Assembly: GCF_021184025.1 (NCBI RefSeq)
Contig: NZ_CP036537.1
Span: 1,860,001-1,924,000, forward strand
Reading direction: 5' to 3'
Length of the DNA stretch: 64,000 bases
Origin: Rhodopseudomonas boonkerdii
GTDB taxonomy: Bacteria; Pseudomonadota; Alphaproteobacteria; Rhizobiales; Xanthobacteraceae
Shown here: one piece after another, positions 1 through 64,000 of the stretch
How the letters are laid out: every line of letters starts with the position of its first letter
Numbering within the stretch: position 1 is the stretch's first letter
The notes under the pieces: model-generated
What the model saw: the letters and a program-made list of their open reading frames with translations, nothing else
Databases searched by the model: none
What the model was told of the DNA's origin: nothing
Translations under genes and position numbers: made by a program

Positions 1-26
1 GCGCAGGGGCGTGACCGGATGACGTC

Positions 27-1829
27 ATGACTCTCAAAGATAAAAACCGCCCCGCGGCCATCCGCGTCGTCATTCCCTTTGTGCTGAGACACTGGTTCAA
101 GCAGCCGGGGCGAACGGCAACCGTTGCTGTCGGCCTGCTCGGCGCGACGGTGGCCGATCTGCTCATGCCGCTGTTTTCGGGCCAATTGGTGGATGCCGTC
201 ACGAAAGGCGGCAGCGATCCGGCTGCGCGTCAGGCTGCATTCGTCGCTTTCGGCGCCATTGTTGCTCTCGGCCTGGCATCGCTGTTGCTGCGCCAGCTCG
301 GTATCCACGCGATCGTGCCGTTCACGCTGCGGATCATGTCCGATCTGTCGCGCGATGCTTTTGCGCGCGTGCAGCGCTTTTCCACGGATTGGCATGCCAA
401 TAATTTTGCCGGTTCGACCGTGCGCAAAATCACGCGCGGCATGTGGGCCGTCGATCTTCTCAACGACACGCTCCTAGGGGCGCTGCTGCCGTCGCTGGTG
501 GTGCTGCTGGGGTCCGTGTTGCTGCTTGGTCTGCATTGGCCGCTGCTTGGGGCCGTCATTGCTGTCGGAGCCTTCGTTTATATCGCGATGACCGTGTGGT
601 TTTCCACGCGCTATATCGCGCCGGCCGCGCGTGTCTCCAATGCGTGGGACACCAAGGTCGGGGGCACGCTTGCGGACTCCGTGACTTGCAATGCGGTGGT
701 GAAGTCGTTCGGCGCGGAGGCGCGTGAAGATGCGCGGCTCGGGCAAGTGGTCGGCCGGTGGCGCGCGCGTGTGCGGCGGACATGGCTGCGTTACAACTAC
801 ACCAGCACGGCTCAACTGGCCGTATTGCTGTGTGTTCGCGCATCGGTGATCGGCGGCGCACTGTGGCTGTGGCTCGATGGCCGAGCCAGCGCCGGCGATA
901 TCACCTATGTGCTGACGAGCTATGTCGTCATCCATGGCTATCTGCGCGATGTCGGCATGCACATCAACAACCTGCAGCGTTCGGTCAACGACATGGATGA
1001 GCTGGTCGCGATTCATGACGAGACCATCGGTGTCGTCGATGCCGTCGGAGCGAAGCCGATCACCGTCGATGGAGGGCATATCAAGTTTGATAATGTCACT
1101 TTTCTTTATGGCGGCCACATCACGCCGCTGTATCGCGGGCTGTCTGTCGATATCCGCGCGGGAGAGCGAGTCGGTCTCGTCGGCCGCTCCGGTTCGGGCA
1201 AGACCACCTTCGTGAAGTTGATCCAGCGGCTGTACGATGTCTCGGACGGGCGCATCGTTATCGACGGCCAGGATATTGCAGGTGTAACGCAGGAATCGCT
1301 GCGCAGTCAGATCGCGATCGTGCAGCAGGAGCCGATCCTGTTTCACCGCTCGCTGGCCGATAACATCGCTTATGCCCGGCCCGGTGCAAGCATGGCGGAG
1401 ATCGAGCGCGCGGCGCGGCTGGCCAATGCGCATGACTTCATCGAGCGGCTGCCCAAAGCCTATGGGACGCTGGTCGGTGAGCGCGGCATCAAACTGTCAG
1501 GCGGCGAACGGCAGCGCGTGGCGCTGGCGCGCGCCTTCCTGGCGGATGCGCCGGTGTTGATTCTGGACGAGGCGACCGCAAGCCTCGACTCGGAGTCCGA
1601 GGCGCTGATCCAGGAGGCGATGGAGCGGCTGATGAAAGGCCGCACGTCGATCGTGATCGCACACAGGCTCTCGACGGTGCGCAGTCTCGACCGCATCCTG
1701 GTGTTCGATCGCGGCGCGATTGCGGAAGAGGGGACGCACGACGCATTGGCGAAGCGGCCGGGGGGCATCTATCGCGGCCTGTTCGAGCGTCAAGTGCTCG
1801 AATTCGATCGCACGCTGGCGGCCGAGTGA
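27..1829 (+). CDS. ABC exporter, fused membrane and ATPase domains
   Basis: This is a 600-residue half-transporter of the ABC exporter (MsbA/ATM1-like) type: an N-terminal membrane domain of about 320 residues followed by a nucleotide-binding domain. Hydrophobic segments are visible at about 30-55, 72-95, 150-192 and 265-305. The ATPase has Walker A GRSGSGKT (386-393), Q-loop at about 433, signature LSGGERQ (490-496), Walker B LILDEATA (511-518) and the switch His in IVIAHRLST near 550. It presumably acts as a homodimer in the inner membrane, exporting a lipid or other amphipathic substrate; the substrate cannot be read from sequence. It stands alone, followed by a strong hairpin and the convergent rnpB gene. 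The ATG at 27 is the first usable start in the window, and the upstream end is not visible. Confidence 0.9.
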   Translation: MTLKDKNRPAAIRVVIPFVLRHWFKQPGRTATVAVGLLGATVADLLMPLFSGQLVDAVTKGGSDPAARQAAFVAFGAIVALGLASLLLRQLGIHAIVPFTLRIMSDLSRDAFARVQRFSTDWHANNFAGSTVRKITRGMWAVDLLNDTLLGALLPSLVVLLGSVLLLGLHWPLLGAVIAVGAFVYIAMTVWFSTRYIAPAARVSNAWDTKVGGTLADSVTCNAVVKSFGAEAREDARLGQVVGRWRARVRRTWLRYNYTSTAQLAVLLCVRASVIGGALWLWLDGRASAGDITYVLTSYVVIHGYLRDVGMHINNLQRSVNDMDELVAIHDETIGVVDAVGAKPITVDGGHIKFDNVTFLYGGHITPLYRGLSVDIRAGERVGLVGRSGSGKTTFVKLIQRLYDVSDGRIVIDGQDIAGVTQESLRSQIAIVQQEPILFHRSLADNIAYARPGASMAEIERAARLANAHDFIERLPKAYGTLVGERGIKLSGGERQRVALARAFLADAPVLILDEATASLDSESEALIQEAMERLMKGRTSIVIAHRLSTVRSLDRILVFDRGAIAEEGTHDALAKRPGGIYRGLFERQVLEFDRTLAAE

Positions 1830-1868
1830 GGACGTTATTGGGTGATCCGAGATCGCCCTGAAACTGGC

Positions 1869-1900
1869 GAGGGGCTCGGCGGTGTTGCGCCGGGCCCCTC
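1869..1900. terminator. Hairpin between the ABC exporter and rnpB
   Basis: The arms GAGGGGC-T-CGGCG and CGCCG-G-GCCCCTC pair almost perfectly (about 12 bp with one wobble) around the loop gtgttg. It lies 40 bases after the exporter stop and about 10 bases beyond the 3' end of the convergent rnpB, so it can serve both transcripts. The plus side is followed by GTTGTTCAGT and the minus side by GCCAGTTTCAG, so the U-run is weak in both directions. Confidence 0.6.
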
Positions 1901-1910
1901 GTTGTTCAGT

Positions 1911-2330
1911 ATCAGCCGGCCTGTAAGCCGGGTTCTGTAAGGCATCGCAGCTTGCGCGGCGATACGTGACGGCCATTCTTCTGGGACCGCACTCGCATGC
2001 GGCCTCAAGCAACCTACCCGGACGGCGGGTTTGACATCACCCTGCAGTGTTATCGTTCGCGAACGAACTTACTGCGACGCCGTCCCTATTCGGTTTTGCT
2101 CCCGGTGGGGTTTACCTTGCCGTCTCCGTTGCCGGATCCGCGGTGCGCTCTTACCGCACCTTTTCACCCTTGCTGCCCCGCCCGAAAGTGGGGAGCGGTT
2201 CTTTCTCTGTGGCACTTTCCCTGGGGTCGCCCCCGCCGGATGTTATCCGGCACCGTATGTCATTGGAGCCCGGACTTTCCTCCCCCGCAGCCTTTCGACC
2301 CTAGCGGGAGCGGCCGTCCGGCCGACTGAC
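1911..2330 (-). ncRNA. rnpB: RNase P RNA (type A)
   Basis: This is the catalytic RNA of RNase P, which removes 5' leaders from pre-tRNAs. Read on the minus strand it shows the near-universal GAGGAAAGTCCGGGCTCC block (2265-2282 on the plus strand) and the 3' block CAGAACCCGGCTTACAG. The ends were set by the P1 helix: AGTCGGCC near the 5' end (2320-2327) pairs with GGCCGGCT near the 3' end (1914-1921). The length of about 420 bases suits the alphaproteobacterial type. Only about 41 bases separate it from the amidase stop on the same strand, so its promoter may lie partly in the amidase 3' end. Short open frames inside it are not genes. Confidence 0.93.
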
Positions 2331-2371
2331 GGGGAAGCCATGAGGGCTTACGTGTCGCGCGTCAAGTCGTG

Positions 2372-3211
2372 TCAACTCGCCGTCGGGGCGGTATCGCGCG
2401 ACAAGCTCGCCAGCAGCGCCTGCAGCGTTTCCAAAGTCGATCGATCGGCGACACCATCGACACGCTCCGGCCGGAAATGGCGCTGGAAGGCCGTGACGAC
2501 TTCCGCGGTGGAGGTGTCGTAGACCCCGCTGACCTCGATACCGTAGCCATAGAGGGCGAGGGCCTGTTGCAACGCCTTTACCTCGTCGCCATCCGCGCCT
2601 GTGCGCAGGCCTTCGCCCGGCACGATCGGTGCCGGATGCACCCAGTGGCCGACGCCCGAACTGGCGAGCAGATGCCACGGGAATTTTTCGCCCGGATCCT
2701 TCTTGCGCGCCGGCGCCACGTCGGAATGGCCAAGCACCCGATGGGTCGGTATTTCGCGGCGCAGCAGGATCCCCCGGCACAGTGCCGTGACGGCTGCAAT
2801 TTGCCGGGCAGGATAATCCGGATAGCCCCAATCGTGGCCGCGATTGATGATCTCGATGCCGATGGAGCGGGAATTGATGTCATCCTCACCGGCCCAGAAC
2901 GACGAACCGGCATGCCAGGCGCGCTTCGACTCCTGCACCGTCTGCACGATGCGTCCGTCCTCCAGCACGATGTAGTGCGCCGAAACGTCGGTTCCGTCGC
3001 TGCAGAGGCGCGTAATCGCGCCTTCGGCATCGGGCATGCCGGTATAATGCAGCACGATCATATCAGGCACGAGTCCCTTGTTCCGGTCGCCGTAGTTCGG
3101 TGACGGGATTACATCCGATACGACGGAGGAGTCCGGCGTGAAGGTCGGAAGATCTGCGACCCCTTTCGGGATCGGCAGGGGGCGCTGGCGTCTGGTCTCG
3201 GGTCCGGACAA
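2372..3211 (-). CDS. N-acetylmuramoyl-L-alanine amidase with peptidoglycan-binding domain
   Basis: This 279-residue protein has an AmpD/AmiD-type Amidase_2 domain (about 45-185) and a PG_binding_1 domain (about 205-268). The zinc ligands fit AmpD: His55 in LHYTG, His162 in GHSDVAP and Asp172 in KKDPG, with Glu120 in IGIEI as the catalytic acid. Such enzymes cleave the lactyl-amide bond between MurNAc (or anhydro-MurNAc) and the stem peptide in remodelling or recycling. No clear signal peptide is seen, so a cytosolic recycling role is possible, although the binding domain suggests work on polymer. It is divergent from rsmH across a 489-base gap and lies just upstream of rnpB on the same strand. 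Confidence 0.9.
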   Translation of the reverse strand: MSGPETRRQRPLPIPKGVADLPTFTPDSSVVSDVIPSPNYGDRNKGLVPDMIVLHYTGMPDAEGAITRLCSDGTDVSAHYIVLEDGRIVQTVQESKRAWHAGSSFWAGEDDINSRSIGIEIINRGHDWGYPDYPARQIAAVTALCRGILLRREIPTHRVLGHSDVAPARKKDPGEKFPWHLLASSGVGHWVHPAPIVPGEGLRTGADGDEVKALQQALALYGYGIEVSGVYDTSTAEVVTAFQRHFRPERVDGVADRSTLETLQALLASLSRDTAPTAS

Positions 3212-3700
3212 TCTCTTTCACACTCCATAAGGTTCGGCACGACATGGCGACCGCAAGGGGAAGGACACTATTCAGATCGGCACCCGATTGCGCAACGATC
3301 ACGAATTGGTTTTGCCCTTTTATTTCATGGCTCTATGCGCGATGGGTCAGCACTACGATAGAACCGCTGCAGACGAATTGAGTCGTTTCGTGATCGCACC
3401 ATCAACGGATTCTTAACGCTAAGCATCGTTACTGAAAGGTGACGTGCCGAACTCATTTGGGGGCGGCCAGAGTTCCATTCGACACGCGTTCCCATGGCAA
3501 ATTCCTATCATCCATGCGGACAAAGGGTTACCGCGTCGGACTACGCGCGTGACCGGTCGAACCGGTTCGATTTTTGCGCGACGCAGCGGCCTGGCCGCGC
3601 GGCGTGCCGGCATTTGAGGCGCCATGGGCCGCTCGGAGTCCGGATTGGTCGGGAGCCTCGTAAGGAAGGAACGGAGTTCGTTGCCCGTTCGCGTGCGCGT
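3212..3700. promoter_or_regulatory. Divergent intergenic region before the dcw cluster
   Basis: There is no convincing gene in this 489-base gap between the amidase and rsmH. The rsmH frame stays open upstream to 3494, but that part reads as low-complexity basic sequence unlike any RsmH N-terminus. No mraZ frame, usual just before rsmH, is present. Two GANTC sites (CcrM methylation motif in alphaproteobacteria) lie close together at 3380-3384 and 3408-3412, the second beside CTTAACGCTAAG. The dcw promoter should be here, but no -35/-10 pair can be assigned firmly. Confidence 0.4.
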
Positions 3701-4690
3701 ATGAGTGATACCCGACATATCTCCGTGCTCGGTCCTGAGGCCGTCGAGATGCTGTCGCCGCGCGCCGGTGGTGTTTATGTGGACGCGACCTTCGGCGCGG
3801 GTGGTTATTCGCGCATGATCCTCGCGGCCGAGGGCACGCGCGTGATCGCAATCGATCGCGACAGTACCGCGATCACTGGTGGGGCCGATCTGGTGGCGTC
3901 CTCCGCCGGTCGTCTCACGCTGGTCGAGGATCGCTTCTCCAATCTCGCCGATGTCTGCGTCGCGCACGGGATGCCGCTGGTGGATGGCGTCGTGATGGAT
4001 GTCGGCGTGTCGTCGATGCAGCTCGATCAGGCCGAGCGCGGCTTTTCGTTCCGCTTTGACGGGCCGCTCGACATGCGTATGAGCCAGCATGGGCCAAGCG
4101 CGGCCGATGTGGTCGCCAAGGCGTCCGAGGCCGATCTGGCCAACATCATCTATATCTTCGGCGAAGAGCGTCATTCGCGCGCCGTCGCCCGCGCCATTGT
4201 CGCGGCGCGCAAGGAAGCCGAGATCACGACGACGAAACAACTCGTCGAGATCGTTTCCAAGGTCGTATGGGCGAAGCCGGGCGAGATCCATCCGGCAACG
4301 CGTACGTTTCAGGCGCTGCGGATCTTCGTCAACGAAGAGCTGGATGAATTGCACACCGCGCTTGCTGCTGCGGAGCAGGTGCTGAAGCCAGGCGGCCGTC
4401 TTTCGGTGGTCTCTTTCCATTCGCTGGAAGACCGCATTGTCAAGACGTTCATCGCCGAGCGCAGCAAGACTGGCGGTGGCTCGCGTCATCTGCCGGAGGT
4501 CGCGCAAGCGACGCCGCGCTTCAAGATTGTCAACAAGCGTCCGATCGTCGCCAGCGATGACGAAACGAAAGCCAACCCGCGCGCGCGGTCCGCCAAGCTG
4601 CGCGGTGCCGAACGCACCGATGCGCAGGCACAGGACGCCAGTCCGTTGCCGGGGTGGCCGACGCTGGCTTCCGTGATGCGGGGAGGCTGA
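3701..4690 (+). CDS. rsmH: 16S rRNA (cytosine(1402)-N4)-methyltransferase RsmH
   Basis: RsmH (MraW) methylates N4 of C1402 in 16S rRNA using S-adenosylmethionine, and is the usual first or second gene of dcw clusters. The start was set at ATG 3701 ([10 protein letters not shown]), because homology-like sequence begins there and the 329-residue product matches the family. The longer frame from 3494 adds 69 unlikely residues. The SAM-binding motif [11 protein letters not shown] lies at about 28-38, followed by [11 protein letters not shown] and a C-terminal [11 protein letters not shown] block typical of the family. A purine-rich GGAAGGAACGGAG stretch is about 25 bases upstream, farther than ideal. 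ftsL starts 3 bases after the stop, so the genes are probably co-transcribed. Confidence 0.95.
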
Positions 4691-4693
4691 CGC

Positions 4694-5101
4694 ATGCGGA
4701 TCATCCATCTCCTCGTCATTGCGGTTCTCGTGTTCGCTGCGGCCTATGTCTATCGGATCAAGATGGAATCCACCGTACGGACCGAGAAGGTGCTGCGTCT
4801 GCATGCCGATATTCGCGAACAGCGCGATGCCATCGCCTTGCTGCGCTCGGAATGGGCCAAGCTGGACGCACCGACGCGTCTACAGGGGCTCGCCGAGCGT
4901 CACCTCAAACTGCAGCCGATGACGGCGCAGCAGTTCGACAGCCTGAAGAACCTTCCCGATCGCCCGCCGAGCTTCGCCCGGCCGGGCACGCCCGATCCGA
5001 TCGGCGCCATGCTCAACAGCATCGATCCGGATGTCGTCGTGACCGGATCGGTATCTGAAAAGGCGCAGGACAAGGTGGATGGGCCGGAGGATCGGCAATG
5101 A
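4694..5101 (+). CDS. ftsL: Cell division protein FtsL
   Basis: This is a 135-residue bitopic protein. It has a very short cytoplasmic start, one membrane segment (about 3-21), then a predicted coiled coil (about 28-60) and a Pro-rich C-terminal tail. FtsL forms the FtsQ-FtsL-FtsB divisome subcomplex that activates the FtsWI septal synthase. Identification rests on size, topology and position between rsmH and ftsI, since FtsL sequences diverge strongly. It overlaps ftsI by 4 bases (ATGA-type junction), implying translational coupling. Confidence 0.88.
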   Translation: MRIIHLLVIAVLVFAAAYVYRIKMESTVRTEKVLRLHADIREQRDAIALLRSEWAKLDAPTRLQGLAERHLKLQPMTAQQFDSLKNLPDRPPSFARPGTPDPIGAMLNSIDPDVVVTGSVSEKAQDKVDGPEDRQ

Positions 5102-6864
5102 CCGCACAGCCCTCCGCTAACCCCAACACGTCAGTCGGGCGCCCGCCGGAGCCATGGCGGCAACGCCTGATCCGTACGCTGCTCTATGGGAAAAACACCG
5201 ATCGTGCGGCCAAGGCGCGGGCGCGTGTCGGTCTCGCCATGCTCGCATTCGGCGGCATTTACGGCATCATCGCCGTGCGCCTCGTCGTGTTCGCCGTCAA
5301 CGGCGATACGCATGCGGAGCGCCGAGCCTCGCGCGACGCCATCGCCACCGCGCGCCCCGATATTCTCGATCGCAACGGCGCGATCCTCGCTACCGATGTG
5401 AAGTCGCCATCGCTGTTTGGCGAGCCCCGCCGCATCATCGACAAGGACGAGGCGGTTGAACTACTGACCGGCGCCTTGCCCGATCTCGATAGTTCCGAAG
5501 TGCGCGATCGTCTCGGCAGCCGCAAGGGCTTTGCGTGGCTAAAGCGCGATATCACCCCGCAGCAACAGCGCGACATCCATCGTCTCGGTATTCCCGGCAT
5601 CGGTTTTCTGCGTGAGAACAAGCGCGTCTATCCGAACGGATCGACGGTGTCGCATCTGATTGGTCTGACCAATATCGACAACCAGGGTATCGCCGGTATC
5701 GAAAAGTGGCTCGACAATAACGGTCTCGCCGATCTGCATCGCGCCGGGTTCGCGTCGGATCGCATGCAGAAGCCAGTCGAACTCGCGCTCGATGTGCGTG
5801 TCGAACACGCGCTGCGCGACGAATTGCTCAAGGCGAAGGCTAAATTCAGCGCCAAGGCGGCATCGGGCCTCGTCTCCAATATTCGCACCGGCGAGATCGT
5901 CGCCATGGTGTCGCTGCCCGATTTCGATCCGAACAATCCGAAGGAAGTGCACGATCCGGACCGCATCAACCGCCTGACGACCGGCGTGTATGAAATGGGC
6001 TCGACTTTCAAGACGTTGACCCTTGCGATGGCGCTCGATAGCGGCAAGGTCAATCTCAACACCATGTTCGATGCGCGATATCCGCTCAGCTACGGCAAGT
6101 TCAAGATTCACGACACCCACCCGGTGCCGCGTCCGATCTCGCTCGCCGAAGTCTTCACTTATTCGTCGAATGTCGGCGCTGCGAAGATCGCGCTCGGCCA
6201 GGGTGTCGAAGCGCACAAGGCGTTTCTGAAGAAGGTCGGCCAGCTTGATCGCCTGCGCACTGAATTGCCGGAAAGCGCGATGCCCATCGTCCCGAAGCGC
6301 TGGGGCGATCTCAATACCATTACCATTTCCTTCGGTCACGGCATCGCGGTGGCGCCGCTGCAAGCGGTCATGGCGGTGAATGCGATGGTCAATGGCGGCA
6401 ATCTCATTCCGCCGACCTTCATGAAGCGCTCCGAGGAAGAGGCGCTGGCGGTCGCAAAACGCGTCATCAAGAAGGACACCAGCGACAAGGTCCGTTATCT
6501 GATGCGTCTGAATGCCGAGGTCGGTTCGGCGCGTCAGGCGGAAGCGCGGGCGAAGGGCTACTATCTCGGCGGTAAGACGGGTACCTCGGAAAAGGTCGTC
6601 AATGGCCGCTATTCCAAGAAGCAGGTGTTGAACTCCTTCACCGCCGTGCTGCCGATGGATAATCCGCAATATCAGGTGCTGGTGATGCTGGATGAGCCGA
6701 AGGCGCTCCCGGAGACACATGGCTTCATCACGTCGGGCTGGAATGCGGTGCCGACCGGCGGCAACGTGATCGCCCGCATTGCGCCGCTGCTGGGCCTGGA
6801 ACCGCGCTTCGATCTGGCGCCGTCCGACCGCCTTATTCTTGCGACATCAAAGGTCACTCAGTAA
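5098..6864 (+). CDS. ftsI: Septal peptidoglycan transpeptidase FtsI (PBP3)
   Basis: This 588-residue class B penicillin-binding protein cross-links septal peptidoglycan in partnership with FtsW. It has a membrane anchor at about 46-67, a pedestal/dimerisation domain (about 80-220) and a transpeptidase domain with the three expected motifs: STFK with catalytic Ser302 (302-305), SSN (356-358) and KTGT (493-496). It overlaps ftsL by 4 bases. A gap of about 90 bases to the chosen murE start contains a good GGAGG site. All key residues are intact. Confidence 0.96.
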
Positions 6865-6953
6865 CGCCATCCGCGCTTTACAGCGGAGGCAAAATGCGGT
6901 TTGCGTCACGCTACGGAGCCCGTCCCGTCCTGATTTGCCCTGTCCGGAGCAGC

Positions 6954-8429
6954 ATGAAACTCGGCGATCTTTTCAGCAACGATGCCTTCGCGATGACGCC
7001 GCAGGCTGCGGATATTGCCATCACGGGCCTTGCTGTGGATAGCCGCGCGGTAAAGCCCGGCGACGTGTTCTTTGCGCTCGCCGGCGTCAAAGCCGATGGC
7101 GCGCGTTTTGTTGCGCAGGCGATCGAGGCTGGTGCCGTCGCAGTGGCCGGAGAGCATCTGCCGGCAGACATCGCGGTGCCTTTCGTCAAAATCGAGAATC
7201 CGCGCCGTGCTCTGGCGCTGGCTGCAGCCCGATTTTATCCGCGCCAGCCGCCGGTCGTCGCTGCCGTGACCGGCACTTCAGGGAAGACCTCGGTGGCGTC
7301 TTTCACGCGTGAAATCTGGGGCCGGCTCGGCGATGTCTCTGCGAGCATCGGTACCATCGGCCTCGTTTCGCCCAAACGCACCATCTATGGTTCGCTGACC
7401 ACGCCGGATCCGATCTCGCTGCACCGGCAGATCGACGAGATCGCGGGCGAAGGCGTCACGCATCTCGCGCTCGAAGCGTCCTCGCACGGGCTCGATCAGT
7501 TCAGACTGGACGGTGTGCGTGTTTCCGCGGCGAGCTTCACCAACCTGTCGCGCGACCACATGGACTATCATCCGGACGTCGCGCATTATCTCACTGCCAA
7601 GTTGCGCCTGTTCCGCGATCTGGTTGCAGACGGCGGACCGGCCGTGATCTCGGCGGATCATGACTGTTCGGCACAAGTGATCGACGCTGCGCGCGCGCGA
7701 AATCTGCGCGTCATGACAGTCGGTCGTGGAGGTGATGGCGTAGGCGAAGGCATTCGTCTCGCCGATGCTGTGGTCGATGGCTTCGAACAGCAGCTCAAGC
7801 TCGAACATCGCGGCAGGATTTACGCGGTCCGACTTCCGCTGGTCGGTGAATTCCAGATCGAGAACGCGCTCGTAGCGGCTGGCCTCGTGATCGGCACTGG
7901 CGGCGATGTGGCCGCTACTTTCGCCGCGCTCGAACATCTCAAAGGCGCCAAAGGCCGCCTCGAACGCGTCGGCGATCGCCATGGTGCGCCGATATTCGTC
8001 GATTATGCACACAAGCCGGACGCACTCGCGAAGGCGCTGCAGGCATTGCGGCCCTATGCGAAGCGCCGGCTCGTCGTCGTATTCGGCGCCGGAGGCGATC
8101 GCGATGCCGGCAAGCGGCCGTTGATGGGCGAGATCGCGGCGACGAATGCCGACACGGTCATCGTCACCGACGACAATCCGCGCAGTGAGGAACCGGCCGC
8201 CATCCGCGCCGCCATTCTTGCCGCCGCCAACGGCGCTACGGAGATCGGAGATCGCGCCGAAGCCATTCGCGTGGCCGTGCAGAGCCTCGAGCCCGGAGAT
8301 GCGCTGCTGATCGCCGGCAAAGGACACGAAACCGGGCAGATCGTCGGCAACCAGACGCTTCCATTCAGCGATCACGAGGCTGCGCAGGCGGCACTCGCCA
8401 ATTCTTCAAGGATACTGGGGAAATCATGA
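6954..8429 (+). CDS. murE: UDP-MurNAc-L-Ala-D-Glu:meso-diaminopimelate ligase MurE
   Basis: MurE adds meso-diaminopimelate to UDP-MurNAc-L-Ala-D-Glu in the cytoplasm. The Mur ligase P-loop reads TGTSGKTS near residue 105, with Ser where many homologues have Asn. The DNPR motif (about 407-410, TDDNPRSEEP) indicates meso-DAP rather than lysine specificity. The start at 6954 gives MKLGDLFSND, 491 residues, with GGAG four bases upstream. An in-frame ATG at 6894, preceded by GGAGGCAAA, would add 20 residues and is a real alternative. It overlaps murF by 4 bases. Confidence 0.95.
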   Translation: MKLGDLFSNDAFAMTPQAADIAITGLAVDSRAVKPGDVFFALAGVKADGARFVAQAIEAGAVAVAGEHLPADIAVPFVKIENPRRALALAAARFYPRQPPVVAAVTGTSGKTSVASFTREIWGRLGDVSASIGTIGLVSPKRTIYGSLTTPDPISLHRQIDEIAGEGVTHLALEASSHGLDQFRLDGVRVSAASFTNLSRDHMDYHPDVAHYLTAKLRLFRDLVADGGPAVISADHDCSAQVIDAARARNLRVMTVGRGGDGVGEGIRLADAVVDGFEQQLKLEHRGRIYAVRLPLVGEFQIENALVAAGLVIGTGGDVAATFAALEHLKGAKGRLERVGDRHGAPIFVDYAHKPDALAKALQALRPYAKRRLVVVFGAGGDRDAGKRPLMGEIAATNADTVIVTDDNPRSEEPAAIRAAILAAANGATEIGDRAEAIRVAVQSLEPGDALLIAGKGHETGQIVGNQTLPFSDHEAAQAALANSSRILGKS

Positions 8430-9862
8430 GCGAGTGTCTCTGGACCACAGCTGCGATCACGGAGGCGATGCGCGCGACCGTGCAGGGCGATCTGCCCGCA
8501 GGCATCACCGGCATCTCTATCGACAGCCGCACCATCAGGCCTGGCGAAGTGTATTTCGCCATCAAGGGTGATGTGCATGATGGTCATGCTTTCGTCGACG
8601 CGGCGCTAAAGAACGGCGCCGCGTTTGCGGTGGTGGAAGCTGCGCAGCGCGAGAAGTTCGCGGCCGATGCCCGGCTGCTCGTCGTCGACGATGTCCTTGC
8701 CGGCCTCGTCGATCTCGGTCTTGCGGCGCGTGCGCGGCTTGGTGCACGCGTCGTCGCCATTACCGGTTCGGTCGGCAAAACCTCGACCAAGGAGGCGTTG
8801 CTGCGCGTTCTGTCGGCGCAGGGCCCGACCCATGCGTCGGTCGCCTCTTTCAACAATCACTGGGGCGTTCCGCTGACGCTGGCGCGTTGCCCCGCCGATG
8901 TGCGATTCGCCATCTTCGAGATCGGGATGAACCATGCCGGCGAGATCGAGCCGCTGGTGAAGATGGTGCGTCCGCATTATGCGGTCATCACCACGGTCGA
9001 GCCCGTGCATCTCGAATTTTTCTCCGGCATCGAAGCCATTGCGGATGCCAAGGCGGAAATCTTCCTCGGTGTCGAACCGGATGGTGTCGCCGTCCTCAAC
9101 CGCGACAACGATCAGTTTGCACGTCTGGAAAAGAGCGCGAAGAAGGCCGGTGTCTCGCACATCGTATCGTTCGGTTCCGATGCCGAGGCGGATGCGCGCC
9201 TGATCGATATCTCGCTGCATCCGACATGTTCGGCGGTGCATGCCAATATACTCGGCCAGGACATCACCTATAAATTCGGCATGCCGGGCCGGCATATGGC
9301 GATGAACTCGCTGGCGGTGCTTGCCGCAGCATCGCTGATGGGGGCGGATCTCGCCCATGCCGCACTGACGCTGTCGCAAGTCGTGCCGGCCGAAGGCCGC
9401 GGTGTACGCCTTATGTTGGAAATCGCCGGCGGTGAAGCGCTTGTCATCGATGAGACGTTCAACGCCAATCCGGCCTCGACCTCCGCGGCGCTCAATGTGC
9501 TCGGGACAGCGGCCATTGGCGGGCAGGGGCGCCGGATTGCCGTACTCGGCGATATGCTCGAACTCGGCCTGCGCGGCGCCGAGTTGCATGCGGGGTTGCT
9601 GGAGGCTGTGACCGCAAACGCAATCGATCTCGTTTTTTGTTGTGGTCCACTGATGCGCAACCTCTGGGATGCCCTTCCCAGCGACAAGCGGGGCGGTTAT
9701 GCCGGGGACGCAAAGGGGCTCGAATCGCAGGTCGTAAGCACGATCCGGGCCGGCGACGCGATTCTGGTCAAGGGCTCGAAGGGCTCCAAGATGGGACCGA
9801 TCGTCACCGCGCTGACCAAGCGCTTTCCCAGCAATGCCGCGCGCGACGACGCTGCGGAATAA
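8426..9862 (+). CDS. murF: UDP-MurNAc-tripeptide:D-Ala-D-Ala ligase MurF
   Basis: MurF attaches D-Ala-D-Ala to the UDP-MurNAc tripeptide, completing the cytoplasmic nucleotide precursor. The 478-residue product has the three Mur ligase domains. Visible are the N-terminal IDSRTIRPGEVYFAIKG block shared with MurE, the P-loop TGSVGKTSTKE at about 113-123, FEIGMNHAGEI, and DETFNANPAS in the central/C-terminal part. It starts inside the murE stop (4-base overlap) and ends 10 bases before mraY, in one tightly packed operon. Confidence 0.95.
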   Translation: MSECLWTTAAITEAMRATVQGDLPAGITGISIDSRTIRPGEVYFAIKGDVHDGHAFVDAALKNGAAFAVVEAAQREKFAADARLLVVDDVLAGLVDLGLAARARLGARVVAITGSVGKTSTKEALLRVLSAQGPTHASVASFNNHWGVPLTLARCPADVRFAIFEIGMNHAGEIEPLVKMVRPHYAVITTVEPVHLEFFSGIEAIADAKAEIFLGVEPDGVAVLNRDNDQFARLEKSAKKAGVSHIVSFGSDAEADARLIDISLHPTCSAVHANILGQDITYKFGMPGRHMAMNSLAVLAAASLMGADLAHAALTLSQVVPAEGRGVRLMLEIAGGEALVIDETFNANPASTSAALNVLGTAAIGGQGRRIAVLGDMLELGLRGAELHAGLLEAVTANAIDLVFCCGPLMRNLWDALPSDKRGGYAGDAKGLESQVVSTIRAGDAILVKGSKGSKMGPIVTALTKRFPSNAARDDAAE

Positions 9863-9872
9863 GGCAGGCTGA

Positions 9873-10955
9873 ATGTTCTATTGGCTGATCGATTTCGCGG
9901 GCACCTTCCCGGTCTTCAATGTGTTCCGCTACATCACCTTCCGCACCGGCGGCGCGGTGGTGACCGGTGCATTGTTCGTGTTCCTGTTCGGGCCGTGGAT
10001 CATCGACAATCTGCGCCTGCGCCAGGGCAAGGGCCAGCCGATCCGCACCGATGGTCCGCAGACCCATCTGGTCAAGACCGGCACGCCCACCATGGGTGGC
10101 TTGATGATCCTGTCCGGCCTCGTGGTCTCGACGCTGCTCTGGGCCAATCCGCGCAATCCCTATGTCTGGATCGTACTGGCGGTGACGCTCGGCTTCGGCT
10201 TTGTCGGTTTTTATGATGACTATCTCAAAGTCACCAAACAGAGCCATAAAGGCTTTGCCGGTCGCACGCGTCTTCTGATTGAATTCATCATTGCCGGCGC
10301 CGCCTGTTATGCTTTCGTGCGCCTCGGCCGCGATCCGTTGTCGAGCTCGCTGGTGATTCCGTTTTTCAAGGATGTCATCGTCAAGTTCGGCTGGTTCTTC
10401 GTCCTCTTCGGCGCCTTCATTATCGTCGGCGCCGGCAATGCGGTGAACCTGACCGACGGCCTCGACGGCCTCGCCATCGTTCCGGTCATGATCGCCTCCG
10501 CGAGTTTCGGCCTGATCGCTTATCTCGCCGGCAATGCGGTCTTCTCCGATTATCTGCAGATCAACTATGTGGCGGGCACCGGCGAGTTAGCTGTTTTATG
10601 CGGCGCTGTGCTTGGTGCTGGTCTCGGCTTCCTCTGGTTCAATGCGCCACCGGCCTCGATCTTCATGGGCGACACGGGATCATTGGCGCTTGGCGGCATG
10701 CTCGGCTCCATCGCCGTCGCCGTGAAGCACGAGATCGTGCTGGCTGTCATCGGCGGCCTGTTCGTGCTCGAAGCCGTGTCGGTCATCGTACAGGTCACGT
10801 CCTTCAAGCTCACCGGCAAGCGCGTGTTCCGCATGGCGCCGATCCATCACCATTTCGAGCAGAAGGGTTGGACCGAGCCGCAGATCGTGATCCGCTTCTG
10901 GATTATCTCGGTGATGCTGGCGCTGGTCGGCCTCTCCACGCTGAAGCTGCGGTGA
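9873..10955 (+). CDS. mraY: Phospho-MurNAc-pentapeptide transferase MraY
   Basis: MraY transfers phospho-MurNAc-pentapeptide from UDP to undecaprenyl phosphate, making lipid I at the inner face of the membrane. The 360-residue protein has about ten membrane segments. Family motifs seen are the Asp pair in GFYDDYLK (about 113-120), the [14 protein letters not shown] loop (about 188-201), and the HHHFEQKGW histidine motif near residue 326. It sits between murF and murD with short gaps. Confidence 0.96.
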
Positions 10956-10959
10956 CGCC

Positions 10960-12357
10960 GTGACACCCGTCGCCACATTCGCCGGTAAGACCGTCGCCGT
11001 CTTCGGCCTCGGTGGCTCCGGTCTTGCCTCGTGCCATGCACTGAAGGCCGGCGGCGCCGAAGTCATCGCTTGCGATGACAGCGCCGACAGGATGGCGGAA
11101 GCCGCGCGCGCCGGCTTCATTACCGCCGATCTGCGCACCGTCTCATGGGCGGGTTTCGCCGCCCTCGTGCTCACCCCCGGCGTGCCGCTGACGCATCCGC
11201 AGCCGCACTGGACCGTGCTCGCCGCGCGAGCGGCAGGCGTGGAAGTGATCGGCGATGTCGAACTGTTCTGCCGCGAGCGCAAGGCCCACGCGCCGGACGC
11301 GCCTTTCATCGCCATCACCGGCACCAATGGCAAATCGACCACCACCGCCTTGATTGCGCATCTCGTGCGCGAGGCCGGCTTCGATACGCAGATGGGCGGC
11401 AATATCGGCACGGCGATCCTGTCGCTGGAGCCGCCGCGCAACGGCCGCGTGCATGTGATCGAGATGTCGTCCTATCAGATCGATCTCACGCCGTCGCTCG
11501 ATCCGACTGTCGGCATCCTGCTCAATGTCACGCCCGATCATATCGATCGTCATGGCACGCTTGAGCATTACGCCGCCGTCAAGGAACGCCTCGTCGCCGG
11601 TGTGCAGATGAATGGCACGGCTATTGTCGGCGTCGACGACAGCTGGTGCAGCAAGATCGCAGATCGTCTCGCCCAAGCGGGCAAGCGCGTGCTGCGCATC
11701 TCGGTCGAGCATCCGCTCGCCGATGGTCTGACGATCGATGGCAGCAGGATCGTCGAAAATGCCGGCGGCGCGCAGAGCGTTATTGTCGATCTTGCGAATA
11801 TCGGCTCGCTGCGCGGCCTGCACAACGCGCAGAACGCAGCCGCAGCCTCCGCCGCGGTGCGCGCGCTCGGCGTCAGTCTCGATGTGCTGCAGAAGGGCTT
11901 GCGCTCGTTCCCCGGCCTCGCGCATCGTATGGAGCAGGTCGGTTACCTCGGTACCACGCTGTTCGTGAACGACAGCAAGGGCACCAATGCCGATGCTGCA
12001 GCAAAGGCACTGTCGTCCTTCACCGACATCTTCTGGATCGCGGGGGGCAAGGCGAAGGAGGGCGGCATTGCCCCGCTCGCCGGGTTCTTCCCGGGTATCA
12101 GGAAGGCCTATCTGATCGGCGACGCCGCAAATGACTTTTCGCGCACGCTGGAAGGCAAGGTGCCTTACGAGATCAGCGTGACGCTCGATGTCGCGGTGGC
12201 CAATGCCGCACGCGATGCAGCGGAGGCCGGGCTTGCGGCTCCGGTCGTGCTGCTGTCGCCGGCCTGCGCGTCCTTCGACCAGTTCCGCAATTTCGAGATT
12301 CGCGGTGACCGGTTCCGGGAACTGGTGCTGGCGTTGGACGGGATCAAGAAGATCTGA
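10960..12357 (+). CDS. murD: UDP-MurNAc-L-alanine:D-glutamate ligase MurD
   Basis: MurD adds D-glutamate to UDP-MurNAc-L-Ala. The start is a GTG 4 bases after the mraY stop, giving 465 residues beginning with a Rossmann-like [13 protein letters not shown] segment. The P-loop [10 protein letters not shown] lies near 120-129, and the C-terminal [11 protein letters not shown] block (about 430-440) is typical of MurD. No ATG near the N-terminus fits better. Confidence 0.95.
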
Positions 12358-12398
12358 TTTTTCACGATCTCTTAACCGTCTGGCAACCGTAATGCCGC

Positions 12399-12418
12399 AT
12401 CGATAAAAGCTTATCGAT
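12399..12418. promoter_or_regulatory. Perfect inverted repeat between murD and ftsW
   Basis: ATCGATAA and TTATCGAT form an 8-bp perfect inverted repeat around the loop AAGC, in the 76-base gap 15 bases before the ftsW ATG. It is AT-rich and lacks a following T-run, so an mRNA hairpin or protein-binding site near the ftsW start is likelier than a terminator. Function is not known. Confidence 0.35.
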
Positions 12419-12433
12419 CCGCAGGACGCGCCC

Positions 12434-13582
12434 ATGATTTTTCGCGAACAACGTACGCCGCTCAGCGAATGGTGGTGGACCGTGGACCGCTTGCTGCTGG
12501 CCGCAATCGTCGCGCTGATGCTGGCGGGTGTGATCCTGTCGTTGGCGGCGTCTCCGCCGGTGGCGACCCGCATCGGCCTCGAGCCGTTTCACTTCTTCAA
12601 TCGCCACATCCTGTTCCTGATCCCGTCGGTCATCGTGCTGATCGGGGTGTCCTTCATGTCGCCGCGGCAGATCCGTCGCTCCGCGCTGATCGTCTTCGCG
12701 CTGTCCGTCGTGTTGATCCTCGCAACGCTCGCCTTCGGCCCGGAAGTGAAGGGCGCAAAGCGCTGGATCACCATTCTTGGCATCAACATCCAGGCGTCGG
12801 AAGCGGCCAAGCCATCCTTCATCGTCATCGCAGCCTGGCTGTTCTCCGAATCTATCCGCAAGCCTGGCATGCCCGCCACGTCGATGGCCGTGGTCATGCT
12901 GATGATGCTCGTGTCTCTGCTCGTCCTGCAGCCCGATTTCGGGCAAACCATGCTAATCCTGATGGCCTGGGGTTCGCTGTTCTTCATCGCCGGCATGCGC
13001 ATGGTCTGGGTGGCCGGTCTCGCCGGTGCCGCTGCCGGCGGTCTGTTCCTCGCTTACTTCATGGTTCCGCACGTCGCCGGCCGTATCAAGCGCTTCATGG
13101 ATCCGGCCTCGGGTGACACCTTCCAGGTCGATACCGCGATGGAGGCCTTTTCCAATGGCGGCTGGTATGGCCTCGGCCCCGGTGAGGGCATCGCCAAGCG
13201 CAGCCTGCCGGACAGTCACACCGACTTCGTCTTCGCCGTCGGTGCGGAGGAGTTCGGCATCCTGCTGTGTCTGGCGTTGCTGGCGCTGTTCGCTTTCATC
13301 GTCATCCGCGCGCTGTCGCGCGCTTACGCCACCGAAGATCTGTTCTCGCGCTTCGCCGCATCCGGCCTCGCAATATTGTTCGGCGTGCAGGCGGCCATCA
13401 ACATGGCGGTTAATCTGCATCTCATCCCGGCCAAGGGTATGACGCTGCCTTTCATCTCCTATGGCGGCTCCTCCATGGTCTCGCTCGCTTATAGCGTCGG
13501 CATGCTGCTCGCGCTCACGCGCATGCGTCCGCGCACCGAAGTCGAAGCCATCGACGCGCATGTCGCGCGCACTTACGCATGA
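12434..13582 (+). CDS. ftsW: Septal peptidoglycan polymerase FtsW
   Basis: FtsW is the SEDS-family glycosyltransferase that polymerises lipid II at the septum together with FtsI. The 382-residue product has about ten membrane segments. The conserved large-loop sequences MDPASGDTFQV, WYGLGPGEG and LPDSHTDFVFAV occur at about 220-275, with the catalytic Asp equivalent within the SHTDF segment region, and LPFISYGGSS near the C-terminus. It overlaps murG by 4 bases. Confidence 0.95.
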   Translation: MIFREQRTPLSEWWWTVDRLLLAAIVALMLAGVILSLAASPPVATRIGLEPFHFFNRHILFLIPSVIVLIGVSFMSPRQIRRSALIVFALSVVLILATLAFGPEVKGAKRWITILGINIQASEAAKPSFIVIAAWLFSESIRKPGMPATSMAVVMLMMLVSLLVLQPDFGQTMLILMAWGSLFFIAGMRMVWVAGLAGAAAGGLFLAYFMVPHVAGRIKRFMDPASGDTFQVDTAMEAFSNGGWYGLGPGEGIAKRSLPDSHTDFVFAVGAEEFGILLCLALLALFAFIVIRALSRAYATEDLFSRFAASGLAILFGVQAAINMAVNLHLIPAKGMTLPFISYGGSSMVSLAYSVGMLLALTRMRPRTEVEAIDAHVARTYA

Positions 13583-14685
13583 TGAGCACTGCACCACTCA
13601 TCCTGCTTGCCGCAGGTGGCACCGGCGGCCATCTTTTTCCGGCGGAAGCGCTCGGCGTCGCACTGATGAAACGCGGCCTGCGCGTGCGTCTCGTCACCGA
13701 TGCGCGGGCCCTGAAATATAGTGGTCTGTTTTCGCGCGACATGATCGATGTGGTGCCAAGCGAGACCGTGCGGTCGCGCAATCCACTGTCGCTGGCGCGC
13801 ACCGGCGTGATGCTGGCCGCGGGCACGGTGATGGCGGTTAATCTGATGCTGCGTTTGCGGCCCGCCGCGGTGATTGGCTTCGGGGGGTACCCCACGCTGC
13901 CGCCGCTCTTTGCTGCGCGCATGTTCGGCATTCCGAGCGTCATTCACGATTCCAATGCGGTGATGGGCCGTGCCAATCGCCTCCTTTCCAATAAGGTCAA
14001 TGCGATCGCCACGTCGCTGCCCGGCGTGCTCGATCGCGTTCCTGAACTCGCGAAAAAGACGACGACCACCGGCACTCCCATGCGTCCCGCAATTCTCGCG
14101 GCGGCTGCCGTACCATATAGCGCGCCCGATCTAACCGCGCCGTTCCGTCTGCTCGTCGTTGGCGGTAGCCAGGGCGCGCGCATTATGGCGGACATCGTGC
14201 CGCCGGCCATCGAGAAGCTCGAACCGTCACTGTGGAGCCGCCTCATCCTCACGCAGCAAGTGCGCGACGAGGACATGCCGCGTGTTCGCGCGATCTACGA
14301 TCAGCTCAAGATCAAGACCGAACTCGCGCCGTTCTTTTCCGATCTTCCGGCGCGGCTCGCCTCCAGCCATCTCGTCATCTCGCGTTCGGGCGCCGGCACT
14401 GTCGCTGAACTCGGCGCCATCGGCCGCCCATCGATCCTGGTGCCGCTGCCCGGCGCGATCGATCAGGACCAGCACGCCAATGCCGGCGTGCTTGCCGATG
14501 CCGGCGGCGCCATCCGTATCCCGCAAAGCGAATTCACGCCGCTGCGTCTGGCGTCGGAAATCTCCGCGCTCGCCGGCGAGCCGGCCCGCCTCAACGAGAT
14601 GGCGCGCGATGCGCGAAAGGTGGGACGCCTGGATGCGGCTGACCGGCTTGCCGATCTGGTGGTGAAGGTCGCGAAGATTTCCTAG
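13579..14685 (+). CDS. murG: UDP-GlcNAc:lipid I GlcNAc transferase MurG
   Basis: MurG converts lipid I to lipid II at the cytoplasmic face. The 368-residue GT-B enzyme begins with the glycine loop GGTGGHLFPA (13-22) and carries IGFGGYP, VVGGSQGAR (about 193-201) and the acceptor/donor motif SRSGAGTVAEL (about 272-282), all family hallmarks. It overlaps ftsW by 4 bases. In the usual gene order murC follows directly; here an unrelated three-gene module intervenes. Confidence 0.96.
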   Translation: MMSTAPLILLAAGGTGGHLFPAEALGVALMKRGLRVRLVTDARALKYSGLFSRDMIDVVPSETVRSRNPLSLARTGVMLAAGTVMAVNLMLRLRPAAVIGFGGYPTLPPLFAARMFGIPSVIHDSNAVMGRANRLLSNKVNAIATSLPGVLDRVPELAKKTTTTGTPMRPAILAAAAVPYSAPDLTAPFRLLVVGGSQGARIMADIVPPAIEKLEPSLWSRLILTQQVRDEDMPRVRAIYDQLKIKTELAPFFSDLPARLASSHLVISRSGAGTVAELGAIGRPSILVPLPGAIDQDQHANAGVLADAGGAIRIPQSEFTPLRLASEISALAGEPARLNEMARDARKVGRLDAADRLADLVVKVAKIS

Positions 14686-14694
14686 TCGACAACA

Positions 14695-14715
14695 CGTCAT
14701 TCCGGCACGCCGGAA
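14695..14715. repeat. Short REP-like hairpin after murG
   Basis: CGTCATTCCGG followed by CACG and CCGGAA forms a 6-bp hairpin (14700-14705 with 14710-14715) ten bases after the murG stop. The leading CGTCATTCCGG matches the first 11 bases of the repeats that bracket the GIY-YIG gene near 31.2 kb. It may be a remnant of the same repeat family, a murG terminator, or both. Confidence 0.45.
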
Positions 14716-14758
14716 CGGCCGCAGTCTGCTACATCTGCTGCTTTGGCGTGGAGCGGCA

Positions 14759-15805
14759 ATGGTGAGTGACCGATTGACGAATCTTCCAGAGGCGCAGCGC
14801 GAGGCTGTTCGCGCGGCCATGACCGCAGCCTTCGGTTCTGTCCCCATCGATACCGTCAGTCCTGTTCCCGGCGGCGTCTCTGGAGCGTTCGTCTACCGCA
14901 TCGGCGCTGGCGGCCGACGCTATGTGGTGCGGATGGAAGGCGCTGTCAGCCCGCTCCGCAATCCATATCAGTATGGTTCGATGCGCATCGCTGCCGAGGC
15001 GGGGATCGCACCGCGGGTGCATTATGTCGACGAGGTTGCCGGCGTGGCGGTGATGGATTTCATCGCTGACAAGCCCCTGGAGCTTTATCCGGGCGGTCCT
15101 AGCGCATTGGTGCGAGCGCTTGGCCAGATGTTGCAACGTCTGCAGGCGACGCCGAGATTCGGACGTTTCCTCGACTATCCGGACGTCGTCTCCCGGTTGT
15201 GGAGGCATGTCTGCTCCAAGGAATTGTTCGCGCCGGGGGTGCTCGACGCTCACAATCGTCGCTTGGTAGATCTCGAGAGCCGATATGTCTGGAATCCCGA
15301 TCATTCGGTATCCAGTCACAACGATATCCTGCCGCGCAATCTGCTGTTCGACGGCAAGCGTCTCTGGCTGATCGACTGGGAGTCGGCCTACTGCAACGAT
15401 CCCGTCGTCGATATGGCTACGATGCTCGATAACTTTGCGCCAACAGATGAACTCGAAGATGAACTGCTGCGGGCCTGGCTCGGGCATCCGCCGGATGATG
15501 TCCTGCGTGATCGCCTCGCGATCATCCGCGCGCTGTCTCGTCTGTTCTACGCAGGCGTCCAGTTCAGCGCTGTTGCGGCCGGGCCGTTGCGGGTGCCAGA
15601 TACGAATCTCGCGGCTCCAACGCTTGCAGAGCTTCGGCAGGCGTTGCGCGATGGAAAGTTGGCGCCCGATGCCTTGGAGACAAGGCTTGTTTTGGGAAAG
15701 ATGTATCTCGCTGCATTCTTCACCGACGAGAGGCCGCCGGGATTGCCGCCGCCGATCAGCGCCTTCCGGTTGGCATGTGTGCCCACAGCGCCGACAATTT
15801 CGTGA
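14759..15805 (+). CDS. APH/choline-kinase-like phosphotransferase
   Basis: This 348-residue protein belongs to the aminoglycoside phosphotransferase (APH) superfamily. It shows a glycine-rich N-lobe loop (PVPGGVSGAFVYRI), a catalytic loop SSHNDILPRNLLF (about 182-194, with HND and Asn as in Brenner's motif) and a metal-binding segment LWLIDWESAY (about 202-211). The family phosphorylates small hydroxylated substrates such as choline, sugars or antibiotics, so the substrate cannot be named. It interrupts the dcw cluster between murG and murC. It is convergent with the LysR gene six bases downstream. A GGAG lies just upstream of the ATG. Confidence 0.75.
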   Translation: MVSDRLTNLPEAQREAVRAAMTAAFGSVPIDTVSPVPGGVSGAFVYRIGAGGRRYVVRMEGAVSPLRNPYQYGSMRIAAEAGIAPRVHYVDEVAGVAVMDFIADKPLELYPGGPSALVRALGQMLQRLQATPRFGRFLDYPDVVSRLWRHVCSKELFAPGVLDAHNRRLVDLESRYVWNPDHSVSSHNDILPRNLLFDGKRLWLIDWESAYCNDPVVDMATMLDNFAPTDELEDELLRAWLGHPPDDVLRDRLAIIRALSRLFYAGVQFSAVAAGPLRVPDTNLAAPTLAELRQALRDGKLAPDALETRLVLGKMYLAAFFTDERPPGLPPPISAFRLACVPTAPTIS

Positions 15806-15811
15806 CATGGC

Positions 15812-16717
15812 TCACAATCTCACATTCTCCGCCATGTAGTCGAGAAACGCTCGCACCCGCGCCGGCAGCTGTCCGCCATGGCCGACGAACACGGCATGTA
15901 TCGGTTCGATGTCGCCGGGGTTGAGATCGTCGAGCACCGGTACGAGACGGCCTGCGGCGATATCCGACTCCACATGAAAGCGCGCCAGCCGCGCGAGGCC
16001 CATACCAGCCAGTGCGATCTGATGCATCGCTTCGCCATCGCTGACGAGGGCATTGCCTGACGGCATCACAGTGACGATTTCGCCGCCGCGCAATTTGAAG
16101 GGCCAGCCGTCCTTCCATTTGGCAAAGCTGAAATCGAGCAGATTATGCCGCGCCAGATCATCCGGCATTGTGGGCATGCCGTATTCCGCGAGATAGGCGG
16201 GTGAGGCGACGATGACCATCCGGCTCTCGCCAAGCTTGCGCGCGAGCAAACGTGACGCGCGCATCAAGCCGACCCGGATTGCGACGTCGGCGCGTTGCTC
16301 CAGCAGGTCGACGACAAGATCGGTCAACGTCACATCGACCTTGATGTCCGGATAGAGCCTGGCGAACCCCGGCAGCAAAGGCAGCAGGTGATGCAGCCCG
16401 AACGGCACGCTCGTATTGACGCGCAACAATCCGCTTGGCGTCGCGCCAACAGCGGCTTCGCGCTCGGCGGCGGCGATTTCGTCGAGGATGCGAACGGCGT
16501 GCTCGTAGAAGACGGTGCCTTCCGGTGTCAGCTGCAATTTTCGCGTCGAGCGGTTGATCAGCCGCACGCCGAGTCGTGCCTCCAGCCGCGCAACCAGCTT
16601 GCTCACGGCGGAGGGGGTCATCTGGAAGGCGCGGGCGGCCATGGAGAGCCCGCCGAGTTCGACGACCCGTGTGAACACCTCCATTTCGCCGGAGCGGTTG
16701 ATATCGAGGCGCGACAT
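15812..16717 (-). CDS. LysR-family transcriptional regulator
   Basis: This 301-residue protein has an N-terminal winged helix-turn-helix (about 10-68; SMAARAFQMTPSAVSKLVAR recognition region) and a C-terminal substrate-binding domain (about 95-295), the standard LysR layout. It is divergent from the MFS exporter gene across a 100-base gap with a T-N11-A palindrome, so it very probably regulates that exporter and itself. The effector is unknown. It belongs to the module that separates murG from murC. Confidence 0.9.
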   Translation of the reverse strand: MSRLDINRSGEMEVFTRVVELGGLSMAARAFQMTPSAVSKLVARLEARLGVRLINRSTRKLQLTPEGTVFYEHAVRILDEIAAAEREAAVGATPSGLLRVNTSVPFGLHHLLPLLPGFARLYPDIKVDVTLTDLVVDLLEQRADVAIRVGLMRASRLLARKLGESRMVIVASPAYLAEYGMPTMPDDLARHNLLDFSFAKWKDGWPFKLRGGEIVTVMPSGNALVSDGEAMHQIALAGMGLARLARFHVESDIAAGRLVPVLDDLNPGDIEPIHAVFVGHGGQLPARVRAFLDYMAENVRL

Positions 16718-16718
16718 C

Positions 16719-16733
16719 GTGAATTCAGTTCAC
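16719..16733. promoter_or_regulatory. Likely LysR operator (T-N11-A palindrome)
   Basis: GTGAA-TTCAG-TTCAC is a perfect 5-bp inverted repeat with a 5-base spacer, and it contains the classic LysR T-N11-A (TGAATTCAGTTCA). It starts two bases upstream of the lysR start codon. A second palindrome, GACCGGTC (16772-16779), lies between it and the MFS start and could be an activation half-site or a promoter element. Confidence 0.5.
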
Positions 16734-16817
16734 AAATCTTTTTCCTGATGGATGTCTATCTCATCTATACCGACCGGTCCATATCCTTGGCATCGAACCC
16801 CGCATACGGACCTTGCC

Positions 16818-17990
16818 ATGCCCCTTGCACTCTATGCGCTCACCGCCGGCGCCTTTGGAATCGGCGTCACCGAATTCGTCATTATGGGGCTTCTGATCGA
16901 GGTCGGCCGCGATCTCGGCGTCTCCATTCCAGCTGCCGGCCTGCTGATCTCCGGTTACGCGCTCGGTGTGGTGGTCGGTGCGCCGATCATGACCGTCGCC
17001 ACGGCGCGCTGGCCGCGCAAGACGGTGCTGTTGGTGCTGATGGGTATCTTTACCATCGGTAATCTCGCTTGCGCCGTTGCACCCGATTACTGGAGCCTGA
17101 TGGCTGCCCGCGTGCTGACGGCGTTTGCCCATGGCACGTTCTTCGGTGTTGGCTCCGTCGTCGCCACCACACTGGTGCCGGCTAACAAGAAAGCATCGGC
17201 CATAGCGGTGATGTTCACCGGCCTCACCGTTGCAAACATTCTCGGCGTGCCGTTCGGCACCTGGCTCGGCCAGCATTTCGGCTGGCGGGCGACATTCTAT
17301 GCGGTGACGCTGGTCGGCATGCTCGCTCTCGCGATCATCGCGGCCTTCGTGCCGAAAGATAGCGAAAAGCCCGCGCCGTCGAACCTGAGGAAGGATCTTG
17401 CGGTGCTGGCGCGGCCGCAGGTGCTGATGGGGCTACTGACCACGGTCCTGAGCTGGGTTGGTGTGTTTGCCGTCTTCACTTACATTGCGCCGATCCTGAC
17501 GCGGCTCGCCGGCTTTTCGGATACGGCGGTGTCACCGATCCTGCTCGTCTTTGGCGGTGGTCTGGTGATAGGCAATCTGGTCGGCGGTCGCTTTGCCGAT
17601 CGCTGGTTGCTCCCAACGGTGCTCGGCAGTCTGCTCGCGCTGACCGTGGTGCTCGCGCTGATGAGTATCGCTGTCTACAATCAGATCGCCATTGTGATCT
17701 TCGTCGCTTTGCTTGGTGCTGTCGGCTTCGCCACCGTGCCGCCGCTGCAGATGTGGGTTCTGGACAAGGCGCATGGTGCCGGCCAGAGCCTGGCGTCGAG
17801 CTTCAACATCGCCGCCTTCAATCTCGGCAATGCGATCGGCGCCTGGCTTGGTGGCGCGGTGATCGATCATGGCGGGCTCGCCGCCGTGCCGTGGGTTGCC
17901 GCCCTGGTGCCGCTGGCGGCCCTCGGTGTGGCGCTCACCGCAATCCGGCTTGATCGTGCGCCGGCGTCGGTTCCGGCAGCTGCTGAGTAG
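16818..17990 (+). CDS. MFS transporter (AraJ/YdhP-like drug/sugar efflux type)
   Basis: This major facilitator has about 390 residues and twelve predicted membrane segments. The N-terminal [19 protein letters not shown] and the motif-A-like loop after the second helix ([13 protein letters not shown]) fit the DHA1 AraJ/YdhP/Cml group of exporters. The start was set at ATG 16818 ([11 protein letters not shown]), because the longer frame from 16752 would run through the divergent promoter and encode a poor N-terminus. It is probably under control of the divergent LysR. Its end abuts a hairpin and a dispersed repeat. Confidence 0.85.
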
Positions 17991-18111
17991 GGCGATTCGG
18001 CGGGATTCGCCGAAGCCGCCAATCAAATATCCGTCTTTTTCGTCATGGCCGGGCTTGTCCCGGCCATCCACGTCTGTTTGAAGGAGTCAGGTGCCCGACG
18101 CTGCGTCGGGC
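17991..18111. repeat. Hairpin plus dispersed palindromic repeat before murC
   Basis: Three stem-loops lie in a row. TTCGGCG/CGCCGAA (17996-18014) may end the MFS transcript. ATGGCCGGG/CCCGGCCAT (18045-18067) lies within a CGTCATGGCCGGG element of the type scattered in Bradyrhizobium-like genomes. GCCCGACG-CTG-CGTCGGGC (18093-18111) completes the set. The stretch marks the right edge of the APH-LysR-MFS module. murC begins 20 bases later, so its promoter or read-through must cross it. Confidence 0.6.
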
Positions 18112-18130
18112 GTGGCGAGAGACGAGACCC

Positions 18131-19534
18131 ATGAGACTGCCGCGCGAGATCGGACCCATTCATTTTGTCGGTATCGGTGGCATCGGCATGAGCGGTATCG
18201 CCGAGGTGCTGTGCAATCTTGGTTATACCGTGCAGGGATCGGACGCTTCCGAGAACGCCAACGTCAATCGTCTGCGCGAAAAGGGCATCACGATTCAGGT
18301 CGGCCACAGGGCGGAGAATGTCGCCGGCGCCGACGTGCTGGTGGTTTCCACGGCCATCAAGCGCGACAATCCGGAGCTGATGGCCGCGCGCGCGCAGCGC
18401 ATCCCGGTGGTTCGCCGCGCCGAGATGCTGGCCGAACTGATGCGCCTCAAGAGCTGCGTCGCCATCGCCGGTACCCACGGCAAGACCACCACGACCTCCA
18501 TGGTCGCGGCGTTGCTCGATGCCGGCGAACTCGATCCCACCGTCATCAATGGCGGCATCATCAACGCCTATGGCACCAATGCACGCCTCGGCGCTGGCGA
18601 GTGGATGGTGGTCGAAGCGGACGAGAGCGATGGCACCTTCCTCAAGCTGCCCACCGATGTCGCCATCGTCACCAATGTCGATCCCGAACATCTCGATCAC
18701 TTCAAGACGTTCGACAACGTACAGGATGCGTTCCGCAATTTCGTCGAGAACGTGCCGTTCTACGGTTTCGCCGTCATGTGCATCGACCATCCTGTCGTGC
18801 AGACCATTGTCGGCAAGATCGAGGATCGCCGCATCATCACTTACGGACAGAATCCGCAGGCCGATGCACGTCTCGTGGATCTCAAGCCGGCCAATGGCGG
18901 TTCGAGCTTCAAGGTCGCGTTCCGCGATCGCAAGGCCGGCACCACGCATGAAATCGACAACCTGCTGCTGCCGATGCCCGGTCGCCACAATGCGCTCAAT
19001 GCGACCGCGGCGATTGCCGTCGCGCATGAGCTCGGCATTTCCGATGCGCAGATTCGCAAGGCGATCTCGTCTTTCGGCGGTGTGAAGCGCCGCTTTACCA
19101 AGACCGGCGAGTGGAACGGCGTCACGATCATCGATGACTATGGTCACCATCCCGTCGAGATCGCCGCTGTGCTGCGTGCTGCGCGGGAGAGCACGTCCGG
19201 CAAGGTGATCGCCGTGGTGCAGCCGCATCGCTATACGCGCCTGCAATCGCTGTTCGAGGAATTCTGCACCTGCTTCAACGATGCCGATACGGTGATCGTC
19301 GCCGAAGTCTATGCCGCGGGCGAAACGCCGATCCCTGGCATCGATCGCGACAACTATGTCCTGGGCCTGCGTGCCCACGGTCATCGCGAAGTCATTCCGC
19401 TCGCGGAGTCGGCGGCACTTGCCGGGCTCGTTGCCGGTGTGGCGAAAAGCGGCGACACCGTCGTCTGCCTCGGCGCCGGTAATATCACCCAATGGGCCTA
19501 TGCACTGCCGGGTGAATTGAAGGCACTCGGATAA
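18131..19534 (+). CDS. murC: UDP-MurNAc:L-alanine ligase MurC
   Basis: MurC adds L-alanine to UDP-MurNAc, the first of the amino-acid ligations. The 467-residue product starts [22 protein letters not shown] with the glycine loop at 14-22. It has the P-loop GTHGKTTTT near 113-121 (His is the usual MurC residue) and EADESDGTF, and ends with [11 protein letters not shown]. Because the upstream module carries its own regulator and a palindromic repeat, murC may have its own promoter here rather than read-through from murG. Confidence 0.96.
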
Positions 19535-19538
19535 GATC

Positions 19539-20462
19539 GTGACCGGCTTTCCCGACATCACGCCCGATCTCAAATCCGCGATGCCTGATCTCCGCGGGCG
19601 CATGCTCGCGAATCAACCGCTGGCGCCGCTGACATGGTTTCGCGTCGGTGGGCCCGCCCAGGTGCTGTTCACCCCCGCAGACGAGGACGATCTCGCCTAT
19701 TTCCTCTCGAAGCTTCCAGGCGACATCCCGGTCTACGTCGTGGGCGTCGGCTCCAACCTGATCGTGCGGGACGGCGGCATCGCAGGCGTCGTCATTCGTC
19801 TCAGCCCGCGCGGCTTCGGTCATGTCACCGCCGAAAAAGACGTCATTACTGCGGGTACTGCAGCCCTCGACAAGCGAGTGGCGGAGGCTGCCGCAGCCGC
19901 CAATATCGGTGGGCTCGAATTCTATTTCGGTATTCCCGGCTCCATCGGCGGAGCGCTGCGCATGAATGCCGGCGCCAATGGCGGTGAGACGAAGGACGTA
20001 CTAGTCGAAGCCACGGGTATTGGCCGCGATGGCCGGAAGCATGTGTTCGACAATGCAGGCATGCAATTCGTCTATCGCAATTCCGGTGTCGACCCGTCGG
20101 TCATTTTCACGTCAGCCAAATTTCGTGGATCGATCACCGATCCCGCTGCGATCCGGGCGTGCATGGATGAAGTGCAACAGCATCGCGAATCCGCGCAGCC
20201 GATCCGGGAAAAGACCGGAGGATCCACTTTCAAGAATCCACCCGGCTATTCCGCATGGAAACTGGTGGATGCCGCCGGCTGCCGTGGCCTGCGCGTCGGC
20301 GGCGCGCAGGTGTCGGAAATGCACTGCAATTTCCTGATCAATACCGGCAATGCGACAGCGACGGATATCGAGCAGCTCGGCGAGACGGTGCGTGCGCGCG
20401 TGCTCGCGCAATCCGGCATCGATCTCCATTGGGAGATCAAGCGGGTCGGCATTGTGCTCTAG
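19539..20462 (+). CDS. murB: UDP-N-acetylenolpyruvoylglucosamine reductase MurB
   Basis: MurB uses FAD and NADPH to reduce UDP-GlcNAc-enolpyruvate to UDP-MurNAc. The 307-residue product begins at a GTG four bases after murC. It contains [10 protein letters not shown] (about 29-38), the FAD-binding [13 protein letters not shown] (about 68-80), [22 protein letters not shown] (in segments near 128-149) and the [10 protein letters not shown] active-site region near 227-236. It ends with a TAG sharing the sequence CTAG with the stop codon of the opposite-strand DUF4239 gene. Confidence 0.95.
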
Positions 20463-21277
20463 TTTTCAGGCTTGGGTGCCTGCGGAAGCGCCGAGGCCGG
20501 TCCGAGATCCGGCAATGTCAGCAGATGCTCGAGGGGCGTTGTCGCTACCTTGAATGCGCCTTCATAGGGGTGCTCCTGCAGCCCGATCAGGCCAAGCGCA
20601 ACGATGGCGGCGCTGCCGAACACCACAAGTGCCGTCAGCATCGCGCGCGGCCGGTCCAGATGCACGAGTGCCAGACCCACCTGGGTCAGCAGGCCGAGAA
20701 TCAGCACCGACACCCATTTCAGGTCGTTGGTTTGATCGGTCGCGATGCTGAGCCGCTCGCTGCGTGCGGTGCCGGCACGGATCGCAGCGCTGATCAGCGC
20801 CACCTGCACCGGCGTTCCGGATGAGCGTGCGATGCCGGGATCGCTGACCTCGCGCAATACATCATCATAGGCGGCCTCTGTGCGCGGCGATGGGGCGTTG
20901 TTGATCATCGCCGGCCATTCGTCCGTGAGCACCGAATTGACATAGACCTTGAGGGCTGTGCGGATATCGGTCATGTCCGACGCGGACGCGACGCTGAGCG
21001 CGTAGACGTTGCGGATTTCGCTGGCCTCGGCCTGCGTGGCGCGCACCGCATGACGGCCACGTTCGCCGACATCGCTGGCGAGGAAGCCGGTGAGCAGGCC
21101 GAACAGGATCGCCACCGAGGAGAAGAACGGCGCCACGATGCCGTTCGTCTTCTGGATCGACCGGCGCAGCGGCGACCGGAAGCCCAGATACACCAGCAGG
21201 AGGGCTGCTCCGTAGTAGAGCACGGCAAGTGTGGCGAAGATGCCGAAGGTGTTGAGTTCGAGCCAGGCCCTGATCAT
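20459..21277 (-). CDS. DUF4239 membrane protein
   Basis: This 272-residue protein has hydrophobic segments at about 11-32, 46-68, 187-206 and 213-233, with a soluble loop of about 110 residues between the pairs. This layout and the sequence around [15 protein letters not shown] match the bestrophin-like DUF4239 family of unknown function. It lies antisense to the cluster between murB and ddl. Its stop codon overlaps the murB stop by 4 bases, and it is divergent from ddl by about 130 bases. Nothing in it ties it to wall synthesis. Confidence 0.7.
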
Positions 21278-21407
21278 CTCGTTTTGGTCCCGTTGATCCC
21301 GTCGTGCTCTCGCGCTGTGACGTGATGCAAGGCATTATATGAACGCGGCTCCGCATGCCATTGCCTTGCTTGTATGATTAGGATGCCGTGATTCGTATGG
21401 AGACCCA

Positions 21408-22439
21408 ATGATGACTGCCTCGATCGATCCGGCGCGGATCACCATCCTGTTCGGTGGCTTGAACAAGGAGCGGCTGGTGTCTGTCGCCTCGGCGCAGGCG
21501 CTGCATATGGCGCTGCCAGAGGCTGCGCTGTGGTTCTGGGATGCCGACGATCGGATCTACGCGACGTCGGGCGCAGCGCTGCTCGGCCACCAGCGTCCGT
21601 TCGAAAATCCTTTCAAGGCCGATGGCAAGTCGCTCGGTTCGCTGCCGCAGGCGCTCGACCTTGCCAAGGCGGAAGGTCGGGTGCTGGTGCTTGGCATGCA
21701 TGGCGGCGCCGCCGAAAATGGCGAAGTGCAGGCCATGTGCGAGTTTCGTGGCGTGGCCTTCACCGGCTCCGGCTCGGCATCGTCCAACCTGGCTTTCGAC
21801 AAGGTCGCGGCCAAGCGTTTCGCCGCTATTTCCGGCGTTCCGATTGCTGCCGGCATTGCACTGGCGGAGATGGAAGCGGCGCTCGATCGATATGGCAAGC
21901 TGATCGCCAAGCCTGCGCGCGACGGTTCCAGCTATGGCCTGATGTTCGTGAACGCGAAGCAGGACCTTGTCGCGGTTCGTAACGCCGCAAAGATCGAGGA
22001 CTATGTCGTCGAGCCGTTTATCGCCGGCATCGAGGCTACCTGTGGTGTGCTGGAGCAGGCCGATGGTTCGGTGTTCGCTTTGCCGCCTATCGAGATCATT
22101 CCAGCCGATGGCGGTTTTGATTATGAGGCGAAGTACCTCGCCAAATCGACACAGGAAATCTGCCCCGGTCGGTTCACGCCGGAAGTTACAGCGCAGTTGC
22201 AGGATTTCGCCGTCCGCGCCCACAAGGCGATGTCCTGCACCGGCTATTCGCGCTCGGATTTCATCGTGTCGGCCGATGGCCTGATTTATCTGGAAACCAA
22301 CACCTTGCCCGGGCTGACCAAGGCCTCGCTCTATCCGAAAGCGTTGAATGCGCAGGGGATCAGCTTCGTGGATTTCCTGAATGGACAGATCGAGCTCGGC
22401 TTGAGACGTTCAGCCGTAGGGCGGATGAGCGAAGCGTAA
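21408..22439 (+). CDS. ddl: D-alanine:D-alanine ligase
   Basis: Ddl joins two D-alanines for use by MurF. The 343-residue ATP-grasp enzyme starts at ATG ATG (21408/21411) with GGAG five bases upstream. It shows ITILFGGLNKERLVSVASAQ (in segments), LGMHGGAAENGEVQ in place of the classical HGxxGEDG, AKPARDGSSYGL, and a C-terminal CTGYSRSDFI...LETNTLPGLT block. The last nine or so residues (ending SAVGRMSEA) are encoded by a palindromic repeat that supplies the stop codon, so the natural C-terminus has been replaced or extended. Confidence 0.92.
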   Translation: MMTASIDPARITILFGGLNKERLVSVASAQALHMALPEAALWFWDADDRIYATSGAALLGHQRPFENPFKADGKSLGSLPQALDLAKAEGRVLVLGMHGGAAENGEVQAMCEFRGVAFTGSGSASSNLAFDKVAAKRFAAISGVPIAAGIALAEMEAALDRYGKLIAKPARDGSSYGLMFVNAKQDLVAVRNAAKIEDYVVEPFIAGIEATCGVLEQADGSVFALPPIEIIPADGGFDYEAKYLAKSTQEICPGRFTPEVTAQLQDFAVRAHKAMSCTGYSRSDFIVSADGLIYLETNTLPGLTKASLYPKALNAQGISFVDFLNGQIELGLRRSAVGRMSEA

Positions 22440-22501
22440 TCCGCCGTTGTCAGCCACACGCCCTTGACCGGCAGATTACGCTTTCGGCTCATCCACCCTG
22501 C
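22415..22501. repeat. Palindromic repeat overlapping the ddl 3' end
   Basis: The left arm (22416-22445, beginning GTAGGGCGGATGAGCGAAGC) and right arm (22470-22501, beginning GGCAGATTACGCTTTCGGC) are near-perfect inverted copies separated by about 24 bases. A run of 31 bases at 22416-22446 recurs identically at 42692-42722. The ddl stop codon TAA lies within the left arm (22437-22439). Such elements may also act as 3' stem-loops that end or stabilise the transcript. Confidence 0.75.
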
Positions 22502-22852
22502 CGCGGCGATGAAGCTGCGACCGAACGCCGCTCGTGGCGCGGCGCCACGATTCCTTAACGCCGAGCTGCAACAGTCTCGCTAAAGTCTTCAGAATCCGGG
22601 GTAAAATGCCTCCTGATTCCTTCCCCTTTACGTTTTGTTTACCAGGACCGCCGAAGGTTAACGCTGGCGGCGCATGTTGCGCTTGGCTGCCGAGGCGTGA
22701 GCTGTGCGGGACTTCCGTAACGACGCGTATCGATGGAAATAAGTGTTTATTCAGACACTTATCCATTCCGGTCTGACCGAGACGTCATCTGCGTCATCGC
22801 CAGTGCTTTGGTCCCGCGCAAATGCGGGCGCAACCAGTGACGAGCTCGTGGA
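22502..22852. promoter_or_regulatory. Intergenic region before ftsQAZ with GANTC cluster
   Basis: This 350-base gap holds no credible gene. Three GANTC sites (22549-22553, 22592-22596, 22615-22619) fall within 71 bases, followed by AT-rich TTTACGTTTTGTTTACC (22627-22643) and GGTTAACG. A perfect 8-bp inverted repeat ATAAGTGT/ACACTTAT (22739-22762, 8-base loop) lies about 90 bases before ftsQ. The position suggests a cell-cycle-controlled promoter for ftsQ-ftsA-ftsZ. No full CtrA site (TTAA-N7-TTAA) was found. Confidence 0.4.
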
Positions 22853-23857
22853 ATGGATGGTGGAGGACGCCTCTCTCGGTCGGTCGGATCGCTGAGGCCC
22901 CAAGCTGACCTCAAGATGGCGGCCCGTGGGGCAGGCATCCTGCTGCGCGAACGGCTGGCGCCGCTCGAGCGTGCCATCACGGCCTTGAAGAACCGCAAGG
23001 CGCCCCCGCGCGAGCCGAGCACCAGCAAGATCGTTGTTTTCATCGAGCGCCATGTTCCGAGCCGCGTCGGCATCGCAGCGACCGTGCTGATCCTCGCCGG
23101 CAGCATCGGTTTTGGCGTGGTCAAGGGCGAGCATGTCGATGAAGTCGTCGCTGCCTTTCAGGATACCCGCAACGCTGCGGCCAATGCCGCCGGCTTCCGC
23201 ATTTCCTCGGTCATTCTCAATGGCCGTAAACAGCTGACCCAGGACGAGATCCTGGCTATCGGCGGCATCAACGGCCGCTCGTCGTTGCTGTTTCTCGACG
23301 CCGCCGCCGTGCGCGAGAAGCTGAAGGCCAATCCGTGGATCGGCGACGCCAATGTGCTGAAGCTGTATCCGGATCGCCTGCAGATCGACGTCACCGAGCG
23401 CACCGCGTTCGCGCTCTGGCAGGAAGACGGCAAGCTCGCCGTCATCGCCGACGATGGTGCCATTCTCGAGAATTACGTGCCGAGCCGCTTCGTCAAACTG
23501 CCGCTGGTGGTGGGCAAGGGCGCCGATATTCAGGCGAAGGATTTTCTCGCTTTGCTCGATCGCTATCCCCAGGTCCGCGCCGTGACCAAGGCCGCGATCC
23601 TCGTCGGCGAACGGCGCTGGAATCTCCGCCTCAATGACAATCTCGACGTCCGCCTGCCCGAGAACGATGTCGGCAACGCGCTGGCCATGCTCAGCAAGCT
23701 CGATCGCGAAGAGCGCCTCTTCTCGCGCGACATCGTGGCCATCGACATGCGTTTGCCGGATCGCCTGACCGTGCGTCTGTCCGAGGAGGCCGCAAAGGCT
23801 CGCGAAGATCAGTTCAAGGCGCAAGACAAAGCCAAGAAGAAAGCGGGCGCAGCATGA
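22853..23857 (+). CDS. ftsQ: Cell division protein FtsQ
   Basis: FtsQ is a bitopic divisome scaffold that binds FtsB/FtsL. The 334-residue product has a cytoplasmic N-terminus, one membrane segment (about 72-90), a POTRA domain (about 114-185; FRISSVILNGRKQLTQDEIL region) and the FtsQ/DivIB C-terminal domain. The Lys/Ala-rich tail (KAQDKAKKKAGAA) overlaps the ftsA start by 4 bases. The ATG at 22853 is chosen. ATGs further in (for example at residue 22) would shorten only the cytoplasmic tail and cannot be excluded. Confidence 0.93.
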   Translation: MDGGGRLSRSVGSLRPQADLKMAARGAGILLRERLAPLERAITALKNRKAPPREPSTSKIVVFIERHVPSRVGIAATVLILAGSIGFGVVKGEHVDEVVAAFQDTRNAAANAAGFRISSVILNGRKQLTQDEILAIGGINGRSSLLFLDAAAVREKLKANPWIGDANVLKLYPDRLQIDVTERTAFALWQEDGKLAVIADDGAILENYVPSRFVKLPLVVGKGADIQAKDFLALLDRYPQVRAVTKAAILVGERRWNLRLNDNLDVRLPENDVGNALAMLSKLDREERLFSRDIVAIDMRLPDRLTVRLSEEAAKAREDQFKAQDKAKKKAGAA

Positions 23858-25182
23858 GTGGGCTGGATCGCAACCAGGCACCGAAGACGCGCCAGATGGC
23901 GGCCAACCGCACTGCGCTCGTGGCGTCGCTTGATGTCGGCACCAGCAAGATCGCGTGCATGATCGCGCGTCTGCGGCCCTGCGCGCCAAACGAGGCGTTG
24001 CGCGGCCGGACTCATGCGGTCGAGCTCATCGGTTACAGCCAGATCCAGTCGCGCGGCGTAAAGTCCGGCGCCGTCGTCGATATGGGTGAAGCCGAGCAGT
24101 CGGTACGTCAGGCCGTCGGCCTCGCCGAGCGCATGGCCAAGGTTCGCGTCGAATCCGTTTTGCTGTCGGTCTCCGCAGGCCGCTTGCAGGGCCAGCTCAT
24201 CGAAGCTACGGCCGATATCAAGGGTGGCGCGGTCAGCGCATCCGATATGGCACGCGTGACCTCGACAGGCATGCGTCATGCGACACCTCCGGGCCGCACG
24301 GTGCTGCATGCGCTGCCGGTGAGCTATTCGCTCGATGGCGTGAAGGGCATCCGCGACCCCAAGGGGATGGTCGCGTCTCAATTCGGTGTCGACATGAATG
24401 TCATCACTGCCGACGCGACGGTCGCACGCAATCTGATGCTCGTGGTCGAGCGTTGCCACCTCAATGTCGAGGCGATGGCGGCTGCGCCCTATGTCGCAGG
24501 CCTTTCTGTGCTCACCGACGACGAGACCGATCTCGGCGCCGCCGTTGTCGAGATGGGGGCGGGGACCACGACGATCGCGACCTATTCCGGTGGACGCATC
24601 GTGCATGCGTCCGGATTTGCGGTCGGCGGGCAACATATCACCATGGATCTCGCACGTGGCCTCGGTTGTTGCATCGCGGATGCCGAGCGAATCAAAACGT
24701 TATATGGCACGGTGCTGACGGGTGGCTCCGATGCGCGCGAGATGATGAACGTGCCGACGGCAGGCGATAACGACCGCGATTATCCGCAGGCCGTGTCGCG
24801 CGCCACGATTGCAAACATCGTACGCCAGCGTGCCGAGGAGATTTTCGAGATGATCCGGGATCGGCTTGCCGACTCGCCTTTTGCAGCAGAACCGCGCGCA
24901 CGTGTGGTGCTGTCGGGCGGCGCGTCGCAGCTCACCGGTCTTGCCGAACTCGGTTCGCAGATTCTCGGCCGCTCGGTGCGCGTCGCGCGCCCGCTCGGTT
25001 TCGGCCGTCTGCCCAATGAGGCGAAGAGCGCATCCTTCGCCGTTCCATCGGGTCTTCTGGTCTATCCGCAATTCGCTCACCTCGAACATGTCGAGCCGCG
25101 CTTCACGCGGCAGCTCAAGACAGGCACCGACGGCGGCGGATACTTCGGAAAGGTCGGTCGATGGCTACGCGAGGGCTTCTGA
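23854..25182 (+). CDS. ftsA: Cell division actin-like protein FtsA
   Basis: FtsA anchors FtsZ to the membrane and recruits later divisome proteins. The 442-residue protein has the actin-like phosphate loop DVGTSKIACMIAR (about 28-40), the 1C (SHS2) domain, a second phosphate motif GAAVVEMGAGTTTIA (about 229-243) and the adenosine motif VVLSGGASQLTGL. The C-terminal end YFGKVGRWLREGF is the expected amphipathic membrane-binding helix. It is translationally coupled to ftsQ by a 4-base overlap. Confidence 0.96.
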   Translation: MSGLDRNQAPKTRQMAANRTALVASLDVGTSKIACMIARLRPCAPNEALRGRTHAVELIGYSQIQSRGVKSGAVVDMGEAEQSVRQAVGLAERMAKVRVESVLLSVSAGRLQGQLIEATADIKGGAVSASDMARVTSTGMRHATPPGRTVLHALPVSYSLDGVKGIRDPKGMVASQFGVDMNVITADATVARNLMLVVERCHLNVEAMAAAPYVAGLSVLTDDETDLGAAVVEMGAGTTTIATYSGGRIVHASGFAVGGQHITMDLARGLGCCIADAERIKTLYGTVLTGGSDAREMMNVPTAGDNDRDYPQAVSRATIANIVRQRAEEIFEMIRDRLADSPFAAEPRARVVLSGGASQLTGLAELGSQILGRSVRVARPLGFGRLPNEAKSASFAVPSGLLVYPQFAHLEHVEPRFTRQLKTGTDGGGYFGKVGRWLREGF

Positions 25183-25281
25183 TGAGATTTTTCCAGACAC
25201 TGCACATTCCGTCACCGACGCCATCGGCTTTCAGCCGCCGGCACGACCACACAATTCGCGCGTAATACGAGAGGCAACCTC

Positions 25282-27054
25282 ATGACCATCAATCTCAACG
25301 TTCCTGATATCAGCGAGCTGAAGCCTCGGATCACCGTGTTTGGTGTCGGTGGCGCGGGCGGCAATGCCGTCAACAACATGATCACCGCCGGTCTGCAGGG
25401 TGTCGACTTCGTCGTCGCCAACACCGACGCGCAGGCGCTAACGATGTCGAAGGCGCAGCGCATCGTGCAGATGGGCACGCAGGTCACCCAGGGGCTCGGC
25501 GCCGGTTCGCAGCCGGATGTCGGCGCGGCCGCCGCTCAGGAAGTCATCGACGAAATCCGCGATCACCTCACCGGCGCCAACATGGTGTTCGTCACCGCCG
25601 GCATGGGCGGCGGCACAGGCACCGGCGCCGCACCGGTCATTGCCAAGACCGCACGCGACATGGGCATCCTCACCGTCGGTGTGATCACCAAGCCGTTCCA
25701 CTTCGAAGGCCAGCGCCGCATGCGCACCGCCGAGGCCGGCATTGCCGAGCTGCACAAGGTGGTCGACACGCTGCTGATCATTCCGAATCAGAACCTGTTC
25801 CGGGTCGCCAACGAAAAGACCACGTTCGCCGACGCCTTCGCGATGGCCGATCAGGTGCTCTATTCGGGCGTCGCCTGCATCACCGATCTGATGGTGAAGG
25901 AAGGCCTGATCAATCTCGACTTCGCCGACGTTCGCGCCGTCATGAAGGAGATGGGCAAGGCGATGATGGGCACCGGCGAAGCCACCGGTGAGAAGCGCGC
26001 GCTGACCGCCGCCGAAGCTGCCATCGCCAATCCGCTGATCGACGATTCCTCGATGAAGGGCGCGAAGGGCCTGCTGATCTCGATCACCGGCGGCAAGGAT
26101 CTGACCCTGTTCGAAGTCGACGAAGCCGCCACCCGCATTCGCGAGGAAGTGGATTCGGACGCCAACATTATCGTCGGCGCCACCTTCGACGAAGGTCTCG
26201 ACGGCGTCATCCGCGTGTCGGTGGTCGCCACTGGCATCGAGCAGGCGCAGCTCGCCCGTACGGCGCCAGGCCCGGTCGGTGCCCCGGTCGCAGCCGTGGC
26301 CGGCCAGGCCGTTCCGGACACCCGTCTCGCTGACCTGACCGCCCGTCTGCGCGCCGACAACCAGCGCCTCGCTGCAGCTACGGCGGCCAAGGCGGGCGCT
26401 CCGGTCCCCGCCGCTGCGCCCGCTCCGCGCGCACCGTCCAGCAATCACGAGCGCGCCGCTCTCGCCGCCATCGCTGCCGCTGTTGCGCCGGAGGCCGCTG
26501 CTCCGGCAGCGCCGCAGCAGTATGGTGACGTGACGGTTCGCCCGATCGCCCAGAAGCCGTCGCTGTTCCCGGAAACGCCGCGCCAGGAAACCCCAATGGA
26601 AGCGCCGATCCCCGAACAGTTCATCCCGCCATCGGCTGAGCGTGCGCCGGTTCGCGCCCCGCGTATGCCGAAGTTCGAGGAACTGCCGATGCCGGCGCAG
26701 GCCGAGATTCGCCAGGCCCGCGGCGATGCGGAGGACGAGCCTCAGAAGCAGCGTCTGTCGCTGCTGCAGCGCCTCGCCAATGTCGGCCTCGGCCGTCGCG
26801 ACGAGGAAGCGGAAGCGCCAGTGTCCGGTCGCCCGCAGGCCCCGGTTATGGCCCCGATGCCGCCGCTGCCCGAGCGCAAGCCGCAGCGCAACGTGGCCCA
26901 GCAGATGGCCAATGAACCGCCGGTGTCTGAATATGCGCGCCGTCCGGCTCCGCAGGGCCTCGACGTACATGGCCGCCCGGCCCCTGTTGCCCCTGCGCCA
27001 CAGGGCGACGATCATCTCGATATCCCGGCCTTCCTGCGCCGTCAGTCGAACTGA
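25282..27054 (+). CDS. ftsZ: Cell division GTPase FtsZ
   Basis: FtsZ polymerises into the Z-ring. The 590-residue product has the tubulin signature GGGTGTG at 109-115, [13 protein letters not shown] at 21-33 and the T7 synergy loop [12 protein letters not shown] near 211-222. A long Ala/Pro-rich linker (about 320-575) ends in the conserved C-terminal peptide [12 protein letters not shown], which binds FtsA and other partners. The length is large compared with E. coli (383 residues) but usual for Rhizobiales. A 100-base gap after ftsA includes GAGAGG upstream of the ATG, so ftsZ may also have its own promoter. Confidence 0.97.
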
Positions 27055-27081
27055 TCGACTGTAACAATCGTCACAAGCATG

Positions 27082-27110
27082 AAGCCCCGGTCATCTGACC
27101 GGGGCTTTTT
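27082..27110 (+). terminator. Rho-independent terminator of ftsZ
   Basis: AAGCCCCGGTCA and TGACCGGGGCTT form a perfect 12-bp stem around a two-base apex (TC), ending in TTTTT. It lies 27 bases after the ftsZ stop and is a clear intrinsic terminator closing the dcw transcript before lpxC. Confidence 0.9.
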
Positions 27111-27413
27111 CGTGAGCGTGGTGCAAAATGCGTCATTGTTTGTTAATTCATTGATAGTACTTCGTTAATTGATATGTGCCGACGCGGCTTCGCCGCCTGG
27201 GAGTGCGCCAGCCGTCAGAAACCTTGGTTAACAATCGGCCGGAATGCGGCAGAGGTTGGGTAACAATCGGTTAGAAAGCGTGAGTTGGCGCACTTTGTGG
27301 CAACGGTTAATGTAACTGCGACTCGGGGGCTCGGAAGGCCGCAAGGTTCGCCTTGATAGGTTCGACTGAGTGAGTCCCTCTCATGACGAGAGGTCTACTT
27401 GGGTGGGTAGCTT
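27111..27413 (+). promoter_or_regulatory. lpxC promoter/leader region
   Basis: There is no gene in this 303-base stretch. It begins AT-rich (TTGTTTGTTAATTCATTG), unlike its surroundings. It holds a 15-base direct repeat with one mismatch (TTGGTTAACAATCGG at 27224-27238, TTGGGTAACAATCGG at 27256-27270, period 32) and a hairpin CCTCTC-ATGAC-GAGAGG (27377-27393) ending 20 bases before the lpxC ATG. The direct repeats could be regulator half-sites. The identity of any regulator is not evident. Confidence 0.4.
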
Positions 27414-28385
27414 ATGACTTTCAGCCGACAGACCACGCTTGGAGCGCAAGCCACCGTGACCGGTGTCGGCGTCCATTCCGGAAAGCCTGTCAGCCTGACA
27501 CTCGGGCCCGCTCCTGTCGATGCCGGCTATATCTTCGTCCGCACCGGGCTCGAAGGCCCGGATCGCGAAGTCCAGGCCACGACCAAATCCGTCATCGCCA
27601 CCGAATTTGCCACTGTGCTCGGCGATCGTGAAGGCCCGATCGTTTCCACCGCCGAACACGTCCTTGCCGCGCTGCGTGGTATGGGCATCGACAATGCCAC
27701 CATCGAAGTGGACGGTCCGGAAGTGCCGATCATGGATGGTTCGGCCGCCCCCTTCGTCGCCGCCATCGATCAGGCCGGCGTGGTCGAGCAGGGCGCCCGC
27801 CGCCGCTTCATCCAGGTGTTGAAACCGGTGCAGGTCGCCATCGGTGACAGTTTCGGTGAACTCCGCCCCCACGCTGCCGGCTTCCGCGCCGAGATCGAAA
27901 TCAACTTCAACAATCCCGCCATCGGCCGTCAGAGCTTCGTGCTCGACCTCAATCCCGAATCCTTCCGCCGTGACGTCGCTCGCGCCCGTACCTTTGGCTG
28001 CATGAACGACGTGGCCCGCCTCTGGAGCGCCGGTTTCGCGCTCGGCGCCTCCTTCGAAAATTCCGTCGTGTTCGACGATACCAAGCTCCTCAACACCGAA
28101 GGCCTCCGTTACGCCGACGAATGCGCCCGCCACAAGGTGCTCGATGCGGTCGGCGATCTCGCTCTGGCCGGCCTGCCCATCCTCGGCGCTTATCGCTCGG
28201 TGCGCGGTGGCCACAAGCTCAACAACGAAGTCCTGAAGGCGCTGATGGCCGATCGCTCGGCCTGGAAGATCGTCGAAGCCGACGCTGTTTCCTTGCAGAC
28301 CGCCCGCCGCGGCCGCGCCTCTGCCGATGTCACCTCGGGCGTGCTCGGCGGTTTGGCGCCGGCATTCGGGCCGGACGTCTCCTGA
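27414..28385 (+). CDS. lpxC: UDP-3-O-acyl-GlcNAc deacetylase LpxC
   Basis: LpxC performs the committed, zinc-dependent deacetylation in lipid A synthesis. The 323-residue product keeps all ligands and catalytic residues: Glu81-His82 in TAEHVLAAL, His240 and Asp244 in HKVLDAVGD, and His267 in GGHKLN (matching E. coli E78, H79, H238, D242, H265). The position after ftsZ is the usual one. It is cut off from ftsZ by a strong terminator and should have its own promoter in the AT-rich leader. Confidence 0.96.
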   Translation: MTFSRQTTLGAQATVTGVGVHSGKPVSLTLGPAPVDAGYIFVRTGLEGPDREVQATTKSVIATEFATVLGDREGPIVSTAEHVLAALRGMGIDNATIEVDGPEVPIMDGSAAPFVAAIDQAGVVEQGARRRFIQVLKPVQVAIGDSFGELRPHAAGFRAEIEINFNNPAIGRQSFVLDLNPESFRRDVARARTFGCMNDVARLWSAGFALGASFENSVVFDDTKLLNTEGLRYADECARHKVLDAVGDLALAGLPILGAYRSVRGGHKLNNEVLKALMADRSAWKIVEADAVSLQTARRGRASADVTSGVLGGLAPAFGPDVS

Positions 28386-28651
28386 GCGGATGCGGTGTTT
28401 TGGACGTATTCCGGCGTCCCACACCCGCAGTAACCATAACCACCTGTCTCCACACCTCTTTCGCCACAATCCCGGCGAAATGCGTCCCTATCCGGTTGGT
28501 TAACGAACGGCCTTCGGATAAACAGGCACGCGGTCGGGGAGATGACCACGGGCCCGTTTGGGCTGGTTCGTATCGGGGCGCGGTTGGCGCGCAAGGCACC
28601 GCATTCAGGGCACCGTGATGGCGCCCGCAGACAGGCGTCAGGCAAGAATAG

Positions 28652-29545
28652 ATGTCGGCACAGCGTATCGCGCTTACCTTCCGTGATGAACTCAATCGCC
28701 TCAAGCGTCCGCTGCGGCTCGCTGCCGGCCTGATCGTGCTTGCCGTGCCACTGGCCGGCTGCGGCACCGGCGCCCTGTGGGACAAGTTCTCGAAGAAAGA
28801 CGATCAGTTCGTCGATGAACCCGCCGACAAGCTCTACAATGAGGGTCTGTACCTCATGAACCAGAGCAAGGATCCGAAAGCGGCTGCGAAGAAATTCGAG
28901 GAAGTCGATCGCCAGCACCCGTATTCGGAATGGGCGCGCAAGTCGCTGTTGATGTCCGCCTATGCGGCCTATCAGACCGGCGACTACGACACCTGCATCG
29001 GCTCCGCCACGCGCTACGTGACGCTGCATCCGGGAAGCCCGGACGCCGCCTACGCTCAGTACCTCATCGCCGCCTCGCATTACGACCAGATCCCGGACAT
29101 CTCGCGCGATCAGGGCCGCACCGAAAAGGCGATGGCTGCGCTCGAGGAAGTCATCCGCAAATACCCGACCTCCGAATACGCCACTTCCGCCAAACAGAAG
29201 CTGGAAGGCGCCCGCGACCAGATCGCCGGCAAGGAAATGGATATCGGCCGCTATTACATGAAGAAGCGCGACTACACCGCGGCCATCAACCGCTTCAAGA
29301 CAGTGGTCACGCAATATCAGACCACGCGTCACGTCGAGGAAGCGCTGATGCGCCTGACCGAGGCCTATATGACCGTCGGCGTGGTCGGCGAGGCGCAGAC
29401 CGCCGCCGCGGTGCTTGGCCACAATTTTCCTGACAGCCGCTGGTACAAAGACGCCTATAATATTGTAAAGTCGGGCGGTCTCGAACCGAGCGAGAACAAG
29501 GGCTCCTATATTTCGCGGGCCTTCAAGCGAATCGGCCTCGGCTAG
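28652..29545 (+). CDS. bamD: Outer membrane assembly lipoprotein BamD
   Basis: BamD is an essential TPR lipoprotein of the BAM complex, which folds outer-membrane beta-barrels. The 297-residue precursor has a basic N-terminus, a hydrophobic stretch and a lipobox LAGC with lipidated Cys37. Five TPR-like repeats follow, including YNEGLYLMNQ, AYAAYQTGDYD and DYTAAINRFKTVV. The 266-base gap after lpxC shows nothing recognisable. recN starts 13 bases after the stop. Confidence 0.94.
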   Translation: MSAQRIALTFRDELNRLKRPLRLAAGLIVLAVPLAGCGTGALWDKFSKKDDQFVDEPADKLYNEGLYLMNQSKDPKAAAKKFEEVDRQHPYSEWARKSLLMSAYAAYQTGDYDTCIGSATRYVTLHPGSPDAAYAQYLIAASHYDQIPDISRDQGRTEKAMAALEEVIRKYPTSEYATSAKQKLEGARDQIAGKEMDIGRYYMKKRDYTAAINRFKTVVTQYQTTRHVEEALMRLTEAYMTVGVVGEAQTAAAVLGHNFPDSRWYKDAYNIVKSGGLEPSENKGSYISRAFKRIGLG

Positions 29546-29558
29546 GAATCGTCCTCTC

Positions 29559-31232
29559 ATGCTCGCTCGTCTGTCGATCCGTGACATCGTCCTGATCGAG
29601 CGGCTCGATATCGAATTCGCGCGCGGCCTCGCGGTGCTCACCGGCGAGACCGGCGCCGGCAAATCCATCCTGCTCGATGCCTTCGCGCTCGCCCTCGGCG
29701 GTCGCGGCGATGCCGGTTTGGTCCGTCACGGTGCAGAGCAGGGGCAGGTGATCGCTGCCTTCGATCTCGAACCCGGCCATCCCGCGCTCGGCCTGCTCAA
29801 GGACAACGGTTTCGACGACGACAGCGGCGAGATGATCCTGCGCCGCGTGCAGCTCGCCGATGGCCGTACCCGCGCCTACATCAACGATCAGACCGTCAGC
29901 GTGCAGACGCTCAGGGCCATCGGCGCGGCGCTGGTCGAAATCCACGGCCAGCATGACGACCGGGCGCTCGTGGACGCCGCCAGCCATCGCCGCCTGCTCG
30001 ATGCCTTTGCCGGGCTGGAGAAGGACGTCGCTGCGCTGGAAACCCTGTGGGACGCCCGCAAGGCCGCCTATACCGCGCTGGAAACCCACCGCGCCAATAT
30101 GGAGCGCGCGGCCCGCGATGCCGACTATCTCCGCCATTCCGCCGACGAGCTGAAGAAGCTCACCCCGAAGGAGGGCGAGGAAACGGCGCTTGCCGAACGT
30201 CGCACCGGCATGATGCAGGGCGAAAAGATTGCCGCTGACCTGCGCGAGGCACAGGAAGCGGTGTCCGGCCCGCATTCGCCGATCTCCGCGCTGGCTGCCG
30301 CCGTGCGCCGCCTGGAGCGTCGCGCTGGTTCGTCGCCGGCGCTGGTGGAACCTGCGGTCAAGGCCATCGACGTCGCTATCAACGCGCTTGAAGAGGCCAG
30401 CCAGCATCTCGAGGCCGCATTGATCGCGGCCGATTTCGATCCCGCCGAACTCGAGCGTATCGAGGAACGTCTGTTCGCGCTGCGCGCTGCTGCCCGCAAA
30501 TTCTCGACCCCGGTGGATGGCCTCGCTGCGTTGGCTGCGAAGTTTTACGCCGATGTGGCGACGATCGATGCCGGAGCCGGACAGCTGCAGAAGCTGGAGA
30601 AAGCTGCGGTCGAATCCGATGCGAAATACGTTGCTGCGGCGACGAAACTCTCCTCCGCACGCATCAAGTCTGCCGAAAAACTCAACAAGGCTGTGATCGC
30701 CGAGTTGGCGCCGCTCAAGCTGGAGCGTGCGAAATTTATCACGCAGGTCGATACCGATGCGGCGGCGCCCGGCCCGCAAGGCATCGACCGCGTCGAATTC
30801 TGGGTGCAGACCAATCCCGGCACGCGCCCGGGGCCGATGATGAAGGTCGCTTCCGGCGGCGAACTCTCGCGGTTTCTGCTGGCGCTGAAAGTGGTGCTGT
30901 CCGACAAGGGCTCGGCGCCCACGCTGGTGTTCGACGAAATCGACACCGGGGTGGGTGGCGCGGTGGCCGATGCCATCGGCGCGCGGCTCGGCCGTCTCGC
31001 CGGCAAGGTCCAGGTGATGGCGGTAACGCATGCACCGCAGGTGGCTGCGCGCGCGGACCAGCATCTCCTGATATCCAAGGCGGCGCTCGACAAGGGCAAG
31101 CGCGTGGCAACCAATGTGAACACGCTGGCGGACGATCATCGCCGCGAGGAGATCGCGCGGATGTTGGCAGGTGCTGAGATTACCGCCGAGGCGCGGGCTG
31201 CGGCGGATCGGTTGCTCAAAGGCGCGGCGTAA
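29559..31232 (+). CDS. recN: DNA repair ATPase RecN
   Basis: RecN is an SMC-like protein that gathers broken DNA ends during recombinational repair. The 557-residue product has Walker A GETGAGKS (29-36), the RecN-typical HGQHDD motif (about 129-134), a long central coiled coil (about 150-370), and then ASGGELSRF and Walker B VFDEIDTGVGG in the C-terminal half of the ATPase. The gene order bamD-recN-ligA is usual in Rhizobiales; here recN and ligA are separated by a small repeat-bracketed gene. Confidence 0.95.
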   Translation: MLARLSIRDIVLIERLDIEFARGLAVLTGETGAGKSILLDAFALALGGRGDAGLVRHGAEQGQVIAAFDLEPGHPALGLLKDNGFDDDSGEMILRRVQLADGRTRAYINDQTVSVQTLRAIGAALVEIHGQHDDRALVDAASHRRLLDAFAGLEKDVAALETLWDARKAAYTALETHRANMERAARDADYLRHSADELKKLTPKEGEETALAERRTGMMQGEKIAADLREAQEAVSGPHSPISALAAAVRRLERRAGSSPALVEPAVKAIDVAINALEEASQHLEAALIAADFDPAELERIEERLFALRAAARKFSTPVDGLAALAAKFYADVATIDAGAGQLQKLEKAAVESDAKYVAAATKLSSARIKSAEKLNKAVIAELAPLKLERAKFITQVDTDAAAPGPQGIDRVEFWVQTNPGTRPGPMMKVASGGELSRFLLALKVVLSDKGSAPTLVFDEIDTGVGGAVADAIGARLGRLAGKVQVMAVTHAPQVAARADQHLLISKAALDKGKRVATNVNTLADDHRREEIARMLAGAEITAEARAAADRLLKGAA

Positions 31233-31237
31233 CCCAA

Positions 31238-31283
31238 ACTCGTCATTCCGGGGCGCGCCGAAGGCGCGAACCCGGAACCTCAT
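31238..31283. repeat. Left palindromic repeat of the GIY-YIG unit
   Basis: This 46-base element begins ACTCGTCATTCCGGG and ends CCCGGAACCTCAT. It is itself an imperfect palindrome (TTCCGGG with CCCGGAA, inner GCGCG pairing) and lies five bases after the recN stop, so it may also act as the recN 3' hairpin. The same sequence recurs inverted at 31613-31656 on the other side of the GIY-YIG gene. Confidence 0.85.
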
Positions 31284-31297
31284 AATGCCTGCACTCT

Positions 31298-33816
<2,519 letters not shown>

Positions 33817-33826
33817 TACCTCCGCC

Positions 33827-35110
33827 CTACATCAACCCGCTCTCTTCACTCTCCGCTTTCTCGACCATCTTTTCCGTCACCACCACCTTCCGCCGTGGCA
33901 CCAGAAAGATCATCGCGGCCGCGCAGCCGCAGGACAGCACGACCAGTGACAGGTTGAGCGCTACCGGCGTCGCAAAATGCCCGCCGAGCCACGCGCCACC
34001 CTGCGAGCAGAGTGCGCCGAATCCCATCTGCATGAAGCCCATCATACCCGAGGCCGCACCGGCCGCTTGCGGGCGGATGCTGAGTGCGCCGGCGGCGCCG
34101 TTCGACATCACGAAGGCATTGCCGAACATCACGATCATATGGGTGAGGAACAGCCAGGCCGGGTCCTGATTGAGGCCCGTCAGTCCCCAGACGACATTGA
34201 GCAATGCGCCGCCGAATTGCAGCGCGAGGCCGAACCAGATCAGCTGCTCGATGGTTCGGCGCGGCGCAAAGCGCACACAAGCGAGATTGCCGACGAGATA
34301 AGCGAGGCCGGATGTTGCGAACCATGCGCCATATTCGGCAGAGCTGCGGCCCATCTGGTTGACGACCACATAAGGTCCGCCGCCCGCGAAAGTGAAAATG
34401 ATCCATGAGGCCATCACGTAGCAGAAGAGATAGCCGAGAAAGGCGCGGCTGCCGAACAGCACTCTTGAATCCGCGATGAAGCCGCTGCTGCCGGAATCGA
34501 TGGTTGCGCGCTTGCGTGTCTCCGGCAGCAGGAAAGCAATCGCCAATGTGACGGCCAGCGACGCCGCGGTGACCGTGTAAAAAATTGCCCGCCAGCCGAA
34601 GCCGGTTTCGATCAGGCCGCCGGCGAGCGGCGATAGCATCTGCGCAATCATCATGACAGCGATGACAAGGCTGATCATCGGCCCCACGCGTTCACGTGGA
34701 TAGAGATCGCGGATGATGGCGCGGCTCATGACCATGCCCGTCGCGCCGCCCAGCGCCTGGAAGAAGCGTGCGGCGATGAGTTGCGGCAGCGTGGTCGCGA
34801 AACTCGAGCCGATGCCGGCAACCACCATCAGGCTGAGCCCGGCAAGCAGCACCGGCTTGCGGCCGAAGCGGTCGGACAGCGGCCCCATGATCAGCTGCGA
34901 GAAAGCGAGCCCGACCATGTAGAGCGATACGGTCATCTGCGCGATGGAGATGTCGGCATCGAAGGTGCGGGCCAGCTCCGGGAGTGCCGGTACCAGCATA
35001 TAGAGCGAGATGGGCGCGATGCCGGTCATCACGACCAGCAGAAGCAGCATCACCCGCGAACGCGTAGAATCCGTTTTGTCGAGATCGCTGGCGGCCGGAC
35101 TGCAGGTCAC
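33827..35110 (-). CDS. Bcr/CflA-family MFS drug efflux transporter
   Basis: This 427-residue protein with twelve predicted membrane segments has the DHA1 motif A GPLSDRFGRKPVLLAG after helix 2 and the Bcr/CflA-like RFFQALGGATGMVMSRAIIRD segment at helix 4, indicating a multidrug proton antiporter. The start is a GTG at 35110 with a weak ribosome site. It lies 22 bases downstream of the aminopeptidase on the same strand, so the two may be co-transcribed. It is convergent with ligA, with only 10 bases between stops and no terminator visible there. Confidence 0.85.
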   Translation of the reverse strand: MTCSPAASDLDKTDSTRSRVMLLLLVVMTGIAPISLYMLVPALPELARTFDADISIAQMTVSLYMVGLAFSQLIMGPLSDRFGRKPVLLAGLSLMVVAGIGSSFATTLPQLIAARFFQALGGATGMVMSRAIIRDLYPRERVGPMISLVIAVMMIAQMLSPLAGGLIETGFGWRAIFYTVTAASLAVTLAIAFLLPETRKRATIDSGSSGFIADSRVLFGSRAFLGYLFCYVMASWIIFTFAGGGPYVVVNQMGRSSAEYGAWFATSGLAYLVGNLACVRFAPRRTIEQLIWFGLALQFGGALLNVVWGLTGLNQDPAWLFLTHMIVMFGNAFVMSNGAAGALSIRPQAAGAASGMMGFMQMGFGALCSQGGAWLGGHFATPVALNLSLVVLSCGCAAAMIFLVPRRKVVVTEKMVEKAESEESGLM

Positions 35111-35131
35111 GCGAACATTGTTCTTTCGTTG

Positions 35132-36967
35132 TTATGGCTGGACCAGCGGTTCGGTCGCCGCCTGCAACCAGGTCCGCGTTTCCTCGTCGTCGATCAGCGG
35201 CGCGATCTCGCGGCGGACGCGGGCGTGATAGTCGTTGATCCAGACGAGCTCACGCTTGCTGATGCGATGAGCGTTGATCAGCCGGCGATCGATCGGTGCC
35301 AGGGTCAATGTCTCGAATTGATTCATCGGCTGCTCGGCGCCATCGATCCTGGCTTCGACGACGAGTTCGAGATTCTCGATGCGGATGCCGAAGGCGTCGG
35401 TCTTGTAATAGCCGGGCTCGTTGGAAAGGATCATGCCGCGTTTCAGCGGCGTGGTGCCGAGTTTGGAAATCCGCGCCGGGCCTTCATGCACCGAGAGATA
35501 GCTGCCGACGCCATGGCCGGTGCCGTGGGCGAAATCGAGCCCGGCATGCCACAGGAACTGGCGGGCGAAGGCATCGATCTGCGCGCCCGTCGTGCCATCC
35601 GGAAACACGGTACGGGCGATGGCGATGTGCCCGCGCAGCACGCGCGTAAAACGGTCGCGCATTTCGTCGGTCGGCTCGCCGATGGCGATGGTTCGCGTGA
35701 CGTCGGTGGTGCCGTCCTCATATTGCGCGCCGGAATCGATCAGCAGCAGGTCGCCAAGGGCGACACGGCGATTGCTCTTGCGGGTGACGCGGTAGTGTAC
35801 GATGGCACCGTTCGGCCCGGTGCCGGCGATGGTCGGGAAGGACACATCCTTCAGCGCGCCGGTGTCCCGGCGGAATGTTTCCAGTGCCTCCACGGTGTCG
35901 ATCTCGGTGAGGCCACCCTTCGGCGCCTCGCGGTCGATCCAGGCCAGAAACTTCGTCAGCGCCACGGCGTCGCGGCGATGTGCGGTCATGGTGCCCTTGA
36001 TCTCGACCGGATTCTTCATCGCCTTGAGCATGGCGATGGGATCGGTGCTGCGGACAGCCGTGCCGCCGGCAGTGGCAATGAGCTGGCTCAAGGCATCCGC
36101 TGCCGTCGCGCTATCGAGCGCGATGGATGCGCCGCTCACCGCGAGATCGCGCAATGATTTCGCCAGCGCATCGGGCTCCCGTACTTCGGCGGAGGCTTCG
36201 AGATGGTCGCGCGAGCTGTTGGACAGCTTGCGGTGATCGATGAAAATCTGTGGCCGGCCGTCCTTCGGCACCAGCGCATAGGACAGCGGCAGTGGTGTAT
36301 GCGAAACGTCGGCACCGCGGATGTTGAAAGTCCACGCCACTGCATGTGAGTCCGACAGCACGATCGCGTCGACGCCGAGCTTAGCGATCTCGGCGCGGAT
36401 GCGTGTGAGCTTGTCGGCCTCGCTTTCGCCGGCATATTCCATCGGATGGATTGTGACGGCGCCGAGCGGTGCTGCAGGGCGTTCGTGCCACACGGCATCG
36501 ATGGGATTGCTATCCACTGCAACGAGCTCGGCGCCGGCCTTGGCGCAGGCCGCCTTCAGGCGCTCCGCTGCTGCTGTCGTGTGCAGCCACGGATCAAATC
36601 CGAGGCGGTCCTCCGGCTTCAGATGGTCGGCGATCCAGTTTTCCGGCGGCGGTTCGACCAGCGACTGGATGCTCCAGGCATGGGTATCGACCTGTTTCGC
36701 CACCTGCACGGTATAGCGGCCGTCGACGAAAACCGCGGCCTCCTGCAGCAGGACCACCGCCATACCGGCCGAGCCGGTGAAGCCGGTGAGCCAGGCCAGC
36801 CGCTCGTCGGATGGCGGGACATATTCGTTCTGCTGCTGGTCAGCGCGCGGGATCACGAAGCCGGTCAACTTCTGCCGCAGCAATTCCTCGCGAAACGCAG
36901 CCAGCCGCGCCGTCAGCGCGACGCCGCCCTCGGGTTCTTCAAAGGTCTGGAAATGAGCTTCGAACAT
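35132..36967 (-). CDS. Xaa-Pro aminopeptidase P (M24B)
   Basis: This metallopeptidase removes the first residue of peptides with proline in second position. The 611-residue product has the three-domain architecture of the aminopeptidase P1 family: two creatinase-like N-terminal domains (about 15-310) and a pita-bread domain (about 315-550), with a C-terminal extension. Metal ligands are visible: Asp in IDSGAQYEDGTTDVTRT (two Asp), His in GTGHGVGSYLSVHEGP, Glu in SNEPGYY and Glu in IENLE. It is divergent from the 61-residue gene at 37196 across 228 bases. Confidence 0.93.
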   Translation of the reverse strand: MFEAHFQTFEEPEGGVALTARLAAFREELLRQKLTGFVIPRADQQQNEYVPPSDERLAWLTGFTGSAGMAVVLLQEAAVFVDGRYTVQVAKQVDTHAWSIQSLVEPPPENWIADHLKPEDRLGFDPWLHTTAAAERLKAACAKAGAELVAVDSNPIDAVWHERPAAPLGAVTIHPMEYAGESEADKLTRIRAEIAKLGVDAIVLSDSHAVAWTFNIRGADVSHTPLPLSYALVPKDGRPQIFIDHRKLSNSSRDHLEASAEVREPDALAKSLRDLAVSGASIALDSATAADALSQLIATAGGTAVRSTDPIAMLKAMKNPVEIKGTMTAHRRDAVALTKFLAWIDREAPKGGLTEIDTVEALETFRRDTGALKDVSFPTIAGTGPNGAIVHYRVTRKSNRRVALGDLLLIDSGAQYEDGTTDVTRTIAIGEPTDEMRDRFTRVLRGHIAIARTVFPDGTTGAQIDAFARQFLWHAGLDFAHGTGHGVGSYLSVHEGPARISKLGTTPLKRGMILSNEPGYYKTDAFGIRIENLELVVEARIDGAEQPMNQFETLTLAPIDRRLINAHRISKRELVWINDYHARVRREIAPLIDDEETRTWLQAATEPLVQP

Positions 36968-37195
36968 GGTGGTGATATCCTACGGGCGTGCCATGGCGCG
37001 GGCAATCGAGGGGCAGGGTTGCGAAAAGCTGGCACAGGTTATGCTTGAATTCCGGACAGCGGAGTCAGAAATCCGGAACCTTTTCGCGCCGCGATTTGTT
37101 GCCGATTTGCTGCCTCGGCGAAGACTGCAAAGCCTTTGTCGTGAAGTCTTTTCAGTCTGGTCTTTGTGTTCAACTCAACGAAGAGGGAAAACACC

Positions 37196-37381
37196 ATGCC
37201 CGCTTTCACGTTTGAGAAGATTTCCCCGCCGCGTCATAACGCGCATTCCGTCCTTTCGCAGCCCCAGCCGCAAGTCTCTTCGCCGCAGCAACGAGACAAT
37301 GTGATCCAGGTGCTCGGCCGCTTCGTCATCGCGCGCGTGCGTGAGGACGAAGGGTCTGCGAAGCAATCCCTTCCGAAGTAA
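37196..37381 (+). CDS. Small protein of unknown function (61 aa)
   Basis: I do not recognise the family. The frame starts at ATG 37196 with a good AAGAGGG ribosome site and encodes a soluble, Gln/Pro/Ser-rich N-terminal half followed by DNVIQVLGRFVIARVREDEG. No signal peptide or membrane segment is seen. It stands alone, divergent from the aminopeptidase, and is followed within 15 bases by a hairpin that looks like a terminator, which supports an expressed gene. Codon use looks like that of its neighbours. Confidence 0.55.
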   Translation: MPAFTFEKISPPRHNAHSVLSQPQPQVSSPQQRDNVIQVLGRFVIARVREDEGSAKQSLPK

Positions 37382-37393
37382 TCTCTTCGGTCA

Positions 37394-37414
37394 TTGCCCG
37401 GTTCGACCGGGCAA
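37394..37414 (+). terminator. Hairpin after the 61-aa gene
   Basis: TTGCCCGG-TTCGA-CCGGGCAA is an 8-bp perfect stem 12 bases after the stop of the small gene, between it and the convergent prmA. There is no strong T-run, so termination efficiency is uncertain. Confidence 0.5.
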
Positions 37415-37524
37415 GCCAGTCAACAGAGCTACGAGCGATCGAGTCGGAAACGCGGCCTCGGCTGGATCGTCGGCTCCAAGCGAGCAATCGCGCGCCTGGG
37501 CGGGTGATGGCAGCTGGAGCGGGA

Positions 37525-38412
37525 TTACCCCGCCCGCTGCATCAACAGGCTGCTCCAGCCCTCGATGATCTGCTCCCGCAGCAGCACCAGGCCCCGCGCG
37601 CGATAGGCGGCGATCACGCTGGTCGCCTGGTGCGGCAGCAGGCCGGACAGGATCACCATGCCGTTGCTCGCCATATGTCGCTCCATATCGGTGGCCATGG
37701 CGCGCAGCGGATTGGCGAGAATATTCGCGAGGATCAGGTCGAACGGCGCATGCAGCGCGATCTTCGCCGACGAAAATCCCTTGGCGCAAACCGTCTCGAC
37801 CAGATTGCCGACGCCGTTCAGCCGCATGTTTTCATGTGCCACCTTCACCGACATCGCATCGATATCGGTAGCGAGCACGCGCGTCTTGGTGGCCTTGGCC
37901 GCAGCGATGGCCAGCACGCCGGTGCCGGTGCCGAGATCGAGAATGCGTTTTGGTGCCTTCGAGCGCAGGACATAATCGAGATAGACGAGGCAGCCGCGCG
38001 TGGTGCCGTGATGACCGGTGCCGAAAGCCAGCGCCGCCTCGATTTCGATGCCGAGCTGGTTATCCTGTACCTTGTCGCGGTCATGGCTGCCATGGACGAT
38101 GAAGCGTCCGGCGCGCACCGGCACCAGTCCTTCGAGGCTTTCCTTGACCCAGTCCTTGGCCTCGATGGCGTCGAACACGACGCTGGCGGCCACGGTATCG
38201 TCCGAAGCGAGGGCGACCAGATTGCGGATCGAGGCTTCGTCCGGCGGATCGGCGAAATGCACGGTGACATCCCAGCGGCCCTCGGGATTTTCGAAAGCCG
38301 CGATGGCGGCTTCGCCCTCTTCAAAACTCTCGGTGAGCAGATCGACGATGCGCTTGGCGCTGAATTCATCGCCGACGGCAAAGGTGGCGCGGCTGGTGCC
38401 CTGGGTTGTCAT
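37525..38412 (-). CDS. prmA: Ribosomal protein L11 methyltransferase PrmA
   Basis: PrmA methylates lysines and the N-terminus of ribosomal protein L11. The start at 38412 (MTTQGTSRAT) gives 295 residues: an N-terminal substrate-recognition domain and a Rossmann methyltransferase domain with AFGTGHHGTTRGCL (about 129-142), the SAM loop ILDLGTGTGVLA and ANILANPL. Longer frames run into sequence with DnaA-box-like repeats and are unlikely. The gene stands downstream of the CrtI-like gene on the same strand, with a 203-base gap. Confidence 0.93.
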   Translation of the reverse strand: MTTQGTSRATFAVGDEFSAKRIVDLLTESFEEGEAAIAAFENPEGRWDVTVHFADPPDEASIRNLVALASDDTVAASVVFDAIEAKDWVKESLEGLVPVRAGRFIVHGSHDRDKVQDNQLGIEIEAALAFGTGHHGTTRGCLVYLDYVLRSKAPKRILDLGTGTGVLAIAAAKATKTRVLATDIDAMSVKVAHENMRLNGVGNLVETVCAKGFSSAKIALHAPFDLILANILANPLRAMATDMERHMASNGMVILSGLLPHQATSVIAAYRARGLVLLREQIIEGWSSLLMQRAG

Positions 38413-38445
38413 CGCGGATCCGTCGTGAACAGGAAATGCACGGGT

Positions 38446-38624
38446 TTGTCCACGTTTCGTACAGGGTTTATCCCGGGGATGATACCCGGCTGATGCACCG
38501 GAATTGCACCGCCCTATACCGGCGCCGTGCACCAGCTGTCCCGGGCTTCTCAACAGACTTGTCCCGCCGCCGATCACAGGTCGCGCACAGACTTATCCAC
38601 ACCTTGCCCACAGGCTTATCCAAA
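38446..38624. promoter_or_regulatory. Cluster of DnaA-box-like 9-mers upstream of prmA
   Basis: A perfect DnaA box TTATCCACA lies at 38593-38601. It is followed in the same orientation by TTGCCCACA (38604-38612, two mismatches) and TTATCCAAA (38616-38624, one mismatch), spaced 11 and 12 bases apart, about one helical turn. Looser matches TTGTCCACG (38446-38454) and TTATCCCGG (38468-38476) lie nearer prmA. The third close box overlaps the stop codon of the CrtI-like gene. This could be a DnaA-regulated promoter or a DnaA-titrating locus. Nothing else suggests a replication origin. Confidence 0.4.
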
Positions 38625-40217
38625 CAACGCCCGGTGATCCCGCAGCACGGTCTTCGCTGCATTATGGCCGGGGGCGCCGGTGACGCCGCCGCCGGGATGG
38701 GCGCCGGAGCCGCAGTGGTAAAGGCCTTTCAGCGGCCCCCGATAGTCGGCATGGCCGAGCATCGGCCGCGCCGAGAACAGCTGGTTCAGGCTCAGCGCGC
38801 CGTGGAAAATGTCGCCGGCGATGAGGCCGAAATCGCGCTCGAGATCGAGCGGCGACAGCGCCTGCCGGCCGATCACGCTGGCCTTGAAGCCGGGGGCGTA
38901 GTCGTCCACCGTTTTGATCATGAGAGCGGCCACCGTGTCGCGATGGTCGTCCCAGGACATTCCGCTCGGCAGTTCTGGCGCTACGTGCTGGCAGAACAGG
39001 CTGGCGACATGCTGGCCGGCCGGCGCGAGGCTGTCGTCGAGCGTCGAGGGGATCAGCACCTCGACGATCGGTTGCTTGCTCCAGCCATCCTGTCTGGCGT
39101 CGAGCCAGGCGCGGTCCATATAGGCGAGGCTCGGCGCGACGATGATGCCGGCCGTCAGGTGATCGCCGGTGCCGGGCAGCGCCGTGAACGAGGGCAGGGC
39201 GCTCAACGCCACATTCATGCGGAAGGTGCCGGAGCCGCCGCGCCAATTGGTCATGCGCGCGCGAAATGCCTTCGGCAGCGCATCGGCCGGCGTCAGCCGC
39301 GTATAGAGCAGTTTGGGATTGACGTTCGAGATCACATATTTCGCGCGGATGCTTTCGCCATTGTCGAGCACGACGCCAACCGCGCGGTCGCGCTCCACCA
39401 GCACTTCGCGCACGCCATTGCCAAGCGCGATGTCAACGCCGTGGCTTTGCGCTGCGGCCGCCATGGCCTGCGTGATCGCGCCCATGCCGCCGATGGCATG
39501 GCCCCAGACGCCTTTCTTGCCGTTCACCTCGCCAAAAGCGTGATGCAGCATCACATAGGCGGAGCCTGCGGCGTAAGGGCTTGCATAGTTGCCGACAACG
39601 GCGTCGAAGCCGAACAGCGCCTTGACCAGATCATGCTCGAACACATCGTCAAGCATCTCCCCGGCCGAGCAGGTGAACAGATCGAGCAGGATGCGCTGCT
39701 GCTCGATGGTGAGTTCGTTCAAAATCTTCGCGGTGCCGAGCGCGTTGATCGTTTCGGAGACGGTGTTGCGGCCAAAACCCTGCACCACATTGGGCGGCGC
39801 CCGCAGCACGAAGGCGCGCAGCACATCGGCGATGACTTCGAGCTGCTGCGAGAAGGTGCCGATCCGCTCGGCGTCATGGGCGCTGAGTTTCGCAACCGAG
39901 GCCTGCGTACGGCCTTCGCCGGTCAGCAGGTAGCTGCCGTCTGGTGCAGGCAGGAAGTTTTGTGCCCTGCGCTCGACGATACGCAATCCATGCTCATGCA
40001 ATTTGAGATCGGCGATGATTTTCGGATTGAGCAGGCTGACGGTGTACGATGCCACTGAGTTGCGGAAGCCGGGGTGAAACTCCTGCGTCACCGCGGCGCC
40101 GCCGACCACGCTGCGGCGGTCCACCACCTTTACGCGCAACCCGGCCATCGCGAGATAGGCCGCGCAAGTGAGGCCGTTATGGCCGGCCCCGATGATCACA
40201 ACGTCGTGGTCTGACAT
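38616..40217 (-). CDS. CrtI/phytoene-dehydrogenase-like FAD oxidoreductase
   Basis: The start at 40217 (MSDHDVVIIG) gives 533 residues with the dinucleotide-binding motif IIGAGHNGLTCAAYLA (about 8-23) followed by a basic strand VKVVDRR. The remainder resembles the PYROXD2/phytoene-dehydrogenase-like branch of the amine oxidase superfamily, with YVISNVNPKLLY in the middle and a C-terminal GLYHCGSGAHPGGGVTGAPG flavin-binding block. No carotenoid genes lie nearby, so the substrate is unknown and a carotenoid role should not be assumed. It is divergent from the spermidine-synthase-like gene. Confidence 0.82.
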   Translation of the reverse strand: MSDHDVVIIGAGHNGLTCAAYLAMAGLRVKVVDRRSVVGGAAVTQEFHPGFRNSVASYTVSLLNPKIIADLKLHEHGLRIVERRAQNFLPAPDGSYLLTGEGRTQASVAKLSAHDAERIGTFSQQLEVIADVLRAFVLRAPPNVVQGFGRNTVSETINALGTAKILNELTIEQQRILLDLFTCSAGEMLDDVFEHDLVKALFGFDAVVGNYASPYAAGSAYVMLHHAFGEVNGKKGVWGHAIGGMGAITQAMAAAAQSHGVDIALGNGVREVLVERDRAVGVVLDNGESIRAKYVISNVNPKLLYTRLTPADALPKAFRARMTNWRGGSGTFRMNVALSALPSFTALPGTGDHLTAGIIVAPSLAYMDRAWLDARQDGWSKQPIVEVLIPSTLDDSLAPAGQHVASLFCQHVAPELPSGMSWDDHRDTVAALMIKTVDDYAPGFKASVIGRQALSPLDLERDFGLIAGDIFHGALSLNQLFSARPMLGHADYRGPLKGLYHCGSGAHPGGGVTGAPGHNAAKTVLRDHRALFG

Positions 40218-40401
40218 GTCCGGTTCAGCTTGGGTTGCTAGAACCTCCCTTATCGAAGAGGCGGCCCTGCGGCACAAGGCCATGTGGCGCCAATTCGGTT
40301 CCTTGGTTAGCCCGGATTGCCCGAATGGGTACTCTATGCTCCATTCGCGCTCCGCCGGCCGCCCGGCGGATACTGTTGCCTGCTGTTCAGCCGGAGTGTC
40401 C

Positions 40402-42678
40402 ATGAGTTCGTCGCAGCCGCCCGCCGCCCCAAACTCGGCCTCCCGCAATCGTCTTCTGCTGACAGTCTATACGGCCGCGATTTTCGTCAGCGCGCTGCTG
40501 CTGTTCTCGGTGCAGCCGCTGTTCACCAAGATGGTGCTGCCGCGGCTCGGCGGCTCGCCGGCGGTGTGGTCGGTGGCGATGGTGTTCTTCCAGTCGCTGC
40601 TGCTGGGCGGCTACGCCTATGCGCATTTCCTGATGCAGCTTCGCAATCGCGCGATTCCGGTGGCTGTGCATCTGGTGCTGCTCAGTGCGGCGCTGTTGAC
40701 GCTGCCGCTGGCCATCGCAAATGGTTGGGGCGAGCCGCCGGAGAGCGGCTATGCATTCTGGCTGCTCGGTCTGTTCGCCGTCTCGATCGGTTTGCCGTTC
40801 TTCGCCCTCGCCGCCAACAATCCGATGCTGCAGGCCTGGTTCGTACGCACCGGCCATCCGGACGGCCGCGATCCATACTTCCTCTATGCGTCCTCGAACA
40901 TCGGCAGCTTTCTCGCATTGCTGTCCTATCCGGTACTGCTCGAGCCGATGTTCTCGCTGCGCACGCAAAACCTGATCTGGACCTCCGGTTATGGGCTCCT
41001 CATCGTGCTGATCGCGTCCTGCGGTTTCCTGCTGATGCGCTCTCCGGCCGTGGTGATCGCAGCGCCGGAAGCGGGCGGGTCGGAAACCGCTGAGCCGAGC
41101 TGGATGCAACGACTGCGCTGGATTTTCCTTGCTGCCGTGCCGTCGGGCCTGCTGATCGCGGTCACCGCCCATATCTCCACGGACGTTGCCGCGGCGCCAC
41201 TGCTCTGGGTGTTGCCGCTGTCGCTCTATCTGCTCACCTGGGTATTGGTGTTCCAGTCGCGTCCGCTGCTCCCGCATTGGCTGATGCTTCAGTTGCAGCC
41301 GCTGGCGATAGCCGGCGTCATTGTGTTGCTCGCCGTCGGCGGTGAACAAAACCTGCTGCTCACTTTGGGCGGTCACCAGCTCGCCTTCTTCATCATCGCC
41401 ATGGCGTGTCACGGCGAACTCGCGCGCACCCGTCCGGCGCCGCGTCATCTCACCGGCTTCTATGTTTCGTTGTCGTTCGGCGGCATGGTGGGCGGCCTGT
41501 TCGCGGGCCTCATTGCACCCTACACCTTCTCGTGGATCGCGGAATACCCGATCCTCGTGGCGCTTGCGGTGCTCTGCCTGCCGGCGCAGTCCGGGCGTTC
41601 CTCGCGCTGGACCGGCATCTATTGGCTGCTGCTCTTCGCCGCCGCCGTGGCGCTGATCGCGCCGAGTTACACGACAGGCAAGCTGTTCAACTGGTTCGAC
41701 GCCCAGCGCGTCTATGTCGTCGCGGCCGTTGCCGTCATCGGCGTGATTGTGGCCCGGTTGCATGTCGGCAGGCTCGAAATGCTCGGGATCACGGTGCTCG
41801 CGCTGGCGTTGATCCGCATCTACCCGGCCGATGACGGACGCGTCGAGACCGTACGCAGCTTCTTTGGCGTGCACAAGATTCAGGTCACCGCGAACGGTCA
41901 GTATCATGTGCTGCTGCATGGCACGACAATTCACGGCGCCGAGAAGTATCTCAACGACGACGGCACGCCTGTGACCGGCCGTCCGGAACCGATCTCCTAT
42001 TATTACAAGGACGGCGGCATGGGGCAGGCGATTACGGCGATGCGTGCGCGCAAGGGGGCGCCGCTGCATGTCGCCGTTATCGGTCTCGGCTCGGGTTCGT
42101 TGGTCTGCGCCCAGGCGCCGGGGGAAAATTGGACGTTCTTCGAGATCGACCAGACCATGGTCGACACTGCGCGAGATCCGAAATACTTCAGCTACATTTC
42201 CAAGTGCCAGCCGGACATCAAGCCTGTCATCGGCGATGCGCGGCTGACCTTCGCGCGCGAGCCCGATAGCGCCTACGATCTCATCATCGTCGATGCCTAT
42301 TCGTCCGACGCGATCCCGATCCATCTGGCGACGCAGGAGGCGATGGCGATCTACAAGGCGAAGCTGGCGCCGCAGGGGGCTGTTGTCATGCATGTCTCCA
42401 ACCGTCACCTCGAACTCGCCAGCGTGGTGACGGGCATTGCCGATGCCAACGGGCTGAAAAGCTGGGTGTTCAACGAGGATACCGGCCGCGATGCCGAATA
42501 TATCTTCTCGACCAATGTCGTGATTTCCGCACGCAACGACATGGACGTCGGCAGTATCGCGCTGCCGTCATCGTCATGGACTCTGACGCCGGCCAAAACG
42601 GATCAGCGGGTCTGGACTGATGATTATTCCAACATCCTCGGCGCCGTCTGGCGCCGGCTGCGGGACGGAGATACGTGA
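40402..42678 (+). CDS. Membrane-anchored spermidine-synthase-like protein
   Basis: The start at 40402 has GGAG six bases upstream and gives 758 residues. The first 450 or so form about twelve membrane segments, starting LLLTVYTAAIFVSALLLFSVQ. The C-terminal third is a spermidine synthase/Rossmann methyltransferase-like domain with VIGLGSGSLVCAQ (about 555-567), FFEIDQTMVDTA, VIGDARLTF and IIVDAYSSDAIP. Proteins of this fused type are widespread and mostly uncharacterised. No SAM decarboxylase lies nearby, so true polyamine synthesis is doubtful. The frame open from 40168 overlaps the divergent gene and is not used. Confidence 0.8.
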   Translation: MSSSQPPAAPNSASRNRLLLTVYTAAIFVSALLLFSVQPLFTKMVLPRLGGSPAVWSVAMVFFQSLLLGGYAYAHFLMQLRNRAIPVAVHLVLLSAALLTLPLAIANGWGEPPESGYAFWLLGLFAVSIGLPFFALAANNPMLQAWFVRTGHPDGRDPYFLYASSNIGSFLALLSYPVLLEPMFSLRTQNLIWTSGYGLLIVLIASCGFLLMRSPAVVIAAPEAGGSETAEPSWMQRLRWIFLAAVPSGLLIAVTAHISTDVAAAPLLWVLPLSLYLLTWVLVFQSRPLLPHWLMLQLQPLAIAGVIVLLAVGGEQNLLLTLGGHQLAFFIIAMACHGELARTRPAPRHLTGFYVSLSFGGMVGGLFAGLIAPYTFSWIAEYPILVALAVLCLPAQSGRSSRWTGIYWLLLFAAAVALIAPSYTTGKLFNWFDAQRVYVVAAVAVIGVIVARLHVGRLEMLGITVLALALIRIYPADDGRVETVRSFFGVHKIQVTANGQYHVLLHGTTIHGAEKYLNDDGTPVTGRPEPISYYYKDGGMGQAITAMRARKGAPLHVAVIGLGSGSLVCAQAPGENWTFFEIDQTMVDTARDPKYFSYISKCQPDIKPVIGDARLTFAREPDSAYDLIIVDAYSSDAIPIHLATQEAMAIYKAKLAPQGAVVMHVSNRHLELASVVTGIADANGLKSWVFNEDTGRDAEYIFSTNVVISARNDMDVGSIALPSSSWTLTPAKTDQRVWTDDYSNILGAVWRRLRDGDT

Positions 42679-42691
42679 GCGTCCCTCAGTC

Positions 42692-42780
42692 GTAGGGCGG
42701 ATGAGCGAAGCGTAATCCGCCGGCCGAGTCATAAACGAAGCTCTGCGGCGAATGACGGCTTCGCCTCATCCGCCCTTCGG
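42692..42780. repeat. Second copy of the GTAGGGCGGATG palindromic repeat
   Basis: The first 31 bases (42692-42722) are identical to 22416-22446 at the ddl end. A shorter right arm (about 42757-42778, GGCTTCGCCTCATCCGCCC) pairs with the left. It fills most of the gap between the convergent spermidine-synthase-like and L,D-transpeptidase genes and may form their shared 3' stem-loop. Confidence 0.75.
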
Positions 42781-42789
42781 GATTGTGTT

Positions 42790-43566
42790 TCAATAGTCGC
42801 CGAAGAAACCACGCTGACGCGGAGCGTAATAGACCTGCGGCTGGCGGTTGTAATTGTAGTAGCTGCGGTTGGCGTAATATTGCTGCGTCTCGGCCTCCGT
42901 CATACGGCGATAGCCGGGAGGGGCCGGATACTGACGGCCATCGTCGCCGTCGGCGGGATAGATATAGCGGTTATCAGACGGCTGCGCTTGGCGGATCACG
43001 CGACGATTGTTCGGCACCGCCTGCGGCGCAATCTCCATCGGATTGCCATAGGCATCATAGGTCGGCTCGGCAGGCGCGACTTCGCGGCGAGCTACCGCGG
43101 TCTTGCTGCCGCGCGGATTGCGGGCGAGGGCGACCTGCGACGAGCCGGTGAGGGTCACGTTGGTGTTCAGCACACCGTCGGCCTTCACCATCGCAAACAG
43201 CGTAGCGGCGTTCTCGCGTGACAGTCGCACACAGCCATGGGAGGCCGGAGAGCCGAGCCGGTTCACTGAATCCGTGCCGTGGATGGCATGGCCCTTCTTG
43301 GTGAAGAAGATCGCATGCGGCATCGGCGCGTCGTCGAATTCCTTCGAGAAGTGATCCTCTTCCATGCGGAACGTCTGGAAACTGCCGTTTGGCGTTTCAT
43401 AGGACGGGATGCCCGACGACACCGGCCAGCGATATTTCTCGACGCCGTCCTGCACGACGGTCATCGTCTGGGTGTCTTTGTTGACGGTGATGTTGATCTT
43501 GGCTTCGGCACTGCTGCCGGCAGCGAGAACGGAGAGACCCGCCAGGGTCATGACAATCGCACGCAT
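42790..43566 (-). CDS. L,D-transpeptidase (YkuD domain)
   Basis: This 258-residue precursor has a signal peptide (about 1-22, cleavage near SSAEA-K) and a YkuD domain (about 24-145) with the catalytic motif SHGCVRLS (Cys112, His110) and the upstream conserved His96 in HAIHGTDS. Such enzymes make 3-3 cross-links in peptidoglycan or attach proteins to it in the periplasm. The C-terminal 100 residues form a low-complexity tail rich in Tyr, Asn, Gln and Pro with no recognised domain. Confidence 0.9.
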   Translation of the reverse strand: MRAIVMTLAGLSVLAAGSSAEAKINITVNKDTQTMTVVQDGVEKYRWPVSSGIPSYETPNGSFQTFRMEEDHFSKEFDDAPMPHAIFFTKKGHAIHGTDSVNRLGSPASHGCVRLSRENAATLFAMVKADGVLNTNVTLTGSSQVALARNPRGSKTAVARREVAPAEPTYDAYGNPMEIAPQAVPNNRRVIRQAQPSDNRYIYPADGDDGRQYPAPPGYRRMTEAETQQYYANRSYYNYNRQPQVYYAPRQRGFFGDY

Positions 43567-43826
43567 GTTACCTTTCGCCTCCGGGCCTCGCCCTGTTCAT
43601 TCGCTCGCCGTCCCGGTTCCAATATGTATCCGGGTCCGGCGTCTCGCCAGTGACAGTTTCGTGCATCCTTAACCGCAGACGGTTCACGCCGTGGCAGGCC
43701 CTTTCGCTTGCTGCAGCGCGGAATGCGCATTTTAACACATCGGATGGGAACCAGTTCCGCCGACACGACGTTGCCATGACGCAATGTGATTGCGACCAAA
43801 TCGCGCTCGGCGCTGGGGGATCGAAC

Positions 43827-44153
43827 ATGAACATCAAGACAACTGCACTGCCCATCCGTTTTACCGTGAAAACCCGTCTCGCGATTGCGGCGGCGGTGCT
43901 GGCCCTGACGGCGGCGCCGCATTTCGCCCATGCCCAGGGCGTGTTCCGCGGCGCAGAGCAGGGCGCCAATCGGGGCGCCCGGGAGGGTAACCGTGCAGCC
44001 GGTCCGGTCGGAGGCCTTGTCGGCGGCGCCATCGGTCTTGGTGTTGGCGGTGCCGTCGGCGGCGTCAAGGGCGTGCTCGGCATTCCCGAAGGGAGCCGCC
44101 GCCAATGTCGCGGCTATTACAACCGTCACGGCAAATTCCGCTGCTATCGCTGA
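43827..44153 (+). CDS. Small secreted glycine-zipper protein, unknown function
   Basis: The start at ATG 43827, with GGGGA upstream, gives 108 residues. An N-terminal signal peptide (about 1-36) ends at AHA-QG. The mature part has Gly repeats in GPVGGLVGGAIGLGVGGAVGGVKGVLG (in segments, about 60-85), a glycine-zipper pattern found in small membrane-associated proteins, and a C-terminal RRQCRGYYNRHGKFRCYR-like end with two cysteines. I cannot name the family. A strong terminator follows 17 bases after the stop. It is divergent from the L,D-transpeptidase across 260 bases. Confidence 0.65.
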   Translation: MNIKTTALPIRFTVKTRLAIAAAVLALTAAPHFAHAQGVFRGAEQGANRGAREGNRAAGPVGGLVGGAIGLGVGGAVGGVKGVLGIPEGSRRQCRGYYNRHGKFRCYR

Positions 44154-44170
44154 GCGGATCGGTTCACAAC

Positions 44171-44200
44171 AAAACGGCCCGGAGAAGTCCGGGCCGTTTT
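44171..44200. terminator. Bidirectional terminator
   Basis: AAAACGGCCCGG-AGAAGT-CCGGGCCGTTTT is a perfect 12-bp stem with A-run and T-run on the two sides. It lies between the stop of the small secreted protein (plus) and the stop of the ABC permease (minus), and can terminate both. Confidence 0.9.
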
Positions 44201-44210
44201 CGTTTCCGCA

Positions 44211-44972
44211 TCATTTCTTCAGCTTGTAGCCGGTCTTGAAGATCCACCAGACGATCGTCATGCAGACCGCAAGGAAGATCAGCGTCATCGCCACGCTCAG
44301 TTCGATGCTGACATCGGAAATCTCGTAGAAGCTCCAGCGGAAGCCTGAGATCAGATAGACGATTGGGTTGAGGAGCGTCACCGTGCGCCAACCCGAGGGC
44401 AGCATGTTGACCGAATAGAAGCTACCGCCCAGGAAAGTCAGCGGTGTCACCACCAGCAGCGGGATCGCCTGCAGCTTTTCGAAACTGTCGGCCCAGATGC
44501 CGATGATGAAGCCGAACAGGCTGAAGGTCACCGCTGTCATCACCAGGAAGGTCAGCATCCATACGGGATGCAGGATGTGCAACGGCACGAACAGGCCGGC
44601 GGTCCCCAGGATGATCAGCCCGAGAATGATCGACTTGGTGGCGGCCGCGCCGACATAGCCGATCACCACTTCCAGCGCGGAGACGGGCGCCGACAGCAGC
44701 TCATAGATCGTGCCGATGAACTTGGGAAAATAGATGCCGAAGGACGCATTGGCGATGCTCTGGGTCAGCACCGACAGCATCACGAGGCCCGGCACGATGA
44801 AGGTGCCGTAGCTGACGCCCTCGATATTCGAAATGCGCGAGCCGATGGCGGCACCGAACACCACGAAATACAGCGACGTGGAAATGACCGGCGACACGAT
44901 GCTCTGTAGCAGCGTGCGCCAGGTGCGCGCCATTTCGAATTTGTAGATGGCGGCGATGGCCCGGAAGTTCAT
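44211..44972 (-). CDS. ABC-2 type transporter permease
   Basis: This 253-residue protein has six predicted membrane segments and matches the ABC-2 permease type (YadH-like), with the signature region [21 protein letters not shown] before the last helices. It pairs with the ATPase gene whose stop is one base upstream on the same strand. The pair forms an exporter of unknown substrate, similar in layout to E. coli YadGH. Confidence 0.88.
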
Positions 44973-44973
44973 C

Positions 44974-45894
<921 letters not shown>

Positions 45895-45994
45895 GCAGGG
45901 CAATCGGCGCGGAGGCAGTGGGAACTGTGCGGCAGGATGGCACACATAGGAATGCGTCTGCTCCGCCGCAATCGCCGCAGAGAAGATTTTGCTG

Positions 45995-46276
45995 TTACCC
46001 TGCCGGCTCGTACTCGATCTCCGCGATCGTCGCGCCATCCGCCGCATCGGCGAATGCCGGATCGGCGCTCAGTTCGTCGATGGTGCGGGGCTTCGGCAGC
46101 GTGGTCGAACCGTCCGCATTGACCCAGTTCTCGGCCACGTCTTCGAGCGTCTCAACGGCTTCGTCGATGGCTTCGTCCAGGGTGTCGCCGGAGGTGGCGA
46201 GGCCTGGGAGATCGGGGAAGGAGACGCGGAAGCAGCCGTCGTCGCCCTTGCGGATCACGGCGAGATAGACCGGCAT
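45995..46276 (-). CDS. HicB-like antitoxin-type protein
   Basis: This 93-residue protein starts [20 protein letters not shown] and has the HicB/UPF0150 core with [21 protein letters not shown] (in segments), the partly degraded RNase H-like fold of HicB antitoxins. No clear DNA-binding tail is present. No HicA-like partner of 55-80 residues is visible on either side. Its ATG comes two bases after the uvrD stop on the same strand, so it is probably translated from the uvrD mRNA. An orphan HicB may have a role outside a toxin pair. Confidence 0.8.
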
Positions 46277-46278
46277 GG

Positions 46279-48831
46279 TCAGGCGCGCTCCACGAAACTG
46301 TCGACGACCTTCTTCTCGCCGGCCTTGTCGAAGGCGATGGTGAGCTTGTTGCCGTCGATCTTGGTGACGCGGCCGTAGCCGAATTTCTGATGGAAGACGC
46401 GGTCGTCCAACGAGAAGTCGGATTCGATGCCGGTGGATTTGGCCACCAGCTCGCCCTCGATCACCATCGGCCTCTTGCGCGACGCGCTGCTGCCAAAGGA
46501 CGAAAACGGCGATTGGCTCTCGTTGAAGCCGCCACCGCCGCTGCGGCCGCGCTGCTGCTGCGCGCGCTGCCAGCCCGGGGTCGAATAGCTGGATCCGAAG
46601 GCTTCGAGATTGTCGAAGCGCGACGAGCCGTAGCCGCCGGCGCCGCCCCAGCCGCTGCCACCCTTGGATTCCGTGATCTCGACATTCGCCGCCGGCAGCT
46701 CGTCCAGGAAGCGTGACGGAATCGTCGTGCTCCAGGTGCCGTGAATGCGGCGATTGGTGGCAAAATACAGCTTTGCCCGCTTGCGGGCGCGCGTGATGCC
46801 CACATGGGCGAGGCGGCGTTCCTCCTCGAGGCCCGCGCGGCCCTGCTCGTCGAGGGCCCGCTGATGTGGAAACAGGCCTTCCTCCCAGCCGGGCAGGAAC
46901 ACATTGTCGAATTCGAGTCCCTTGGCCGAATGCAGCGTCATGACCGACACGGCGTCTTCGTCCGCCGCGCCCTCGCGGTCCATCACCAGCGAGATGTGTT
47001 CGAGGAAGCCCTGCAGGTTCTCGAATTCCTCCATGGAACGCACGAGTTCTTTCAGGTTCTCGAGCCGCCCGGCGGCGTCCGCCGAGCGGTCCTTCTGCCA
47101 CATCTCGGTATAGCCGCTCTCGTCGAGCACGACTTCTGCAAGTTCGGTGTGCGGGACCACTTCGCTCTGTTTGCGCCAGCGTTCGAAACTCGTCATCAGG
47201 TCGCGCAGCGAGCCGCGCGCCTTCGGCTTCATCTCGTCGGTCTCGATCACCTGCCGTGCGGCTTCGGAGAGCGGAATGCGGCGGCGGCGCGCATGGTCGT
47301 GCAGCATCTGCACGGTGGCATCGCCGAGCCCGCGCTTCGGCACATTGACGATGCGCTCGAAAGCGAGATCGTCAGCCGGCGAATTGATCACGCGCAGATA
47401 GGCGAGGGCATCGCGGATTTCCGCGCGCTCATAGAAGCGCGGGCCGCCGATCACGCGATAGGGCAGGCCGAGGGTGACGAAACGATCTTCGAATTCGCGC
47501 ATCTGGAACGAGGCGCGGACGAGGATGGCGATGTCGTTGAGCTTGTGGCCCTCGCGCTGCAGCTGCTCGATCTCCTCGCCGATGCCGCGGGCTTCCTCTT
47601 CGGAATCCCATGCGCCGGTCACGGTGACTTTCTCGCCGTCCTCGTCCTCGGTGCGCAGCGTCTTGCCGAGCCGGCCCTCGTTATGCGCGATCAGATGCGA
47701 GGCGGCGGCGAGGATGTGGCCCGTGGAGCGATAATTGCGCTCCAGCCGGATCACCTTGGCGCCGGGAAAATCATGTTCGAAGCGCAGGATGTTGTCCACT
47801 TCGGCGCCGCGCCAGCCATAGATCGACTGATCGTCATCGCCGACGCAGCAGATGTTGCGTTGCTCCCTCTCCCCGCTTGCGGGGAGAGGGTCGGGGTGAG
47901 GGGCTGCCTCCGCGAGCGCAGCAGGTGGAGAGTCCCCCTCAACCGGATTGCTTTGCAATCCGACCTCTCCCCGCACGCGGGGAGAGGTGACTACTCCGCC
48001 TGAGTTCTGTGACAGCAGTCGCAGCCAAAGATACTGCGCGACGTTCGTATCCTGATACTCGTCGACAAGGATATATTTGAACCGCGCCTGATACGACTTC
48101 AGCACATCCGGCTGTTCGCGGAACAGGCGGATGCATTCCAGCAGGAGATCGCCGAAGTCGGCGGCGTTCAGGATCTTCAGTCGCTCCTGATAGTCCTTGT
48201 AGAGCTTGCCGCCCTTGCCGTTGCCGAACACCGCGGCCTCACCTGACGGCACCTGCGCCGGCGTCAGGCCGCGATTCTTCCAGCCGTCGATCAGGCCGGC
48301 CAGCATGCGCGCGGGCCAGCGCTTGTCGTCGATATTTTCCGCGGACAGGAGCTGCTTGAGCAGGCGGATCTGGTCGTCGGTGTCGAGCACCGTGAAATTC
48401 GACTTGAGCTGCACCAGCTCGGCATGGCTGCGCAGGATGCGACCGCCGATGGAGTGGAAGGTGCCGAGCCACGGCATGCCTTCCACCGCCTGGCCGAGCA
48501 TGATGCCGAGGCGGTGCTTCATCTCGCGCGCGGCCTTGTTGGTGAAGGTCACCGACAGGATCTCGCCCGGCCGGGCGCGGCCGGTGGAAAGGATATGCGC
48601 GATGCGCGAGGTCAGCACCTTGGTCTTGCCGGTGCCGGCGCCGGCGAGCACCAGCACGGGCCCATCCAGCGTCTCGACGGCTTCGCGCTGTTCGGGATTG
48701 AGATTGCTCAGATAGGTCGGTGCCGGCGCAGCAGCGGCACGGGCGCGCGCAGCAATGCCGCCCGCCGCGGGCTGATAGGCGGGGAGGTCGTTGGTAGGCA
48801 CTTTGCGGGCGTCGGTCATGCGAATCGTCAT
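46279..48831 (-). CDS. uvrD: ATP-dependent DNA helicase UvrD/PcrA with in-frame palindromic insert
   Basis: This superfamily 1A 3'-5' helicase acts in nucleotide excision and mismatch repair. The start at 48831 (MTIRMTDARK) gives 850 residues. A start at 48819 is equally possible; the frame upstream is not homologous-looking. Motif Q/I is NPEQREAVETL...AGAGTGKT (to residue 70), motif Ia is VTFTNKAA, motif II is VDEYQDTN (256-263) and motif III is GDDDQSIYGWRGAE (331-344). Motifs IV-VI include VMTLHSAKGLEF. The C-terminal 170 residues contain the usual linker and a Tudor-like end. About 48 residues between motifs II and III (277-324) derive from a palindromic repeat and have no counterpart in the family. 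Confidence 0.93.
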   Translation of the reverse strand: MTIRMTDARKVPTNDLPAYQPAAGGIAARARAAAAPAPTYLSNLNPEQREAVETLDGPVLVLAGAGTGKTKVLTSRIAHILSTGRARPGEILSVTFTNKAAREMKHRLGIMLGQAVEGMPWLGTFHSIGGRILRSHAELVQLKSNFTVLDTDDQIRLLKQLLSAENIDDKRWPARMLAGLIDGWKNRGLTPAQVPSGEAAVFGNGKGGKLYKDYQERLKILNAADFGDLLLECIRLFREQPDVLKSYQARFKYILVDEYQDTNVAQYLWLRLLSQNSGGVVTSPRVRGEVGLQSNPVEGDSPPAALAEAAPHPDPLPASGEREQRNICCVGDDDQSIYGWRGAEVDNILRFEHDFPGAKVIRLERNYRSTGHILAAASHLIAHNEGRLGKTLRTEDEDGEKVTVTGAWDSEEEARGIGEEIEQLQREGHKLNDIAILVRASFQMREFEDRFVTLGLPYRVIGGPRFYERAEIRDALAYLRVINSPADDLAFERIVNVPKRGLGDATVQMLHDHARRRRIPLSEAARQVIETDEMKPKARGSLRDLMTSFERWRKQSEVVPHTELAEVVLDESGYTEMWQKDRSADAAGRLENLKELVRSMEEFENLQGFLEHISLVMDREGAADEDAVSVMTLHSAKGLEFDNVFLPGWEEGLFPHQRALDEQGRAGLEEERRLAHVGITRARKRAKLYFATNRRIHGTWSTTIPSRFLDELPAANVEITESKGGSGWGGAGGYGSSRFDNLEAFGSSYSTPGWQRAQQQRGRSGGGGFNESQSPFSSFGSSASRKRPMVIEGELVAKSTGIESDFSLDDRVFHQKFGYGRVTKIDGNKLTIAFDKAGEKKVVDSFVERA
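47860..48003. repeat. Palindromic repeat inserted in frame within uvrD
   Basis: Two hairpins, CCTCTCCCCGC-TTGC-GGGGAGAGG (about 47866-47889) and CCTCTCCCCGC-AC-GCGGGGAGAGG (about 47964-47988), with a spacer containing GGATTGCTTTGCAATCC, form a repeat unit of the kind usually found between genes in this bacterial group. Here it lies inside the coding frame and is translated into a peptide including PHPDPLPASGERE. Its length of about 144 bases is a multiple of three and leaves the helicase frame intact. Confidence 0.85.
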
Positions 48832-49060
48832 CTGCCCACACTGGCACGGCGGGTCTCGAAAGGGAGCCTTGTTAACAGGGATTGGGCTCATATAGGGGCA
48901 AGTGGAGCCCCCCGGTAGAGTTATCCCCGCATGGGAACCCGGAACAGCGACATTGCGGCGCTTGACTTGGCCTGCCACTCGGCTACCCAGCAGGGGTACG
49001 GGACGACCCGCACCTTCGACGACCATTCCGGGACGGCCCGGCCCGTTCAAAGGGGCCGGC

Positions 49061-49810
49061 ATGGCGAACCCGATCAAGCAATTCGACATCATCCCGCTCG
49101 TCCGTCTTGGCGAGATTGGCGGCCACGACCTCGTCGTTACGAATTCGTCGGCCTTCATGCTGCTCACGGTGGCGCTGGCGGCAATGTTCGTGCTGCTCGG
49201 CAGCCGAAAGCGAGCCCTGATTCCCGATCGCTGGCAGTCGGTGGTCGAATTGCAGCATGAATTCATCCTCAAGACATTGCGCGACATCACCGGCGATCAT
49301 GGCCTGCGGTTCTTCCCGCTGGTGTTTTCGCTGTTCGTCTTCATCCTGTTCGCCAATCTCATCGGCATGCTGCCCTATTCCTTCACGGTCACCAGCCATC
49401 TCATCGTGACCTTTGCGATGGCAGCTCTGGTCTTCGCCGTGGTGACGATCTACGGCATCGCCAAACATGGGCTGCGCTTCTTCCGGCTGTTCATGCCGCC
49501 GGATGTGCCGATGGCCCTCGCGCCGTTCATCGTTCCGATCGAGGTGATCTCTTATCTGTCGCGGCCCGTGAGCCATTCGGTGCGTCTGTTCGCGGTCATG
49601 CTGGGCGGGCACATCACCCTGAAGGTGTTTGCCGGTTTCGTCGTCGGCCTGTCGGGGATCGGCGCCATCGGTATCGTGGCGGCGATCCTGCCGTTGATGA
49701 TGACCGTGGCGATCACGGCGCTGGAAATCCTGATGGCCTTCATCCAGGCTTATGTCTTTACGATGCTCACTTGCATGTATCTGAACGACGCGCTGCATCC
49801 CGGCCACTGA
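49061..49810 (+). CDS. atpB: Isolated ATP synthase F0 subunit a (AtpB) paralogue
   Basis: This 249-residue protein has five to six membrane segments and clear F0 subunit a motifs: [17 protein letters not shown] (98-114), [12 protein letters not shown] with the essential Arg175 (E. coli R210), and [17 protein letters not shown] (221-237). The start at 49061 has AAAGGGG upstream. In normal clusters it is followed by atpE and atpF; here the next gene is sugE beyond a repeat, and no other F0 gene is in the window. After the essential Arg the usual RLFxNM reads RLFAVM, so the conserved Asn is Val179. This suggests a second, diverged copy, or a relocated gene. Confidence 0.85.
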
Positions 49811-49860
49811 GAAGCGGTGGTGTGGGCTATCGCATGGGATTGCTGCAAGTAGCCCGCGGC

Positions 49861-49971
49861 CATCCTTCGAGACGCGCGCAAGGACGCGCTCCTCAGGATG
49901 AGGGGAAAGTATGTGGCACGATAGAAGACCCTCATGGTGAGGAGCCCGCGAAGCGGGCGTCTCGAACCATG
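49861..49971. repeat. Inverted palindromic repeat between atpB and sugE
   Basis: The left arm (49861-49904, CATCCTTCGAGACGCGCGCA...) and right arm (49929-49971, ...GCGTCTCGAACCATG) are inverted copies of about 43 bases, differing at roughly one base in five. Each arm also has its own short hairpin. The sequence type is common between genes in Bradyrhizobium-like genomes. It lies between the atpB stop and the riboswitch of sugE and could end the atpB transcript. Confidence 0.8.
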
Positions 49972-50016
49972 CAGGCCGAGCGCTATTCCGATCCATGCGG
50001 TAGTGCTGGGTCGGCA

Positions 50017-50063
50017 ACGAAGGGGACGACCTCTTCGTATCTCACAAGCTCAGGACGGCCTGA
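50017..50063 (+). promoter_or_regulatory. Guanidine-II (mini-ykkC) riboswitch before sugE
   Basis: Two hairpins with ACGR tetraloops lie in tandem, as in the mini-ykkC class. The first is a 9-bp stem ACGAAGGGG/CCTCTTCGT with loop ACGA at 50026-50029; the second is a 5-bp stem TCAGG/CCTGA with loop ACGG at 50055-50058. An 11-base linker separates them. The second ends seven bases before the GGAG ribosome site (50070-50073) of sugE. In this class guanidinium binding stabilises kissing of the loops and frees the ribosome site. The downstream gene is a guanidinium exporter family member, which fits. Confidence 0.85.
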
Positions 50064-50081
50064 TCAACTGGAGAACCAATC

Positions 50082-50402
50082 ATGGCTTGGCTTTATCTGT
50101 TCGTAGCCGGCATTCTCGAAATCGGTTGGGCTTATTCGATGAAGAAGTCGGAAGGCTTCACCATTCTGGTGCCGAGCGTGATCACGATTGTCGCGATGAT
50201 CGCCAGCTTTGCGCTGCTTTCGATCGCGATGAAGACGCTGCCACTGGGGACCGCCTATACGATCTGGACCGGCATCGGCGCTGTCGGCGCTTTTGTGGTT
50301 GGTATCGTCGTGCTTGGCGAGTCCGCCAATGCGATGCGCCTCGCGGCAGGCACACTCATCGTCGTTGGCATCGTGATGATGAAGCTCTCCACGGTCGATT
50401 AG
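50082..50402 (+). CDS. sugE: SMR-family guanidinium exporter (SugE/Gdx type)
   Basis: This 106-residue protein has four membrane helices and is a small multidrug resistance family member. Glu13 in GILEIGWAYSMK is the shared proton/substrate site. Gly10, Trp16 and Trp62 (TIWTGIGA) are features of the SugE/Gdx branch that exports guanidinium rather than of the EmrE drug branch. It would work as an antiparallel dimer in the inner membrane. The upstream tandem ACGR hairpins support guanidine induction. GGAG lies eight bases before the ATG. A dispersed palindromic repeat begins 13 bases after the stop. Confidence 0.92.
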   Translation: MAWLYLFVAGILEIGWAYSMKKSEGFTILVPSVITIVAMIASFALLSIAMKTLPLGTAYTIWTGIGAVGAFVVGIVVLGESANAMRLAAGTLIVVGIVMMKLSTVD

Positions 50403-50415
50403 CCACGATCCTCTT

Positions 50416-50557
50416 GTCCCGGACGCGATGCGGCGCGCAGGCGAAGCGAAGCTTCGCCGCAAGTGCCGCTTCGCAGAGCCGGGACCGTACCAGCACGCCG
50501 GAGCCTGTGACGTCCCGGTCCTGCGAAGCAGTAAGCGCGCTGCATCGCGCCTGGGAC
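50416..50557. repeat. GTCCCGGACGC palindromic repeat, copy 1
   Basis: This is a unit of about 142 bases with terminal inverted repeats GTCCCGGACGCGATGC and GCATCGCGCCTGGGAC (three mismatches) and internal hairpins such as GCGAAGC-GAA-GCTTCGC. Related copies occur at 50896-50992 and 58368-58510. No coding potential is seen in it. It makes up most of the gap between sugE and the DUF1328 gene. The remaining 140 bases before DUF1328 show no gene. Confidence 0.7.
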
Positions 50558-50700
50558 GCAGCACCGTTAACCCTCTCATTTCCGTGATGATCGCCGGTAT
50601 TTCGTCCGGAACTTTCACTTGACACGCGGCTTGTCTTGGCATCGAGCGCGACGTCAGAGCTCGCGCAGTGAACCAACCAACCGTAACTGAGGTACGTGTC

Positions 50701-50877
50701 ATGCTGAGCTGGGTCGTAACATTCCTCGTTATCGCGCTGATCGCCGGTGTTCTCGGCTTCGGCGGCGTGGCCGGTGCATCCGTCGAAATCGCCAAGGCGA
50801 TCTTCTTTATCGCTGTCGTGCTGTTCCTGATCTCGGCCGTCGTGGGCCTGGTTCGCGGTCGCGGTAATAGTCTGTAG
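50701..50877 (+). CDS. DUF1328 (UPF0391) small membrane protein
   Basis: This 58-residue protein consists of two membrane helices (about 4-22 and 31-50) with the family sequence [25 protein letters not shown] core and a basic C-terminus LVRGRGNSL. Members are widespread, small, often stress-induced membrane proteins of unknown role. The start at 50701 is supported by CTGAGG about ten bases upstream. A GTG 33 bases earlier would add a poor N-terminus. The gene is flanked on both sides by copies of the same palindromic repeat family. Confidence 0.85.
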
Positions 50878-50895
50878 CGTCGGACGTCGTATCGT

Positions 50896-50992
50896 GTCCC
50901 GGATGCAGTGCCGGGACACGTACCAAGAGACAGCGTTTGAAATGGTCCCGGCTCCGCGGAGTAACGCTATGCGTTGCGCCGCCTCCGGGACC
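50896..50992. repeat. GTCCCGGACGC palindromic repeat, copy 2 (short)
   Basis: This shorter, diverged copy starts GTCCCGGATGCAGTGCCGGG and ends CGCCGCCTCCGGGACC, with an internal GTCCCGGCTCCGCGGAG. It lies between the DUF1328 stop and the thioesterase stop and may form the shared 3' end of these convergent genes. Confidence 0.6.
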
Positions 50993-51009
50993 GGTTCGTT
51001 AGAGCGCGA

Positions 51010-51522
51010 CTATTTCTTTGCCGGCATCGCGATGCTGCGTCCGACGCCTTCGGGCCTGTCCAGGCTGGAATGGGCCTCCGCTAGCGCCCGGACATTGGCG
51101 TTGATATCCGGTGGAAACGGCGCCACCTTGCGCGCCGTCATATCCATATGCAGCGTCATGTTTTCCGAGGTAGCCGACAGCCAGCCTTCGGTGGCATGGC
51201 GTAGTTCCTTGAACGTATGAATGCGCTTTTCGTCGGCGGCGACCACGAGAATGGACACCTGCGCGGGATCGCCGAGGTGGATTTCCCGGACGTAGCGCAC
51301 GTGGCACTCTGCGGTGAAGGACGAGTTGTTTCGCTCTTTCAGGTAATCAGGTCCCATACCGATCTGCAGCCAGAGTTCATCCACCGCCCGATCGAACAGC
51401 ACGTTGTAATAGGCCATGTTGAGGTGGCCGTTATAGTCGATCCATTGGGGCTCGATCTGCATGATCGAGGATTTGAACACGGCGGGGCGGCGCAGCAATT
51501 CGTTGATCTCGGTCATTCCCAT
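51010..51522 (-). CDS. Hot-dog-fold thioesterase family protein
   Basis: This 170-residue protein (start at 51522; an ATG six bases inside, 51516, is equally possible) has the 4HBT/acyl-CoA thioesterase pattern IDYNGHLNMAYYNVLFDRAVDELW (in segments, about 30-53), where this branch has Asn in place of the more usual catalytic Asp region, followed by beta strands CHVRYVREIHLGD. It probably hydrolyses an acyl-CoA thioester in the cytoplasm; the substrate is unknown. It is divergent from the FAD-linked dehydrogenase with 74 bases between starts, so the two may share regulation. Confidence 0.75.
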   Translation of the reverse strand: MGMTEINELLRRPAVFKSSIMQIEPQWIDYNGHLNMAYYNVLFDRAVDELWLQIGMGPDYLKERNNSSFTAECHVRYVREIHLGDPAQVSILVVAADEKRIHTFKELRHATEGWLSATSENMTLHMDMTARKVAPFPPDINANVRALAEAHSSLDRPEGVGRSIAMPAKK

Positions 51523-51596
51523 CCCATTTCCACATCGCGTCTCTTGACCGCTTATACAAGCTTTGTCACGGTCGCGCCCCGTTGAAAGGGACAACC

Positions 51597-53012
51597 GTGG
51601 GTAACATCGAATCGCATTTGAAGCACCCCGAGCCGAAAGCTCTGGCGGCCGCACTCGAGGCGCTGACGGCGCGCTTCGGCAACAAGTTCGTGACCTCCCA
51701 GGCGGTTCGCGAACAGCACGGCCACACCACGACGTGGCTGACGAACCAGCCGCCGGACGGCGTCGTGTTCGCGCAGGAGACGGCGGATATCCAGGACGTC
51801 GTGCGCATTTGCGCCGCCAACAAGGTCCCGGTGATCCCGTTCGGGACAGGAACGTCGCTGGAAGGGCAGGTCAATGCCCCCGCCGGCGGCATCTGCATCG
51901 ACCTGCGCGACATGGATAAAATTCTCGCGGTGCATCCCGAGGATCTCGATTGCGTGATTCAGCCCGGTGTCACCCGAAAGGCGCTCAACGAGCATCTGCG
52001 CGACCAGGGCCTTTTCTTTCCCATCGATCCCGGCGCCGATGCCTCGCTTGGCGGCATGGCCTCGACCCGCGCGTCCGGCACCAATGCGGTGCGTTACGGC
52101 ACCATGCGCGAAAACGTGCTGGCGCTGAAGGTGGTCCGCGCCGATGGCGAGATCATTACGACGGGGACCCGCGCCAAGAAGTCCTCGGCCGGCTACGATC
52201 TGACGCATCTGTTCATCGGCGCCGAAGGCACGCTCGGCATCATCAGCGAACTCACCATCAAACTGCGCGGCATTCCCGAAACGATAGCGGCGGCGTCATG
52301 CTCGTTCGACAGTGTGCGCGGCGCCTGCCAGGCCGTGATCCTCGCGATCCAGACCGGCATTCCGGTGGCCCGCATCGAACTTCTGAATGAAGCGCAGGTG
52401 CGAGCCAGCAATGCCTATTCGAAGCTGACGCTCCCCGAAACCCCGCTGCTTCTGCTCGAATTCCATGGCAGCGAGGCGGAGGTCGCCGAACAGTCCAGGA
52501 ATTTTCGCGAGATCGCCCTCGAATGCGGCGGCGGCGATTTCGCCTGGACCACCAAGCCCGAGGACCGTACCAAGCTCTGGCAGGCCCGGCACGACGCTTA
52601 CTGGTCGGTCAAGGCCCTGCGGCCGGGGTCGGACGTCGCGGCCACCGATGTCTGCGTGCCCATCTCCCGCCTTGCCGATTGCGTCGGTGAGACCGAGGAA
52701 GATCTCGCGCGCTTCAATCTCCTGTCGCCGATCGTCGGCCATGTCGGGGATGGCAATTTTCATTGTTCGTTGGTCTGCGACCGCAACAATGCCGGCGAAG
52801 TCGAGCGCGCCGAGGAGTTCATGCACCGCCTGGTCAAGCGCGCCCAGGCGATGGGCGGCACCTGCACTGGCGAGCACGGCATCGGCCAGGGCAAGCAGAA
52901 ATACATGAAGGACGAATTGGGAACCGAAGCGCTCGACGCCATGCGTGCGATCAAGCGCGCGCTCGATCCCGACAATATCCTGAACCCCGGCAAGATTCTG
53001 CCGCAAGCCTGA
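51597..53012 (+). CDS. FAD-linked D-lactate/2-hydroxyacid dehydrogenase
   Basis: The GTG start at 51597, with AAAGGGAC seven bases upstream, gives 471 residues. An FAD-binding PCMH domain (about 45-225; PFGTGTSLEGQ, GADASLGGMASTRASGT) is followed by the FAD-oxidase C-terminal domain (about 225-465) with GHVGDGNFHCSLV and CTGEHGIGQGKQKYM. These are hallmarks of the Dld/LDHD-GlcD family, which passes electrons from D-lactate, glycolate or another 2-hydroxyacid to cytochrome c or quinone. No glcE or glcF genes follow, which favours the single-subunit D-lactate type. Confidence 0.88.
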   Translation: MGNIESHLKHPEPKALAAALEALTARFGNKFVTSQAVREQHGHTTTWLTNQPPDGVVFAQETADIQDVVRICAANKVPVIPFGTGTSLEGQVNAPAGGICIDLRDMDKILAVHPEDLDCVIQPGVTRKALNEHLRDQGLFFPIDPGADASLGGMASTRASGTNAVRYGTMRENVLALKVVRADGEIITTGTRAKKSSAGYDLTHLFIGAEGTLGIISELTIKLRGIPETIAAASCSFDSVRGACQAVILAIQTGIPVARIELLNEAQVRASNAYSKLTLPETPLLLLEFHGSEAEVAEQSRNFREIALECGGGDFAWTTKPEDRTKLWQARHDAYWSVKALRPGSDVAATDVCVPISRLADCVGETEEDLARFNLLSPIVGHVGDGNFHCSLVCDRNNAGEVERAEEFMHRLVKRAQAMGGTCTGEHGIGQGKQKYMKDELGTEALDAMRAIKRALDPDNILNPGKILPQA

Positions 53013-53197
53013 CGCACGGCGGCCACAGCGTTTCGCGCAAATTTTGTGCGCGAAACGCTGCTTTCGTCGCATGGACGGATGGTCCTCGAACACCTATGAG
53101 GTGCGATAGATAAATTTGCTTGTAAAAATTGTGCCGCGACCCCGCCGCGGACCTTGGGAATGCGACGCCCTGGCGTCCAAGAAAAAGGCATCGACCG

Positions 53198-54514
53198 ATG
53201 CGGCTGCCGTTCTTCTATGGCTGGGTGATCGTCGCCGTCACCTTTGTGACGATGGCGATCGGGGTGAATGCCCGCACGTCGTTTTCACTGCTTTTTCCCC
53301 CCATCATCTCTGAATTCGGCTGGGATCGCGGTGTCACCGCGGGCGCCTTTTCCTTCGGCTTTCTCGTTTCCGCAATCATGAGCCCGCTGATGGGCAGGCT
53401 GATGGACCGCGGCGGCCCGCGCGCGGTGATGGAGCTCGGAACCGTGCTGATGGGGGCCGGGCTTCTGCTCGCGCCGCTCACCACCCAGCCCTGGCATCTC
53501 TATATGACCATCGGTGTTCTCGTCGGCGCCGGCAGCATCTGCCTTGGCTATTCCGGGCAATCGCTGTTTCTGCCGAACTGGTTCAGCCGCAAGCGCGGCC
53601 TGGCGATCGGTCTTGCTTTCGCCGGCGTCGGCATCGGTTCGATGACGGTGCTGCCATGGGTACAGTCGATGATCGAGCAGACCGGCTGGCGCACGGCCTG
53701 CACCGCCATGGGCCTCGTCGTTCTGATCGTGCTGGTGCCGATCAATCTCTTGCTGCGCAAGCAACCCCAGGACATGGGACTGTTGCCCGACGGTGATGCT
53801 GCGCCGCATCCGTCGGCCAAGCAGGTCTCCAACATCGTCGATTCCGCCTGGGCCAGCACCGACTGGACGCTCGGCCGTGCGATTCGTACGGCGCGTTTCT
53901 GGTGGCTGGCGCTGGGATTGTTCGGCGGCCTGTATGCCTGGTACGCGGTCCAGGTCCACCAGACGAAGTATCTGCTCGATGTGGGCTTCTCGCCCACCGT
54001 CGCCGCCTGGGCGCTCGCGCTGGTCAGTCTGTTCGGCGTGCCCGGACAGATTTTTCTCGGTCATCTGTCGGACCGCATCGGCCGCGAATGGATCTGGACG
54101 GTGAGCGGCGTCGGCTTCGTCATCTGTTACGCCACGCTGATCCTGCTCGAATATGTGCCGAGCATCGCGCTGGTCTATGTCATGGTGATCGCGCAAGGTC
54201 TGCTCGGCTATGGTGTGACCTCCGTCATGGGCGCGGTGGTGCTCGAAATTTTTCACGGGGAACATTTTGGCAGCATTTTCGGCACGCTGACCCTGGCCGG
54301 ATTGGCAGGGGGGGCTGCCGGGCCGCTGGTGACTGGCGTTTTGCACGACCACTACGGCACCTACACGGTTGCTTTCGCGCTCGGCATCGTGGTCTGCCTG
54401 CTCGCGACCGCCGCGATCTGGATGGCGGCGCCGCGCAAGGTGAGGGTCGTCGCCGGCCGGCTGCATCGCGCCCAGGCTGCGCGTGAGGCGCTGGAACAGG
54501 CTTCGCGCGGCTGA
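53198..54514 (+). CDS. MFS transporter (oxalate/formate-antiporter-like)
   Basis: The start at 53198 (MRLPFFYGWV) gives 438 residues and twelve predicted membrane segments. The opening FYGWVIVAVTFVTMAIGVNARTSF, WDRGVTAGAFS, the motif GRLMDRGGPRAVM after helix 2 and the second-half motif GHLSDRIGREW resemble the OFA/monocarboxylate branch of the MFS. The dehydrogenase upstream may act on a related hydroxyacid, so uptake of a monocarboxylate is a reasonable guess but unproven. The longer frame from 53129 adds an unlikely N-terminus. Confidence 0.85.
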   Translation: MRLPFFYGWVIVAVTFVTMAIGVNARTSFSLLFPPIISEFGWDRGVTAGAFSFGFLVSAIMSPLMGRLMDRGGPRAVMELGTVLMGAGLLLAPLTTQPWHLYMTIGVLVGAGSICLGYSGQSLFLPNWFSRKRGLAIGLAFAGVGIGSMTVLPWVQSMIEQTGWRTACTAMGLVVLIVLVPINLLLRKQPQDMGLLPDGDAAPHPSAKQVSNIVDSAWASTDWTLGRAIRTARFWWLALGLFGGLYAWYAVQVHQTKYLLDVGFSPTVAAWALALVSLFGVPGQIFLGHLSDRIGREWIWTVSGVGFVICYATLILLEYVPSIALVYVMVIAQGLLGYGVTSVMGAVVLEIFHGEHFGSIFGTLTLAGLAGGAAGPLVTGVLHDHYGTYTVAFALGIVVCLLATAAIWMAAPRKVRVVAGRLHRAQAAREALEQASRG

Positions 54515-54684
54515 GCGCAAGTGCAGGGGATTGGTGCAACGCTTCGCACAGCCGCGTCTGCGGGTTATGCTGTGACTTCGCCACAGTTCCTTCTATAGAT
54601 TTCTATAGATAGAGTTCGTCCGGCGCATTCCGGAACGTAGTGAGCGGGCACGCGGATGCCGCGGGCCGTCAAAGGGGAGATTCC

Positions 54685-57600
54685 GTGCAGACCACGCTGC
54701 TCGGCCTCGCGATAGCATTCATCCTGGCGCTGGTGGCTGCTCTGGTCGGGCCGTTCTTCGTCGATTGGAGCCAATTCCGCCCACAATTCGAGGCGGAGGC
54801 GACACGTATCGTCGGCGCGAAGGTGCGTGTGACCGGCGCGCTCGATGCGCGGCTGTTGCCGGCGCCGTCGCTCCAGTTGCACGGCATCATCATCGGCGGC
54901 GCGAATGATCTCGGTCGCTTCCGCGCCGAGAAACTCGATGTCGAATTCAGCCTCGGTTCTTTGCTGCGTGGCGAATGGCGCGCGACCGAACTGACGGTTG
55001 ATGGCGCTGCCGCAGACCTCGGCCTCAACGCGCAGGGGCGTTTCGATCTGCCGGCATCGACCGGCCCGTTCAATCTCGGCGCTCTGGCGATCGATCGATT
55101 GAATGTCACCGGTCGTCTCAGTCTGCATGATGCCGCAAGCCGCTCGACGCTCGAGCTCAGCGACATCGCCTTCAGCGGCGACGTCCGTTCGTTGGCAGCA
55201 GGCGCCATGCGGGGGGACGGTAATTTCACCCATGCGGGTACGCGTTATCCGTTCCGCATCTCATCCGGTCAGGCCGGGGATGGCAATGGTACACGGCTGC
55301 GTTTCGTCGTGGATGCCGGCGAGACATCGCCCGGTCTCGATCTCGATGGCACCCTGAGCTTCGACAATCGTACGCCCAGCTTCGATGGCGCGATGACCAT
55401 CGCGAATACGGCGAACAAGGCCGACATGACGTTGTCGAATGTGCCTTGGCGCCTTGTCAGCAAGGTGAAGGCCGATCCGGCGCAGGCGCGGCTGGAAACC
55501 ATCGATGTGAGTTACGGCGCCGACGACAGCGGGCTGAAGCTGACCGGTGTTGCCGATCTCCGCTTCGGCGCATCGCCTCTGCTGCATGCCGTCTTGTCGG
55601 CAAAGCAATTCGATGCGGATCGATGGCTTGCGAAGCAGGACGGTGGCAACACCGCTACTCCGATTGCGGCGCTGCGCAGGCTGACGGCCTTCATTCCGCA
55701 GCCTCTCTTACGGACTGAGATCGCAATCAGTGCCGAGCAGATCACGCTTGGCGGGCGCCCCATGATGAATATCGGCGCCGACCTGCACGGCGACAGGACA
55801 TCCTGGGTCGTCGAGCGGCTCGAATTCCGTGCGCCGGGCGGGACGCAGGTGGTTGCCAGCGGTGCGGCTGAACCTGACGCCAAAGGCTTCGCCGGAGCGA
55901 TCAATATCGAATCCGTCGATCCTGATATCCTTGCTGGCTGGCTCAAGGGGCGCAATGATGCATCGCTGCGCGATCAAAAGCCGCTGCGCATTCGCGGTAA
56001 TTTCACCTCGCATGCGGATGGGTTTTCGCTCGCAGGTTTGAAAGCGGAGATCGATGGAGGGGCGCTGGAAGGCCGCGTCGCGCTCAACTATCCATCATCT
56101 TCGGAGGGCTCGCGGATCGATGCCGACCTGCGTGCGGATCGTCTCGATCTCGATGCAGCGATGGCGCTGGTGCGCTCGTTCGGCGGCTCGCATGCGGAAT
56201 GGCCCGAAACGGGGCAACTGTCGCTTGATATCGGACGCGCGATCGCCTCAGGTCAGGAGATGCGTCCTTTCGCAGCCCGGCTGGTCTATAGTCCGAAAAC
56301 GATCGCGCTCGATCGCTTCAGGGTTGGAGAGCCCGCGGGGCTGATGCTCGATGGCAGCGGTGCGTTCGATCGCGCTGAGGCCACCGGCAAGTTGATGCTG
56401 AGTGCGAGTGCGCCGTCGCTTGCGCAGATCGGCAAGACCATCGCGCCCCTTGTGCCAGCCGCAGCGACACGCATCAGCGAACTGTCGGCGATGCCGGGTG
56501 CCGCGAAGTTGAAGCTCGCGCTTGCGATGGCCAAATCGCAGGCGAAGCCCGATCACGCCGATGCGCGGATGTCGCTCGATATCGACGCGCCGCAGGTCAA
56601 GGGTGCGCTGACGATCACGGCTGCACCGACGCTGGCGGCCATGCGCAACCTCGATGGTGACGCGTTGTTGCGGAGCGAGCTATCGCTCGATTCCAGTTTG
56701 AAGGGGCAGGGTGGCCCAATGCTTACGCTGCTCGGCCTGAACGGCGCGCTCGCGGCGAGCAATGCGCCGCTGATCCTCGAGGCGAGCGCCACGGGCGCAT
56801 GGCGTGCGCCGATGCGCGTCAAGGCGAAGCTCTCGGGCGATGATCTCGATGCGGATGTACAGGGAAGTGTCGAGCCTTTTGCGCAGATGCCGAAGGTAGC
56901 GCTGATGCTGGCGCTGCGCGGAGCCAATGCGGCGCCGCTGCTCGGCCTTGAGAGCTCCGATCCATTTGCAAGGTTGAATCTGTCCTCCCGCGTTGGGTTG
57001 AATGGCGACAAGCTCGATCTTGACGATATCGACAGCACGATCGCGGGATCACGGCTGCGCGGTCGTCTGGCCATGACGCTCGGGCCCGAGAAGTCGGTCG
57101 ACGGTCAGCTCGGTGCCGACAATATTGATCTGGCCTCCGCATTCGGCTGGATGATCGGTGCGCGGGGGCGAGAGGCCACCGAACCTCTCGGCGGCGGGAT
57201 GCTGCGAGGCTGGCGTGGTCAGCTTGCCTTTCAAACGCAGCGCGCAAGCCTGCCCGGTGGCACCGAGTTCCAGCTGCTGAACGCAACAATCAAAAGCGAC
57301 GGCCATGCGCTGACCATCGATCCGATCAGGGGCAAGCTCGGTAGTGGCGATGTCGTGGCCGATATCGATCTCAAGCCAGCCGCGACGACAGGTTATTCAT
57401 TTGATGCGCGCATCGCGGCAACTGGCGCGGAAGGCAGCGCGCTACGCTATCGCGGTCTCGCGATGCCGGCCGGCAAGGTTTCGCTGAAGATGAGCGTCGC
57501 GTCGCAGGGGCGCAGCGCCTCGGCGCTTGAAGGCGCTGTGACGGGCGACGGTCTCGCGACTATCGACGGGGTGCGCATCGCCGGGCTGGATCCGCGTGTG

Positions 57601-58341
57601 TTCGACGCCGCGATCGGTGCCAGCGATAGCGGGCAGGCGACCAACGATGCCAAGCTCAAGCAGATCGTGCAGCAGGCGCTTGGGCGCGGCGAGTTTGCGA
57701 TAGCCTCCGCGCAGATCCCGTTCAGTCTCAAGGACAGCCGACTGCGCGTCGGGGCCACCACGCTCGAAGCCGAAGGCGCACGCGCCGTTGTTTCGGGGGG
57801 GTACGACATCGTCGCCGATCAGGTCGATATGCGCGCGAGCCTGCTTGGCGCCGCGACCGGAAGCTCGACTGCGCGTCCGGAAATCCAGTTATTCCTGATG
57901 GGGCCGCCTGACAGGCTGGATCTTACGGTCGATGTTGCGTCGCTCTCGTCGTGGCTCGCGGTGCGGGCGATCGATCGGGAGACGCGTCGGCTCGATCTGC
58001 TGGAACGTGGAGCATCGCAGGCGCCCGCCCCGGTGCCGGCTGCGCTTCCGCCGCCGCGCATCGCACCTCCGGTCGAGGGCCCTGCGCCCAACGATGCGCC
58101 GATATCGTCGGTGCCGACATCGCCGGATATTCCCTTGCCACGCAGGGCGCCCCCCAGAGCTGCTGCCCCACGACCGGTGATCGTCCCGCCGGTCGTCAGC
58201 CAGCAGATTGCGCCGCTGCCTGCACCGATTGAGGTCCGTCCGGCACCGGGGGCTGCCCGCGCGCAGCCAAAGCAGCGTCCCGCCCCGCCACTCATGCTCA
58301 CGCCACCTGCAGCTACGTCACCGGCCAAGCCAAGCTTCTAG
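54685..58341 (+). CDS. AsmA-family protein
   Basis: The GTG start at 54685, with AAAGGGGAGA upstream, gives 1218 residues. A membrane anchor (about 4-26, LLGLAIAFILALVAALVGPFFVDW in part) is followed by the AsmA N-terminal domain with GRRI-like FRPQFEAEATRIVGAKVRVTG, a long beta-rich periplasmic region and a C-terminal AsmA_2-like domain near 930-1090. The last 110 residues are Pro/Ala-rich and probably disordered. AsmA-like proteins are thought to form bridges that move phospholipids toward the outer membrane. A tandem 10-mer TTCTATAGAT (54591-54610) lies in the upstream gap. Confidence 0.85.
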   Translation: MQTTLLGLAIAFILALVAALVGPFFVDWSQFRPQFEAEATRIVGAKVRVTGALDARLLPAPSLQLHGIIIGGANDLGRFRAEKLDVEFSLGSLLRGEWRATELTVDGAAADLGLNAQGRFDLPASTGPFNLGALAIDRLNVTGRLSLHDAASRSTLELSDIAFSGDVRSLAAGAMRGDGNFTHAGTRYPFRISSGQAGDGNGTRLRFVVDAGETSPGLDLDGTLSFDNRTPSFDGAMTIANTANKADMTLSNVPWRLVSKVKADPAQARLETIDVSYGADDSGLKLTGVADLRFGASPLLHAVLSAKQFDADRWLAKQDGGNTATPIAALRRLTAFIPQPLLRTEIAISAEQITLGGRPMMNIGADLHGDRTSWVVERLEFRAPGGTQVVASGAAEPDAKGFAGAINIESVDPDILAGWLKGRNDASLRDQKPLRIRGNFTSHADGFSLAGLKAEIDGGALEGRVALNYPSSSEGSRIDADLRADRLDLDAAMALVRSFGGSHAEWPETGQLSLDIGRAIASGQEMRPFAARLVYSPKTIALDRFRVGEPAGLMLDGSGAFDRAEATGKLMLSASAPSLAQIGKTIAPLVPAAATRISELSAMPGAAKLKLALAMAKSQAKPDHADARMSLDIDAPQVKGALTITAAPTLAAMRNLDGDALLRSELSLDSSLKGQGGPMLTLLGLNGALAASNAPLILEASATGAWRAPMRVKAKLSGDDLDADVQGSVEPFAQMPKVALMLALRGANAAPLLGLESSDPFARLNLSSRVGLNGDKLDLDDIDSTIAGSRLRGRLAMTLGPEKSVDGQLGADNIDLASAFGWMIGARGREATEPLGGGMLRGWRGQLAFQTQRASLPGGTEFQLLNATIKSDGHALTIDPIRGKLGSGDVVADIDLKPAATTGYSFDARIAATGAEGSALRYRGLAMPAGKVSLKMSVASQGRSASALEGAVTGDGLATIDGVRIAGLDPRVFDAAIGASDSGQATNDAKLKQIVQQALGRGEFAIASAQIPFSLKDSRLRVGATTLEAEGARAVVSGGYDIVADQVDMRASLLGAATGSSTARPEIQLFLMGPPDRLDLTVDVASLSSWLAVRAIDRETRRLDLLERGASQAPAPVPAALPPPRIAPPVEGPAPNDAPISSVPTSPDIPLPRRAPPRAAAPRPVIVPPVVSQQIAPLPAPIEVRPAPGAARAQPKQRPAPPLMLTPPAATSPAKPSF

Positions 58342-58367
58342 AGTATTTTTGATCTTGATAGAGTCCT

Positions 58368-58510
58368 GTTCCGGACGCCCTGCAGCGCAGGCGATGCAGA
58401 GCATTGCCGACAATGCAGCTGCGCAGAGCGCCGGAACCGTGCAACGCTCGGCGTCTGTTGTGGTCCCAGCTCTGCGAAGCTTCACTTGGAATGCCAATCG
58501 CGTCCGGGAA
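58368..58510. repeat. GTCCCGGACGC palindromic repeat, copy 3
   Basis: This unit of about 143 bases starts GTTCCGGACGCCCTGC and ends GCGTCCGGGAA, with internal imperfect stems. It is related to the copies at 50416 and 50896. It fills much of the 348-base gap between the AsmA-family gene and the ribbon-helix-helix gene (stops facing each other). The rest of the gap holds a hairpin TACGGAA/TTCCGTA (58624-58648) that may end the minus-strand transcript. Confidence 0.6.
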
Positions 58511-58689
58511 GCAATTCCATCAAAGCAGAAATTGCTCTGTGCTCTAGCGATGTCCGAATGATGCGCGGTGCTTGATCCATCTTCAATGGATCGACACGGG
58601 TGCCATACTCCATCGGCCAATGCTACGGAAACCGTCAGCGCTTCCGTAACGCATGGTCGAAGGCGCGGGCAGCCAGCTGCCCGATCCGA

Positions 58690-58953
58690 TCAGGCGGACA
58701 GGTTCGTGTTGCTTTCGATGCCACGCTGTGGCGGTGCCGCGCGGGTGCGGAAGTAGTCGAGCACGAAGAGCCGGATCGCCGATGACAGGTTGCCCTGCTG
58801 GCGATTGGTGTCGATTTCTCCCACCAGTTCCGAAAGCGTCATGTCGCGGAGATTGGAAATCTCCTTCATGCCGTTCCAGAACGCCTCTTCGAGGCTCACG
58901 CTGGTCTTGTGTCCCGCAACGACGATCGATCTTTTAACTACGGGCGACTTCAT
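58690..58953 (-). CDS. Ribbon-helix-helix domain protein (RHH_4)
   Basis: This 87-residue protein reads KRSIVVAGHKTSVSLEEAFWNGMKEIS, a ribbon-helix-helix type DNA-binding pattern (beta strand 8-20, two helices to about 65), matching the RHH_4 family. It overlaps the upstream DUF4169 gene by 4 bases, so the two are co-translated. The pair near fumC is common in Rhizobiales. Targets are unknown, though autoregulation is usual for small RHH proteins. Confidence 0.8.
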   Translation of the reverse strand: MKSPVVKRSIVVAGHKTSVSLEEAFWNGMKEISNLRDMTLSELVGEIDTNRQQGNLSSAIRLFVLDYFRTRAAPPQRGIESNTNLSA

Positions 58954-59138
58954 GATGCGCTCTCGCCATCGATTTTATGCTGGTCAAGCATGGTGTTCGC
59001 ACGGGCAGTGCGCTGCTCCTCTAGGGTACGTTCGGATTTGATGCGACCAAAACGGGCGCGATTGATGTCCGCTTGTCGGGAAGCTTCATCGCGCGCTGCG
59101 CGCTTTCGGAAGCGATTGAGATTGATCAGGTCACCCAA
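58950..59138 (-). CDS. DUF4169 small protein
   Basis: This 62-residue, highly charged protein begins MGDLINLNRFRKRAARDEAS and is predicted to be mostly helical. The opening and length match DUF4169, a family of unknown function usually encoded just before a small RHH protein. The 4-base overlap with the RHH gene supports a functional pair. No membrane segment or signal peptide is present. Confidence 0.78.
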   Translation of the reverse strand: MGDLINLNRFRKRAARDEASRQADINRARFGRIKSERTLEEQRTARANTMLDQHKIDGESAS

Positions 59139-59531
59139 TGATCGCTCCTGTCGTTCAATAAGGTGATGGATCGCGCAACGCAGACTTTTCCGTCAGGTAC
59201 TGATACGAGGCGGGAGCGCGGTTGGTTTCGTCGTCCATCCAAAAAATTCACTCCGTATCTTTAACGCAAAAACAGCAGTCGAACTCAATCATAGTTAGCA
59301 GCACCGCCGAACTTCCGAAGCCGGCTTTCTGAAGTCACTTATTATGAGGCAGCTCGGATCGAGTTGACTCATCAAGTCATCTTCTCAAGTCGGCTTCCTA
59401 CTAATCGCAGTAACCGTTGGAAACGATAGTTGGTCACCCTAACTAAATTCAGCGGTATGAATTATAACTATTTCGCTTTTGAGATATTCTCAACAAGCTG
59501 TGAGAAAAATATTTGTCTCCATAATAAGTAC
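59139..59531. other. AT-rich intergenic stretch downstream of fumC
   Basis: This gap of 393 bases separates the fumC stop from the DUF4169 start (both minus strand). The part from about 59220 to 59540 is clearly richer in A+T than anything else in the window (for example TATGAATTATAACTATTTCG). No gene is supported: the only open frame (59430-59711, plus) runs antisense into fumC. It presumably contains the DUF4169 promoter and may be a remnant of transferred DNA. Confidence 0.4.
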
Positions 59532-60950
59532 TCATCCTGGTTGTATCATTTTGACCGGCTGTACGAGGCGATCGAACTCTTTTGTGTCGACGAGGTTCAG
59601 GCGCAACGCTTCTTCCTTGAGAGTCGTTCCGTTAGCATGCGCAGCCTTGGCAACCTTCGCTGCGTTGTCGTAGCCGATCTTGGGAGCCAGTGCGGTGACG
59701 AGCATGAGTGAGCGTTCCGTCAGTTCGCGGATGCGCTTTTCGTCGGCGCGGATGCCATTGATGCAGTGCTCAGTGAAGGATCGCGCAGCGTCCGCAACCA
59801 ACCGGATGGAATGCATCATACAATGCGCCATCACCGGCTTGTAGACGTTTAGCTCGAAGTGTCCCTGGCTGCCGGCCACGGTGATGGTCGTATGGTTCCC
59901 GAATACCTGGCAACATACCATTGTCATCGCTTCACATTGTGTCGGATTGACCTTGCCCGGCATGATCGATGAGCCGGGTTCGTTCTCCGGAAGAATGAGT
60001 TCGCCAAGTCCCGAGCGCGGGCCGGAGCCAAGCAGGCGAATGTCGTTTGCAATTTTAAATAGTCCTGTCGCGAGGGAATTTATTGCCCCGTGTGCGAACA
60101 CATAAGCGTCGTTCGAGGCCAGAGCTTCGAATTTGTTCGTCGCACTCGTGAACGGCAGCTTTGTGATCTTCTGCACATTCTTGGCAAATAGTTTGGCGAA
60201 ACCAGGCTTCGAGTTGAGGCCGGTGCCGACCGCCGTGCCGCCCTGCGCGAGCGGGTGCAGGTCCTTCACTGCCATACGCAGCCGCGCAATGCCGTTCTCG
60301 ACTTGCGATGCGTAGCCGGAGAATTCCTGGCCGAGCGTCAGCGGCGTTGCGTCCTGTGTGTGCGTGCGGCCGATCTTCACGATCTTGGCGAAGGCTTTTT
60401 CCTTCTTGCGCAGCGCAACAAGCAGCTCGCTCAAAGCGGGGATGAGATCGTGCGTGATTCCTTGAGTTGCAGCGATGTGCATCGCGGTCGGAAACGAGTC
60501 GTTCGAGGACTGGCTCATGTTGACGTGATCGTTGGGGTGCACCGGCCTTTTGGCGCCGCGTTCGCCTCCCAGCAATTCGTTGGCACGATTGGCGATCACC
60601 TCGTTGAGGTTCATGTTGGTCTGCGTGCCCGAGCCGGTCTGCCAGACGACGAGCGGGAAGTGATCGTCGAGCTTGCCGTCGATGACTTCGCGGGCGGCCT
60701 GGACGATGGCCTTGGCGAGCTTCGGCGGCAATATGCCGAGCTCACGATTTGTCTCCGCGGCAGCGAGCTTGACGATGCCGAGCGCATGCACCAGCGGCAT
60801 CGGCATACGATCATGGCCGATGCGGAAGTTTTGCCGCGAGCGTTCCGTTTGTGCGCCCCAATAGCGGTCGGCGGCGACAGCGATCGGGCCGAAACTATCG
60901 GTCTCGGTGCGAGTGGACGCGGCGGATGTCTTCTTCTGCGATTTGGCCAT
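59532..60950 (-). CDS. fumC: Class II fumarate hydratase FumC
   Basis: FumC interconverts fumarate and L-malate in the TCA cycle as an iron-independent homotetramer. The start at 60950 ([10 protein letters not shown]) gives 472 residues. Visible are the substrate-binding [15 protein letters not shown] (about 104-118), [13 protein letters not shown] (B-site/A-site region) and the fumarate-lyase signature [15 protein letters not shown] (about 327-341). The C-terminus lies beside AT-rich sequence but seems complete ([14 protein letters not shown]). The sspB terminator lies just upstream. Confidence 0.96.
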
Positions 60951-60996
60951 GATGGGCTTCCTGCATTGCTGCGCCGAAGGACGCGGCGCAAAACGA

Positions 60997-61022
60997 AACG
61001 GGCCGCATCGCTGCGGCCCGTT
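60997..61022 (-). terminator. Terminator of sspB
   Basis: AACGGGCCGC-ATCGCT-GCGGCCCGTT is a perfect 10-bp stem. On the minus strand it follows the sspB stop by about 20 bases and is trailed by TCGTTTTGCGC. It separates sspB from fumC on the same strand. Confidence 0.85.
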
Positions 61023-61042
61023 CATTCTACACGCTCTTGCGC

Positions 61043-61558
61043 TTATTTTTTCCGGAAGCGGTCTAATCGGACGACTTCCGCCCCTTCGCCGTTTTTCGGC
61101 GCCTCGCCTTCGGCGGGCGCTTCGGGGGATGCGGGCGCGGAGGGGAGGGGCTCAGCAGGCGTCGTCGCCGAGGGCGTGCTCGCAGCCGGCGCTTCGGCAG
61201 CGGCTTCGGTCTCGAAGCTCAGGCCGAACTGCACCGACGGGTCGTAAAAGCTCTTGATTGCTGCAAACGGAACGACCAGGCGCTCGGGGATTCCGTTGAA
61301 AGACAGGCCCACTTCGAAGCGGTCCTCGGTCACCGTGAGATCCCAGAACTGATGTTGCAGGATCACCGTCATTTCTTCCGGATACTGCGCCAGCAGGCGC
61401 GGGGATAGCTTCACGCCGTCCGCCTTGGACACGAAGGTGATGAAGAAGTGGTGTTCACCCGGCAGGCCATGTTCGGCGGCATCGATCAGCACCTTGCGCA
61501 GCACGCCACGGAGGGCGTCCCGGGCCAGCACGTCGTAGCGAATATGATCGGTCGGCAT
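61043..61558 (-). CDS. sspB: ClpXP adaptor SspB (alpha type)
   Basis: SspB tethers ssrA-tagged and other substrates to ClpXP. The start at 61558 ([10 protein letters not shown]) gives 171 residues: a folded substrate-binding domain (about 1-115; [17 protein letters not shown] and [15 protein letters not shown] are typical), an Ala/Pro/Glu-rich flexible linker and a C-terminal [10 protein letters not shown] that fits the ClpX-binding tail. Upstream in-frame codons to 61645 add a non-homologous arm. The location beside fumC is usual in Rhizobiales. Confidence 0.9.
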
Positions 61559-61710
61559 CGTTCGGCCCCGTCGCTTTCGTCTTGATAGAGGATGTATCGG
61601 CAATTGTGGCGATGTCGGGAAGCCGACTCGCGCCATCCTTCCCATTCCATACGCCCGCGTGCAACCGCGGTCAGCAGCCTTGGAGACTGGCAGTCCGGGA
61701 CGGACGGGTG

Positions 61711-61729
61711 CACTCTATATATAAGAGTG
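61711..61729. promoter_or_regulatory. Inverted repeat with -10-like core before chromate genes
   Basis: CACTCT-ATATATA-AGAGTG is a perfect 6-bp inverted repeat enclosing TATATA, about 100 bases upstream of the chromate transporter genes and 150 bases upstream of sspB on the other strand. It could be an operator overlapping a -10 element. No regulator gene is adjacent. Confidence 0.35.
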
Positions 61730-61830
61730 ATGTGTCGCGAAACAGATCGGATGGCTCTGGAGCCGATATTGGGGCAAAAACCACGCAAAAATCGTTTGGC
61801 GCGGCCTCTTCCTCGGCCTAAACCGGCGCC

Positions 61831-62433
61831 ATGCCTGCCCCATCGCCCCCACTCACGGCTGAAAGCTCGGGAAATACAACCCCGGCGCCCGTTGGATTAG
61901 GGACGCTGTTCATCGCCTTTGCGAAGATGTCCCTGGCCGGCTTCGGCGGCGTGCTTGTCTGGGCCCGCCGGGCCATTGTCGAGCAGCATGGCTGGATGAC
62001 AGCGGAGGAGTTCAACGAAACCTTCGCCATCTGTCATTTCTTGCCGGGGCCGAACATTGTCAATCTGTCGGTGGTGTTCGGCGCTCGTATTCGCGGCATT
62101 CCCGGTGCCGTCGCCGCTTTCGCGGGGCTGCTCGGTCCGCCCGTCTTGATCGTCACCTTTCTCGCGATTCTTTATTCACGTTATGGCGATCTGGAAGCGC
62201 TGCGCCGCACACTGGCAGGCGTTTCCTGCGTTGCGGTCGGATTGCTGTTCGCGGTGATCGCGCGGATGATGCTGCCACTGTTGAAGAAGCGCGAGCCGCT
62301 CGACCTGCTGACAATGCTCGCCGTCTTCGTTGCGGTCGGACTGGTGCGCTGGCCGCTGCCCATCGTGCTGCTGGTTGGGGTCCCGGTGAGCGTTCTGCTG
62401 ACGATAATGGTGCGGCGCAGGAGCGGGGCGTGA
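61831..62433 (+). CDS. Chromate transporter family, N-terminal-type half
   Basis: This 200-residue protein is a single CHR (chromate_transp) domain with five to six membrane segments. Family marks are FAKMSLAGFGGV (about 29-40), CHFLPGPNIVNLSVVFGARI (about 68-87) and GLLGPPVLIV. It overlaps the second CHR gene by 4 bases. Half-size CHR proteins work as pairs in place of the fused ChrA. Proton-linked export of chromate or a related anion is likely, though the physiological substrate is unproven. Confidence 0.88.
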   Translation: MPAPSPPLTAESSGNTTPAPVGLGTLFIAFAKMSLAGFGGVLVWARRAIVEQHGWMTAEEFNETFAICHFLPGPNIVNLSVVFGARIRGIPGAVAAFAGLLGPPVLIVTFLAILYSRYGDLEALRRTLAGVSCVAVGLLFAVIARMMLPLLKKREPLDLLTMLAVFVAVGLVRWPLPIVLLVGVPVSVLLTIMVRRRSGA

Positions 62434-62966
62434 ACCAGATTGGTACCGGCACGCTCTGGACGGTCGCCAGGACCTTCGGTCTGATGTCGCTGTTCGCCGT
62501 TGGTGGCGCCAATTCAGCGATTCCCGAAATTCACCGCATTGCAGTAGACGTCAATCACTGGCTCACGGATAAACAGTTTTCCGACGTTTTTGCTATTTCG
62601 CAGCTTTCGCCAGGCCCCAACGTCCTCATCGTCACACTGATTGGCTATCAGGTCGCCGGTATTCTCGGCGCCCTGGTTGCCACCTTGTCGATGTGCGGTC
62701 CAACGGCGGTTGTCGCCTACTATGTCAGCCGTTTTCTCGCGCGTTCGACGCACGCGACGTGGCCAGGAATTGTGCAGGCAGCACTTGTCCCATTATCCAT
62801 TGGTCTAATGAGCGCGAGCGGCCTCATCGTGATGATGACCGCAGATACTTCAATAATAGCATATTCCGTCACCGCGGTTGCAGCCGTTCTGGCCTTTGCA
62901 ACGCGGCTTAACCCGCTATGGTTGTTAGTTGGCGGCGGATTACTTGGTTTCGCTGGCATTCTCTGA
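62430..62966 (+). CDS. Chromate transporter family, C-terminal-type half
   Basis: This 178-residue single CHR domain begins at a GTG overlapping the first half by 4 bases. It has LMSLFAVGGANSAIPEIHR (about 18-36), FAISQLSPGPNVLIVTLIGYQ (about 54-74) and CGPTAVVAYYVSRF, showing the expected sequence differences from the first half. The two halves presumably form an antiparallel pair in the inner membrane. The last third is somewhat richer in A+T. A 115-base gap before tctB shows no feature. Confidence 0.88.
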   Translation: MNQIGTGTLWTVARTFGLMSLFAVGGANSAIPEIHRIAVDVNHWLTDKQFSDVFAISQLSPGPNVLIVTLIGYQVAGILGALVATLSMCGPTAVVAYYVSRFLARSTHATWPGIVQAALVPLSIGLMSASGLIVMMTADTSIIAYSVTAVAAVLAFATRLNPLWLLVGGGLLGFAGIL

Positions 62967-63081
62967 CGAAAGTGGCTAGCAAGCTTGCCAACGGGGTCGT
63001 TGGGCGGCCCCGAATGACTTGAGCTATCCGACTTCGACTACAAGACCTGGGCTATAAGCTCGTGACTAGAGGGACGTACCA

Positions 63082-63582
63082 ATGAGTGATGCGCCGAGCC
63101 ACGCGCCGGAGAAATCAATTTTACCTAGCTGGGTCAAAGGCCCGCAGGATTTTATCGGTGGCCTCGCCCTGATGGCGATTGCTGCATTTGCGTTGTGGGC
63201 GTCCAGCGATCTGCAGGGCATGCACGGCTTCTCGTTCGGCGCAGGCACCGCGCCGCGGATGTTCGGCATTCTGCTGCTCGCTCTTGGCGCTGCCGTGATG
63301 GTGGTCGGCATCTTCAATGAAGGTCCGGCGTTGCAAAAGTTTCACTGGCGCGGTCCGTTCTTCGTCGGCCTTGCGATCCTTTCCTTCGCTCTGTGCATCC
63401 GCCCGATGGGCATGATCTTCTCGGCGATGTCGAGCTTCCTGATCGCGGCGCTCGGTTCGACCGAGACGCGCTGGATCGAAACCGCCATCGTCGGCGCTTG
63501 CCTCACGGCGTTCTGCGCCTTGCTGTTCCCGTATGCGCTGGGTCTGCCGCTGCAGATGTGGCCAACCTTTCTGATGCGCTGA
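63082..63582 (+). CDS. tctB: Tripartite tricarboxylate transporter small membrane subunit TctB
   Basis: This 166-residue protein has four predicted membrane segments (about 23-41, 57-77, 92-110 and 131-155). It matches TctB in size, in the [24 protein letters not shown] second segment, and by the gene that follows. TctB is the poorly conserved four-helix subunit of TTT systems. It lies 13 bases before tctA. No periplasmic binding protein TctC is seen upstream; it may lie beyond the window end or elsewhere. Confidence 0.85.
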
Positions 63583-63595
63583 GGACGAGGGCGTT

Positions 63596-64000
63596 ATGGG
63601 CGATCTTTTTTCCAATCTCGGTCTCGGCTTCGCGACCGTCTTTCAGTTCGTGCAGTGGGCGCCGCCTTTTCTGGGCGGGATGAGCATTCCCGTTCCGATG
63701 AACATCCTGTTGTGTTTGATCGGTGCGCTGGTCGGTACGCTCGTGGGTGTTCTACCGGGCATCGGCACTATCGCCACCGTGGCGATGCTGCTGCCGATCA
63801 CCTTCGGCCTGCCGCCGGTCGGCGCGCTGATCATGCTCGCCGGCATTTATTATGGCGCGCAGTATGGCGGTTCGACCACATCGATCCTGGTCAACATTCC
63901 CGGTGAAGCGGGCTCGGTCGTCACCGCGCTCGACGGCTTCCAGATGGCCAAGCAGGGCCGTGCCGGTCCGGCGCTCGCCATTGCCGCTATCGGCTCGTTC
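63596..64000 (+). CDS. tctA: Tripartite tricarboxylate transporter large subunit TctA (partial, cut by window end)
   Basis: The first 135 residues are visible; the gene continues past the window. [22 protein letters not shown] (about 43-64, in part) and [20 protein letters not shown] (about 83-102) are the signature segments of TctA, the twelve-helix transport subunit driven by the ion gradient. The ATG at 63596 is preceded by GAGGACGAGGG. Together with tctB it forms an uptake system for a di- or tricarboxylate whose specificity depends on the missing binding protein. Confidence 0.92.

Follow-up and report, generated by a model that had tools for sequence, protein, structure and literature searches.

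Palindromic elements that lie in frame inside coding genes, repair genes included, are known from Rickettsia (RPE) and Wolbachia (WPE) (PMC4224334; PMC3733652). In the second of these reports, Di Nocera, De Gregorio and Rocco (2013) described intragenic GTAG and CGTC REPs, which are present in Bradyrhizobium and Rhodopseudomonas palustris. The same paper lists REP-decorated repair proteins, a UvrD/REP helicase among them, and equates two CGTC dimer families with RPE-6 and RPE-4 (PMC3733652). REPs at approximately the same site are reported there for recB of two Xanthomonas species only, the sites in the other repair genes being different (PMC3733652).

The repeats in uvrD that we describe here, starting from a 64,000-nucleotide stretch of the Rhodopseudomonas boonkerdii genome (the window), resemble RPE and WPE in being dispersed palindromes that are in frame, free of stops, and located in a conserved gene. 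They differ in that they occur in another order, and in that at least five families occupy in turn one loop of one gene. The original prediction had drawn a parallel to the Rickettsia elements. This parallel extends to a dispersed in-frame palindrome in a conserved repair helicase, but not to the CGTC tag, which by eye, against the published description of RPE-4 and RPE-6 with their CGTC tag and a stem of 8–9 bp, is absent from the window's own element, family A. Two other families, C and D, found in the loops of relatives, carry CGTC/GTC plus ATTCCGGG or ATTGCCGGG stems, and by eye resemble the CGTC REP dimers (PMC3733652). Unlike the REPs in the available part of that paper, the uvrD loop combines a serial occupation by several families with a putative frame and charge filter. 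Our search of the freely accessible literature found no paper reporting that several repeat families fill one UvrD loop serially, nor one reporting such a combination. In-frame repeats in genes are a known kind; what is new, in that we did not find it in the literature searched, is the serial multi-family hot spot with its likely filter. The MITEs within open reading frames of Coxiella burnetii are short non-autonomous inverted-repeat elements, which have reportedly been considered for protein evolution (PMC5896051). We know of no hot spot shared among them, and they differ from the uvrD repeats, for which no target duplication was found.

The host gene of the insert, uvrD/pcrA (46282..48831, minus strand), encodes an 850-aa protein that contains the UvrD-helicase and UvrD_C domains. 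These domains and the kinship with solved UvrD/PcrA chains identify it as UvrD/PcrA; a match to the PcrA/UvrD tudor domain was slightly below the cut-off. The loop is delimited upstream by the motif II region LVDEYQDTN (residues 255–263; 48043..48069, minus strand), and downstream by the motif III region GDDDQSIYGWRGAE (residues 331–344; 47800..47841, minus strand). The spacing between the two motifs is 75 residues, compared with 28 in many other Rhizobiales, which leaves approximately 47 extra residues, close to the 48 that had been predicted. The ORF also confirms the prediction that the insert preserves the reading frame and contains no stop. In the AlphaFold model of the host protein (mean pLDDT 72, pTM 0.47), residues 279–322, between the helix 264–274 and the strand 326–331, have a pLDDT of about 35, and the motif II–III loop is predicted to be disordered. 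By sequence comparison, the loop aligns near residues 240–244 of E. coli UvrD. This edge we take, from RecA-type folds, to lie away from the ATP site.

The insert itself is a copy of a dispersed repeat. A profile built from family A copies outside uvrD matches 47864..47988 on the minus strand (125 bp, E = 7.5e-25), slightly tighter than the earlier bounds of 47860–48003. It comprises two perfect 24-nt palindromes, CCTCTCCCCGCTTGCGGGGAGAGG (47866..47889) and CCTCTCCCCGCACGCGGGGAGAGG (47964..47987), with 74 nt between them. Together with the presence of further copies in the genome, this confirms the palindromic two-hairpin element that was proposed to lie in frame inside uvrD. Across the 5.63-Mb host genome, the pattern of the 24-nt palindrome was found at 14 sites, compared with none for a reversed control pattern. 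A BLAST search of the same genome with a 166-base stretch gave 98 matches at E ≤ 1, the query itself counted, and more weakly related copies are scattered genome-wide. At the protein level, family A reads as SPRxRGE...PHPxPLPxxGER. Being multicopy, with a spacer between two palindromes, family A has a REPIN-like layout. A classical RAYT-driven REP was rejected, as PF01797, the Y1 (RAYT) transposase, had no match in the host genome, with 5 of 14 control genomes positive.

Family A also resembles an RPE-type coding palindrome in being dispersed and in frame in conserved genes, namely uvrD and one ABC ATPase. Among ten further ORFs that span family A copies and were taken for a Pfam scan, which left out others, e.g., in L152 and L159, only one had Pfam domains, a two-domain ABC ATPase. 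The repeat sits between its two domains (G000:C1:4261344-4261384, L011). Furthermore, peptides in the reading used in uvrD were searched for among 5.8 billion proteins, at lengths near that of UvrD. The family A peptide had 52 matches, of which 27 were UvrD and 17 two-domain ABC ATPases, the rest being three HemY-type proteins, two UvrA, and one each of UvrC, CobN and a PAS kinase. Family A thus has a second recurrent in-frame location, the inter-domain linker of this dipeptide/nickel-type ABC ATPase. A search for the insert peptide in other conserved proteins, as suggested with the original prediction, hence found family A in the ABC ATPase and a few others. At UvrD-like lengths, all matches of families B (48/48) and D (62/62) were UvrD.

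Other repeats are found close to uvrD. A family B copy, detected by profile, lies downstream of the ATP synthase A-chain gene (49860..49970), and the same family fills the uvrD loop in other species. Copies of families C and D are located elsewhere in the window, at 31241–31286, 31590–31653 and 18040–18085. The region beside uvrD also includes two guanidine-II riboswitch matches on the plus strand, at 48995–49041 (43.5 bits) and 50018–50062 (36.4 bits; cut-off 32). One precedes a gene for an SMR exporter (50082–50402), the usual partner of this riboswitch. The other lies directly upstream of the ATP synthase A-chain gene (49061–49810), which seems unusual.

Relatives of the host paint a broader picture. 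From the host's family, 216 genomes were searched and 211 matched; loci were taken from the better-scoring part, 100 of them beyond the first 30. In total, 234 of the 240 uvrD loci that were read could be parsed, and their loops comprise 214 unique DNA sequences. Because DNA clustering chained most inserts together via their palindromes, we used profiles made from non-uvrD copies only (eight for A, five each for B–E). These five profiles matched 111 of the 214 unique loops (A 30, B 22, C 28, D 18, E 13), and none of 428 core stretches. Family assignments by profile agreed with the motif labels in 108 of the 111 loops; six labelled rows had no profile match, and three rows labelled ‘other’ had one. 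Each family has its own peptide: LRDAxLRxAPQDE...PHPEERG...SKGEA for B, VIPGR...HPGMT for C, SLPGLTRQS...RRPGDD for D, and PSPLxGEG...PSPxRGEG for E. A sixth and rarer family, F (VIPEAAKRLSG), was left out of the profiles. In most of the genomes searched, the scored matches to representative inserts numbered, per genome, 40–90 for B, 11–81 for C, 4–52 for D and 3–62 for E, and the element ends of the uvrD-borne copies agree with those of copies elsewhere in the genomes. Some loops are composite, holding B and D (L266), D twice and C (L258), F and B (L242), B inside C (L289), or a VIPG stub followed by A (L126).

The uvrD loop is long in 131 of the 137 unique loops of the host's family, with a filling that depends on the species, and without insert in six; 37 of the 137 are long loops without any profile match. 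The original prediction is incomplete in that the repeat in the window is not an isolated case: among relatives in the family an insert at this place is the rule, often drawn from another repeat family. Unrelated inserts in all family members had been named as evidence against the prediction. The relatives come near to this case, but many of their inserts are dispersed repeats themselves. Acidic peptides unlike the repeats also recur in the loops, such as LADTFD / SLEDTWDEP and DDIPFDIHPDD (among others in L178, L242, L252, L274, L276, L278, L280, L287, L289 and L290). These may be short interaction motifs; DDIPF, to our eyes, resembles the end of the SSB tail. Long fillings occur also in other Rhizobiales families, namely in Mesorhizobium, Tianweitania and Aurantimonas (L093, L115, L117, L120, L128), and some of these fillings show an internal repetition (PRGxPAPSGAE).

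Outside the host's family, the loop is tight in many Rhizobiales. A class-wide sample took 40 of 100 other matching genomes, half by long ORFs and half by best scores, and 36 of the 40 could be parsed, of which one belongs to the same order and 35 to other orders. In a count that runs one residue longer than for the 75 and 28 above, the spacing was short in all 35 genomes of other orders (29 in 34 genomes, 34 in one), and 34 in the genome of the same order. The site is also specific within the gene. When the five profiles were run over whole uvrD ORFs, they matched the loop in 105 and any other place in only 3 of 214, each time the C-terminal linker (L229, L248 and L276). In 135 long ORFs of the family, insertions of at least 15 residues shared by at least three ORFs fell, within the helicase core, into two adjacent loop columns only; the remaining insertion points were the N-terminal end and the C-terminal linker. 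The latter is itself long and variable, and 59 of the 135 ORFs have at least 15 extra residues at one point of it. The repeats in the C-terminal linker of L229, L248 and L276 are read in other frames, e.g., as LSPGGRGRAEG, thus this linker may tolerate other readings.

Across species, this one loop is shared by no fewer than five dissimilar repeat families, and the occupant differs between close relatives. Among disjoint pairs of close relatives, 18 had unlike labels at a core DNA identity of 0.897–0.968, and in 17 of them both members were confirmed by profile as carrying different families (core DNA 0.914–0.968). On a FastTree phylogeny of the uvrD core, with the loop excluded, the family label changed a minimum of 52 times over 108 rows, of which 106 carry a single family and two are composite, compared with 57–70 times in 200 shuffles, which indicates weak inheritance and much change. 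The nearest UvrD relatives of the host (L056–L058, core DNA 0.917–0.934) have a short, unrelated linker of 20 aa instead. Neither a clean empty site nor a target duplication was found, the close relatives of the host having other linkers there.

As the same loop is filled repeatedly by unrelated repeats, it looks like a recurrent landing site. We propose that in the Rhizobiales family of the host, dispersed palindromic repeats land recurrently and in frame in the UvrD motif II–III loop, and assign this reading a probability of roughly 0.74. Non-autonomous repeats would be copied into the loop by some mobilising machinery. Copies that introduce a stop or shift the frame, or whose reading is basic, Cys-rich or aromatic-rich, would be purged by selection, and acidic, disordered readings rich in Pro, Ala and Ser would persist, erode, and later be replaced by another repeat. 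The helicase presumably still works because the loop would tolerate changes in both length and sequence.

A hint of such a filter comes from the reading frame. In all five families, the frame used in uvrD yields acidic peptides, with an average net charge of −3.2 to −4.5 and 0.2–1.2 Cys, Trp, Phe or Tyr per loop, whereas the other two frames would have a net charge of +8 to +16 and 2.4–5.7 of these residues. The +1 frame is open in many inserts (A 14/30, B 15/22, C 6/28, D 7/18, E 7/12). The phase of the anchor is uniform in C (24/24), D (11/11), E (10/10) and B (9/9); in A, the anchor of which recurs in the second palindrome, it is 24 to 6. In the same frame, copies elsewhere in the genomes are basic on average, with mean charges of +4.1 for A (n = 79), +4.0 for B (13), +4.8 for C (12) and +1.8 for E (6), compared with −2.2, −4.1, −3.8 and −4.5 for the uvrD copies, in fixed windows after the anchor that may overrun short copies and with related rows treated as independent. 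For family D, with three genomic copies, the difference was not significant (0.3 against 1.7; p = 0.17). These differences suggest that a selective filter on frame and charge acts on the repeats that enter uvrD.

The same data could indicate more than tolerance. A long, acidic, disordered loop might be useful to UvrD, with the repeats serving as handy material for its renewal. The net charge is negative in 106 of the 111 profile-matched loops, across all five families, and in 36 of 47 other long loops, and the rarity of repeats in the C-terminal linker, as well as the prevalence of long loops in the family and the basic mean charge of the genomic copies of A, B, C and E, would fit such a domestication. 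However, the occupants evolve fast and have no sequence in common. Over 27 pairs, the pooled dN/dS was 0.46 for the inserts and 0.07 for the core, a ratio that is lowered by the choice of pairs with at least 65% peptide identity. Moreover, the insert is missing from six of the 137 family loops and from the genomes of other orders. We regard functional domestication as possible but rather doubtful. Its stronger form, that selection keeps the loop filled, that any acidic, disordered repeat reading suffices, and that the renewed segment is a functional component of the helicase, we likewise put forward tentatively. The loop is favoured far above the flexible C-terminal linker. This could reflect either a preference of the insertion process for the loop or a mildly useful long acidic loop.

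The linkers on the sides of the repeats bear on how the repeats came into the loop. Recombination in the conserved flanks might have transferred whole loops, repeat and linkers together, from species to species, so that repeat types recur without fresh insertion. If so, distant species with the same repeat should share linkers, yet the identity of the last five residues in such pairs is 0.18, equal to the background of distant pairs with different repeats. Close pairs with different repeats have 0.35, and close pairs of the same family 0.55. The linkers follow the gene and not the repeat, which argues for arrival in place over whole-loop exchange. In addition, no exchange tract was seen in the flanks: with core distance matched, flank identity did not depend on whether the two members of a pair carried the same family or different ones. 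With no rise in flank identity near the loop in same-family pairs, recombination tracts were rejected as the main cause of the swaps.

Exchange has nevertheless left possible traces. A few distant loops agree end to end, linkers included, as loop transfer would give; those of L075 and L256 have a pS of 0.05 in the insert against 0.39 in the core. The higher linker identity of close pairs with the same family than of those with different families (0.55 against 0.35) also counts against arrival in place. The uniform phase within families, and the uvrD-borne D copies, which are 91–94% identical across three genera, point in the same direction. Furthermore, the B and D copies in uvrD are closer to each other than to the scored genomic copies, so part of their likeness may be due to shared descent. 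Overall, exchange as the general explanation appears unlikely, and we infer independent in-place arrivals of repeats at the recurrent landing site.

It is highly improbable that the gene is non-functional, or that the repeat is removed at the RNA or protein level. Very stable RNA hairpins do lie within the reading frame, the insert folding at −95.1 kcal/mol (z = −7.1 against 200 shuffles). However, the frame is open, as it is in relatives with other repeats, and the core is under strong purifying selection in relatives (pooled dN/dS 0.07). Of the five uvrD matches in the host genome, the three listed include a single near-full-length close homologue, and the other two listed are 29–34% identical, one of them in a 1152-aa ORF. 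A pseudogene backed up by a second uvrD, the case that would have spoken against the original prediction, thus finds no support among these matches. Least probable of all is one old insertion, vertically inherited and diverged past recognition: although most of the family has a lengthened loop and the labels carry some tree signal, the inserts of close relatives belong to different dispersed families with their own element ends, and the close pairs with different repeats contradict purely vertical descent.

Intragenic repeats are generally regarded as rare accidents. In the present case, at least five families, dozens of species, and a turnover between close relatives come together in one loop. 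The uvrD loop thereby offers many natural replicates of how selfish or neutral DNA becomes protein, and of what loops tolerate. It also allows one to ask whether frame and charge act as a survival filter, and whether repeats are drawn to certain genes. Should the loop turn out to be useful, it would represent a protein segment that is set by its composition only, and renewed from repeats.
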